Below are positions 1-64,000 of a DNA stretch of 64,000 nt, piece after piece (within the stretch, counting starts at the first letter, position 1; each line of letters starts with the position of its first letter). The notes beneath the pieces are model-generated. The model saw only the letters and a list, made by a program, of their open reading frames with translations, was not told where the DNA came from and did not search any database. This DNA comes from Paracyclopina nana (Eukaryota; Arthropoda; Copepoda; Cyclopoida; Cyclopettidae). Position numbers and translations under genes: made by a program. The stretch spans positions 2,981,001 through 3,045,000 of the forward strand of contig JAGUCH010000008.1 of the NCBI GenBank assembly GCA_019096065.1, written 5' to 3'.

Positions 1-1147
1 ATCAAAGTCCCCCTCAGCGAAGTCAAACTTTCCTTATACACACCGGCTTTCGTGGTTAATCATTCTCAATCATAGGTCACATGCACTGGACAGAGAACAT
101 GATTTGCGAAAACATAAGCTTTCCTGGCACGTTAGAAAATTGGTTGCACATTTTGGGCATTTTCACCGAATCAGACTCTACGCAAGTTCAGGCGTACCCA
201 TACGTGCCATTATTAATGATTAACGAGGCACTTTCTTTTCCGCACCAAGATCGCCAAATGATTCCCACGAAGTACGCGCTTAATCTTTTACGGCGCGCGA
301 TTACGATTTTACGATGGGATAATTGATTCGTGCGTCAACAAACCAGAACGAAGCAGTGCGGAAAATCATTAGCGCTCTTGGCCAAGGTAGGGAAACGCGG
401 TGGCTGATGGACGTGGCAAATGACCACTCTTTCTCCCTCAAAGTTCATTTTCCATACCAGATACCACTAGTTTGGAAAAATGCCTCTGGTTCACATAGCA
501 TCGAAGCCTTAGCTTTGCTTTGGGCGTACCCAGCCACGATATCATTTTCGCCGACTTGTCTAGCTTTTTTATGCTGCTCCGCGGTGACAAATGGCCATGA
601 CTAATCGTCTACAACTCTACATGACAGACCCCCAAAGCCGCAGATGCATGCCTCAATCAAGAACCAGTAGTAGCAGTCAATTAATCCATCTTGTACTAGC
701 ATAAAGAATGCAGTGCGTCAAAACGTTAAAGCTGGCACAAGTGTCGCAATTTCATAAGAGAAAAAAGGGCGTGACGTGGTAAATTCATCTCCTTTGAAAA
801 ACCTGATGATACAAGCTCCTTTGTGCCTCGTACGAGTCATCTCACAAAGACGTTATAGACATATATGCAGCAGTAATTACGCGATGCGCGCTGGCATCAT
901 GGCCCAGCTTCTCCTCCTAGCTCACCTCTCTTTCAAGACTGGATACTCTGGATACTACCAGAAGAAGCTGGAATTTTTACTCTATAATGCTCACCAGCCG
1001 ACCTATCGCGGCCGAGTCGCGAAACCACTAAAAAACCTGCGGTACATTTGAAAATGCCACCAGCACCGCAAAAAAACGAACGCAAACAAACCTGTTTCAG
1101 TTGAGACACATAAAACTGTAATGCTAAACTCAATAGACGTAGAAAAA
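1..1147. other. No supportable gene
   Basis: Two short open frames (81-326 and 323-604, +) overlap here, but they show no recognisable domain, no signal peptide and no splice pattern linking them to anything. Sequence from about 1050 to 1147 is probably the 3' untranslated region of the minus-strand mucin-like gene. I see no RNA gene or clear repeat. Confidence 0.5.
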
Positions 1148-3850
1148 TTAGACGCTTAGAGGTACTCCATATTGCAGCAGCACCGAAACGATGGGATCGG
1201 TGTAGATTTTGGGAATGTAAGTGGCGTCACCAATTGAGACGGGCAGTTGGTTTTTGGGGATGTGATCCGTGACGGTGCCATTGCGACATTCCAAGGGAGC
1301 TTCCAAGCAGGCCTCACTGCAATGTTGATTGCTACTCGAGCCCAACAGACAAGTTCGTTGACATTGGCGCCCACCAATCACGAACTCGACACAGGCGTCC
1401 AAGCATTGGGAGCTGTCGGTCGCGCAAGACGATATACAAGTTGGAAACGGAGAAATGCACATGCCGCCGCCGCCACCGCCACCACCTCCGCCAATTGAGG
1501 TCGGAGTGGTCCTACGTGTGGTCGTGGGAGTTGTAGAAGGTGTTGCTGTAAGTGTAGAGGTCGGTGTCGTAGAAGGTGTTGTTGTGGGCGTTGTAGTAGG
1601 TGTTGTTGTAGGAGTCGTTGTAGGTGTTGTGGTAGGAGTCGTTGTAGGTGTTGTGGTAGGTGTTGTGGTAGGAGTCGTTGTAGGTGTTGTGGTAGGTGTT
1701 GTGGTAGGTGTTGTGGTAGGTGTTGTGGTAGGTGTTGTAGTAGGTGTTGTGGTAGGTGTAGTGGTAGATGTCGCCGTAGGTGTTGTACTAGGTGTTGTTG
1801 TAGGTGTGGTACTAGGTGTTGTTGTAGGTGTGGTACTAGGTGTTGAGGTAGGTGTGCTCACATAATACTGGTGAGAGACTTCAGCTAAGAAAATGGCCTT
1901 AAATAGTACCAATAACAAATTAAACCATAAAATTATTTACTTTGGGGAGGCCTGCATTCAGGCTGGCAAATACCCCAATTATGGGGTATGTAATCTCCAT
2001 GAGCATCGACTTTGGTCGCGCACCAGCCCTGAGTGGGTGTGACACCCGAGGCTATGGCCTCAGGAGTGAGCACGTGGTCTACCTTGGTGCACGTGCTGTA
2101 CTCCACATCCTTGTATCGGAAAGGAAACCTGCAAAACGCTCCCACCACGGGCCCGCCTGCCACGGTGCGACAACGAGTATGGGGCAAAATTGGACATTCC
2201 GAAGTGCAATAGCCCCAATCATTCGTCACCAAATGTCCATTGGCGTCGACGGAAGTGGCACACCACGGTTGAGTGTCAGCCACATAGGTGCAAGCCTCAT
2301 AAACCTGACAATGGAATCTGAGCGTTATTTTTCAATCAGGTTAGCTTAACCTTAATGTAATAAGCTTACCACTCCTCGGTAGATAAAAGGAAAGATGCAC
2401 AGTTGGTCTTTTCCGTTGAACTCGGGTGACATGCCAAAGCACTGCTGATACGACTTAACCAGTCCCTTGTTTTGACCGCGATAATGGTACATTGGTGTGA
2501 CGTCAGGGTTCACCGTTTTATTGGCCTCCGCAGGATACACCTATAAAAATAAGCATTTTTAGATATCACAAATATTTCTAAATAATAGAGAAACCGTCTC
2601 ACCCTTTCAAATTGTGAGGGATCGAACTTCTACAAAAGAAACAAAAATGGGGAAGTGATATATGAATCAAACAATGTAAAAAGATAGCTAACTTACCATT
2701 TGTCTTAGCATAGAAGGAACATTTGAAGTTGCCTCAGTAGGTTTTGGGCTAGCAGCCTTCACCTCGACATTGCCTGGTACCTGCCTCAAAAGGTCTTTTC
2801 TATCCGGCAATTCTGCCAAACTTAAAGCCTCCCTGTTGTTTGATGGAGGATTTTTTGAGGTTTCTGCATATTCAGTCATAGGCTTGTTGGATGGTTCTCT
2901 TGTTTGGCTGATCGGACTCTTGGAGGCCGTAGTGGTTTCCTTTTGTGTTGCAGATTCCTTAAGTATTTCTTTTGAAGTTGTTGCAATTTCGGCTTTCTTT
3001 GTTGATGTAGCTTCCGTCACGGTCTCAAGTTCAACAGGATCGTTACCTGCCTCATAGTCGAATACATCCTCAAAAAGCGACCCTGGTTCAATATTTGTTT
3101 CTTCTTCAGAGACGGTCTCATTCAAGGATCTTCCAGAGATTTCTCCTTCCTGCATGTCAATATTTTCAGGAGGAGTTGTTGTAGCTTTGACTGCATTATT
3201 GACAAGCGAAGACGATTCGTTGTCACGTGGATCCACAAACTCAGTCGTGGTGTCCTCATCTGCCATGGTTTGAGACCCTTCATCGTCTGGACTTTCCATC
3301 GTTTCAATGATGGCCTCATCTTCTTCCGCAGTTTTTGTATCCATAGCGTTGAACGATTCCGTTTCCTCGTCCAAGAGACTTTGGACAAATTCTGTAGTGG
3401 TTTCATCCTCAAATACTGAAGTGGTTTTCTCTTCAGACATTTCATCCTCATTGGCAGACAAAGGCTCAGGTTCCTCAAGCTCAGCAATGGTGTCGTTCTC
3501 AGACTCAAAATCCAATGGCTCGAATAATGGGAGCAAGTCTTCATCAGTGTTGGGCTCGCCAAACTCGAGTGTAGTCGTTTCATAAAATTCTGTGGTGTTG
3601 ACTTCTAAAAATTCTGTGGTGGTCGACTCATCATCCTCAAATGAGTAATATAAAATAAGATTAAGTTACACGTTGTGACATTTGGCATTTTTACCTCATC
3701 ATAGTCTACTGGAGGGTCAATGGCGATGCTTGTGCCATTGGTGCTATAAAAAAGGTCCTCTTCACTTGTGGCATCCGCATCTATGCCTTGAGCAAAATTT
3801 GGACAGACCAGAGAAAAGCAAAGTATCCAACGAACCCACCAAGCCGCCAT
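1148..3850 (-). CDS. Secreted mosaic protein: acidic region, two FN2 modules, Thr-Pro mucin repeat, Cys-rich tail
   Basis: Six exons assemble in frame: 3850-3695, 3635-2697, 2629-2603, 2540-2370, 2304-1941 and 1884-1148, about 797 aa. The ATG at 3850 opens a hydrophobic signal peptide (MAAWWVRWILCFSLVC). Residues 22-365 are Ser/Thr/Glu-rich and likely glycosylated. Two fibronectin type II-like modules follow (about 415-550), each with C-x-FPF-x-Y, a WC pair and a W-G-x-C ending. The last exon encodes a Thr-Thr-Pro-Thr tract (about 561-678), a run of ten glycines (about 684-694) and a tail with ten cysteines including four C-x3-C motifs. An in-frame stop at 1933 would end the protein after the FN2 modules, but a 56-bp intron (1940-1885, GTAAAT...TTCTTAG) removes it and keeps frame. 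FN2 modules usually bind collagen or glycans. I do not recognise the whole protein. An extracellular matrix, cuticle or mucus role is inferred. Confidence 0.72.
1505..1860 (-). repeat. In-frame 12-bp minisatellite coding for Thr/Pro repeats
   Basis: On the + strand the unit reads roughly GGTGTTGTGGTA, repeated about 29 times with point variants. On the coding (minus) strand it gives Thr-Thr-Pro-Thr units. The 12-bp period preserves the frame, so copy-number change would alter mucin-domain length without breaking the protein. Confidence 0.9.
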
Positions 3851-4277
3851 AATTAACTTGACTGAATAGAGTAGCTGAGCTGGCAGCAAATCTCAGAATC
3901 TGAGCAAGCTCAACTTTTCGCAACTCGAGTTTTCGCACTCTCCCAAACCTAAACGCATTCATAATTTTTCTCATTTCACAGGCGAAAAATTGCAAGTTCA
4001 TGGAGCTGAAGCAAGAAACTCAAAACAGGTAAATTGAACCGTTGAATCGGCAGTCCAAGCCATGTTCAACAAATGGAATCTCTCGAAACAGGTTCCTTTA
4101 TCTGAGGCAATCAACTCTTCATCTATAGGAACATTTCTGCAGCACAGCTCTGCCCCAAATGCATTTTTTTGAGGAAAAATCGCACAGCCTTGAACTGAGT
4201 CATGCATTTACTAGTAATTGGCATAATGCATTCAAAAGGCATGGCTTTATTGCATAGAACGTTTATAAAAAATGGCC
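3851..4277. other. Intergenic between the mucin-like gene and XPC
   Basis: Holds the 5' flank of the mucin-like gene and the 3' flank of XPC, both on the minus strand. Short frames here look incidental. No TATA box or poly(A) signal was convincing enough to place. Confidence 0.5.
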
Positions 4278-7200
4278 TCACGCTTTTTTCGAATATTTCT
4301 TTCGAATTTTTTCGTGCATTAACAGGCCGCGAATCAGTTTCCTCCAGTTATCCAAAGCTTTTTTGGTTTTTTTCTCGGCTGCTTTTTTCTCCTTCTCTTC
4401 TACGTCAGCATTCCAAGCATCCATAAGCGTGTCTTGAAATTCCTCGCACACAACAAACCCATCAAACACAGGGTGGCAACCTCCACCGCTGAATTCCCAT
4501 CCAATCATGGCCGAAGCGCAGTCAATGCCCAGCTTTTTGGCTACCCGATTTAACCCTAAAGATATATTCCATAAGAATCAAATATTTCTCAACAACATCA
4601 GTGAGCTACGAAGTTTGGGCTGATCACCTGCATCAGATCTATCCTCCAGCTCCTTGGCACAATACGCGCATTTAGACAAAAAGGGCTTAAAAAAATCTAA
4701 ATTTTTCCTGCCTCTTTGTCCAACACCATATCCGTTGGAAAGATGTAATAAAAAAAAGCTTACAAAGACCTTAACACTTGAGTTTGGTCAACAGTGTAAA
4801 AGTTAAGCACAAATTGCATCGTAAAAAAGTTTTAAATAGGTTAAAAACTAAAATTTGGTCAATCAGTTCGATTCAACTTTAAAAATGAGCTTGAAAGAGG
4901 TCGAACAGTTAAAGCATAACTGAGTAAAAAAAGACGATATTGTGCTTGTGATCAGTCCAATCGTCGTAGCTCACCAAAAATACTACAATTACCTGCAATA
5001 GGAAGGTGAACAGTGCCTTTGGGGAGCATCCAAGGCTTGAAAAGCTCCACATTTCCATACTCATTTCTCGGTACTTTTCCATCCGCTGCTGGAGGTGGGA
5101 TGTACATCTCAGTCTGCCATCTGCCAAATACTTCCAAAGGCTGATCTTTAATGACATTTCCCGTCATGCGATCCCATTTCGGCCTCGCTTTGACAATTTT
5201 GTATGGCTCCTGGCCAACTCTCACGACTCTGCCCTCTTTCAGCCATGTCACGCGACAATGAAGGGTATGAACGCATTCGCGAGCGTAAATTGGCTCACTT
5301 TTGATGTATCCCAACGGAGGAGCGTCAGCAGGGTAAATAGCTTCAAACTTGAGCAAATGACGGCTGAGGACATACAACGGGTGGTTTTTAAATGCTCCAA
5401 TCGATGTGGGCATAGGAGCTGAGGTAGATATCTTTTCGAGTTGTTTGTCCTCTTCTTCGTCCAAGGCATTGGGGGGGCTACGCTCAAAGAATCTAATCGT
5501 GTCTGTAAACCACGATTCAGTAGGATTACGAGCTTTTCTAGTCACGGTATCATATCTCTCGCAAGCATATCTTTTTGTCACGTCTTTCAGGGTTCCATCC
5601 GCATTTGCAGCCACCACGTACAACATTGGCTTCACACCAGATCTCTCCTCCAGCTCCTTGGCACAATCCACTCTGCCTTGATCAACATCAACTGCAATCC
5701 ATCCAGACTTGGTGACGAACACTTCTACCCAATATGGGCAACCTTTCTTCGAAGCTCCTGAAGATTTGGATTTAGGCTTTGCTTTTAACTTTTCCTCTGA
5801 ATTCGTTGGTGTCTTCCGTTTTCGTTTTTCAGGCACAAAATCAGTTTCCGAATCAGAATCTCTTCTGGTGAAATAATCGGATTTGGTGGCTCGTTGATTT
5901 TTAGACTTTTTGCGCTTTTCCGCCTCGAGCAGTGCGCTATCCGATAAACGAATCTTTTTTGGTTCAGGTGACTTTGATTTCTTCTTGGACTGCCTTGTTT
6001 TCCTCTCCATAGGCTCATCATCGCCCTTCTTGGATTTATGATTTTTTGCAGATTTCTTCTTGGAGTCTTCTTTGTCAGCTTTTTTTGACTTGGTAGGAGA
6101 TGATGATTCATCTTTCGAGTTTAGCTTTTTTTCAGACTTGGACTTGGACGACCTAGTTTTTTTATCGTTAATTTCCACATCTCTTGGTTTCTTATTTGAA
6201 GGCTCAGTCTTTTTACTTTTTGATGCCTTTTTAGGAGAATCCTTTTCTTTACCAGGTGATTTTTTAACGTTAATTTCCTCTTCTTTTGGTCTCTTAGTAG
6301 GAGATTCAGTGTTTTTACTTTTGGACACTCTTTTGGGAGAGTCCTTTATAGGCTCCACATTTTGATCAGGCGACTTGGGATTATTCTCAGATTTCGACTT
6401 GGTGCCAATAATTTCGGATAATTTGCCAGCTAAGGACTTTTCAGGTTTCATTGAGGTGGCATCAATATTGAGCACAAGTCTAGCTGGCCAACCCATAGAC
6501 CGAACTGCACAGAGGAAAATTAACACTCTTTGCACCGCTGAAACACATATGAAATTTTCCATGGCGCGGATCAGCCAATCACTTAACGGTGACGGAAACG
6601 TCGATTCCGTTTCCTTAAGGCACTGAAAAGCTGATTTGAACCACGATGCAAAGGACGTCAGCTTGACAAGAGTGAGTTCCTTGGCTGTACACGTGTGTGC
6701 TGGGGGAATTATGGACATGGCGACAGCAACACACAAATCACCGGACTTGTATCGACCTTCGATGGTATCAAAGGCCGTGGTAACACTGTTCAGGTATTTG
6801 AGGTGAGCAATCAGACACAATACGTGCCCCTGATGCCTCAACATTTGAAGTTCTCTTTGAGCACGAGCAAGCTCTCGTCTCACAAACCCCTCCATATCAA
6901 ATCCTTTCTTTTTCCGCCTTCTTCTCGCATCCTCGTGAGGTAGTTCAATAGAAATTGAGTCACATACGACGGGTTCGTCTGTTGCCTTTGAGGTACTTGG
7001 TTTTATTTCATTTTCAGAATCGTCTTCTTCCTCATCATCAGACATTGAAAAGTCAACACCCTCTCCTAAAAATACAAAATATAAATATTCCTTTTAATGA
7101 ACAAACATGGAAATGTACCTTGCTTGAGTAAATTGGCTATGTTGATTGACTCAGAATTTTCTTCAGTTGTCTTGATGGAGGAAACTTCATACTTTTTAGG

Positions 7201-7887
7201 GTCATCAAGCTTCAAGGCATAACTCTGAGCAAGGTTTTCGAGTTGAGAGGCCAAAGCAAGATCTTCTTCTTCATCATCTGAGCTCTCTTTTTTCAGCTTG
7301 GTAACTGTCATGGGAGGCTTTTTGAGCGGAGATTTTTTGTGAAAGCTTTGTATTTTGGTCGGCTGCTGAGCTGTTTGATCCTCGTCATCTGATGACGAAG
7401 ACTCAGATAGAGACAAGCTGTTCATGACATGCTTTGAGCAAGATGCAGACGGAGCAGCAAAGAATATTGAGGATTTTTTCTGAGCAGCCATCTTAGTAGT
7501 TTTGGCCTCCAACATTTTCTCCCGCTTTTTGATAATGTTATTCATCTTGGATAAACCTTGCTGAGGCTGTTTTTTCTCAATTTTACGCTTAACTTTCACA
7601 GGTTGCTCGTCTTCTTCTTCCTCAGAAACATGCTCATCAACTTCCGAAGACTCTGATGAAGATTTTGCAGCCAATGCTTTCTTCTTTTTGATGTCTTGCT
7701 CAAAATCAGATCCTGAATCAGACCCAAGAATCGCCTCAAGTTGATCCTGCTCGTCATCTGCAAGGATGAGTTGCTATAAAAAAGGGATCCGCGTAATCTG
7801 GAACGAGCTAAAATCCTTACCAGGATCAGCAATTGTGTATTTTTTCTGCACACTTTTGCTCCTCTTTGACCTTCGCACGGATGCCAT
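4278..7887 (-). CDS. Xpc: XPC/Rad4 nucleotide-excision-repair damage sensor
   Basis: XPC binds distorted DNA and starts global-genome nucleotide excision repair in the nucleus, with Rad23 and centrin partners. Four exons join in frame: 7887-7821, 7757-7119, 7065-4993 and 4555-4278, about 1018 aa. The N-terminal half is charged and Ser/Glu/Lys-rich with many nuclear-localisation-like clusters, as usual in animal XPC. The conserved order follows: the split transglutaminase-like domain (its C-terminal part near the WVEVF and GWIAVDVDQG segments), then BHD1 (about 790-845, HPLYVLSRHL), BHD2 (about 850-925, ending ELFKPWMLPKGTVHLP) and BHD3 in the last exon (NRVAKKLGIDCASA, then HPVFDGFVVCEEF). 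The ATG at 7887 precedes a basic peptide and a 63-bp intron. The large transposon begins 304 bp upstream, so the promoter is either squeezed into that gap or altered by it. Confidence 0.93.
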
Positions 7888-8190
7888 CTCGCCAAGAATT
7901 CACCGCTCCGATTTCGCGCAATTTTCCCGACTTTGTTTTGATTTATTTTTTTTTCTCTTGCATAACACCTCATTTCCGAGGGCTTCCAGATATTGCCTTG
8001 CGTTTAATGCCGAATGCGTAGACTTGAGCCAACCATTTATGGCCAAGTAGAAAATAGATCGATTAAATAGCATAATGGACAAAAATCATCAGTGTATTTT
8101 TCAAACTAACATTATAAGCTAACACTACTAAACAAAATTCAAGTGTAGATGAATGATGCTATAATAGATATAAATTGCAACTATGCATAG
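7888..8190. promoter_or_regulatory. Putative XPC upstream region, cut off by a transposon
   Basis: Only 303 bp separate the XPC start codon from the left terminus of the 9.5-kb transposon. The stretch is AT-rich and has no gene. It probably contains the XPC 5' untranslated region and core promoter. No core element was firmly identified. Confidence 0.4.
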
Positions 8191-8203
8191 CCCCACTAGA
8201 AAA
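8191..8203 (+). repeat. Left terminal inverted repeat of the 9.5-kb transposon
   Basis: CCCCACTAGAAAA, a perfect inverted match to 17654-17666. Sequence diverges immediately inside it. Confidence 0.9.
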
Positions 8204-9325
8204 GTCCGTCATAACTATAGTATAAAACCCTCATAAAAATCACTTTAGCAGTATTTGCACTTTTTTTTGCTTTAATAGGTTCTATGATATGTGGTAAGTG
8301 CTTGTGTAAAAAAAAAAATATCTTAAGATTAGCAAAAAATTTTTGTAATTTCACATTTTCAGATTTTTTCTGTCTCTTATGGACGCTTATAAATCCCTCT
8401 TTGTCCCTTAAGATAAAAATCCGAAATATCAACTTTCGTGTTTACAAAGATATGATTCATTTCATTGGTGATAATACCTTCATACTAATTGGTTAGACTG
8501 CTAGTAGAGAGAAATTTAATTTTTTTAATTGTTTAGCGAAAATGGCATATGTGTCATAACACCCTTATGCCAAATCAGAGTTTTATATGGGACATGCTGT
8601 TAACGCCATTCAGGCACAGTAATGACCTAATTGCTGTAATTATGTATTCTCATTACATTTGCAGTTACATACAATCAAAATTATGGAAATATCCTTTAAA
8701 TTCGGCATATAATTTTTTTTTACTTCCTTGTCAATGTCGTAATATATACACTTACAAAAAAAGGCTGTGTGTGCATCTTTTTCTTGCAGTAATAACCCCT
8801 TTTTTCTTCTCAAGTATATGTCATGTGTCCTCAATTATTGCATATTTCCTTCTTAAAGTACAATGGTCGTTTACTTTTTTTAAAACTTACTCTTCTTTAG
8901 CAACTCTTATATTTCTCTTATGAATCTTATATGTTATACCTGATTTATCTTACAGAACATATGCTCTAACTTCAACAATTTTGAATAGGATAAAATATTA
9001 GTGGTAGTGGTAGTTGCAAAGGGAAAGTTGATATATATGTGTGTACATGCATGCATTAATGTGTGTCCATTCTTGTCACACTTTCAGGGCAATTACTACG
9101 TCTGGGCAACTTTCTCAGCTAAACTAGAAAAGAGCCGTAGCAGCCGCAACGTTTACTATGTACAGTGTAACTGTCCTCACGATTAAGTTCAATGCAATTG
9201 TGGTTCTTAGAAGAAATCGTCTACTCAAGAATGATCTTCCTTTACTTTTTTTTTAAAAGACATATAAATATCTGTTCTCTTATAAATACCATAAGAAACG
9301 CTTATGTCATAAGGTATTTATTATT
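8204..9325. other. Left subterminal region of the transposon, non-coding
   Basis: AT-rich DNA with scattered copies of the element's motifs, for example CCCTTAAGAT near 8405, CTTATAAAT near 9280 and AACGCTTATGTCATAAGG near 9297-9314. A 124-codon frame at 8549-8923 is low-complexity and hydrophobic with no supporting features; I do not call it a gene. An AATAAA signal for the minus-strand transposase lies at 9317-9322, directly after its stop codon. Confidence 0.6.
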
Positions 9326-12300
9326 TCACACGAATAATGCTGGAAAGGATACACAATAGATAATGTCGCCGTGAATAACTCCCTTCGCAATCACATGGGG
9401 CTTCGGAATGTCAATAGTCACTTCTCCGTGAAGTACATACTTGAATTTTCTCACCAGAATTGCATCAAAATTCAAGTCAGCTGCCTCTGGATGAGTAAAC
9501 TTTGACGTTTTAATGACATGGCACTTGTAGCATGTCTCGTCTTCCTCCTGGATCTCGTAGAATATCATATCCTTTGCCAATATGATGGAATCATCGCCGT
9601 TGCGCTTGCCCTTAGATGTGGTGATTCTGATAGTCTTGTGGCAGAAGTGCTCACGCATGTTTAGTAGGTTTGCTTTCAGCATAACGCTTTTGCAGTAGCT
9701 TTGCGTGTTATTAAACAGAAAGCTCATCATCTTGCCATAATGCCCCTCATAGTTTTCAGTGCTGATTTCGTCGAGCGAGTAATCAGCACGTGTCTCAACA
9801 AGGTGGGAAAAGGCATGCCAATTATAGGACGTCATAGTAATGTCGTACACATCGAGCCATTTGTAGAAAGCGTCGTGTAGCTTCTGGAGATCCACATACT
9901 TCTGGCAATAAATCCATAGCTTGTCATCTTTCAAAGCAGCATTTATCAGGAATGAGAACCTAAGCAAGATTCTTCTTTCGTCAACATACTGATCACCCTC
10001 AAATGCATCTGCCAACTGGACAAAACCGCATGTTATAATGGCACAGTACTCCTCTCCTTTGAGATGGCGAATGCTTTTTGTAAGCTCTCGTGGCTTTCTT
10101 GAAAACTCAGAAGGCAAGTCGACTTTTGTCCAAGTTTCATCAAACCTTGAATGCAGAAAGCATGTTATATTTTTTTGTTTGTACAAAATATCAACGCCTA
10201 TAAATCAGGTATAAAACTAACCTAACATAACAAAGTCATGCTTACTTTCGTAGAATTTTCAAAATTCTCTCAGGGAGCTCTCCAGAACTTGTCCTCACAT
10301 TGAGCAGCCGCTTTAATAACCCTCTTGCGCATCCTAGGAACAATAGGTGTAAAGGCTCCAATGGCACATTTTGAACTATGTCAAAGCCAGGTATCTTCGT
10401 GAGCGGCGACGGACCCTTGATGCCCTTAGTGTCATCATCTGTCAACTTGACATTTTTTGCTTTTGCATCTTCAATCTTAGCAAGGACTTCCATCCACTTC
10501 TCATGCGTCCGCTTTGGTTGGTCCTCTGCCATGTAAGATGGGAACAGCACTGTTTTCTTGGTTCCTCCTGCACTAGTTGTTCCAATTATTTCGCATTTGG
10601 AGCAAGAACAAAACCCTGCATGGCCTTTCATGTTCAGAATTTCGGCTCGCATTGGAGCGTCACACAGGCATCGGTAAAGAGTGAACCCAGCTTCATGAGC
10701 ACCCAAAAGGAGAGGCTCCAACAGACTTGAAGTCTTCTTGTATGATCCGTGTCTAGGTGAATGAAATAAATTTTTTTAATGCACTACTTTCTTGTCTCTT
10801 AAGAAACACATATGAAACAATAATATCTTAAGAGTTTCTTACCTTGTTTTGTGCATGGCTAATACATATATTAGTCTGCACAGATCGAACCGAACGCAAC
10901 AGACATTGACTTTGTCAACACCTGACACTGTCACTGGTATGCCATCAATGCTCAAGTCATAAGCAACAGGTGTCTCATCATCTATTTTGTGGATCATCCG
11001 ATGGAAGTCATACAACTCTTTGACAGTGTGGAAAGTCCACTCGTCTAAAGTTTCGAACTTGTACGCCTTGTACATCCGTCGGGGGAATTCCGATACATTG
11101 TCAATGACCACAAACTCTCTGGTATCACGATTGATTAGAAGAATATCCATTTTGATTGATGGCAACTTCTTGTAGTACTTGTTCCTCACTGTCTTGTAGC
11201 ATGGCATCTTTCCATACTTGTCTCTGTTAGTTGCACAAATCCATGACCACCATGCATCAGCTTGTGTCTCGTTGAGATGAAGGTTGGCTGAAGCAATCAT
11301 GAAATAGTTTTCCAGCTTTAAAACGGCTTCATTCCGATCAAGGTCTTGTATCGACTCCAAAAATCGTGAGAATTCTGCCTGATCGTATTTTGGCTGCAAT
11401 TTTCCATTCCTTGGATTCACGTAAATGTATTTGCCATCTTCAGAGATGCAGCAGCCATCTGATATCATTTCTGGGAAATCGCCATCGTTGATCTTGTCAG
11501 ACTCTTCAATGGCTTCCATGTCGTTGTCGTTGTCATTGTCAGATTCCTGCAATTGTATATTTTTTTAAAGTAATTTTCATTGGACTCTTAAGAATCGCTT
11601 AAGAATCGCCTATGTCATATGCTACTTATTATGGACTTACGTTGCTATTACATCCTGACAATGAGTCGTAGTCAAATTTAGTCGGCTCTCGATGCTCACC
11701 AGGAAATTCTTGTTCAATGAGAGCCTCACGTTGAATTGTTTCCTTGATAGCTTCAGCCTCTTGAAAGTTCTGAGTCATGAAAGACTGCTCGCATACATCG
11801 CTGTCAGTTTCTTCAGATGACACAGATGTGGTCCTAAAGCGATGTCTGCTGATCCCATCGAGGCCATCACTTTCATTGTCATCCCTTCTGAGTTGTTTCC
11901 GAGGTGGCGTTTCGGGTGCTGCGATCTCTCTCTCCGATTCCCTTCTTTGACGTTTTCTTTGCATGCTCACAAATACCTGGCTCTCTTCCTCTGTGTCAGT
12001 TGGCATGCCATCATTGTTGACTTCCTTGTACAACGGCTGACCACAATAGTTCAAAGTCATGTCTATAGTTTCTTGTTCAATCGTATTTCCCTGAAAGGTT
12101 ATGAATTAAATATGATCCGTAATAAAACCCTTATGAAACAGCTATGAAATAAGCGTTTTTTAAGCTTACTTGATAAACTAAACGTTTACTTACTTGATGT
12201 TGTCCCCTAGCTGCTGAACTTGTTCCAGGCTGAGGATTGTTGCATGGATCGTATTCCGGAGATGCATTGTTTGTCCTCTCTGAACAATGCAACGATGCCA

Positions 12301-12565
12301 AGTCCTTCTTGTCCTTTTGTGTCTTTCCACTATCAACGCCCAGTGCGTCCATATTTGCTTTCTTCGTCTTTAATTCATGAAGTTGACACTCCAACAGTTC
12401 GGCCATCCGTTTATTGCGCAAATATCTTTTCTGCCGTTCATATGCTCTGTTGTCTGGGCGTGACGGCACGTCTAATTGAGCATTCACATTGTACTGCTCA
12501 CAAATGCTTCTTATCTTGCTCTGTGGTCCGTTTGCGCTACGCTTCTTAATTGTTTTTCCTCGCAT
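9326..12565 (-). CDS. TNP2-like transposase of the 9.5-kb element
   Basis: Five exons join in frame: 12565-12194, 12090-11641, 11546-10843, 10752-10246 and 10145-9326, about 950 aa. The N-terminal 270 residues are charged and disordered. The core follows the layout of animal TNP2-type 'transposase domain-containing' proteins: DLSIDGIPV near D475, a possible first catalytic Asp; a cysteine-rich segment with CDAPMRAE, KGHAGF and C-x-C-x2-C; SPLTKIPGF; then PLEPLHLLFLGCARGLL, then a LPSEFSRKPREL...LKGEEY segment. In the PL(D)xMH motif recalled from relatives the acidic residue is Asp, whereas here it is Glu (E641). That may or may not matter for catalysis. All four introns are 90-103 bp and carry the shared motifs described in the findings. 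The family assignment is by motif pattern from memory, not a search. Confidence 0.8.
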
Positions 12566-12957
12566 AACACTAATTCTTACACAAAATTTACTGGCAAAGT
12601 TAAGTAAACGCAGTTTTCTTGTTTTCACTTGCCGTTTATACGGAACTGTACCGGCACGGCAAGACAGTGACTCTTCTCGGCTGGAGGGCAGACACGGCTG
12701 TACAGGGAACAGCTACCTGCCCATGCGCCACATAACTGCAGCAGCCTAGTGCAGCCTATGCGGCCGGCACAAAGCTGGGCTGATGGGCAGACACGGCAGT
12801 AGATGGGACAGCTACCTGCCCATTCGCCGAGTAATGACGTCAGCCCAATGCTGCCACATCGGCCGAAAGTTGTTCGCGCCAAAAAAAGGACGCCACGCCA
12901 AGGAAGCGACGCCAACCTCAGTCTTGGAAAAGTGCGCCATTGAAGTGGACGCCGAAA
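12566..12957. promoter_or_regulatory. Shared divergent promoter of the two transposon genes
   Basis: This 392-bp gap lies between the start codons of the two opposite-strand genes and must hold both promoters. It is GC-richer than the element's ends. It contains a perfect CRE palindrome TGACGTCA at 12835-12842 and a diverged direct repeat about 99 bp apart (near 12687-12728 and 12786-12827; both copies contain CAGCTACCTGCCCAT). Binding of CREB/ATF proteins is inferred only. Confidence 0.6.
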
Positions 12958-15900
12958 ATGTCGGATCTCGAGAAAACGTTCACGGAGGAAGAATTGCCGA
13001 GGAGAGGCACCTACGACCGACTTATTTTGTTCGACAAGACCCACCCGATCAGGCCATTCTACACAGACGACGTCTGTGCCGTGGATTACGTCGACAAGAC
13101 CTGGAAAGAAATTTTCGGATTCAATGTCGTCCATCGGCTCACTATTAGGCATCGATCCACGAAGGGCATGCAGCATCTTGGCCAAGATGGGCAAATCCCG
13201 CTGTATGTCTTTGCCCGAGTACATGAAGGTTAGTATTGCATTAGTTTATTGGCCACTTCACTGCTATTTCAATAGCGAACATATTTTCCAGGCGTCAGTG
13301 TCCCACAACTGCGTTCAGTGTTGATGGAAGTCAACGCTAGGTTTGGCAAACATTTGCTGACCCCAGAGGAACGCGAGCTTTTCTACAAGAAGTTCGTGAA
13401 CCACTATCCTGAGCGAGTCGTCCCTAAATACGATTTTCCCTACCGAGAAAATCCTGTGGACGAATTTGTGTACCGCCATTGGGGAGCAATCAATACGCGG
13501 AGGACGGATGGGAAAATTACGAAAATTACGAGTACTGAGTCAGAAGTAAGTATAAAAGTCTTATATCTTAAGGGTTTCTTAACCGATTCTTAAGCGAGCA
13601 GAATCTTAAGTAAATTTTTAAAAAAAAAACTTATAACAACACTCATTCTTCAGGGAGAGACAAGCAAAACGGCAGCTGCCGCAACGAGTGGGGTTGAAGC
13701 AACTCCTAGCCGAAGTACGTCTAACCCCGAGGAATCCACATCGCCGATCATGACGACAATTCATGACACAACATTCGATCCCAATGAAGAGATTCCCAGC
13801 AGTCAGCCGCCATCAGGCCCTACTCGGAAGAACGCCTCCAGAGCTTCCAAAAAATTGGCTGGGGAGACCATTCGCTCTCAATTCGCTAGTCCAGCGAAGC
13901 AGACAGCAGCAGCGAAAACGTCCACTCCTTGCAAGGAAGTCGATGCGAGACCTGAACCTGCAAGTCAATTGCAGTCGTTAGAAGAAGAGCAAGCTGCTGG
14001 AGTCGACAATCAAGGTAGTATATATTGTTTCTTACTCAATTTATTGTTATCTCATTACGCTGTTTCTGTTAGAACCCGTTGATGCCATCCTGCCATCAAA
14101 CGAAGCCGCCGACGACGCTTTGGGCGATGAGCCACCTCCATTAGTTGCTGACAGTGACGAGGAGACTGCTGATACTGCTCCGCCCATGAAAACTACAACT
14201 TTGTCGGCAGTCATGAAGCGCAAATTGCCCGCAATTGAAGAAAAGGAGGACGAGGACGACGACATTCCGGATTTGGACAAACCTGCGGGTTCAAAGAGGG
14301 GTCAGCCAAAATCGCGTCTGGCTCGTAAGAGGAAATTGGCGAGCGACGGCAGTGACGACAATGATGCCATCACACTTGCAACTACTGATGGAAAGGGCAT
14401 CACGCTTGCCGATTTATTCAAGAGATTGGGCGACTACTTGGTCCAACGGCCAGATTTCAAGCAAAAGTCCGGTCATTCGGAAGGCCAGTTAAATGCGATT
14501 CGTGGGCACATCCTTGATTTGCGCAATGCCGTTGACAACTTGTCTAAAGCGAGTACATCCGCTTTGAACGTAAGTTACATTAATAGCTTAAGATATAAGC
14601 TAGTCATACCCGTTTCATAAGGGACAATTTCTTAGTTCAAATTTTTAAAAAACAAAACTTTTGCAGAAAACTTCAAAGCAGTCTCTTGAGACGGATGCAA
14701 AGATGAATCTGCTTATTGCAAATCAACAAAAGATTCAAGTGGACGTGAAGGGGATGGGTACGGCAAAGGAGGCAAGATTGCAACATGCTTGCGTTATTTT
14801 GGCCGGCTTCTTGCCATTCAACATTTTGACGCCGGCTCATGATGTCTTGCTTTCGTGCAATGTCATCAAAATGTTGATCACGAATCTCGTCACTCCCCAT
14901 GTCAATGGATTGCCAATGAAGACCATGGCAAAGGAGATTGCTGGCGTCGTCATCTCCTTCCTGTACAGTCAGTTGGCTTCTGGACACCACGTTTTGGGAG
15001 AAAAGTCAAGGTGAGTGATTTATATTCATAACGCGGCGGTCTCTTTTGGCGGTCTCTTTTTGCGGTCTCTTTTGGCGGTCTCTTTTGGCGGTAAATTCTT
15101 CGACAGTAATTATTTCTCGTCTTTTATGTTGCCGCTACCTTAATGTAGCTGTCTCGTTTAACTAGTAATTACCTTTAGCGTCTGTCTCTTTGTGTTTAGC
15201 GGCCAGGTGTTGATGGAATGGCCCAAGCGAGCCTTGCACCCGTTCATTTTGAAGCTGTTCAGCACTTTGTTGCTAACCATCTACGGCCAGTCAAAGAAGA
15301 ACAACAAATCAGCTGAGGAACTCGTGCAGGTTAATCTTGAGACGGTCAAGGAGTTCATTCGTCGTAAGTTGAGCGCAGACCGAAAGCGGATGCAGGATGA
15401 TGCGATAAAGTACTCGCATACTCCAGAGGAAGCAATCATTGCTATGTACGAGTGCGACGTTGCTTACAGGAAAGACATGGATGTAAGTAAATCTTGCATT
15501 TTATTAAGAAACTCTTAAGTTATACTCTAGTCATAAGCGATTTATAGGCGAGTAAGAAAAAATATGATTTTTTAAAAAATCTTTCAGCACCTACTTAACT
15601 CGAAGATTCCTTCGCAAGAGGATTACGTCGAGACGAAATTGAAGAGGGAGGACTTCAAGAAGTTTGCTCTGATGCGTCGGGATGCCAATAAAGTCATCTA
15701 CGATGGGCAAGAAAAGTTTCGGTTCATGGTCAGCCGATCCACGAAGAGTCTTCGTACTGCTAGAGATGCCGTTGAATGCATATTCACCATCTGCGACGTA
15801 TTGGAGCGTGATAGATCGACGATCACGTTTGACAGCTTCGTGAGACATGTGCCGCATGTAAGTTTGCTATCTATAAATCATTGACTCATCTTCCTACTTC

Positions 15901-16756
15901 TAAAAATGAAACATATTTGCAGTTCGAAGATGATTACAAGGTCTGGGAAAAAGAGATTGTCAGCACTGAAACGTTCAGGGAACGTTACTTAGCGAGAGAT
16001 GAGACTGACTTTCGTGATGACCCAGAGGAAATTGCACAACGCGAGAAGGCTGAAAAGAAAGCTGCTGCTGAAGCGAAGAAAGATGAGGTACGACGTCGCA
16101 AGAAGGAAAAAGACGGACCAAGGGCATCAGTGTTTCGCCAAAGCCAAGACAGCAGCGACGAACTCGAGCTAGTCATCAACTTGTCAAAATCAGGCAAGAA
16201 GCGCTCGGCTCAAGAGGAGGAGGAGGAGGAGGAAGAGGCGCCGCAATCCAGACGCAAGCGCCGATGCTCTGGTCGCAAGAAGTCAACGTAAGTTATCTAA
16301 TAAAGAAACTCTTAACATAATAGCTACTTATAAGCGATTTATATGCGTCATGAAAAGTTCGAATGTTTTAAAAAAAAATCCTTGTTTCAGCGCCAAGTCG
16401 GCAAAGGAGGTCGCGTCCTCCAGCTCCAGTGGCTCCTCAAGTGATGATGATGACGACAATCCCAAACCTCCAGTGAGTCCTTTACCTAAAAAAAAGAAAA
16501 GAAACCAATTACCTTACTTACCTTTCATTTTCATTAGGCACGAAGTCAAAAAGCCTCCAATTTGAAGGCTAAGGAAACGGCAAAGAAGGTTGCTGCTGCC
16601 GTCACCTCCGCAAAGAAGGCAGCTACAAAGGTAGCTGCAAAGAAGAAAGGGAAGCCAGACGAGGAGGAGGAAAAGGATCAGACAACAGATGCCTCCGATC
16701 TCGGTAGCTCCGATGAGAGCTTTCATGGCTATGACGACCCTAAGGCAAAGGAATAG
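12958..16756 (+). CDS. Second gene of the 9.5-kb transposon, unknown function
   Basis: Ten exons join in frame: 12958-13228, 13292-13545, 13654-14014, 14073-14569, 14667-15010, 15200-15482, 15588-15857, 15923-16287, 16391-16472 and 16538-16756, about 981 aa. I do not recognise a known domain. Residues 1-175 look globular (LPRRGTYDRLILF, then LTPEERELFYKKFV). A Ser/Pro/Thr and acidic linker with basic clusters follows (about 176-385). A second folded, largely helical region (about 430-730) contains LAGFLPFNILTPAHDVL and a basic helix. The C terminus is charged: Lys/Arg-rich clusters, Ser/Asp runs and alternating Lys-Ala. By analogy with CACTA elements, which pair a transposase with a DNA-binding accessory protein (TNPA), it may bind the subterminal repeats. 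That is inference. AATAAA lies at 16868-16873. Nine introns fall in two size classes. Confidence 0.75.
15011..15199 (+). repeat. Intron with 13-bp tandem repeat
   Basis: This 189-bp intron is the longest in the second transposon gene. It holds about five tandem copies of GGCGGTCTCTTTT (15027-15091). It lacks the shared motif set found in the 97-108-bp introns of the same gene. Confidence 0.8.
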
Positions 16757-17653
16757 CTAGTCAGTGACGCTAATCAGCAGGAATTGCAGGATTTATTGTA
16801 AACGTTTCGGCCTTTCAAGAGCAACAGAGTAGTGCTTTCTAAATTATAGTGTGACATCGTACCTGAAAATAAAAGAATATGTGTATGGAAAGCGCTTGTA
16901 TTTCATGCAACGGCCCATGCGGGCGCGGGCGATTCGCGTGAAAATTATGCCCCTTAAGAATAGCTTCTATTATAAGCGATTATAAGGGGCAATTAATAAG
17001 CGAGGGGTTTTTTTAAAACGCTGGCGAAAAAATTGTCTCTTATGACACGGTTATGTCTAGCGTATAACTTAAGCTAGTTATAAGGGAATCTTAAGAGACA
17101 ACTAAAAAAAGGAAGTTTTTAAAAAAAAGACTCACAATAAACCATTACAACTCTCGTATGCCAATAGCTATTCTTAAGCGATTCATAAGGCAGCTTACGC
17201 CAGCTGGTTTTTTTAAAAAATATATCATATGCCGTTGGAGCTGTACGTAAGGAGTGACAAGGCAGATTAGCGTTTGGTAATGATAGTTGCAACAAATACA
17301 ACCATATGGATGCTTGCAAATGTGTGTAAATGCATTATTTAAAACAATCTTGACTACTACAAAAATAGTATGCATCTCCAGATTCATGACCCAAACATGA
17401 CAGCGGCGAATTTAGTCCAATCCAAGTAGCTAATGCTTTAAATGAAGCGCATGTACTCACTGATGAATAATATCAAGGCATTTTAGAGATAACTTTATCC
17501 CTCGTGGAGATAACAACTTATGAAAATCCCATGAATTTTGGCTGTCCCTTATAAATTTTTGCGAAAATGTGACATGAAACTCTTATATTTAGGCTACTTA
17601 TAATACATTTATACTTATAAATGCCATATAAATCTGGAGTTTCTTACGTTCAT
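16757..17653. repeat. Right subterminal region with repeated intron-like motif blocks
   Basis: After the poly(A) signal at 16868, three blocks (about 16953-17018, 17035-17130 and 17155-17222) each carry CTTAAG or CTTAAGCGATT, an ATAAGCGATT or TTATAAGG element, and a T-run/A-run such as TTTTTTAAAA. These are the same elements found inside eight introns of the transposon. The last 100 bp before the right terminus carry weaker copies (AAACTCTTAT, TACTTATAA). No gene is evident. Confidence 0.7.
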
Positions 17654-17666
17654 TTTTCTAGTGGGG
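17654..17666 (-). repeat. Right terminal inverted repeat of the 9.5-kb transposon
   Basis: TTTTCTAGTGGGG, the exact complement of the left terminus. It ends 143 bp downstream of the NRF1 stop codon (NRF1 is on the minus strand), so the element sits in or next to the NRF1 3' untranslated region. Confidence 0.9.
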
Positions 17667-17809
17667 AGCTAATCAAAACATTTGTACCTAAATTAGTTGC
17701 ACATCAATAACTAGAGCGATGACAGGATCATCAAATTGAAACCATGCTTTTAAAAAAGTCACTAACATCTTATTAATTTTGCAGGAAAGATCTTTGGTTC
17801 ATTTTTCTC

Positions 17810-19677
17810 TCAATCCAGACTCTCCGTTGTGTCAGGCTGATCAACCTGGAGCGATCGAGAAGACCTCAATCGGGTGGTGGTATTGTTCGATCCAACAATA
17901 TGGATGATTGAATCGGATAACGAAGACGAGGTTGTAGTTGATGAGCTCGACGACCCCACAGGTGTAATGGTTAGGGTAGCAGGTTTATGCTCAGTTCCAG
18001 CATGAATCGACTGCTGTCCCATGACTTTGGTTACTAGACTAGAAATACTTTGCTGTCTCACAGTCTCTCCAGGATCGTTTTCAATTTTGGCAATGATTTG
18101 ACCATTGGCCAGTTGCAAAGGGGTGCTAATTAGCTGAATAGTGTTGCCATTGCTGGTTAAGTTATCGGCTGTGTGAAAGGTGATTCCGCCACCTTGCTGC
18201 ATGCTAGCCAAAACTGCTTGGTATGTTCCACTTGATACGGGAACAGTGATCATACCACTAATGGGATATGCTGAAATGAAAAACTTTCTATCTAAAGCCT
18301 GCAAATCCAATTTTAGTTCTCTTTGGTTTATCACCTGTGCCATCATCGCCAGTTATAATAATGTGACCGTTCTCTTGCAATTCACCGGTTGCATGGCCAA
18401 CTTCAATACTCGAGTGTTGACTAGCGACTTCAGCAAGCGTGTGAACACCCTGTCCAGGATCCATTTGGGCAACACCCTGTACATGAGCTGTTGTGCCATC
18501 GGGCAAAGTAATGACGGGGTTATTGGGATCCATGTGGATGATTGAGACAGTTCCATCTGGATTTGCTATTGTTTGTACTACCGTAGTATTGGGAGTATAT
18601 TGGCCAACCTGAAAAGTCATTGTCAGGAAATAGGAGATAACTAGGATATAGTGGGACTATAATGCTTACCACAGATGCGTTGCTCGAGTGATTAGAGACC
18701 ACGTTGTGGATTATTGTTGCTTTCTTGTGGTCGTTCTGAAGTTGCGACGAATTATTTGATCCTTGACCCGTGGTGTCATCTTCACTGAACACTGGCAGCA
18801 AATCCTCACGCCCATGATATTTGTAGCAATTAATGACAATTTGCCTCAAGGCGTGAGTCCAAGATACCTTAATGAAATTTTAGCGTCCTTTCTCTCATCG
18901 ATAATGGCATTTAAAAAATACCTTTTGCTTTTCGTCGGCACATCTCGCATCCATGCGCACATTGGCCCAAGGGACCCCTTTGGGCCACCACATTGGTTTG
19001 GTCGTTTCTTTCCCCCAGCCAGGCTTACCACGCCCTGTGGAGTACTTCAGCATCAACGGAATGAACGCTCTCAGCTGGGCTTGAGTCATTTTCTCCACCG
19101 GCGTAGGGATGCCATCAATCACTAGAGGAGGCATTTCATGCCTCGTTGGATCTTCAATTTTTACAGGGGGAGCTTGCTGCGCTAGAGCATTCTCCAGCTC
19201 AGACATGATAACTGCTCTCAAGTTTTTGATGACGTCCTCGAGTGGTTTGGCACCGAATGCACGAAAGCTGTTTTGTGACTTGCCAGGAGTGGCAACGAGA
19301 ACGACGGCCTGCTGCCCAACTCGAAGCGAGTATTCTTCGATATTTTGCCTCAGTTTTCGCAAAAGTCTCGTCTGCTGCCTCTTTCGTATGGACGGGTTGG
19401 TTTCAAAGGCATGTGGGCGTTTGCGTTTTTTGGTGCTCGAGATCGCTGCAGCCGCGGCCACACCAGTTGGTCCCGCCGAGGCCAATTGGGCCGCGAGGTC
19501 GTCGTTGATGCCGGATGAGTGATGCCCACCCATGTCATCATCGTCGTCGTCATCGTCAAAGCTGACATCAGAGTCAGACTCCTCAAACTCGTCGTTAGAC
19601 ATGGATTCAACTTTGGGATGCGTTGAGGACGTGGGCAAAAGGCCTTGATCAGCCTCGTTGCTGTTGCTCGGATTCAT
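17810..19677 (-). CDS. Nrf1: NRF1 / erect wing transcription factor
   Basis: Nuclear respiratory factor 1 binds GC-rich palindromes in promoters of mitochondrial and cell-growth genes; the fly orthologue is erect wing. Four coding exons join in frame: 19677-18922, 18867-18670, 18608-18335 and 18270-17810, about 562 aa. After an acidic N terminus (poly-Asp near residues 41-48) comes a basic segment (KKRKRPHAFETNPSIRKRQQ) and the family-specific DNA-binding and dimerisation domain (about 80-275), including LRVGQQAVVLVATPG, GWGKETTKPMWWPKGVPW and, across a 54-bp intron, VSWTHALRQIVINCYKYHGREDLL. The C-terminal activation region has the expected TISNPDG-like segment (here TIANPDGTVSII), then AYPISGMITVPVSSGTYQ. 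A splice acceptor just upstream of the ATG suggests a 5' untranslated exon. Confidence 0.95.
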
Positions 19678-20847
19678 CCCTGGTGGGCTGAAAAAGGCCG
19701 ATTATTGCATTTGACAGCATCAAGTGCGGCACGATTTCTCGGGATTCGGATCATAATTACGTGGGGCATGCGTGTAAGTAAGTGCAAGTCTAATGCGCAT
19801 GTATGAACTAGTAAAAGGTGCAATGTCTGCGTCTGCGTGTGTTGTCTGTTGAAGCGGTTGCGCAGCTTATGGATCAAGTACTCACACGATCGCGGAAGAT
19901 GGATTCGGAGACTAGGTAGGAGTAGAATCAAACGAATTGTCCAAGATGTCGCCTACCTTGGAAGAAGAATTTGGTACAAAGGAGAGTAGTAGGAGAAAGC
20001 TAGCAGCCTCGTCGGTCGTTGAGGCCAAAGTTATTGATCGAGGCCAGCCATCACGACTTGTCTGTCAACCTTGTTTTCAAAAAGCTTTGGCGCACGTCAC
20101 GGCTGCGCACTTTACACTCACCTCAGCTGATGGCCTTTTCTTGGCAATAGTCCAATTTTTCGGAGTCCTCCGAAACCTCAATTGAAAGCCTTCATTACAT
20201 CTTATCTGCTCGCCATGGAGAATTTCTTTCAGAGGAGAGCTATTTATTGACTCGGGCAGTGTTTTTCACACTGGCCACCTTCATTGGCCCAGTCAAAAGG
20301 CGGCAAATTCAAATTTTCAAGAAAACCACTCTACTTCTATTTTTCTTCACTCCTTATGATTCAGCTGATTCACGAAAAAGTGAGCCAAGTGATTTGACGA
20401 AAAATAAAACAGATTAATATCAGGGAAGAAATCCTTCTTAAAATGAACGAGATATTTTTCGGTGTAATCCAGAGATATAATATAAGTCTCTGGTGTAATC
20501 ATTTTGGCACTTCAAGGTGGAACCAGATAAACATCGGAACTATTTAAAAAAGGGATTTATTGCTCTTAAAAAGCAAAGCTGCCCGATTAAAGCAGATTTT
20601 TGAATGAAAAGCATAGAGTTAGTCAATTTGCATCAAATAGTTAATCATTGAATCTCTTGGAAGTATCAAAATGAAAAACGAAAAGCGGCTTTTTTTGAAC
20701 ATATTTGGCTTTTTTTTAATCTAGTTATAGCACAACACTTTGTCAGTAAAAATAGGCAAAATAAGCAAGGAAGAGGAAGATCTCGCGTTCATCGAAATTC
20801 GTACTGTTTGAGTTGCAACGCAAGGATGAAGCTGTAGTGTGCACAAA
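19678..20847. promoter_or_regulatory. Divergent NRF1-DDA1 intergenic region
   Basis: NRF1 (-) and DDA1 (+) are transcribed away from each other across this 1.2-kb gap. A GC-richer patch near 20088-20112 contains GCGCAC, a CACGTCACG site and TGCGCAC, which resemble NRF1 half-sites and a CRE. This may be the NRF1 promoter with autoregulation, but that is inference. The remainder is AT-rich with no gene seen. Confidence 0.4.
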
Positions 20848-21252
20848 ATGTCGCTTAAAGACTTTTTGAAGGACTTGCCCATCCACAACCGTGATAACTT
20901 CACCAAGATCAACAACAGCGGCGATGCCAGCTCTTCTCCGGGCGGAAAGACGTCAGCAGCGTCGAGGTATCGGCCAGCCATGTACGTGCCAACTAAGGAC
21001 TACCCATTCGAGCAAGAAATTGTGACGGTTCGCACCAGCATTTTACTGCATTATTTGCACCAGCAAGTGGACAAAACCATAGCGTTTTCGGCTGCTCAGA
21101 AAAAGCGTGAGGCTGAGTCACCCATTGGAAACGAAGTGGCTCGGAAAAAGTCGAGGCTCGAGTCAATACCCAACGGCTCGAACTCGGATCCCAACGCTCC
21201 GTCCACTTCTTCTTCATCATCAGCAGCATCCCGGCAGTACCAAGATCACTAG
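20848..21252 (+). CDS. DDA1: DDA1, subunit of CUL4-DDB1 ubiquitin ligases
   Basis: DDA1 is a small protein that binds DDB1 and stabilises CUL4-based ubiquitin ligase complexes in the nucleus. The 134-aa frame starts at ATG 20848 and has no intron. It shows the conserved core: DFLKDLPIHNRDNF near the N terminus, then YVPTKDYPFEQEIVT and ILLHYLHQQVDKT. These match the vertebrate pattern of FLKGLP, YLPTREYP and LLRYLHQQWDK. Vertebrate DDA1 is about 102 aa. The extra length here is a Ser/Gly-rich insert before the YVPT motif and a Ser/Asn-rich tail. The TAG stop lies 77 bp from the 3' end of a convergent minus-strand gene, so their 3' untranslated regions probably overlap. Confidence 0.92.
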   Translation: MSLKDFLKDLPIHNRDNFTKINNSGDASSSPGGKTSAASRYRPAMYVPTKDYPFEQEIVTVRTSILLHYLHQQVDKTIAFSAAQKKREAESPIGNEVARKKSRLESIPNGSNSDPNAPSTSSSSSAASRQYQDH

Positions 21253-21329
21253 AGTTTAATGACAATATAAAAAGAGATTTACAAAAGCTAGGATGAGTTT
21301 ATTCCTGCTCACAGGTCAATTTGTACAAC

Positions 21330-22214
21330 TCAATCATCGTTTTTTGTGATCTCTGCGATGGTTTTGATTGCGATCTCAGAGGTGGTGTTGATGGCAGCGG
21401 GAATAATGCTGTTAATCTTGGTTGGGATGTCGGCCATGCCATGGACAATGTTGTCAAGTGACTGGAACACGCCCAATTGATCAATGACATTTTCAGCTCC
21501 GTGAAAGCTTGCGTTGACAGCCAATCCAAGGTTCAGCTCTCCAGCATGAAAAGCTTCTTGGGAGCTAAAGTTGGCAGCCACGTCGTGCAACTGCTCCTTG
21601 GCAGTCACCAGTGAGGCCAAGAGAGAATTTCCCGATTCGTGGATGACGTCAGCCGAGCTGACAATGGCATCATTGACAGCGGTAAGCGCATCTTCAATGG
21701 CCTCTTGGGTATTCTCGATTGTCACTTCTGCTGCCAAGTCCACGACGGTATCTTTGCTCACGGATATTCCTTGCTGAGCTGTGGCGATGGCTGAATTGAT
21801 GTTGTTCACCGAGGCCGAGACAAATGCGCTAATGGAAGCCTGGAGTTGGTCCCTCACATTCTGCAAAGCCCTCAGAGCTTGTCTCTTGACGTCAAAGACA
21901 GACTCGATCATTGCTATCTTGTGAGCCTTGATAGCATCCTCGGTCTCGTTGACAGCAGCCTCAACTTCAATGGCCTTGACATAGTCAGCAGCCACATAGC
22001 CAGCTTCGATTGCAGCATTGGCTGCAGTTTGCCCAACAAACTGGGCTACACCTGAGGTGCTCTTGAGCACCTGCAGGGAGTCCTTGGCCACGTGCCTAAG
22101 AGCATCATTGAGTGACTCAACGTGCCTCTCTTCGGCATCAGGGAAGGTGGGCAGAGACCTTGATACAGCCAAGGAAGTGGCCAAAATTAGGGCGGTAGCG
22201 ATCGGACTTTTCAT
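21330..22214 (-). CDS. Secreted Ala-rich helical protein, unknown
   Basis: A single exon encodes about 294 aa from ATG 22214, which opens a clear signal peptide (MKSPIATALILATSLAVSRS). A further in-frame ATG at 22277 lies within the probable transcript. Starting there would put 21 non-hydrophobic residues before the signal, so I prefer 22214. The mature protein is rich in Ala, Ile, Val, Ser, Asn, Glu and Asp, lacks cysteine and reads as continuous amphipathic helix with weakly repeating A-x2-x-A/I segments (for example FVSASVNNINSAIATAQQGI). I do not recognise a family. Exchangeable apolipoprotein-like or other helical secreted proteins are possible but unproven. A canonical TATA box precedes it, suggesting strong, tissue-specific expression. 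Confidence 0.72.
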   Translation of the reverse strand: MKSPIATALILATSLAVSRSLPTFPDAEERHVESLNDALRHVAKDSLQVLKSTSGVAQFVGQTAANAAIEAGYVAADYVKAIEVEAAVNETEDAIKAHKIAMIESVFDVKRQALRALQNVRDQLQASISAFVSASVNNINSAIATAQQGISVSKDTVVDLAAEVTIENTQEAIEDALTAVNDAIVSSADVIHESGNSLLASLVTAKEQLHDVAANFSSQEAFHAGELNLGLAVNASFHGAENVIDQLGVFQSLDNIVHGMADIPTKINSIIPAAINTTSEIAIKTIAEITKNDD

Positions 22215-22326
22215 AGTGGAACCTTGTTGTAAACTGACCTGTCTGACCAGCGCGCCTTCACCAGCTCGGCCGGTCATAGTTCAAAGACGCTAATCCTGTA
22301 ATTAGGTGGTCAGACTGGACCCAGCC

Positions 22327-22334
22327 TATTTATA
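22327..22334 (-). promoter_or_regulatory. TATA box of the secreted Ala-rich gene
   Basis: On the minus strand this reads TATAAATA, about 50 bp upstream of the first in-frame ATG (22277) and about 113 bp upstream of the preferred start. That spacing fits a start site near 22300-22310. Confidence 0.7.
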
Positions 22335-22532
22335 GAAAGTGAACCTGTGACCGCCAACGGATGGGTTTCCCCCCACGGCGCACACAGACCACGCATAAAA
22401 TATAATTGAGTTATTATTCTTCACAGTAGATAAACTTTTCAGATTTGAAAAAATCGAGATGAGTTTTGTCAAAAATTGCGTAAAAATGCCAAGTCACTAA
22501 TTTTGGGACGGTTGATTGAAAGTTACGACATC

Positions 22533-23753
22533 TCATTGAGTCTTGGACGTTGCTTGGTTGTTCCTCTTGATCCTTGCGTAGGGTCCAATAGCTGGATCCG
22601 TGATGAAGTCGTAAATCACCTTGGTCCAAGAGTCGTGGTGAGGCAAGGTGTCATAGAATTCTGGGGCAATTTTTCGCACTTCGGGCAACCTTGATCCAGG
22701 AACATATGGGAAGTCATGATGTTCATTATGGTAGCCCACGTTAAAGGTGACCCAGTTGAGGGGGCCATAGTAGGAGTAGGTCTCGAATCCGTGATTGAAC
22801 ATGTAATGTTCAGAAATAAAATGACCAGCCACTGGGTGAAAGCCCATAGCCATCAAGGATCCTCCAAGCATGTAAAATAGGACTTTACCGCCAAGATACT
22901 GGTACACCAAGTAGTTGAAGGTGAGTTGGATAACAGTGTTGACATACTCCAGCTTCAAAGGCGTCTTGGGATTTATGAATAGAGGCCTCAGTGCATAGAA
23001 GAAAGGCTGGAGACACACCCAAATGAATTTGCCAAGAGTATTGCAAAACAGCTTGGCCTCAATAGCAGATGGGATGTCAGTGTCAACGACATCATGGCCT
23101 TGAAACTAATACAGAAAATTAATTCAGCTCAAATTGCCTAATTGATGCTTCGTCATACCTTATGGTGCTCCAGATGATAGCCTTTAAAAGCAACAGCAAA
23201 GGGAATGCCTATAGGCAGATTAGCAAACATTCCCAAAGCCCTGTTGGCATTTGGACGATTGATGCCAAAGCCTGCACTGTGGGCAATTTCGTGGATTCCT
23301 AAAATGGCAAGAATTAGTCAATGAACCAATGCTATGAAGATCATGCGTCTTGATCAATGAACTTTGCAACATGAAACAGGTTCTGCTTTTAAAAAATGCA
23401 CTATGCAAGGAAGACTTTTAAATTGGCGCGGTTTACCTAGCATCAGAGCATGGTTGATGACACCTCCGAAGCAGTAGGCAACCACTACAGTGACAAACCA
23501 GGATTGGTCCTTGATCACATTCAGCATCAGCAACTGGACTAGAGTGAGGCCAATCACTTTCCATTTGAAGGTTGGGTCCACGCCAAACAAATCTTTTATT
23601 TGCGGATATTTCTCTACAAATAAAACGGGGAATAAAGCGATGTGACATTTTTGGCCTTGAGTCAAACTCACTCAGAATTTCCACCCTTCGCTTTGCATGA
23701 GGCTCCTCTTGATCAGACCAGTGAAAATCAGTCCTTGTCACGTGGTTACCCAT
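22533..23753 (-). CDS. DEGS1: Sphingolipid delta-4 desaturase (DEGS1 / infertile crescent)
   Basis: This ER membrane di-iron enzyme introduces the 4,5 double bond into dihydroceramide, the last step of de novo ceramide synthesis. Four exons join in frame: 23753-23672, 23613-23437, 23298-23159 and 23105-22533, giving 323 aa, the same length as the human enzyme. The N terminus [12 protein letters not shown] matches the family, with Gly2 available for myristoylation. The three histidine boxes are intact: HEIAH (89-93), HLEHH (128-132) and HNEHH (259-263). Hydrophobic segments surround them ([41 protein letters not shown]). It lies head-to-head with the Vilse gene about 1 kb away. Confidence 0.96.
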
Positions 23754-27955
<4,202 letters not shown>

Positions 27956-28672
27956 TCGTGGCATTTGTGATACACTTATTAGGGTGCCGAGAAGGGGTTC
28001 CAATTTCAGTTGCTTGATCTGCTTTTGTCGTCGTTGTACTTGAAAGGAAATTTGATTTTCCGCTTGGAAGCCCCTAAGCTGCCCTTTTTTCTATTGGCTG
28101 AGACGCGAACCAAGTTTCAAGTTTGTGAGGCAGAAATGAGTTTCATGATTGTTATCATCATTAGCAATTGGCTGCCATCAGAAGTGTGCTTCCTTCTGCA
28201 TGTTTATGGACCTGACCAGCTTCCTAGGAACAGCGTTAACATTTCGAGGGATCAAACCAAGCGTTTTCAAAATTCAACTCCCTGGCTATAAAAAAAAATT
28301 CAGCCATTTGCATGCTTGATGTGAGCAGATGCTTTTCTACAACGACCAACGTTTATTACTCTGAAAAACGAAAATGTTCACTAAGTGAAAAATGATTTGA
28401 AAAGAAGAAAGCTCAAGTTTCTTGTCAACAGCAACCACCCTTCATAACTAAACTTATATATTAGGATCTCTTTGTGTCTGAAGATGTGTGCTACTATAAT
28501 TAACAAAACAGTTTTCAGTTTTCTCCCTGCTATTTACCAATATACTCAAGTCAAGTCATCCACTCTAATAATAATATCCCCACCTTATCACTTATGAATC
28601 TGTGTAGTGAAAATGATGTATTATTTATACGATAATAATAATCAAAGACTATTTACTACCCTCAAGACTTTA
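27956..28672. other. Convergent intergenic region, Vilse and mL48
   Basis: The two flanking genes converge here, so this is mostly 3' untranslated DNA. A 93-codon frame at 28010-28291 has no supporting features. No RNA gene seen. Confidence 0.5.
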
Positions 28673-29539
28673 TTACTCATCATCGTCGTCATCTTCGTCA
28701 TCCCTGTACAATTCAGCTAATTTGGCCTTTTCCTTAGCAGCCTCCTTGGCCAGCCTTGTAATCTCCCTTTGCTCCTTGTCAGATGAGCGTCGTTTTTCAA
28801 TCTCTTCCAGCTCTGCATGAAGCCCAAGCACAAAAGGGTCAGGAATATAGCGAGCTTCAAAGTGTTCCTCCTTGTGTTCATGCACACTGAGCTCGACACC
28901 TTCAGGGATTGTTCTCCTCAAAATGTCCAACAACACTGGGGAATCATTTGACAGCATATTGGTGACCTATCAAAAAAGTCTCCTTAAAGAATAATCATTT
29001 TAAAATTAGCTGAATAATTTTACCTGAATGTTACGTTCATAGGTGTTGAGCTCAAACACATCCTTGATTTTTGTCGTGCCATGTGCATAACTTTTTGCAA
29101 TTTTAGCTGTGTTTGGAGTGGCCCAGCTGAAAACGAAAAATATTTGCCCTTTTTCAATAAAAGGAAATACCTTGGATTTGAAAAGCAATCTACCTTTCGC
29201 TGCAAGTGATGCCCAAATTGACCACCAAGTTATGAATAAACTTTTGATAGCTCTCCAGAATTTCAAATGAGGGACCTTTCAGCTGAATATTAACCGGTTT
29301 GTATACCTCAGGTAAATGTTTGGTGGCCTGATAATGAAAGTGAATTTTCTAGCAATGAACAATTAGGTCATCTTTCTTACATCTAAATAGTCTGGCTCAA
29401 AGGTTTTCTGAAGCAATGGCGAACTTGATATCAGAAACGGTTTTGACAATGAAAAATGGCGACAAATGCACGAATTTGCAAATGTCATTCGACCAGACAA
29501 CACTTTTTGAGCTAGAGATGTGACAACCATGCCTGACAT
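28673..29539 (-). CDS. mRpL48: Mitochondrial large-subunit ribosomal protein mL48
   Basis: mL48 has a uS10-like fold and is part of the mitochondrial large ribosomal subunit. Four exons join in frame: 29539-29381, 29327-29194, 29126-29024 and 28966-28673, about 229 aa. The N terminus is a plausible mitochondrial presequence (MSGMVVTSLAQKVLSGRM, Ser/Arg-rich, few acids). The core shows NIQLKGPSFEILESYQKFIH, an SWATPN segment, VFELNTYERNIQV and LPEGVEL-like IPEGVELSVHEHKEEHF, as in vertebrate MRPL48. The C terminus ends in an acidic tail of Asp residues. The stop codon TAA is part of the sequence TAATAAA, so the stop overlaps the poly(A) signal (28669-28674). Confidence 0.88.
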
Positions 29540-32500
29540 TCGATATAAATATCTGCTTTTCTTTTCAGTTTTCACAAATGATTGAACTCGATGTTTACAT
29601 TTAGACTACAGAGTTACCAGACAATAGCAAAACATTTTGTACATACTGCATTCAAAAGTGCCGGTTTTACTATTTGATCAACCAGCTTGATTTGAAGAAA
29701 TAGGAATATATCAAAGCAAAATTTGCCAATTGAAATTATTGAATTTTGTGCATTCCGGCCAGAGCCAGAACTATTTTTGAAAAAACCTTATGAAAAGGAA
29801 GTGATGAGATTCACCGTAGACAAATTGCATTTAAAAAATAGAAAAGGAGGTTTTAAAAAAAGGAAACTAAAGCAAATGGATTTTTGGATTATTTCATAAT
29901 CATTAGACCTTAGAGGCCAAAAAATGCACAGGAACAGTTTTCTGCCGACTCCCAAGGGAGAATTTGATAATGATTTTCCTGAAAGCCCTCTATAAAATGC
30001 CTGGCACTGCTAGCACGAACAGGACGCAAAATTACTGCATCGAGCACTACCACAACATGGTCCAGCCTTAGCGTTTAATTAAAGCTATCTATTAGTAAAA
30101 CAATTAAGAAATTACCAGTTAATTTGAAATGGGGCTTTCCAAACTATGCTTGTCGGCCATTATTGGCTTAAATAAAAAGGATTTCAACCAATTTAAGAGT
30201 CGATTAGGTTCGTACCTGCATCCAAAAATGATAATTAAAGACAAGCATTTTAGTGTCATAACTATTATGAGCAAATGATACTTCTTTGTCGATGGGCGGT
30301 TTTGGTTGGCTGGCTCCATAGTGCATCATTTTGTGGCATAAAATGTATGTCAATGAGGTTAGCAATTTTTCTTGCAGCAAAATCAGATATGATTTGACAT
30401 ACAAAGCTGGGGGCCAAGAAAAATTGACGAGAAGGCCGCCCGGCGACGAGTTTCTTCTTCGCGGAGGAGAACTTTATGGCCTTGTTATCACAAGCAGCCT
30501 CCGAATCTGGTGAAAGCCACCGTCGATCGCGAGGCTCCCCTCAGTCGTCCTTCGCAGCTTGCTTTAATCAGAATTCTTCGGAGGTGATTTCGGATGCAAA
30601 AGATACTCACAGGAAGGAGCCAACTCTTGTACTATTCGTCATGGTCATCAGTGGCACTACAAGACACATATCTGATTAATTATGAGTCCGCTGTGAGAGT
30701 CCAAAACAATACATAATTATGGAAGAATCGTCTCAGGCTCACCCTTCAATCGAGTCCTAGCTCCCAAGGGACAAATCCCAAGGGTAAGGCAAACTACATT
30801 TACTCACAGTATGCATTTTACAATGTGCCTTCTAATGCTTCAAAAGTAGTCCCAAGGGACTTGGAATCAATTCAGCAAGTTTTCTGCTGGCGACAGGTGG
30901 AGTTGGGTCAAAAGTGACCTATTGTATAGTAAGCAAGCAAGTTGGGCAAAGTTTGGCTTTGAGCAAACTATTTTCCACCATATCCTCAGTATGTGAAGAC
31001 TTGGTGGTTGGATGTCAACAAACCGCCTAGCTCTGTAGTAGTAGGTAACTGCTGCGAGTGAGCTGAACCTAATAGATTTCTTTTCAATTGAGTTTTCTGA
31101 GATTTCCATTTGAAAAGAGATGGAACTTGATTCCTTCAACTTTTGCGATAGCAGTTGTAGAAAGAAACTTTTTTGCCTCTTCCCTCCTCTACCTTCCTAA
31201 TTCTTGCTCACAGTTGGAAAAATGCCTTTGGGTGTAGGAGCAAATGAAGTTTTTTAATAGTCGGTTATGCAATATTTTTTAGATTACTTCCAGAGCATGG
31301 CCAAAAAGCTAATTTTGTCTTTCACGTCGTTAAGAGCGAGCTCAATTAGCAGCAGATTGTCCGAATATATAGCATGAGTGACCACTGCTGTGCATATAAG
31401 GACGCCATCATTAGATAAATATAGTAAATGGTGCAATTTTTGCCATTTTCCCTCTTGAGAGTCCGTTTGCAGAGGAGTTGGAGAGCTAGGAAAATTGATG
31501 ATGACTTACTTCAAGCTTTTAGCAAATGGAATGATGATGAACGAACTTCTCGCGTAGGTTTCGCATCATTCTGCGAGCAAAAGTTGGACAGCAGCAGCAG
31601 CAGAAATGGGCAAACATTTCTGCGGGAGAGTCAAGTCATAAAAGCCCCTTTTTCGAACAGATTAATTCAGTACTCATCATCTGTCATATCACGTCAAAGC
31701 TAGGAGAGGGGAAAAAATGAGACGTGATAAAGTGCCGAAGACGGATAAATGTTGGCAAAAAAAATAATAATGGCCATTAAAGCCATGTGCTCTGGTCACA
31801 ATCTGTTGTTAGGTGGAATTGTTGTGGCCTCTAATAATAATAGTAAGTCTGGTTTAGGCGAGCTGTTTCCTATGGTGTCGTCAGCTCCCAATGAGATCAA
31901 TCTTTCTCTGTGTGTGTCCGTGAGCTCGTTTACTCAGCGAAGGCCAACATTAGCCCAATCATTCGGTTAGTGGAGCAGCAGCCTTTGCTTCTTCTTCCCA
32001 CATTATTATTAGGATATGCGATGTCATACGACCTTTTTTACCGCAACCCGACAAAGGCGCGTATAGAAAATCACTGAGGCCGCAGTTGCTACGATGCAGT
32101 TGGCCTTCATATTGTGTGTCACATTGGCCCAATTACATCTCGGATGCTGATGGCGCCCGATATGAGCATCAAAGAATATTTTTACATAGCTCGCATAATC
32201 TGAATGAAGTAATCCGCGCATAGACCATAATAACTAGGTCGTTCGTGCCGCAACGCCAAAGGAAACACATTTTATTTTATGTGCTTTCTGAAGGCTTAAA
32301 TATTTGCCGCTAGGTGGAGCTGCAACTTGTTTTGGCAGAATTTGCGCATGGCGCCAAACTAATTTCGCCGTTCGACCGTCAAAAATGCCACAAAATATAG
32401 GTAGCATTAAAATCCACTTCTGGTATCCTCTGCGGTGGCGCCATCTATAGTGGTTGCGAAAAAACGGCTAAATCTCTTGATCCAAGCTATCAGATAAAGG

Positions 32501-32925
32501 TGAATAATGATTGAGGTGATTGATGGTCAGCTTTCCCCTCATCTTATAAATAATTTTAAGTTTCTGTCATCATTTGAAGAGAGGAGTTTCTTTTTTAAGA
32601 ATTTAGTATGTGTTTGTTGTTGCAGATCGTGCGGCCTATTTGGCTTGTAGCTCAGGTTTGTTGGCACCTCCATATTGTTGATGGTATCTAATGCCATAAA
32701 GGCAGTATAAACGATGTGCCTAAGCCATCAGTGGGAGTCGTCAGACTGACTTAAAGCAGCTCCTCAATTATGATGCTCTCAGAATGATTTACATGGATTC
32801 TTACTCCAGTCAATGTGCCAACGCCATCTAATATGAGACTATAGCTGTGGTAAGCCAGGGGGAAATTTTGTGGTGATGCATCACACTGCTTTACTTACAC
32901 CCCAGCAAGGAAATTTTGAAGAAAA
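29540..32925. other. Gene-poor region upstream of the channel pair
   Basis: No gene could be supported in this 3.4-kb stretch. A GC-richer patch near 30430-30620 has short frames without recognisable domains and might be regulatory or an untranslated exon. CTCF-like cores occur near 32307-32320 and 32437-32453. No RNA gene was seen. Confidence 0.45.
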
Positions 32926-35225
32926 ATGATGGCACTCTGGTCTTGGTTGCCCCTCGTCCACCTCCTTTTGGGCCTCTATTGCAACTCTGTGTCTGCTCAG
33001 GCCCAAGTTGGGCCCAAAATCGAGGACAACCTCAAGTGTGTGTCTGGTTTCTGCCTGCCAACTCGCTACAAAAAACTGGAGACACCCATCACTGAGGGTA
33101 GATAAAATATGAAAGCTAAAAGAAAGCCATTTGCACAGTTTCACTTCCTAGGCACCAATTACGTTTCCATAGAGACCGACATCATGGATATCTTGGCAGT
33201 GAACGACAAGGAGTTTAGCGTGACGTTGACGATGTACTTCTCGGTGAAATGGGACGAGCCTCGCATTGAGACGAACAACACCGTGTCTGAGGGCCAGTGG
33301 ACTCCCATCGATTTGCAGTTCATGAACCAGCTGTGGGTGCCCAACATCTTCATCTACGACCTGCGAAGCTTCAAGGCCCTGGAAGTGCTCAAGAAGCTGG
33401 CTGGCGTGTGGATCGTGGAGGGCAAGCAGATCTACTACAACCAGGCGACCACCGTGACCTTTTCCTGCCCCATGAGGTTCGACTTGTACCCGCTGGACAG
33501 CCACGTGTGCAAGTTTCGCGTCGGCTCCACCAACTTGGACATCACGCGCATGAAGTTCTCCGAGACGGCCGTGAGCTACGACCCCAAAACGCGCAACACC
33601 ATCCTCGATTATGCCGTTGACATCGTGAAGCTTCGCGAGTCGGATCGCATCCTTCCCTACGGCGATTTGGGCAACTACAGCATCACTGGCATTGAGCTGC
33701 ACTTCACCAGGCACAAGCTGAAGTACATGTACATGTACTACTTGCCCTCAGGTGCAAATTCATTGCATTAATTTGAGCGTAGCGAAGCTGTTTTGGGATA
33801 ATCAGCACAAATAGTTATCGTACCCGCGCTAATTTAGAATCGTTCGCTAGAATAAGTACGCTCTAAATTAAGTCTCCCATTTTTAACGCTACCAAAAAAA
33901 AATTAGGTGCAACTAGATTTTGATGAAATCACTAGATTTTGATGCAAATCCTAGATTTTGATGCAAATCTCTAGAATTTGATGCAAATCTCTAGAATTTG
34001 ATGCAAATCTCTAGAATTTGATGCAAATCCCAGGGGGGTCTCGTAAGTGAGTTCTTGACGCAAGTTTTGCATGCTAAAATCACCAAATCTGTTTGTCTTA
34101 GCCTAGGTGGCGCTAGTAGTTCTTACTACATAGCGCGTGAGCTCAAGTGACGTGTCAGTCATGGAGGCAAGCAGGCTAATCTCACGCGTCTTCAACAGAG
34201 CTCCTAGATAAGTTCTGTCTTTTTTAAAAAAGTATGCAATTTGGGCACTTTTTGATAATTTAAGGCTGGTTATGGAAATTTTTGAAAGTGAAATCCACAG
34301 AATTCTATTGAAATTTTGTCTTGAAGCCTACCACAGCTCAGTCAGACTGTGTGCTATAGTAAAGCAGCGACAAGAACTCACCTTATTACTATAGATCATC
34401 TTGGCAAATCCTAGATTTTAATGCAAATTACTACATTTTGATGCAAATTACTAGATTTTAATGCAAATCTCAAGATTTTGATGCAAATCTCTAGATTTTG
34501 ATGCAAATTACTAGATTTTACAGTAAATCACTAGATTTTGATGCAAATCACTAGATTTTGATGCAAATCCTAGATTTTGATGCAAATCATAGATTTTGAT
34601 GCAAATTACTAGACTTTGATTCAAATGTCTAGAAATATCTAGACTTTGAGGCAATTCACTCAATTTCCCTTAGAAATCTATAGAAAGCAAAAGGCATGAT
34701 TGAACTTGAGATGTAAATGACAAATTTCCCAAGCAACCAGAGCAGTTTTGCACAGCTCCCCCCTTGGATAGCAAAATTCAAAAAATTGCATCATTTTCAG
34801 GCCTTTTTGTGGTGGTGTCTTGGGTCAGCTTTCTCGTGCCTCCAGATGTGATACCGGGACGTATGGCCATGCTGATCACCCTCTTCCTCGTGCTCATCAA
34901 TATCTTCAACACGGTGACGACCAACTCGCCCAACGCCGAGGGCATGAACGCCATCACCGCGTGGATGCTGGTCTGCATCTTGTTCGTGTTCGGTGCTCTG
35001 ATCGGCTACGCGTTCCTGCTGTGGAAGAAGAAAAAGTCGTGCCTGAAACGGCACCGCGTGCGGAAAATGACTGACGACGAGGCCAAGGCTCGCCTCACGA
35101 AAAAGGAGGACCGAAGGTCCAGAGTGGACGACTTTTTCTTCGTCTTCTTCCCTGCCCTGTTCCTGGCCTTCAACGTCATCTACTGGGCCACTTGCCTCAA
35201 CAAGTCGGCCTCCTCGCAAGGATGA
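32926..35225 (+). CDS. Cys-loop ligand-gated ion channel subunit 1 (ends at a leaky-type UGA)
   Basis: Pentameric ligand-gated channel subunit of the plasma membrane. Three exons join in frame: 32926-33097, 33152-33751 and 34801-35225, 398 aa to the first stop. A signal peptide (MMALWSWLPLVHLLLGLYCNSVSA) leads the extracellular domain, which has the Cys-loop C-PMRFDLYPLDSHV-C with 13 residues between cysteines. TM1 spans YYLPSG/LFVVVSWVSFLV across the second intron. TM2 begins PPDVIPGRMAMLITLFL. It has PGR where classical anion channels have PAR, so anion selectivity is plausible but unproven. The TM3-TM4 loop is short and basic. TM4 is followed by UGA-CUA-G and 79 more sense codons. AATAAA lies at 35752-35757. 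Ligand unknown; it belongs to a divergent arthropod-type group rather than classical GABA or glutamate receptors. Confidence 0.9.
33911..34650. repeat. Octamer-bearing 20-bp tandem repeats in a channel-gene intron
   Basis: Two arrays (about 33911-34030 and 34405-34650) of a unit like CTAGATTTTGATGCAAATCA. I count 14 exact ATGCAAAT octamers, at 33942, 33961, 33981, 34001, 34021, 34421, 34441, 34461, 34481, 34501, 34541, 34561, 34580 and 34599. The intervening DNA (34031-34404) has an AGGTGGCGC core at 34105-34113 but no repeat. All lie in the 1,049-bp second intron. Confidence 0.92.
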
Positions 35226-35465
35226 CTAGAAGAAGATCTTGGAGATCCGGTGCCGCCGCCCTTCGAGGATGCGGTCAACGTGCAGCCCCCCGGGCTGCCC
35301 CTGGGCATCTACACAAACCATTGGCATAGGACTGTCAACATGGCTCAAGCTGGACTGCTCGGCGGAACATGCAACGGCTTTGATGCGGGCGGCAGATGTC
35401 CAAGATCGACGGAATACATGCCAGACTTAGATTATGATCTACAGGGCATTTTCGAGGTGGAGTGA
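35226..35465 (+). CDS. Candidate stop-codon readthrough extension of channel subunit 1
   Basis: Directly after the UGA at 35223-35225, 79 sense codons run in the same frame to a TGA at 35463-35465. The extension starts LEEDLGDPVPPPFEDAV and ends DYDLQGIFEVE. It looks coding rather than random, being Pro/Gly/Asp-rich with no low-complexity runs. The stop context is TGA CTA G, the motif known for efficient readthrough in several animal genes. In a Cys-loop receptor the C terminus after TM4 is extracellular, so the extension would be an extracellular tail. Alternatives are an assembly error, a polymorphic nonsense codon or an unrecognised splice that skips the stop. Confidence 0.55.
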   Translation, partial: LEEDLGDPVPPPFEDAVNVQPPGLPLGIYTNHWHRTVNMAQAGLLGGTCNGFDAGGRCPRSTEYMPDLDYDLQGIFEVE

Positions 35466-36887
35466 ACACAAAAACTTGGTTATTATAACTCATATCAACG
35501 CGCAGAAGAGCATGCCTATTTAAGAAAAGTTGGCCAATGATTTTCAGATATTGTATCCCCTCTTTTTCGATTGGATATGATTTATATACACTTGATGATG
35601 GACTTTTTGTAAAAAGTACTACGATTACAGCAATGATGTTATATATCGATGTGTGTGTGAGAGTGCGTCGTACTTCTGCTATTATACTATGCGAGTACTA
35701 TTTCTAACATAGCAGTGAATATATACTGTGTAGTAGCTAGCTGTGTGAACGAATAAATGAAAACTAACCTCATGCACATGTGATGATAGGCATATCCCGA
35801 ACTTGCAGCTATGTAGCATTGAGATGGCCCAAGCTGTGCCTCTGATGAGTCGAGCAAACCACGGCTGTCACTTTTGGGAAGATCGAAGGATATGTAAGAG
35901 GACCAACCCTATTCTATCTCCTTATAGCGTTGTGTCCCGAAAAGAAGCCAACAAGCCTGATTAGTTTGAATTTACCCGGCAGCGGAGCCCTTGCATCTAG
36001 AAAAAATATTGCTTTTATCAATGAGGATCCAAATGAGACCTATTTATGGCATAAAAGTGAAAGCCCAAAAGTCCCAGGACACGAGCACTTTAAGAAGATG
36101 GGGCATTATTCGAAGTGTGGCGTGCAATCAATCCGATCTATTCTCTGATCACATGCCTGCATTAGTACACACTTCTATGTTATGGTTTTCGACTTTCAAA
36201 CGTGTACAAGCACTACTACAAGGCCACCAAGGAAGCCATCATCAAATAAAGCAACGCCGGTCTCGGACATCAAGGGTGAAATATTATGACCTCTTTGCCA
36301 ACGATGGCCACTTCATGTGTGAGCTTAGCCAACAAGATCTACGCTCCAAATGTACTACTATCTTGCTGCAAAAGCATGTTTTGCCACTTAGGTTGGGGCA
36401 ATCACGAGCACCGAGCTAATTTCGCCTTTCACTTTTCGCAACGAAAACGTGACTACATACAGTGGCAATCATTCGCTTTTTTTCAAACGGGGGAAAATGC
36501 ATCCAAAGGCAATCGCACAATCAGGCTCTTATGGGTGTAAGAGCAATGCATAAAACGTATTTGACAAAATATGAGGGACCGAGCTAGACCAACTGGGCAA
36601 TCAAAGATAAGAGGCAGTTAGGAAATAAAATACATACTGCAATCCAGTACATACTACGAGTATCGGTCCAAAAATTCCTGAGCCTGGGAAAACTGTAGCA
36701 GCAGCAGAACAGTAATTTTCACAAAATCCAACATATTAACACCGGTTTCAAATTGAGCCATACAATAAAATTGACCAATGGCCCTTGCAAAAAAGCCCAG
36801 TCTGTATTAGGCTCAAGGCATGAATATTTGATTGCGTAATAGATATACAGAACAAAGTTAGAGTAGTGGGCTCAGTCGCTGTTCAAA
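35466..36887. other. Spacer between the two channel genes
   Basis: Begins with the 3' untranslated region of channel subunit 1 (AATAAA 35752-35757). The rest has several frames of up to 142 codons (35930-36540, +) without domains or splice support. No RNA gene seen. Confidence 0.5.
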
Positions 36888-38214
36888 ATGCTGACCATTA
36901 GAACTCCGCTTGGGCCGATAATTTTCTTTATAATTTGCCACCTTTTTCAAGAGAAGGTCGAAGGCTTGGATTTGTGCTCAGTGCCTGTGGACAAGCCTAA
37001 AATCTGCACAACTCGTGAAAACTACTCAAGCAACGATGCTCCTTTACCAAGGCCATTTTTGGTAGAGCCCTACCTTGAAGTGCGAGATATTGTTGATTTT
37101 GACCAAAACAGCAACACCATCACGATCGTCATTAGAACTCTTCTTTATTGGAACGATACGAGCATCAAAATAACTGGCCCAAATCCCGAGTAAGAATTTC
37201 GCAGAGCAAAATACGAATCATCGAATTTTCCCCATTTTAGAAATGTCTCCGATTGGTACCTGGTGACAATTGAAGATGCCAGAGAAATCTTCCACCCTGC
37301 CCTGAATTTCTTCAAAGCCATCAAAATTGAAAGATACCACACGTTTGGAACTGAGCGAGGCTTCACATTTTGGCTGAGCAGAGATAGCTTTCTGAGCTAT
37401 GAAGAAATGCTACAGTTGAAGTTTTACTGCCAGATGAATTTTATCGATTTTCCTTTCGATACTCATATCTGCGATGTGCATTTTTTCGAGCCTGACAATG
37501 TTTGCGATGAAGAGCTTTCGTTTCTTCCCGTTACAGTCATGTATGAAGACCAATCTTCAAATGAGCTGAACACAACAATCAATGTCACTGATTCGCATTT
37601 GCCCTTCAATATCTACATAGAACCAGTTGCAGGATTTCACACAACCAACATTGATTTTCAGGCTTGCACAACTGGAGTGAGAATGACGCTCACCAGAAAA
37701 TCTCTTGGCCTATTGATTGGAGGATACTACTTGCCCACAGCAGCTTTCTCCATTTTGTCCATGATTTCGTTTTTCATCAACCCTGACACAGTAAAAAAAA
37801 TTATTCCATTCGGAAATTGCAATCTGTTTGTGAACTGTGTGTACTTTTCTCTTCTTCAAGGTTCCTGGTAGGATGGGAATGTTGGTAACTTTGTATTTGA
37901 TAGCAGCCAATGTCTACAACTCGGTGAAAGCACCACCTGGCAGAGGATTCAGCTACATTGAAACTTGGATGATCGGAACTCAGTTCCCGATTTTGCTCGC
38001 ACTAATCGAGTATGGCATTGTTTTGGCATGGAAACGATGGCACAAGGAAAAGGCCAAAGTCTCTGTGGTTGTGTCTGAGCAAAGAAAGCAGCAGCCTTAT
38101 AAGGCAAAAATGTCATTAGATGACAAAATTAAGCTCATTGACCTGGCAACATTTTACCTTTCGCTTGCTTTCTTTGTCATCTTCAACATTTTTTATTGGG
38201 CCCTGGTGCCGTGA
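36888..38214 (+). CDS. Cys-loop ligand-gated ion channel subunit 2
   Basis: A second pentameric channel subunit, in tandem with the first. Three exons join in frame: 36888-37189, 37241-37790 and 37861-38214, 401 aa. The N terminus is a signal peptide (MLTIRTPLGPIIFFIICHLF). The extracellular domain has the Cys-loop C-QMNFIDFPFDTHI-C. TM1 is near LLIGGYYLPTAAFSILSMISFF. TM2 starts PDTVPGRMGMLVTLYLI; the second intron falls just before VPGR. TM4 (LATFYLSLAFFVIFNIFYWALVP) ends the protein with almost no tail. It shares the PGRM TM2 signature with subunit 1, so the two probably arose by an old tandem duplication. The sequences are otherwise strongly diverged and their introns lie at different positions. 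AATAAA at 38253-38258. Ligand and ion selectivity unknown. Confidence 0.9.
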
Positions 38215-39532
38215 ATCAGCAATGAGCATGCATCATTCAACAAATATTTTTAAATAAATTGCAAATGATAAGACACACCAAAAAAGCGAATCTTAATAGT
38301 TATAGCTAAAGAAAGGGCAGAAAATCAAATTAAATGACTGGCTGCCTCAATTGAATAGCCTTTTTTTCCAGCCGCGTTCTTTAGAAGATTAGAAAGCCCG
38401 ATGAGATCTTCTGCTGTGATTATTGCATTCTCCTTCGTCAAAGAAAGACTTCGTCGTTTATTGGCATCTGGAGAGATGTCACGAAATCCTGTCAGAGCTC
38501 CCATTGATGCCCGAGACTCTTTTGACAAAGTGGCCTTTTCCCCAAAACGAAAACGGATCAAAATAAGACAAATCAAGCCTTGACCTCATTCCATATAGCA
38601 TCACCTACTACCAACTTGATGACATTGCCTGATGTGATGCAAAACCTCTACCGAGCTTATGCAAGAATATCAACCATCACTTACCTAAGAAGGCAATCAC
38701 CCGTCTCATGGATCTTGAAATAAACCGGCTAGTCCAATAGCGAGATCTGCACTCGGTATTGATAGAGCTCCATATGTTAATCACCTTAAGTTGCGGCCGT
38801 AATTATGGCATAGTTCTTTTACTGAGAATAATAATCTTAAGCATTTCTTGCCACAAATTATGAATTATCTTTCATTAAAAAGTATACGTGAACCGAGCCT
38901 AAAATAATTATCAAGGTGGAAATACAAGTAGCTGTCGCACATTTTAGTTACTACTAAAAACTACGAAAATTTGGGATGACTGCTATGGTAGTTGAAATAG
39001 AAGCAATTTGTGTTTTGAGCCTTTTTTGGCAAACTTTTTAATCGCCTTAATATGAGCACTCTCCTTTTTGAAGCCAACATGAGAAATTTGAAGTTTTATT
39101 TTCATTTTAGAATTATTTAAAAAATATGTCTTTGGAGAATTGTGCTTTGCATGTCGCGCATTTTAGTATGTCCCCAATAGCGGCACTATTTTCAACTTCA
39201 AACCATAGAACAGCAAATAATGAAAAGACGTGCACATTCACAAGCTTTAACAGTGTAACTAAGGGGCTTTCCATGTGGTGCTTTTTTGACACTAAGTTAC
39301 CAAAACTCGACACTACAATCAGTGCTAAATTTTCCAAGTTACCGAAATTTGTCACATCACAGCACAGCACAACACAACACAAGCCAGATGGACAAAAGCA
39401 TAAAAGTTTGTTTTTCATGAAGAGTTACCAGACTAAGCAGAAAGTCATATAGCTTAAATTGGTGTTTTTTGTAAGAAAAAGGGGATAAATGAATTGAGGT
39501 ATGAAATAAAGTGTGTTTTGGTTGCTTGTTAC
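38215..39532. other. Spacer between channel subunit 2 and the 1.6-kb element
   Basis: No gene supported. A segment at 39261-39281 (CTTTCCATGTGGTGC core) is repeated in inverted orientation at 41259-41281, on the far side of the 1.6-kb element. This suggests that element lies within or beside an older inverted repeat. Confidence 0.5.
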
Positions 39533-40001
39533 CCCCACTACGCAAATTTTTATTAGGCTGCTCCTTGATCTCGCCTATGACTAACTTGATCTCAATGGTG
39601 CCAGAATTCATGGAGATCTAGTACAATACGCCTAACTAGATCTCGCAAGAAATCTAGATTTTTGTAGTCAGTTTGTAGTTGACTAACTTGATCTCAATTA
39701 TAGTTATAGTCAAGAAATCATTGAGATTTCTCAAGAGATATAGTACTATCCTAAGACTAGATCTCACACAAGCTTGTTCTCTGTAAAAAGCCTTTAACTT
39801 TATCTCAAGAGATATAGTGCTTGTCAAAAAAAACCGTTTGACCAATCAGAAGCTGATGCCAACAGCCAATCACAGCACACAGTTTACGCGGAATCTAACC
39901 GTCGGCAAAGGGCATTCCCACCATTCCGTCACTACGAGGCGGACGAGCTCGGCGCTGCCGAAATCGACTCGGGAGCCGGCCAATTTTGGTTTTTGGACTA
40001 C

Positions 40002-40620
40002 GGGAAAGACAATTAAGTTTGGATTCGAATAAGACAAGCTCAGGGGCCTTGGACTTTGGCAAAAACTCAGGCTTGGAGACTACGAGCTCAGCGCTGCTGA
40101 AATCAACTCGGAGCCGCCAATTTTGGACTACGGGAAAGACAAGTTTGGATTCGAATAAGACTAGCTCAGGGGCCTTGGACTTTGGCAAAAACTCAGGCTT
40201 GGAGACTATGAGCTCGGCGCTGCTGAAATCAACTCAGAGCCGGCGAATTTGGACTACGGGAAAGACAAGTTTGGATTCGAATAAGACAAGCTCAGGGGCC
40301 TTGGACTTCGGCAAAAACTCAGGCTTGGAGACTACGAGCTCAGCGCTGCCAAAATTGACTCGGGAGCCGGCCAATTTTGGACTATGGGAAAGACAAGTTT
40401 GGATTCGAATAAGACAAGCTCATCAGGGGCCTTGGACTTCGGCAAAAACTCAGGCTTGGAGACTACGAGCTCAGCACTACCGAAATCGACTCATGAGCCG
40501 GCCAATTTTGGACTACGGGAAAGACAAGTTTGGATTGGAATAAGACAAGCTCAGGGACATAGAGCCGGCCATTTTGGATCTCAATCTTGCAAAAACTTGG
40601 ACTTTGGCAAAGACAAGATA
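40002..40620. repeat. Minisatellite, about 126-130-bp unit, about five copies
   Basis: Units restart near 40002, 40131, 40259, 40387 and 40517, each beginning with GGGAAAGACAA followed by TTTGGATT(C/G)GAATAAGAC. An open frame runs through 39986-40543 because the first units are 126 bp long. Later units shift frame, so I do not call it a gene. Confidence 0.85.
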
Positions 40621-40700
40621 TGATCATACACATACTAAACTACCTATAGTTTACAAACTCAGAATATATACATGATGAAAGAAACAATTACAAGTTAAAG

Positions 40701-40830
40701 TGGGAGCGGGAGCGGGAGCGGGAGCGGGAGCGGGAGCGGGAGCGGGAGCGGGAGCGGGAGCGGGAGCGGGAGCGGGAGCAGGATGGGAGCGGGAGCGGGA
40801 GCGGGAGCGGGAGCGGGAGCTGCAGCGGGT
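40701..40830. repeat. GGGAGC hexanucleotide microsatellite
   Basis: About 20 tandem GGGAGC units, interrupted near 40780-40787, then degrading into GGGTGC variants. Its Gly-Ala or Arg-Glu translations are a by-product of the repeat. Confidence 0.95.
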
Positions 40831-41155
40831 GCAGGGGTGCGGGTGCTGGACCAGCTGCTACATCTCAAAGTTACAATCTCGAGAGATCTAGTTCTTCATA
40901 TCAATAATTACACCTACACTGGCTTCCCTAATCAAGAAGCACACTTACTTAATCTCAAGGGTAAGACTTCGTGTAGTAGTACTAGATTTCAGCTATGCTA
41001 GGAAGTCAATGTGCAAAATTCTCGAAGTTTAGGCTGCGTGGCCAAGTAGTGGTTTGGCACCATAGAGCTCGAAAAAAATTAAGAATTCGGCGAAAATTTC
41101 TCGCGAGATTTATGACGGTACAGCTAAGGTAAGGCGAGAAATTTGCGTAGTGGGG

Positions 41156-42077
41156 ACATGTCCATCTGCCAGTCACTCCTTGACATTGTCACTATTGCGC
41201 ATTGCATAGCACACAGTTACCATTTTTTGACACTATCACTCATTTACTGTTTGTTGACGCACCACATGGAAAGACCCTTAATAACTATCTCATATTAGGA
41301 AGAAAAACTGAGATAGAAGCTTGAGAATTGAGATTTAGAGCTTCGTCATCGAAACTATTTCTGAAAAAATATTTAAACTAGTAAAAAAAAAACTTGAACA
41401 AAGAAGTACAATAAAAAGCATGTTTTGATCAACAAAATAAGTCGAAAGTTGACACTTTTTTGAGCAAACAGATGACAAGGCCCTTTATTTTAATGAGAAC
41501 TGGCTACTGAGAAGGCTGCTACTTTTTACTTACCGGTGATATTGTTAGGTTGAGAGAATTCATGGAGAATTTCCGAATTTATTCCGATCGGATTTGAAAT
41601 GCATTCCATAGATCAACATGAGATCCAGATTGTACAAGTTTAGTTACATAATTTAAAATTTTGGCATTTTCAAGCCCTCGATGACTGTTTGTTTACTTTT
41701 ATACATAAGAACCGTAAATTTTTATGACACCTAAGAAATAATTTTAAGGCTTTTGCAAAGTTCTAACCTCATTCAAAATTGCCTCAAAATTGATTGCCCT
41801 CCGAAACTTTCACATATTTGAAGATGAATATATATTCTAGCTTTTTTTTACAACTTAATATTTTCATTTTATCTTGATCTATAACTAGAAGCGTCTCTCA
41901 AAAATTGCTCGAGCTATTTCGGTGCATCATCTCAATAGAGCTGTTGAGCACGATTTATTCTCCGCCAAAACGACTTGGAAAAACGTGAATTGTGAATACA
42001 TTGTTCGGGGAATCGTAGAGTGCTCATAGCCAGACATTATAGTAAATTGACTCGCGGTCTGAAGGCCTGCATCGAAA
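41156..42077. other. Upstream region of Nup98-96
   Basis: AT-rich DNA with no gene seen. The Nup98-96 promoter and 5' untranslated region should lie in the last few hundred bases. No TATA box was recognised. Confidence 0.5.
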
Positions 42078-45000
42078 ATGTTCGGCCAAAAGACAACCTT
42101 TGGTGCCCCTTCGACTGGGTTCGGAGGCTTTGGCACTCCAACCACGTCCAATGCATTTGGCGCCACCAACCCGACCTCGACGTTCGGGTCGACGGCCCCG
42201 GCCTTTGGCCAACCCGCCGCGTCTACGGGTGGCCTTTTCGGAGCTGCACCTGCGGCCAACAACTCGGGTGGCCTTTTCGGCAATCCTCAGCCTGCTGCAG
42301 CTACGTCCGCTGGTTTCGGCTTTGGCGCTGGAGCCTCGACCTCGTTTGGAGGAGCGTCCTCGGCCTTCAAACCGGCTGGTGGATTCGGTGCGACTTCGTC
42401 GTTCAACAGTGCACCCGCCCAAGGAGGAGGCATGTTTGGTGCTCCCACAAGTCAGCCCAATAATGCATTTGGTGGATTCGGAGCAACATCAACTGCTGGC
42501 GGATTTGGAGCTGCTCAAAACACTGGAGCTGCTTCGAGCTTTGGGGCCTTTGGCCAGCAGCAGCAGCAGCAAGTTGCTGGAACTACGGTCAAGTTCAACC
42601 CTCCGACTGGCTCTGACACCATGATGAAATCGGGCGTTCAGCAAAATATCAACATTCGTCATCAGGTAAATATTTTACTTACTTTTGATAGGATATTTTT
42701 TAATGGTCAATTCTTTTTGCTAGTGCATTTCCTGCATGAAAGAGTACGAGAACAAGTCGCTTGAAGAGCTTCGCATTGAAGACTACTTAGCCAACAGGAA
42801 AGGTCCTCAAGCTGGTGGCACAACGACCACTGGTGGGCTATTTGGGGCTGCTCCCAATCAAACCGCGCCCTCGGCTGGAGGTGGCCTTTTTGGTAGGCCA
42901 GCTACTACCCAGAGCACGACGGGAGGTCTCTTCGGATCTCAGCCTGCCCAAAACAAGCCGTTGTTTGGAGCTCCTGCCACTGGCGGATTTGGAGCCACTT
43001 CCACGGGTTTTGGGGCGACGACTGGAGGATTTGGCACGAACACAGCTGCCACCTCTGGAGGCCTTTTTGGAGCCAAAACAACAGGTTTTGGAGCCCCTAC
43101 TACGTCCTCAACAACGACCGGTTTTGCTTTTGGCAACAACTCCGCGGCCGGTGGTGGAGGCCTTTTCGGAGCTCAAAATCAGCAGAACAACGCCTTCAAC
43201 AAGCCTTTTGGTGCTGTGGCTCCACAAGCTTCGACTGGCGGTCTGTTTGGCTCTACAGCTCCAGCGTTTGGTGCTTCCAACACTTTTGGAGCTCAAAACA
43301 CAACCGGTGGATTCGGAGCCCCAGCAGCCAACCAAAATACCTCAATCGGTCTGTTTGGTCAGCAAAATCAGCCTAAGCCTTTAGGTTTTGGTGCGTCCAC
43401 CGGATTTGGAGCAGCCACTACATCTGCACCTTCAGCCTTTGGTTTCGGTGCTCCAACCAACTCAACTGCTCCTTTTGGTGCGAGCACTCAACCCAAGCCT
43501 GCTTTTGGATTCGGGGCTCCTGGCACCACCAATACATCATCTGCATTTGGATTTGGCGCTCCTCAGCAGCAGCAACAACAGCAACCTCAGGCAGCTGGTG
43601 GTCTTTTTGGCTCTCAGAATAAACCAGCCTTTGGATTTGGAGCTGGCACGTCGACTGCTCCAAGTTTTGGTGCGACGGGAAGCTCTTTTGGTACCTCATT
43701 TGGAGCCACGAACACAACGGGGTCTCTGTTTGGTAGCAACAATAATCAGCCAAAGCCGTTGTTTGGTGGGGGATCGACAAGCTTTGGCACTAACTCCTTT
43801 GGAACTACTGGTGGAGTTGGCTCTGGTGGCTCCAGTTTTGGCTTTGGAGGAGGTAGCTCAAGCTTTGGTGGACTTGGCACCAATCAGCCGTTCAACGCTC
43901 AACAAAACAACCAATTTGGTGCTCCTCAGATGCAGGGAGGTCAATCTCAGCCCATGCCCTCATTGCAGTCCCAGTTGGCGTCATTGACCTCCAATCCCTA
44001 CGGTGACAATCCTTTATTCAAAAACTTGCTGCCAGACTCCAATCGGCGCGAGGAGATCATGAAGCCCACCAATCCTGTCGCACAAAAGGCTGTACTAAGC
44101 TCAGCGCCTCAGTACAAAGTGAGTCCCCATGGCCTGAAAGCCAAGGTCAAGCCCTTGAATGGATCGAAAAATAGCTTAGGCAACAAAAGTGCCATATTTG
44201 ATGGGCTGGAGGAGGATGACAATGACTCTGGAAATGACATTTTCATTCCTCGGTCCAGTGTGAAAAAGCTTGTGTTGAAGCCCAAAGTCAACAACAAGAC
44301 AAGCGCCGATGTGAGCAACATTGATGAATCGAATTTGAACGAGTCTGCCTCGGCTAATTTCGACGAAAGTTTGGCCTTGCCCTCAGTGAAAAAGTTGCCC
44401 GCCATGAAAGCCATCACTGTGGACGTTCATGACGAGTCGTTTTCTAATATGGCATCGAAACGAAAGGATCCTCATCTTGACGAGTCAGCCGTGATTGTTT
44501 CGACTCCTGAAGCAACATCCAGCCAAAGCCCTTCCAACAACATGGAGGACCAAGAGCTTGCCGGGCCCCAACCTGCGGGCATTCGCCTCAAGCGAGCAGG
44601 CTACTACACCATACCCAATATGGCGGAGCTGTCAACAATGGTAGACTCGGAGGGGAATCTCAATGTAGAAAATTTCACAATTGGTCGTACTGGCTACGGC
44701 AACATTTTCTTCCCCGGTATCACCAACGTGAAGAACATGAACTTTGATGACATTGTGTTTTTTCGCCATAAAGAAGTCATTGTTTATCCGGACGACTCAA
44801 ACAAACCTGAGCTGGGACAGGGGTTGAACAAAAAAGCCCAAGTCACTCTGGATAAAGTTTGGCCTGTTGACAAGACTACGCAGAGTAGTGTAAAAAGTCC
44901 CGAAAAGCTTGCTCACATCAACTACGAAGAGAAGCTGCAAAAGGCCTGCATCAAATTGGGCGCCAGATTTGTGGAGTACAGGCCCGAAACTGGATCGTGG

Positions 45001-47953
45001 GTTTTTAAAGTGAACCATTTCTCTAAGTATGGCCTCGATGATTCTGACGAGGATGAAGTCGTTGACCAGCAGGCAAAGAGCAAAGAGTTGAACAACAAAA
45101 AGCTGAAGACTCTTCAGTTAAGAGAGCAGCCTCAACTAGACGTGGCTCCTAATGTAACGATTCACGCTACGCAAGACAGTTTCGACGACAACCGCAAGGA
45201 ATATTCCATGATGAATAATGAAGACGAGAACAATGGCGGTCGACTGACTTCGCCTATGGAAGAAACGTTCCAAAAAATCAATACCTCTTCCAACAAGGTA
45301 GGCCTACTATGAGTGTTAGTGTTGTTCCTTGGCTAATAAATGTGTTCTTGCAGGTTAAACTCATGAAGGCTACTCTGTTTGACGATGATGATGAAGAGGA
45401 CGAGGATATGGAAGTTGTCGAGTCATCAAGGCCTGTCATTCTTGAAACTCGACCAACTGTCCTAGAAAGACGTGACAAATTAGTTGAAGACATTGCTAGC
45501 TCTATGTTGGGAGGAAACACCAGCCAAGGCCTTGGTGGTGGAAGTATGAGTTTCAACACCAGTCAACGTGCAAGTACAATGACCTCAACTCTGCTCAAGT
45601 CCCAATACCTCAGCATGGTTGCCTCCATTAAGGCCAATACGACCACTCCGGCCAAACAGGTGACGCTCACAACGTCGTCAGGCTCGTCAAAAAAGAAGAA
45701 AAGCCACGCTCCAAGATATACTCTCCAGGCTGGTTATGACAGGTACGTGTCCCTGCCCAATGCCGATGCCAATGATGAAGATGCAGAAGCCAGAACAGTT
45801 GTTCCGAAGCACGTGGATCATTTTTTACCGCTGAAGGAGTCGATATTGAGCAGTGATAATGTGCGACACCTCGCAGATTTTTCGCTATTCATGAGCCGGA
45901 GTTTTCGAGTGGGTTGGGCTCCATTCTGGAGTGTGGCCAATCCCGGAGAAAGCCTCGCAGGGAGCAAAGCACTGGTTCGCAAAGAGGCTGCCACAGACAT
46001 CCTCATCGAGAGACATGAGCCCTTGGAAGTGTTAGATAGCACGGTCATTGATTCCTTCGAGTCCTGGCTTGAGGTTCACTTGGAAAATTGTGTCCTCAGC
46101 TTTGACGACGACCACATCCCCAAGTTTGAAGCTGTTCAGGGCATAAATGGTCTGCACGCGCATGCGGAAGAGGCTGAGCGTCAGTTTTCCATAACGCAAG
46201 ATCTCCCAGGAATAGTGGACATGAAAGAAGTTCTTGAGCTCTTGGTTGCGTTGCTGGGCAGACTCCGTCCACAAAAGACCATAATTGCTGAAGAAGATGA
46301 AATCATCATGGATGATGACGAGGATGAAGATGATATCGCAGCAAGGTCACAGGACTGCCACAAAACAACCATGGAAAGAAAGCACGCCCTGACAAAATGG
46401 CTTGAGAAGGTCACTGCCAATGCCATGAAGGCTGACCTCAAAGCTGCCAAGTCCAAAAACTGCCACCTTGATGAAATTTTGGCTCTGCTTAGTGGAAACA
46501 AAAGGCTAGAAGCCTGCGACAGGGCACTGGACAAGGGTGATCATTATCTTGCAAATCTGATCTCAACGGCCGTTGGGCCTAATTTGGTATCTGGTCAACT
46601 ATTGCAAAATCAGCTGGAACGATGGCAAGAAGGTCGAGCCGATAAATTCATCGAGGAGAAGAGGCTAAAGTTGTTTAGCCTAATTGCTGGCAACCCCGTG
46701 TGGCCTGGCACTGACATCACGGTCAACACATGTGAAGGTCTTGACTGGAAGCGAGCGTTTGGCCTTCATTTGTGGTACTTTACCAGTCCTGCCTCGAGCA
46801 TTTCCGACGCCTTGAATTTGTTTGAAGAAGCTTTCCAAACAGAAACGAGCCAGTTTGGAGCATATGCCAAGGCGCCGAGACCCAGCTATGTACATGATGA
46901 CTATGACGATGACGAGAGCCTTTTCGACATAAGGTTTCATCTCCTGAAGCTGTACGCGAACAAGGCGCACAGCATTGAGTCGATTGCTGCTCCAAGGTCG
47001 TACACGCGGCAGCCTTTGGACTTCAAGATGGGCTGGATTGTCTCGCAAATTTTGTATAGCGTCGGCTATAGGCATATGAGTCATGTCAAGAGGGAGGCCC
47101 ATCACGTTGACTTTGCTGCTCAACTCGAGGCCCTTGGGCTATGGCATTGGGCGATTTTTGTCCTGCTTCACCTTCAGGATCCCGTTCAAAGGCAGAAATT
47201 GGCCAAAGATGTTTTGGCTCGCAATGTTATACCTTCTGATGATGAATGCGCTGAGCGAGAAATATTTCTGCAGGACCGGTTAGCTGTTCCCCTAGCATGG
47301 ATTGCTGAGGCCAAGGCAGTGAGATCCTTCACGGAATCCAACTTTGGCGACCAGGTATGCGCGTCTTTTTCCTCTCCTTGCATGGCTTTTTCAGCAGCCT
47401 CCTCTCGTCTGTTTTCTAGGCCTGGTATTTGTTGCGTGCAGAATGCTGGAATGAGGCTCACGAGGTCATTGTGAAGAAAATTGCCCCGGACGCGATCATC
47501 AACGATGAGTACGAGTTTTTCTTTAGCCTGCTCCAAGACTTGGCCTCCCTGGAGGACACGGCAACAAAAGTGACCAATTGGAGCACCCAAGGCCAGGTTT
47601 TTTACGACTTTATCAAAGTGGACTTGAAAGTGCGGGAGTTGGTGGAGAAACGCGATGAGGCCAACGTGGCCTACGAAATCGAAACGTTGAGGCCAAAGGT
47701 GATGAGCCTTTGCGCTCGCATTAATTCACTTCCGATCACGTGTGCCAAGGAGCGGCTGTGTCAGTCCGAAATAGCAAAAAAGATGGCGCATTTAACGCGA
47801 GTTGTGCTCAACTTGGAGGGAGAGGAGCAGAACCAGGCCGAAGTTCTGGCTCAAATTCTGGCTCAGCTGCCCTTGCCCGACGACTACATGCTGCAAGAAT
47901 TGCGAACGCTCAGCAGCATTCACATGAAAGAACTCTTACGAGTGCAAGTGTGA
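42078..47953 (+). CDS. Nup98-96: Nup98-Nup96 nucleoporin precursor
   Basis: This precursor self-cleaves into Nup98, an FG nucleoporin of the transport channel that also acts in gene regulation, and Nup96, a scaffold member of the Nup107-160 (Y) complex. Four exons join in frame: 42078-42665, 42724-45297, 45354-47354 and 47420-47953, about 1898 aa. GLFG/FG repeats fill residues 1-165 and 230-630. The Rae1-binding GLEBS segment (about 169-228) spans the first intron: TTVKFNPPTGSDTM, then HQCISCMKEYENKSLEELR. The autoproteolytic domain contains GYGNIFFPG and ends at H961-F962|S963-K-Y-G, the conserved HF/S cleavage site. The remaining 936 residues are acidic then helical Nup96, including GWAPFWSVANPGE. 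AATAAA at 47977-47982 gives a very short 3' untranslated region. Confidence 0.97.
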
Positions 47954-50900
47954 TATACCATATTCATATTTTGTGAAATAAACCGCGTTAGTAAATTCAT
48001 CCATTGCAGGCTTAATGAGTTTGCACACAACAACTTTGGACAGGGATGCACTTTTGTGCAAGTGCATTCTGATGGTAAAAAGGTTCTCTCTTTTTGGGCT
48101 TCCGAAATTGACTGATCGCGGAGAATCTTCGCCGTAATGGTTATTACAACGATTTGGCTCATTTATGAACATCGGCTTGGCTTGGAACAAAAAGCAGGTC
48201 TGCAATTTCTGCATTGATGTGGCCCCGTTTCTCATCTTTATTGGCCTTATTCTTTTGTGGCTTGGCTACATCGCTGATTGAGATTGCAGATTTATGTATT
48301 TCTACAACAAAGGGGCAATTTTCCGTCAAATTAAGCATGCTGCTTTCTTCGACTCTGAGTCTTGCTTCCAGTTTTATTTCCTCATTGCCGTAGTAAAGTC
48401 AGCTGAAATTTTTTAGAGAATTACAAAACCGTTTCTCCATCACTTTGGTTCCCTCAGAGAAGATGATGCCTGGCTGCAAACATCTCATGTAATATGAAGA
48501 GGGCTGTGTGCAACTGTGGTACGCCAGGCAGTGATGTATGAAGCCAGTTTTGCAATTACGCTGACACACAGTTATAAATGAACCATTCGACCTCGCTTGC
48601 AAAGTACTTCTGAAATGGCTTAATTAGAGTAACAACATGCAGCAGCAAAATACAGCGTAAAATAAACGTGCAACGAAAACCAGATCTCCAATTAAATCTG
48701 CCTCATTTTGCTTCATTTCCGGCTGTTGTAGTGTGCGATACAGCTGGTAGAAAAATACACTGATACCATCAATCTTGGTTTCCCCGTTATGCAGTTTCAG
48801 CACTACCAGTACTACTGGCTCCTCTGAGAAAATCACTCAGGAAAGGCTCCATTTTTCTGCATTTTTCCAATACGACTACTACATAAAAGGCCAACACAGA
48901 TGAAAGGCTCGGTACAGCTCAACGAGAGGGCTGTCAAGTACCTTTTATAATGCATTGCAACTTAATTGGGTACTTTTGGCCTGTCGTCGGCTCGTTCGGT
49001 TGCGTTGACGAGTGGTGCAAAATGTGGAGTGAAAAGCAGCGCGCTATTTTATTCCATTTTCGGTCTGCTCAAATAGCCAATTCCGAGCAGTGCCCTCAGC
49101 CAAATAGTTATTGCTATATACTACACTTTATGCCGCGATTTGAGTGGATGAAGGAAACATTTTTGCATCTGGGATGGTCGTTAAGGGAGGGACTTTTTGG
49201 TAGCTCTCATCAATGCCAAAAAAGTGAAAGCATGTAATGGTCCATGAATGGCTTGATGTTTCTTACTTATAAAGCTGACCTTTTTTGCTATGTTCTCGCC
49301 GCGTGAGTGTGATTCTGATATGAACTCGCGTCACTAACACTGCGAGCACAAAAAGCCACCAAAAAACCGGGCAAATTGCGCAAACTTTCTCAAAATAAGA
49401 GCTCACGATTTAGCAGTCACGTGCAAGGCATCACAAAACAGGCTTTTTGGCATATAGGAAAAGACTGGAGCATCCTCTTCCATCGAGATTGAATTGGTGA
49501 CATTTTTTGTGCAACTTCCTTTGAACTCTGCGCAAATATTTACTTTGGTACCCAATGTGCTGCTGGGGCTACTACTCAAGTTGTCAGCAAGGTCCTGAAA
49601 TGTATGCAGATCGATGGATGGCCAACATATTGCGAACAAGACAAATGGTTTCCTTTTAGTCCTCAGCCTTGCTAATTCCACGCGACTGATGTTCATTGCA
49701 ATCTACCAAACAGGAGCAAGCAAATGACAAGTGCTCATAAAAAGCCACTACTTTTTGCTCCACCTAAATAAGTTGGTATTTAGGATTTTCCTCCTGAATG
49801 CTTGGGATAGCTCAGTCTCAGCAGCAGCAGGAAAAAGTGCATTTATGCTGTGTTCACCTACCAAGGAAATTTTTTCCTCCGTTAAATTACGTTTTACTTA
49901 AGCCTCCTATTTCAGAACTGATCATTTTTACTCACTTTTCATAGCTTCAATTAGACCACTTTTTCGACCTCTTTTGGTCATATGAGCTAGAAGCGTTTTG
50001 ATTAATCAGAAGTACGAAAACTTAAGCATTTCTTTAAGGCTGTCGTAAGATTTTAAGGAAACGAGGCATAGATGAACACCCTATTATTGGCTGCTTGCAA
50101 TGGCTGTAGTATCCATATTGCAGAACAGGAGACGCACGCGGGACTTTTAAACGGGTGGACATTTATTCGGCGAACGAGAATATTTTGGTCCGTAAATGCT
50201 CTTTGGAATAGAGTCCGCTGCTTTCTCTTGCTCGCGCGAGCTCTGCTGAATGAAGAAGCGCCAGCCATGAACATCAGGATTTTCCTACACTTAGTTGACG
50301 AAAAACTGCTCTCACGAACGAACGCACGTTCACAGCGCAGAGAAGTCGGCCCCCTAAAAAAGTGTGCAATTGTGCTACAAAATCAACAGCATTCAGATAT
50401 CAAGACACATTCAGCATAACTGTTGTTGGCTGGTAACCACGTAGTACAGAAAATCTGTGTGAGAAATGTGATTGGTTTTTTCAGAATAATGTTACGTCAA
50501 TCGTTTCTCACGATCGTTACTATGTATAGATCAGCCAAATTGGGAGCAGCTAGGTAAAAAATTGAAAGCTAGGCAAGTATAACGGAGGACATGCGACGAA
50601 GGAACAGCTTTTAATATTTAACTATGCTAAGAAAGCATGCTCTTGCAAGAAGAAGGCAAAAAGCGTGATACATCTCAAGTAGGGAGATTATGTTTTTAGG
50701 ACTGCTGCAGCTCATATAATAATCAGGCAAAGGAGCAATATGGCATAAAACGAGCTAGAAACTTTTCACCTGCTTAAAATGTTTTCAGAGGCGTTGTAAG
50801 CCTATAATGCAGTCTTCTTCTAATGTATTCAGTGAATAATTTTATTCATTCCATCCTGGAGGACATAAGTTGACAGCAGCTATGAGCCACTCCATATGTG

Positions 50901-51915
50901 TGTAAAACCTGGTGGAGAGGGGCTTTAATCCGATTAGCCACTTTTTCAAAAGAAGTGTCATTGATTAGTTTTTGGCAACAAATGTCAGCAGTAATACAGG
51001 AATCGATTGGCAGGAAAAATGCAAGAAACTAATTATTGCTCTGCACTAAGAAAAAGCGTATGCTACGTACGTTTATTATAAATCATGGTACTATGTTGCA
51101 GCTAAGTGCTGTATAGTACTCAATGCGATAATTTATGAGCTCAAATCCGCTTTTTGATGACACGGCTCTTAATGGACCATGTCATCATGACCATAATCAA
51201 TTCCATTTATAATCAGGAACTTATGTCGCCATTATGGCCACCGCAGCGCGCACTAGGAACGATAGCTGCTCAATTAATGGCAAATGTGCCCGGAAATTGA
51301 GACGAAACTGCGCATTGAGAGAATCCAAGTGCTCAATTCATAATTTCTTATGCAATCTTTCAGCAAAGATTGGCAGGCTTTTTTCGCCTTTGATGTTAAA
51401 AGATTGAAGCCACATGGTGAATGCAAGCTGATAAATCTCTTTTCTCCTCGCGCTTTTAGCTAATTACTTCTTTAGTGCCACAGGCTCTGCCTTAAAAGCC
51501 TTTTCTTTTCACAGCCACTGTGGCCAAAATAGTGTCCTAATGCGCAGCAAAAAAAATCATGTTACAAGAGCCTTAACCTGTTTGAGGCAACAATTATGTG
51601 TGTGTGCGGGCGGTAGCTTGCTGAAAATGGCGTGATCTGACGACATTTTGTGCTCCTCCTTCTCATGGGCAGCAAAGTTTTTTTTGCCACAGCCTTCGTG
51701 CCACCACCAACTCACACAGATTTTTTGGCCTTTATGGGCCTTTCACATAACAGCGGCAGCAGGAAGTAAACGCAAAAGACAACAGTGGCAAACAATAGGA
51801 CAACCATTGGCAAACAGTGCGGTGACGTACGTCGTTCTGCTGCCTTCTACTGCGAGGCCTGACAAAATATTACAGAGTGACATCAAGAAGCTGGCAGAAG
51901 CCCCAAGGGACCGCC
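47954..51915. other. Gene-poor region downstream of Nup98-96
   Basis: No gene supported in about 4 kb. Frames at 49403-49696 (-) and 50072-50419 (+) have neither domains nor matching splice sites. The last part (about 51600-51915) is probably promoter or 5' untranslated region for the exon at 51916. No RNA gene seen. Confidence 0.45.
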
Positions 51916-51973
51916 ATGATTGCTTCGACTAGTGTTACGTTTGCCCTCCTGCATTTAATTGGCGTATGCACAG
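51916..51973 (+). CDS. Probable first coding exon with signal peptide; rest of gene lies beyond
   Basis: ATG at 51916 in a good context (CCGCCATGA) opens MIASTSVTFALLHLIGVCT, a typical signal peptide, and the reading ends at a strong donor (CACAG|GTAAGC at 51974). The intron is phase 1, common after signal-peptide exons of cell-surface and immunoglobulin-superfamily genes. No matching coding exon was found up to 64000, so the intron would exceed 12 kb. The downstream gene is unknown. The call rests only on start context, hydrophobic peptide and donor. Confidence 0.5.
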
Positions 51974-54756
51974 GTAAGCCTATATACTACTATGTAACTC
52001 GAAAATGCCTGTGTCGTGCTTAGCGTAGATTTTGCACAAGACAACAAATTACAGCCTTTCACACATGCCATGGATTGATTGAAGGGTGTGAAGAAGTTGC
52101 CTTCTTCTAGTACAGTATAGGCTTACACACATGTCCGATACATTTCTGTCTATGCAGAAAGTATAAGCGATACACTTGAATACAAGTGGCGAGAGCGTAA
52201 TACAGCGCTACAACTAATCACGATGTCAATTGTGATCAATTGTCTGGCCCTTAAAAAGTAATTGGCAGCCAAAAGCAAACAGCAAGGCAATAAAGTTTGC
52301 TTCGCTGCATTTGTAGCTGTCAGCACTGGTTTTTGGGAGAAAAGAATGTCGCTCAATGCCCAACTTTTGTTCGCAGCCTACGTCGTTTCAAGCTACTACA
52401 ACAAACTATACAGCATATGATAGTATTATTGTAGTTGGCTGCTGACAAATATGAAAACTCCAATATACACACAGAAAAGCCTGATTGGCTTCGATTCCTA
52501 GAATTCATGTTGCGCTATTGAGACTGAAATGTGTGTGAAGAAAGTAATTTTGGCATTTTGCAAAATTATGGGCGTGTCAGAGGCGTGTGATGATTATCAT
52601 ATTGAACTGAAGGTATAGCGTGGCCCTTTAATGTGCAACAACGTCAGCAGTTTGTGTTTGCTCGGTCCCTGAAAAGCAAATACGCGCGTTTGAAAGGAGT
52701 TGTAGTAGATATAGCAGCTTTGAATCAATTCCTTAATCCTTTGGGTAGCTACTACATACTACCATGCATAGAGCCTACATATTACAGTGGGCAGGGGCTT
52801 TCTAAAATGCTTTGAAAAAGGGTGTGCAGCCCGAATCTCATATGGCCGTGCAAAACCACACGCGAGTATCTTATACCATCTTCTACAGAGTGTTGTGGCT
52901 ATTTTGCCTAGAGCTGTGTGAACAAAGATCGAGCTGAATGGATATATATTGCATCCTGATCCAGAACGTTCACTGCATGCAGCACTAGGGGCTAAATGTG
53001 GGAAAAATGTCTGTACACTTGCTTAATAAGTGCAATCCCTATTATAAAAAGCTTTCTAATTTTGGATCAAAGCTGATTGATTCTATAAGTGTGCAATTTT
53101 ATCTGTGGGCCGAATTTTGGCACTCTTGCTTGCTCTTTTGTCTCCTTGAAAGGAAGAAGGACCTTTACGCTTTATGACCATAACTGTCACACTTGTCACT
53201 CTCCAGTCCATTTAAGGGTGGAGAGAAAGAGGGGAGATGGTATATACTATGTATAGTATGTGCTTTTGCAAGTATTGCTTTTGCATTAAGGTTATCCATA
53301 GACAACTATTGGCGGTGGTAGCTCGCGGATTGTTTGCACAAGAATTGCTAGAAGAAATCTTTTTCTGTTGTTGTTGAGTTTATAGCTTTTCTCTCTCTCT
53401 TTTTTTGGCCAGAGGAGTATATATACTGCTTCACTAGTACTTTATACCACAGCAGCAGCAGTTTATGCATTTCTTCAGGGCAATATAGTTTTGCTGTGTG
53501 GTGAGAAGAAACCAGAGACGAGCAAAGTTTTCAAAAAGCCTTATTGGATTCTACAGAGCGTGGAGCTCAAAACTTGTACTTTCAGTACCAATGTTTCTAG
53601 AAACTAGCTGAGTAGCACTACTAGCCTACAAGCCAAGCTGTATTTTAAGCACCTCTCTTTAAAAGTGTAATAAAGCAGCCACAATGTAAATTATATTTGA
53701 GATTCCTCACCGAGCTCTCTGTATTTGTGAAAGCCAGCTGAACTTTCTCATTTTTCAGGCCCAATATTATATATATTTACGTTAGAGTCAGTGGCCTGTT
53801 TTTAATGTACCTGGTAGACATGAAATCTTGTCCATGCCATATTTTTTCTCCTCAAGGTGATTGTGACCACAAGAAATGAACGTTCGTCTAAATGTCAGCC
53901 ATGATTCCCAAAGGCATGGCCATGGTGCTAGTACACTGCTAGCAATTATGAATGATTAACTGCGGTAGATGCAGACAAGAGAAAAAGCTGGAAAAATCCC
54001 ATTCTGGGGGCCATTAATTATCCGAAAAGGAGGTGGCACGCTCACCTGTGTTACCTTGAAACTGTCTCATTAATAGCCTGATTAGTATACTATGTGGTAT
54101 CATTGTTTCTAGCCACAATTGTACCGCCTCGAATTTTGAAGCTTTCTTAGCTACTCAGCTTTTAGCCCATAAAAGTCAATACTCGGGAGAGACACTTTGA
54201 CATTTTTTGCCAAAGACTTCATTCTCGAAAATGACAAGCAAAAGGAAATATTAGACTGCTATGCTACTTGCAATAGTATGTGAAGGCTTTTTGTTTTTTC
54301 AAAAGGCCTGGTAATGGTAGGGTGATGGCACACCATCAGAATTAATGTTTGCGTCGTGTGACTCTTTCAATAAGCCCAAACTACCGATTCTAAGCAAGCT
54401 GGGAGCGAGGCCTTAAAAGAAAGTTCCGCCGCTTGTGGCCCCAATGAGTCCCTTTTGGCCAATTGGGCACATAGAAGAGGTCATCATGACGTTTTGACCT
54501 CGGTTTCATTTTGACACAGTTATACCAGTATTATTGTGCCAGCAGAAATTGGCAGCCCTTCTCTTTTGTTCCAGAGGCTTTCTTCATTAGCAAGTTTCAA
54601 GTTGCTTACCGTAATTATTTCAGGCAACACGCGCAGCACTCCTTGCATTTAACTTTCATGCAAGATTATTAGCGGCAACTTTTTGATGCAGGAAAAAAGC
54701 CTGTGTAAACACACAACCATTTTTTCGGTGTTCGCGCTACAATGAAATAGTATTTT
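51974..54756. other. Gene-poor, probable long intron, part 1
   Basis: No coding exon or RNA gene could be supported. Sequence is AT-rich with short simple repeats. Confidence 0.45.
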
Positions 54757-54932
54757 ACCTGCTGCTTTTCGGGACTGAGAAGGTGCGGTAAAAATTGCGC
54801 GAGTATGGTAAACATAAAACCAAGACGAATCTTTTAACCGAGCGTAGCGAGGTCAAAAGTGAGTCGAGGTTTTATGTTTACCATACGAGCGCAATTTTTA
54901 CCGCACCTTCGAAGTCCCAAAAAGCAGCAGGT
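54757..54932. repeat. Foldback element, 65-bp arms
   Basis: Left arm 54757-54821 and right arm 54868-54932 are inverted copies with only a few mismatches, starting ACCTGCTGCTTTT. The 46-bp loop contains GAGCGTAGCGAGG. This is a non-coding snapback or MITE-like element. No target duplication was certain. Confidence 0.85.
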
Positions 54933-55410
54933 ACAAATTTTATGCACTTAAACCGAATTTCCAAGTGAGTAATGAACTTGCCGAAATCAAGCGCAATTTC
55001 ATAAGGGGCCGTGAACTTAAGGCATGCCGATTCCTTGGTGGGAATTGCTCAGAGATCTGAAACTTTGCATAGCTATAGAAATGTGGAATCCAAGCATGAC
55101 TTAAAAGTAACTTTTTTCCAAAAACGCAATATATTAGGAAATAAATTAATTATCAATTTAGCGTGTTTTCTGAAATAATCCAGAGATGGCTCTGCTATCT
55201 AGAAACATTGCTCCCCTCTTTAGCCTGATCAAGAACTACAAACCATAACAAAGTAGCTGAGCGACTGCCTAACACCTAACAGTAAGCAGCGGCAGCAGTA
55301 GTGAAAAAGTGAAAAATCATTGGAAAAATGGATTGAAGAGGCCAAGAAAACTACAGCGGCCTCGGAAACGTCAGGTATCCCTGCTTATGACAAGTACTTG
55401 ACCAAGTTGG

Positions 55411-55608
55411 TAAAAAGTAACCCTAGGGTTCTCATTTACCATTTACTAAGTAAAAAGTAACCCTCGGGTTCGCATTTACCATTTACTAAGTAAAAAGTAA
55501 CACTAGGGTTCGCATTTACCATTTACTAAGTAAAAAGTAACCCTAGGGTTCGCATTTACCATTTACTAAGTAAAAAGTAACCCTAGGGTTGTCATTTACT
55601 TCATAGCG
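55411..55608. repeat. Five 40-bp tandem repeats with telomere-like palindrome
   Basis: Units start at 55411, 55451, 55491, 55531 and 55571 with an exact 40-bp period. Each has TAAAAAGTAACCCTAGGGTT, containing the palindrome AACCCTAGGGTT, then GCATTTACCATTTACTAAG. Copies 2 and 3 each carry one substitution in the palindrome. Confidence 0.92.
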
Positions 55609-56870
55609 CATCGGGAGTGCAAAAAAGCTGAGTCAACCGGCAAAGTGAATTACTCACGAGGAAATTCGGTTTACAGTGCGTAAAAAAAGTTATGCTACGT
55701 TGTAGGCAGGAAATGTGAAACAGGGTAAATGCATCGTGGCAATTGCACTTTAAGGAACCTTTCACAATGGAGTCGACTTACACGACGAAGCTACTTGCGA
55801 AAAATCTACTTTTTGCAGCACTCAAGTAAAAACCGTATTTTTCCGAGCAAAAGCAAAGACATGGGTTTTTTGCCTACAAAAAAGGGATCGCAATTTTGAG
55901 GCGTGTTCATGACTTCAATAGCAACTTTTTCCCATGTTGTTACACACACCGGCTTCTAATAGAACTGCTGTTGGCAGATGTTTTGGCTGCGACGACCACC
56001 AAGAAAAGACCCTCGGAAAAAATCTTGTTGAGCAGTACAAATCATTGAACATGGCCTTTTTTAATATGGCAGTAAAGTATGGTGCAACGCGATTCACATC
56101 TCAAGTGAGAAAACTTATAACATAGAAAAAGCAACTTCTGGCTTTGACTGTTATTGAGGGCAAAATAAGGTAGCAGCAGTAGTATTTTTGTAAATGCGAG
56201 CTTGATCCACGCTAATGAACATTGGTTCATGGAAAGTCCGTCGTACAAATGTCGTGCTTCCGCCTTCTGAAAAAACAAACTTTCTTTTTTACTTCCAACG
56301 TGCAATGTAGTAAGCTGAAGAAGAAGAGGAGGAGAGAAAGTCACCTTGAAGAAAACTGGCTTCAAGTTCATTTTTGGAGCGTGGCACGCGAAAAAATAAA
56401 CCTCGACCGAGCCATAAACTCTAGATTTTTGTCTGCTGTTGCGAAGCAGGTTGATTAATGCCCTGTTCATGTATTAAGAATGCCTTAAGGTATGGAAAAA
56501 ATTGTCTTAAGGAAAAGTGAATCTGTTGCTGACTGCCACTTTACGAGTTCAGCTTGGGGCCGAGCAGCGTTTTTTATGGCAATTTTTGCTATTTTGTCAC
56601 ATGTTTTTCTAAACAAAATTATCGTTCTTCACGTTTCTTTGATAAAAGATGATACCTATTGATTTTGCTCAAAATGACTAAAATGCTGAGCGCTAAGTAG
56701 CCAAAATTATATTTGTTTACTTTCAAGTTGGCTTAAAGTCGATCTGATTTTTTTATTGTCAGCTGGCGCTTGTCATAAGACAATTTTTCTCCTTTCATTG
56801 AGGTGTTTCTAGTGCATTTAACCTAAGGAGTTTGGGGTGTACATGAAAAGGACATAATTCCCGGGAGAAG

Positions 56871-57369
56871 TCACTAAGGCCTAAAATAGGGGTAGGTTTT
56901 AGGATCTAAAATCATGGTGGATTTTAAAGCCTACACTTTTTTTGCTCTGGGTATTAAGATCTAAAGGTTTGGATGCTAAAGCCTAATAGTTGGATGTTAA
57001 GATCTAACCATCTGGGTTTTAAGATCTACATTGAAAAACATCGCCTCTTTATACTTAGCTTTTTAAATCAAGTTGACTGTTATTCAAGATCTTTTAGCTC
57101 TGAAAAGTTAGTTTAAAATGAAAAATTACTTACAAAAGAATTCTCGCAATTCCTCGTAGCCAGAGTTGCTTTCTATTTTTGTGGCTGTTAGATCTTAAAA
57201 CCCTTTTCTTTAGATCTTAAAACCCACTTAAAACTCAAACTATTTTTTCAACTTAGATCTTAGTACCCAGATCTAGAAAAGTGTAGGCTTTAAAATCCAC
57301 TTTGCAAGATCTTAAAATCCACCAATATTTTAGATCCTAAAACCCACCACATTTTAGGCCTTAGTGACG
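56871..57369. repeat. Foldback/MITE-like element with CACTA-containing ends
   Basis: Inverted arms of about 100 bp begin TCACTAAGGCCTAAAAT (56871) and end in its complement (57353-57369). Inside, GATCTAAA/TTTAGATC variants recur many times on both arms (for example 56913, 56957, 57000, 57189, 57211). No coding capacity. The ends contain CACTA but not the CCCC prefix of the two elements described above. Confidence 0.8.
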
Positions 57370-59549
57370 GCACCCTAATTCCCGTGTCAGCCTCTTAGCC
57401 AGCAAGGCTTTCCAAATTCCGGAATTTAGCCTCGAGTCCAATAAATGCTTGCTTTTGCAATATATGCATATCACATGCCTAAGTGCACATGCACTCAATT
57501 ATGACGTTTAGAAAATGCTGCATGCGTAAGCAACATCCCTATCAATAAGCTTAGCCTTGATTTATTATCAATCCTATAGATCCGATAGTGTGAAATAAAT
57601 ATTGAATAGAAAGCCTACCATAGCTGGTAGTTTCAAGGTTCATTGCAGAAATGCACTCTACTATATTGCAATTTCCTTGAAGCATCAATTTGCAATGAAG
57701 AAAAAGTGACCTTTTTGCCCAAATAATCAACGGTTTGGCTCTCGAGTTTATAGTATGCTTTTGATACATGGAAACGTTTGCCAAAGTCGAATTTATGACA
57801 TGGGGTCTCAAGGGGGATTAATGTGCAGACCAAGGGCAGACTGATGGGACCCGAGCTGATTCTGAATTAAGCAAGGTCATCGATCCACCCCGAACCCAAC
57901 TCACACCAGTGGCAGATGGCCAATCGCTCGTTAATGGCCATAAAACCTTACTACTACACTATATGCTATGCTATGGGAGCTGCAGCCACCCAGATTTTGC
58001 CACCGCACGAATATTATCGAGATGTCAGCTCCCATAATTCAATCCTGGTTATTCCAGGATGAAGAGCTTTATTGCCACCATTCCGCTCAAATTGGATGTC
58101 TGGTTAATTTAGAGTAATCTGGGCTGGAGCAAAGGAGCTCTGTATATATACTGCTATTTGTTTATTATTGTGCACGACATGCTAATTGGTGAGACACCAT
58201 AGAAACAGAATGCATTAATGTTGCGGTCGCGCGACTCCAGTTCTTGAACGTCAACGACAGACACACAGCTTTATATTTACTACTATGCACGCCTTACTTC
58301 CTGACCCCATCTAGCTCAACATGCTGGTACACTAACTTTTTCTCTAACTTAATACAACAATGAATGCCATAATCTATTAGCAATGATTCTAGCTGCTATA
58401 GGAAGTCGAATCCTAGTTTTTCGCATTTTTGGGATGCCGGCTGAGCTAACGTGACGTTTTAAGCGCGTGAGCGGAGTTAGCCAGTTTTCGTTAGAGCTAC
58501 AAGAAGTGAACTAAAATAAGTGGTCTAAAAGAGCCAACTTTCTCTTATGAAAAAGCCACTTTTTCAGCAATTGTCATTCAAGTAGCACTTTTAATTGGTG
58601 CTTTACTTGCCCAAAAGCAAGCCCGAAGGCCAGCCTAACTTTCACCAAAAAATTGAATTTCAAGCAAAATAAGGCTCAAAATATGGTACAATGGTAATAT
58701 AATTTGTTGTTTTTACTCCAAGACACCAGCTTAGATAGCAAAAATCCCACCTTTCAGAAAATAATTAAGAGAAAATGCTATAAAACTGTTTTGGGATGCC
58801 CAACGTAAGGAGTGATCGGGCATCCAAAATGTTCTCTTTGTTGCCGGTAGGATAGATATGAACATGTTTACTGTTTCCTATTATATTAGTCAATACGAGC
58901 ATTATGTATGCTTAGACATGCTTTAACTTGCCTTGTAAATAAAAGGCTTAGTCTTTCGCAAGTTTTGTATAGTCACGCTATTGTAATAGCTCATAGCATA
59001 AAACGTATTACTATTAGCTGAGTCGGCTGAGCAGTACATAAGTTCCAGACATATAATTTCCATGATGCTCTTTGACTCAGAGGAGGATAATGATCATTAT
59101 CCATCTACAAGTGGATAATGGATCATTATACATTGCTTGATCCTTGCACCATCTAGTTCATATGACTGAAATAGAAAAAAAAGCGAGGCTCCACCGAGAA
59201 TCGAACTCTGGTCGTGCGCCAATGCTCTACCTCTGAGCCAACGAATCATATGATTTTAAGGAGCTTTTTTAGAGCTAGGTGACATTGCGACTAGTGAGTA
59301 CTGAGCAGCGAGCTCCGCAAATACTTCGCCGGACGGGCCGGACACGGGCCGGCGCGGCACAAAGATACTGGAGCGCGCCCAGCTGGTGCAGGCTAGACCA
59401 CTGGGTCAACTTTGATGAGCTCGCACTCACTGTCTGTGATAAACCGGACCGCAAAATTTAAGGCATCTCTGGCAAAATTGAGGGGCCAAAAAAGCTTTAA
59501 AAAATTAAATTTTAGCAATGCTTGAAATGTTGGGGGTAGCTAATAGTAA
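57370..59549. other. Gene-poor, probable long intron, part 2
   Basis: No gene supported. A GC-rich patch at about 59280-59460 next to the tRNA-like sequence has a 60-codon frame without supporting features. Confidence 0.4.
59178..59245 (-). pseudogene. tRNA-like pseudogene or SINE head
   Basis: The minus strand reads TGGCTCAGAGGTAGAGCA (a D-arm with the Pol III A box) and AGTTCGATTCTC (B box with T-loop). It ends in a run of eight T after CTCGC. The anticodon arm is too short (11 bases between the D-arm and T-arm), and the acceptor strands do not pair. It is therefore not a working tRNA, but a decayed tRNA or the head of a tRNA-derived SINE. Confidence 0.6.
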
Positions 59550-59699
59550 TAGGATTATACACCTCTAGGCTGTCGGATAACACTCATTATTTTTTAGTGT
59601 CTCGTAACAATCACTCGTTCGCTCCGCTCACTCGTGATCTGTCACTTGACACTAAAAAATAATTCGTGTTATCCTCCAGCCTAGAGGTGTATAATCCTA
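59550..59699. repeat. Foldback element with GAGCGNAGCGA core
   Basis: Arms starting AGGATTATACACCTCTAGGC (59550) fold onto the complement ending at 59699. The centre reads CACTCGTTCGCTCCGCTCACTCGTG, split here as CACTCGTTCGCTC + CGCTCACTCGTG. The complement contains GAGCGGAGCGA, the same core as in the loop of the 54757 element. Confidence 0.85.
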
Positions 59700-60757
59700 T
59701 ATTTAAATAGCAGCTATTTAAATACATTCATAGGCTATTTAAATACATTTTATGCTATGAGCTATTTAAATAGCGTGACTATACAAAACTTGCAAAAGAC
59801 TAAGCATATTGACTCATGGTTTAAGGTCAGAGGTCCCTTTTTGATTTATTGTACACAATGTAGCATAATTCGCTTGGCTTTCACATTGCATAACTTATTC
59901 CGCCAAATAGGGCTGAGCAGGTTTATAATTCCATCAGCAAGCTGAGGAATCGGGGATAATCAGAGCATTGCATCTTTTCCCTCCCCCTCAATATTAAAGG
60001 ACCATAAATGAATCTGGTGCATAGTAGTATGCTACATTGAAAGAAAGCTTCTCTGGTTTTTGATGGTCTAATCGCAGCACACACGATCCAGGATAAGCAG
60101 ATCATGGACCAGCTACTGACCCCAATTATCACTTGGACGACGCATCATTAGCAACCATATCATTTTTGCATGCATATACGCTATAGTAGTCAATTTGGCG
60201 AGTATCATGTGTGTACCAAATTGCCTCCGCGAATGATTTATGCTGAGGAGGTCTCGTTTACTAATTGGGGGTCTTAGAGTCGAAGATTGATCGAAATAAT
60301 TAGTTTTGACCCCGCGCCAAGCTATGAAGAATGGCTGCGTTGACAAAATTCCTGCGGCGATCACGAATACAACTTTTAGCTCCCCATTGAGCGTTCTCAT
60401 ATATTGCAACAGATAGTTTTGTGCATGCCACAAAGTTGGTCGTGCATAATGGTACAAGCTTCGTAGTGAAAGTACGCGCGGTTGTTTGCAGGCTTTTTCT
60501 GCTACTGCAGCCATAAAAAATACTTTTCAATACATAGCTTCCTTTGTGAAATAGACTGAGCTCAGCACTTTTCAAGTTGCTGACAACATTTTGAATTATT
60601 AATAAACTAGTAATAAAGCTAGAATTCATTTTTTGTGAACCAAAATCCTGTAAAATGAGCTCCTTATTAAGCTGTACTGTTTTGGAGTTTTGGGCATGCA
60701 AATGCTGATACGATTTGAATTTTCTGCCTTTTTTCCTAATGCTGTTAAGGGCTCATT

Positions 60758-61203
60758 GGCTCATTATCTTCCGCGTCTTTGATCGTGGCTTGGTTGCGGT
60801 TGTTATCGCTTCTTATTTACTGACATCGCAACCTCGTCAGTAAATAAGAACCGATAACAACCGCAACCATGCTACGATCAAAGACGCGGAAGATAATGAG
60901 CCATTATCTTCCGCGTCTTTGATCGTGACTTGGTTACGGTTGTTATCGCTTCTTATTTACTGACATCGCAACCTCGTCAGTAGGCCGTTCTCATATTGCC
61001 GGAAAAAGCTAAGCTAAGGTGAAAATAGCTAAGCTAAGGTAAAAATAGCTAAGCAAACGCTCAACATTTCAAGCAAAGTAGCTGCTTTTTGTGAATGTTG
61101 AGCGAAATAACCGGTTTTCGTTGCATAATTTTTACCTTAGCTTAGGTAGCTTAGATAACAACCGCAACCATGCTACGATCAAAGACGCGGAAGATAATGA
61201 GCC
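60758..61203. repeat. Pair of near-identical hairpins, the second interrupted
   Basis: 60758-60902 is a near-perfect hairpin of about 69-bp arms (GGCTCATTATCTTCCGCGTC and its complement). Immediately after it the left arm repeats (60903-60981), is broken by about 170 bp, and the right arm finishes at 61153-61203. The insert carries its own inverted repeats: AAGCTAAGGTAAAAAT/ATTTTTACCTTAGCTT and GCTCAACATT/AATGTTGAGC. Confidence 0.88.
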
Positions 61204-63600
61204 AAGGAATGCATTTATGTTATATCGAAAATCGTAGCATCAAGCAAACTCTGCTCTTTACCATTATTTGGGCTTGCAAAAAACCATCTGAAAATCAAGT
61301 CACGTTCACAGTTCAGAATCCCCTCAGTACAACTGAAGCTGCTCAAAAATGTGCGTGCGAACCAAAGAAAAAATAGTCAAGTTGTTTTAGTCGTAGCATA
61401 CCAACATCTGTGACCTTTTATGCCAAGTGTGCTATTGGCAGATGCCATTTGCTTGGTCAACATCGAAAAATTGGGCTCATTTTTCATCTTTCTGCCATTC
61501 CAAATTAGCTTTTCCCCCCACAAGGAAAACCTCAGTTTCTCACCAAAAATAAGAGAAAGTTTTATTTTTCTCAATACGTTTACACCAAGAAGAAGCCAAG
61601 GGCATTTTGCACTCAAATTACCAGAGAAATTGGACAAAAAAGGCTAGCTTCCTTACAGTAACACATGTGTGCTAGAAAATGCATCCACAAACAAAAATGG
61701 CAAAGGAATTTTTCAATATTATATCCAACACAACTGTTTGCGCAGCTTTTCAATACAGCGATACACCATATAATAGTATTTGAGTGATTACCGAGGCAAA
61801 ACTAGTAATTTCAATATTAAGCCAGAAATACTTTTTGCCACTACGAGGCTTGTCAATACATAATTGAGGCTGTTTACAAGCCTCGATTCGATCGATACGT
61901 GACGAGCTTAATTGACAGTGACCAAAAACATAGAAATTTTCACTAAGTATCAATTAGGCGTAATTACGAAAATATGATCCCACGTGGGAAATATGCTATT
62001 GCATGGTTAAAGCAATATGAGAACAACGCGAGCGCAAAAAATGCTGGGAAAAAAGTGGCATACGCGTATTATACCATAGAAAGCCCTGTATAACATACAG
62101 TATAGTATATAGCTGTAGCATTATAATGGCTGCCTTCTCATTAATAAGGCTTAATTGCTGCTGTCACAAGTCAACGAAGCCACAGCGAGAAATTGACCTC
62201 AAAAGGTCTCAACTTTCAGCATTTTGAAGAAACTATTACTCGATCATTTTTTGCCACTGGTTGTAGAAAGCTTGCAGCAAACTGGCAAGTTTCTCCGAGC
62301 ACACGCACGATTTCTTTTGAATGTTTGCTTGCTTTGGCCAAAAAGGCGAAGGTCAGTAGAAGAGCAATCAAAGGCTCCATTGATGAAAAATCCAGGCAAG
62401 GCAATTAAATTGCATTGTTCTCTCCCTCCTTTTTGTGCACCCAAATGATGCACATCGTGGAAGTGACTACAAACCTTTGCATTCACTCCTGTGTGCATAT
62501 TCTATGGAGAATACATATGTTTGCGATTCGCTTAGAGTGGCCTTCAAAAGGAGCTGTTTAATTGAAGGGCTCCTCTCAATGAACTTTTTGCACAAGGCTA
62601 ACTTGTACGGAAGGAAGCCCAACTATACGCCTTTTGTACTGGCAATTTGCATCGATGATGGCTGCTTTTTCTGCACAGGAAAATTCCTTTCACCATCACT
62701 CGGAATTGGAGGGGAGCTGTGTAGCTTTTGTGGCGATTTCTACTGCCCTGCTGCATACTGAAGAGCTCTGTAATTATGAAGGGAGCGAGAGCAATTTTCG
62801 AGTAAGTGGCGCCAGGTCAGCAGCTGCTGATTTGGATCAGAAAGTCCCAAGAGATCCTGCAATTGCAATTGATAAGAGGAAGGTTGCTGGTCAAAGCAGA
62901 ATTGGCACCAAATCTATACATTTCCAGGGAGGGAGGAGACAATATACTACCATCATCTTCAAAGGCTTCTCCTTTCATCTAAATAGTCCTCTTATTCGCA
63001 ACATATTACACATAGAAGCAAGAGAGAGACAAAAAATAATGTTGGTGAAAAGTTGCTGCTGCAATCTGTTGTTCCTACTACAGAAGTAGACCAAATTTGA
63101 CCCTATTTTCTGTCAAAACTTTCAGCTGCTGCCAGCACACACAAAAGGGGGAACTAATAGAACTACTACAACAAGTTGAAGGAATGCGCGTCCAAACTGT
63201 TTTGAGGTAGTTTATTATTCAGAAAGGACGAACAAATTAGCAGCAGCAGCTAGTCAAACAATCCTTCACGAGTGGATACCTAAAACATGGATATTTCCTC
63301 CAGATTTCTGGTCTGAAATGGCCGATAGAAGGCAAGAGCATAAACGCGTTTTATGCTGCTCGTAAACACCGAAATCGTTGTCGTTACAAGGTTGCTCAAG
63401 TCGATGCTGATTTGCATATGCACGAAGATTTTGCTGAATGAAGCAGCAGAGTTGCTTTCACTTTTGACCAGCAGCTGCAGAATAAAGTTGTGAACCACCA
63501 GAGCACGTGCTCCACCAGTTTGGTTTGGTTTTGGCTTAGCTTGCATTGGTCTGGTGGTTTTTGTGATGAACCATTGATGATGATGGCTTATTCCACCAAT
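61204..63600. other. Gene-poor, probable long intron, part 3
   Basis: No coding exon or RNA gene could be supported. Frames of up to 151 codons (62634-63089, +) lack domains and splice support. Confidence 0.4.
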
Positions 63601-63601
63601 G

Positions 63602-63656
63602 CTAACCGAACGTGGTCACTGATTGCTTCCACATTTTCTCTGTTTTTCAGGTGAGT
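63602..63656 (+). promoter_or_regulatory. Candidate recursive splice site (zero-length exon)
   Basis: A pyrimidine-rich tract (ATTTTCTCTGTTTTTCAG) ends at 63650 and is joined directly to GTGAGT at 63651-63656. A branchpoint-like CTAAC lies at 63602-63606, about 44 bases upstream. Abutting strong acceptor and donor is the hallmark of ratchet points used to remove long introns stepwise in insects. It lies 11.7 kb downstream of the signal-peptide exon on the same strand. It could also be an ordinary acceptor for an exon starting GTGAGT. Confidence 0.5.
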
Positions 63657-64000
63657 CTATCGAGGAGGAAAGCCTGTCACCACCCAAATTGGGAGAAAGG
63701 CCACCAAAGGAGGCCAAAAAAACTTCAATCCCTTTCACAAATAAATTGTTTGGGTTTGGCTATAGCTGCAGCTTTTGGGCTAATTAGAGAATTTCCACAA
63801 GATTTTACAGAGTTTTGTAAAAAGGGGAATTCCTTTGGGCGATGTTTGGCTATGGCAACGTCATTCCATTGAGTGGAATTGGGTCCAACGGTGGCTGTCA
63901 GAATGTGCTATGCCACCAAGCAGGAATTTTCTAGTGGAATCTAGGGCGTTGTTTGAAAAAAAAATTCACGTCAATTTCGGTAATGGCCGTCTTGGCCCGA
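63657..64000. other. End of window, no gene supported
   Basis: Continuation of the probable intron. The frame 63612-63872 crosses the candidate splice site and has no recognisable domain. Confidence 0.4.

What the first reader, a model, noticed from the sequence alone, without database searches (positions are those of the whole stretch)
35223..35465. Probable programmed stop-codon readthrough in a Cys-loop channel
Channel subunit 1 ends in TGA followed by CTAG, the sequence context repeatedly linked to efficient readthrough in animal genes. Then come 79 in-frame sense codons to the next TGA. Chance of no stop over 79 codons is roughly (61/64)^79, about 2 percent, before considering the context. 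The product would be a second isoform with a long extracellular tail after TM4, which is rarely described for pentameric channels.
Basis: partly seen in the sequence, partly recalled or inferred. Interest (0 to 1): 0.85.

Follow-up and report, generated by a model that had tools for sequence, protein, structure and literature searches.

The report
Likely stop-codon readthrough in channel gene
A neurotransmitter-receptor-like channel gene from an arthropod-like animal ends in a leaky type of stop signal followed by 79 protein-like codons, so some copies of the channel probably carry an extra outer tail; this is a known trick seen in an unusual kind of gene and still needs an experiment.

Summary
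A Cys-loop channel subunit (three coding exons, 398 aa) stops at TGA 35223-35225, followed by CTAG, then 79 open codons to TGA 35463-35465. The open frame alone is weak evidence: P = 0.06 for the tail's own composition, 0.008 for pooled 3' flanks of sister genes. But the tail looks coding: its GC (0.565) and codon score exceed those of all 14 sister-gene 3' flanks compared and lie within the coding range. The 15 sister-gene ends that I could read stop 2-29 residues after TM4, none with CTAG. The tail has no second match in this genome. No good splice bypass, SECIS match or downstream RNA structure was found. UGA-CUAG is an experimentally tested readthrough signal (human cells). Best explanation: UGA readthrough giving a minority isoform with an extracellular, probably disordered tail (0.7). 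Rivals: recent nonsense change or sequence error, unseen splicing, stop-codon editing, chance. Conservation could not be tested: no relatives were reachable. It is a new member of a known kind. Side finding: this genome's cytosolic malate dehydrogenase has a 17-codon in-frame extension after its stop ending in SRL, reminiscent of the peroxisomal readthrough form of human MDH1.

The parts
32926..33097 (+). coding exon 1 of the Cys-loop subunit (signal-peptide-like start); ends in phase 1
   Evidence: read from the sequence; joins in frame with exons 2 and 3; start codon not verified by transcript
33152..33751 (+). coding exon 2: ligand-binding domain and start of M1
   Evidence: PF02931 E 8.4e-18; PDB relatives; acceptor and donor at the 97th and 92nd percentile of window AG/GT sites by a generic score
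34801..35222 (+). coding exon 3: rest of M1, M2, M3, M4 and 12 residues after the FNVIYW motif
   Evidence: PF02932 E 2.3e-11; family matches across the genome; translation
35223..35225 (+). first stop codon, TGA
35226..35229 (+). CTAG, the 3' part of the UGA-CUAG readthrough motif (also the first bases of the tail)
   Evidence: motif tested by mutagenesis in PMC4132726 (abstract and passages)
35226..35462 (+). 79-codon tail; no Pfam match, no second match in the genome
   Evidence: composition and codon tests
35463..35465 (+). second stop codon, TGA
35752..35757 (+). AATAAA, likely polyadenylation signal; would give a 3' UTR of roughly 300 nt after the second stop
   Evidence: pattern match; use not shown
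35175..35226 (+). predicted hairpin that pairs the UGA with upstream coding sequence (35175-35181 with 35220-35226)
   Evidence: z -3.2 for a 61-nt stretch chosen after seeing the hairpin, -0.7 for a 101-nt stretch; significance doubtful

Best explanation
The gene encodes a Cys-loop (pentameric ligand-gated) channel subunit whose UGA stop, in the UGA-CUAG context, is decoded by a near-cognate tRNA in a minority of translations. The ribosome then adds 79 residues and stops at the second UGA. The main product is the 398-aa subunit; the minor one carries an 80-residue addition (the residue at the UGA plus 79) after TM4, on the extracellular side, probably disordered, with two cysteines (eight residues between them) that could pair. 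Shown here: the gene, the stop context, the open frame, its coding-like composition, and the lack of a good splice alternative. Inferred: readthrough itself, its rate, the topology and the effect of the tail. If subunits joined at random into homopentamers, 5% readthrough would put at least one tail on about 23% of channels and 30% on about 83%, so a low rate could mark many channels, near the post-M4 region known to influence gating in this family (recalled).
For: UGA-CUAG drives about 7-31% readthrough in four mammalian genes in HEK-293T cells, and UGA-CUA alone 1.5% (PMC4132726, abstract and passages). Tail GC 0.565 and codon score -0.007 against at most 0.41 and -0.35 in 14 sister-gene 3' flanks; the score lies within 63 confirmed coding segments (6 of 63 lower). 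Of 20,000 simulations with the tail's composition, 0.03% were both stop-free and at least as codon-like; the tail frame scores best of six over its whole length. Fourfold-site GC 27 of 40, CDS 144 of 183, nearby non-coding GC 0.35. 15 of 15 readable sister-gene ends stop 2-29 residues after TM4, 0 of 15 with CTAG. Splice sites that would remove the UGA score poorly. No SECIS match.
Against: No relatives: conservation untested (searches found none in prokaryote and viral collections, where none was expected). Codon-position base heterogeneity of the tail is borderline (P 0.061). In the tail's second half alone a reverse frame scores higher than the sense frame. GC3 (47 of 79) is lower than in the CDS (325 of 398, p 4e-5), though fourfold-site GC does not differ significantly (p 0.15). 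4 of 9 other TGACTAG sites in the window also precede 65-97 open codons. No stable downstream structure (none needed for this motif). The abundance of readthrough is documented for Pancrustacea; that this animal belongs there is not established.
Confidence: 0.7

Rival explanations
1. Recent nonsense substitution, polymorphism or assembly error: the tail was an ordinary C-terminus until recently, or still is, and the UGA is not read through.
For: It leaves the same coding-like signature downstream; PMC5100048 names recent nonsense changes and sequencing errors as false sources of readthrough signal (passages).
Against: The 15 readable sister genes end close to TM4, so the first stop lies at the family's usual end. 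A random nonsense change would meet CTAG about once in 421. GC3 already differs from the CDS. PMC5100048 uses an estimate of 17 recent nonsense changes in D. melanogaster against some 900 readthrough stops (passages).
Confidence: 0.12
2. Alternative splicing removes the UGA, or the tail is an alternative last exon, for example exon 2 joined to an acceptor at 35229 (phases agree), giving a truncated subunit without membrane helices.
For: The exon 2 donor and the 35229 acceptor are both phase 1.
Against: The 35229 acceptor is at the 48th percentile of all AG sites in the window, against 96-97 for the two real acceptors; the only GT after TM4 (35204) is at the 76th percentile; the one strong acceptor in the tail (35444) would keep only its last 6 codons. 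The weights were generic and recalled, not trained on this genome.
Confidence: 0.07
3. A-to-I RNA editing turns UGA into UGG (Trp) in some transcripts.
For: A35225 is predicted paired with U35176 (probability 0.95-0.98) in a hairpin. Invertebrate ion channels are classic ADAR targets (recalled).
Against: The outer helix is only 7 bp, and a 5' neighbouring G is disfavoured by ADARs (recalled). It would not explain CTAG.
Confidence: 0.03
4. The open frame is an untranslated chance stretch in a GC-rich start of the 3' UTR.
For: Open by chance in 6% of sequences of its own composition; GC-rich stretches elsewhere in the window also give long open runs after TGACTAG.
Against: None of 14 sister-gene 3' flanks reaches its GC or codon score; CTAG is an extra coincidence.
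Confidence: 0.07
5. Selenocysteine insertion at the UGA.
For: The stop is UGA.
Against: No SECIS family among Rfam matches at E up to 10 in 34800-37000.
Confidence: 0.01

Closest known systems
UGA-CUAG readthrough genes OPRL1, OPRK1, MAPK10, AQP4 (PMC4132726, abstract and passages read)
   Same: UGA followed directly by CUAG; two of the classes are membrane proteins (opioid receptors, aquaporin); no downstream structure needed
   Different: Those have experimental readthrough and vertebrate-wide conservation with extensions of 13-34 residues in the passages read; here neither is available, and the extension is 79 residues on a pentameric channel subunit
Abundant readthrough genes of Drosophila and Anopheles (PMC5100048, passages read; Jungreis 2011 not held, nothing seen)
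   Same: TGA with a following C preferred; coding-like second ORF in an arthropod-like genome
   Different: Those rest on multi-species PhyloCSF evidence; taxon of this animal and conservation are unknown
Non-neuronal chloride channel subunits CG7589, CG6927, CG11340 of Drosophila (PMC4938653; search-listing abstract and one passage seen)
   Same: Cys-loop subunits; the M2-M3 stretch resembles them from memory only
   Different: Orthology not tested; no reference sequences were at hand

Membership tests
Stop-codon readthrough gene, UGA-CUAG class | UGA followed immediately by CUAG at the end of a real coding frame | tested here: met
Stop-codon readthrough gene, UGA-CUAG class | Second ORF has protein-coding character | tested here: met
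   Single-genome composition and codon tests; position-heterogeneity test only borderline (P 0.061)
Stop-codon readthrough gene, UGA-CUAG class | Stop codon and second ORF conserved across species | not testable with these tools
   No relatives in reach; searches returned no relative
Stop-codon readthrough gene, UGA-CUAG class | Extension not explained by splicing or SECIS | tested here: inconclusive
   Generic splice scores low; no SECIS match; no transcript data
Stop-codon readthrough gene, UGA-CUAG class | Measured readthrough (reporter, ribosome profiling or peptides) | not testable with these tools
   experiment needed
Cys-loop pentameric channel | Ligand-binding and transmembrane Pfam domains in one frame | tested here: met
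   PF02931 65 bits (cut-off 26), PF02932 44.8 bits (cut-off 28.1)
Drosophila CG7589/CG6927/CG11340 group | Orthology by tree | not tested
   no reference sequences; resemblance recalled

The most novel reading that the evidence does not exclude
Readthrough acts as a stochastic stoichiometry switch in a pentameric channel: a selected UGA-CUAG keeps the long subunit at a set minority, so that most tagged channels carry a single extracellular tail that alters gating at the post-M4 region or tethers the channel outside the cell.
Probability: 0.15. Interest if true: 0.75.

Novelty: new member of a known kind. Interest (0 to 1): 0.45.

Why it matters
If the tail is made, a pentameric receptor gains a second subunit form without a second gene or splice variant, and the readthrough rate sets how many of the five subunits carry it. 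In my literature searches I saw no report of natural readthrough in a Cys-loop channel: searches returned 0 papers, only listings in which none was evident by title or abstract start. The library holds open-licence papers only, and searches did not require the readthrough term. It would also be an invertebrate UGA-CUAG case in a gene that annotation would end at the first stop.

Tried and rejected
Downstream RNA stem-loop as the signal: not supported (three downstream stretches, z -0.16, 0.68 and 0.15). SECIS: no match. Tail homology: no Pfam family, one PDB match at E 0.15, no second match in the genome. Relatives in prokaryote and viral collections: none. Species: not settled. Chitin_bind_4 gave 75 matches; PBP_GOBP, OS-D and Pacifastin gave 0, but the tool says such zeros are not proof because no control genome rang. 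One phosphagen-kinase exon matched a two-domain arginine kinase and a taurocyamine kinase best. Structure: exon 3 plus tail was folded alone (mean pLDDT 58.3; blocks over the tail 32-44), too poor for a fold search, so none was made.

Errors made and corrected: the first TM4 pattern found nothing. In one search minus-strand loci were read in the wrong direction and two stretches in the wrong frame; redone. Of 30 kinase loci, 23 without an in-frame stop were used as coding training. Rows left out of the flank comparison (n = 14): L001 and L002 (the gene itself), L017 and L020 (second views of genes already counted). One search needed longer flanks and kept 12 (L006 and L015 fell out). L009 lacked flank and counts only among the 15 gene ends. 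Terminal exons of the remaining matches (52 matches, several exons of one gene among them) were not located. Searches were made for the check.

Full report
What is there. The window lies in a 92-Mb genome of an arthropod-like animal (G000:C8:2981001-3045000; 75 Chitin_bind_4 matches; species not settled). Coding exons 32926-33097, 33152-33751 and 34801-35222 join into a 398-residue Cys-loop channel subunit with the ligand-binding and membrane domains of the family. It stops at TGA 35223-35225. CTAG follows at once, and the frame stays open for 79 codons to a second TGA at 35463-35465.

Is it more than chance? The open frame alone is modest evidence. Simulated sequence with the tail's own composition is open 6.0% of the time, sequence with the pooled composition of 12 sister-gene 3' flanks 0.76%. 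CTAG occurs once per 421 bases in the window. Four of the nine other TGACTAG sites in the window are also followed by 65-97 open codons, so motif plus open frame should not be over-read.

The composition says more. In 14 sister genes of the same genome the 237 nt after the stop are AT-rich (GC 0.31-0.41, codon score at most -0.35). The tail has GC 0.565 and a score of -0.007, inside the range of 63 confirmed coding segments (mean 0.24, minimum -0.20; 6 of 63 at or below the tail). Of 20,000 simulations of the tail's composition, 0.03% were both stop-free and at least as codon-like; over its whole length the tail's frame scores best of the six. GC at fourfold sites is 27 of 40, near the CDS (144 of 183) and far from nearby non-coding DNA (0.35). 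GC is about 0.58-0.62 over the first 180 nt, 0.45 in the last 60 nt of the tail, and 0.28-0.40 after the second stop.

Results that do not help. Base composition by codon position is only borderline (P 0.061). In the second half of the tail one reverse frame scores above the sense frame. GC3 is 47 of 79 against 325 of 398 in the CDS (p 4e-5), while the fourfold-site difference is not significant (p 0.15). A lower GC3 would suit a rarely translated extension better than a C-terminus cut off very recently, but this is a weak argument.

Family context. Fifteen sister genes whose last exon could be read end 2-29 residues after the TM4 motif FNxxYW; the in-frame runs after their stops are 0-55 codons, and 0 of 15 have a CTAG context. 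One of the fifteen is the neighbouring subunit in this window. The subunit in question ends 12 residues after the motif. So the first stop is at the family's usual end and the tail is an addition particular to this gene; a search of the genome with the tail found only itself.

How would it be translated? UGA-CUAG is the signal shown by mutagenesis to drive about 7-31% readthrough in four mammalian genes in human cells; UGA-CUA alone supports 1.5% (PMC4132726, abstract and passages). A review gives about 4% for the bare consensus (PMC4973966, passages). Most insects tested and Daphnia have abundant readthrough genes, with a preference for TGA and a following C (PMC5100048, passages). No structure is predicted downstream; in one Drosophila gene a downstream stem-loop is essential (PMC13170385, passages), but the UGA-CUAG genes did not need one. 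Splice routes that avoid the UGA score poorly, with the caveat that the weights were generic. No SECIS match was found. The UGA lies in a predicted hairpin with upstream sequence, which leaves A-to-I editing as a minor rival.

What the tail would be. With a signal-peptide-like start, an outer ligand-binding domain and four membrane helices, the C-terminus faces outward (inference from the family). The tail is hydrophilic, proline-rich at its start, has two cysteines with eight residues between them and an acidic end, and is modelled without confident structure (pLDDT about 32-44, single-sequence model). In random homopentamers a 5% rate would put at least one tail on 23% of channels.

Does this genome show readthrough elsewhere? 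One lead: its cytosolic malate dehydrogenase (best PDB match 'Malate dehydrogenase, cytoplasmic', E 2.7e-34) stops at TGA GGA and continues in frame for 17 residues ending in SRL before TAG TAG. Human MDH1 makes a peroxisomal form by readthrough (PMC4973966, passages). That SRL is a peroxisomal signal variant is recalled. The stop context here is not CTAG, and nothing was tested.

Verdict. 'Programmed' remains unproven without relatives or expression data. As a phenomenon it is a known kind; for the host gene, a Cys-loop channel, I saw no report in the searches made (listings only).

Noticed in passing
L065 (match G000:C3:3280769-3281335, +): Cytosolic malate dehydrogenase ends ...EVCSA at TGA GGA and is followed in frame by 17 codons ending in Ser-Arg-Leu, then TAG TAG; this resembles the peroxisomal readthrough form of human MDH1, but with a different stop context.
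   Followed up: partly
36867-38214: A second, divergent Cys-loop subunit lies just downstream on the same strand; its Pfam matches are below the cut-off but it matches exon 3 of subunit 1 and ends 4 residues after TM4.
   Followed up: partly
33913-34029 and 34404-34626: Two arrays of a 20-bp tandem repeat (5.9 and 11.3 copies) lie inside intron 2 of subunit 1.
   Followed up: no
39943-40556: A 126-bp tandem repeat of 4.7 copies that also reads as an open frame.
   Followed up: no
24464-24719: Another TGACTAG on the + strand with 83 open codons after it but only 6 before it; no gene was assigned there.
   Followed up: no
L061 and L062 (G000:C8:2693723-2696693): Phosphagen kinase exons; the one compared (L062) matches a two-domain arginine kinase and a taurocyamine kinase better than the single-domain arginine kinases in the PDB.
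   Followed up: partly
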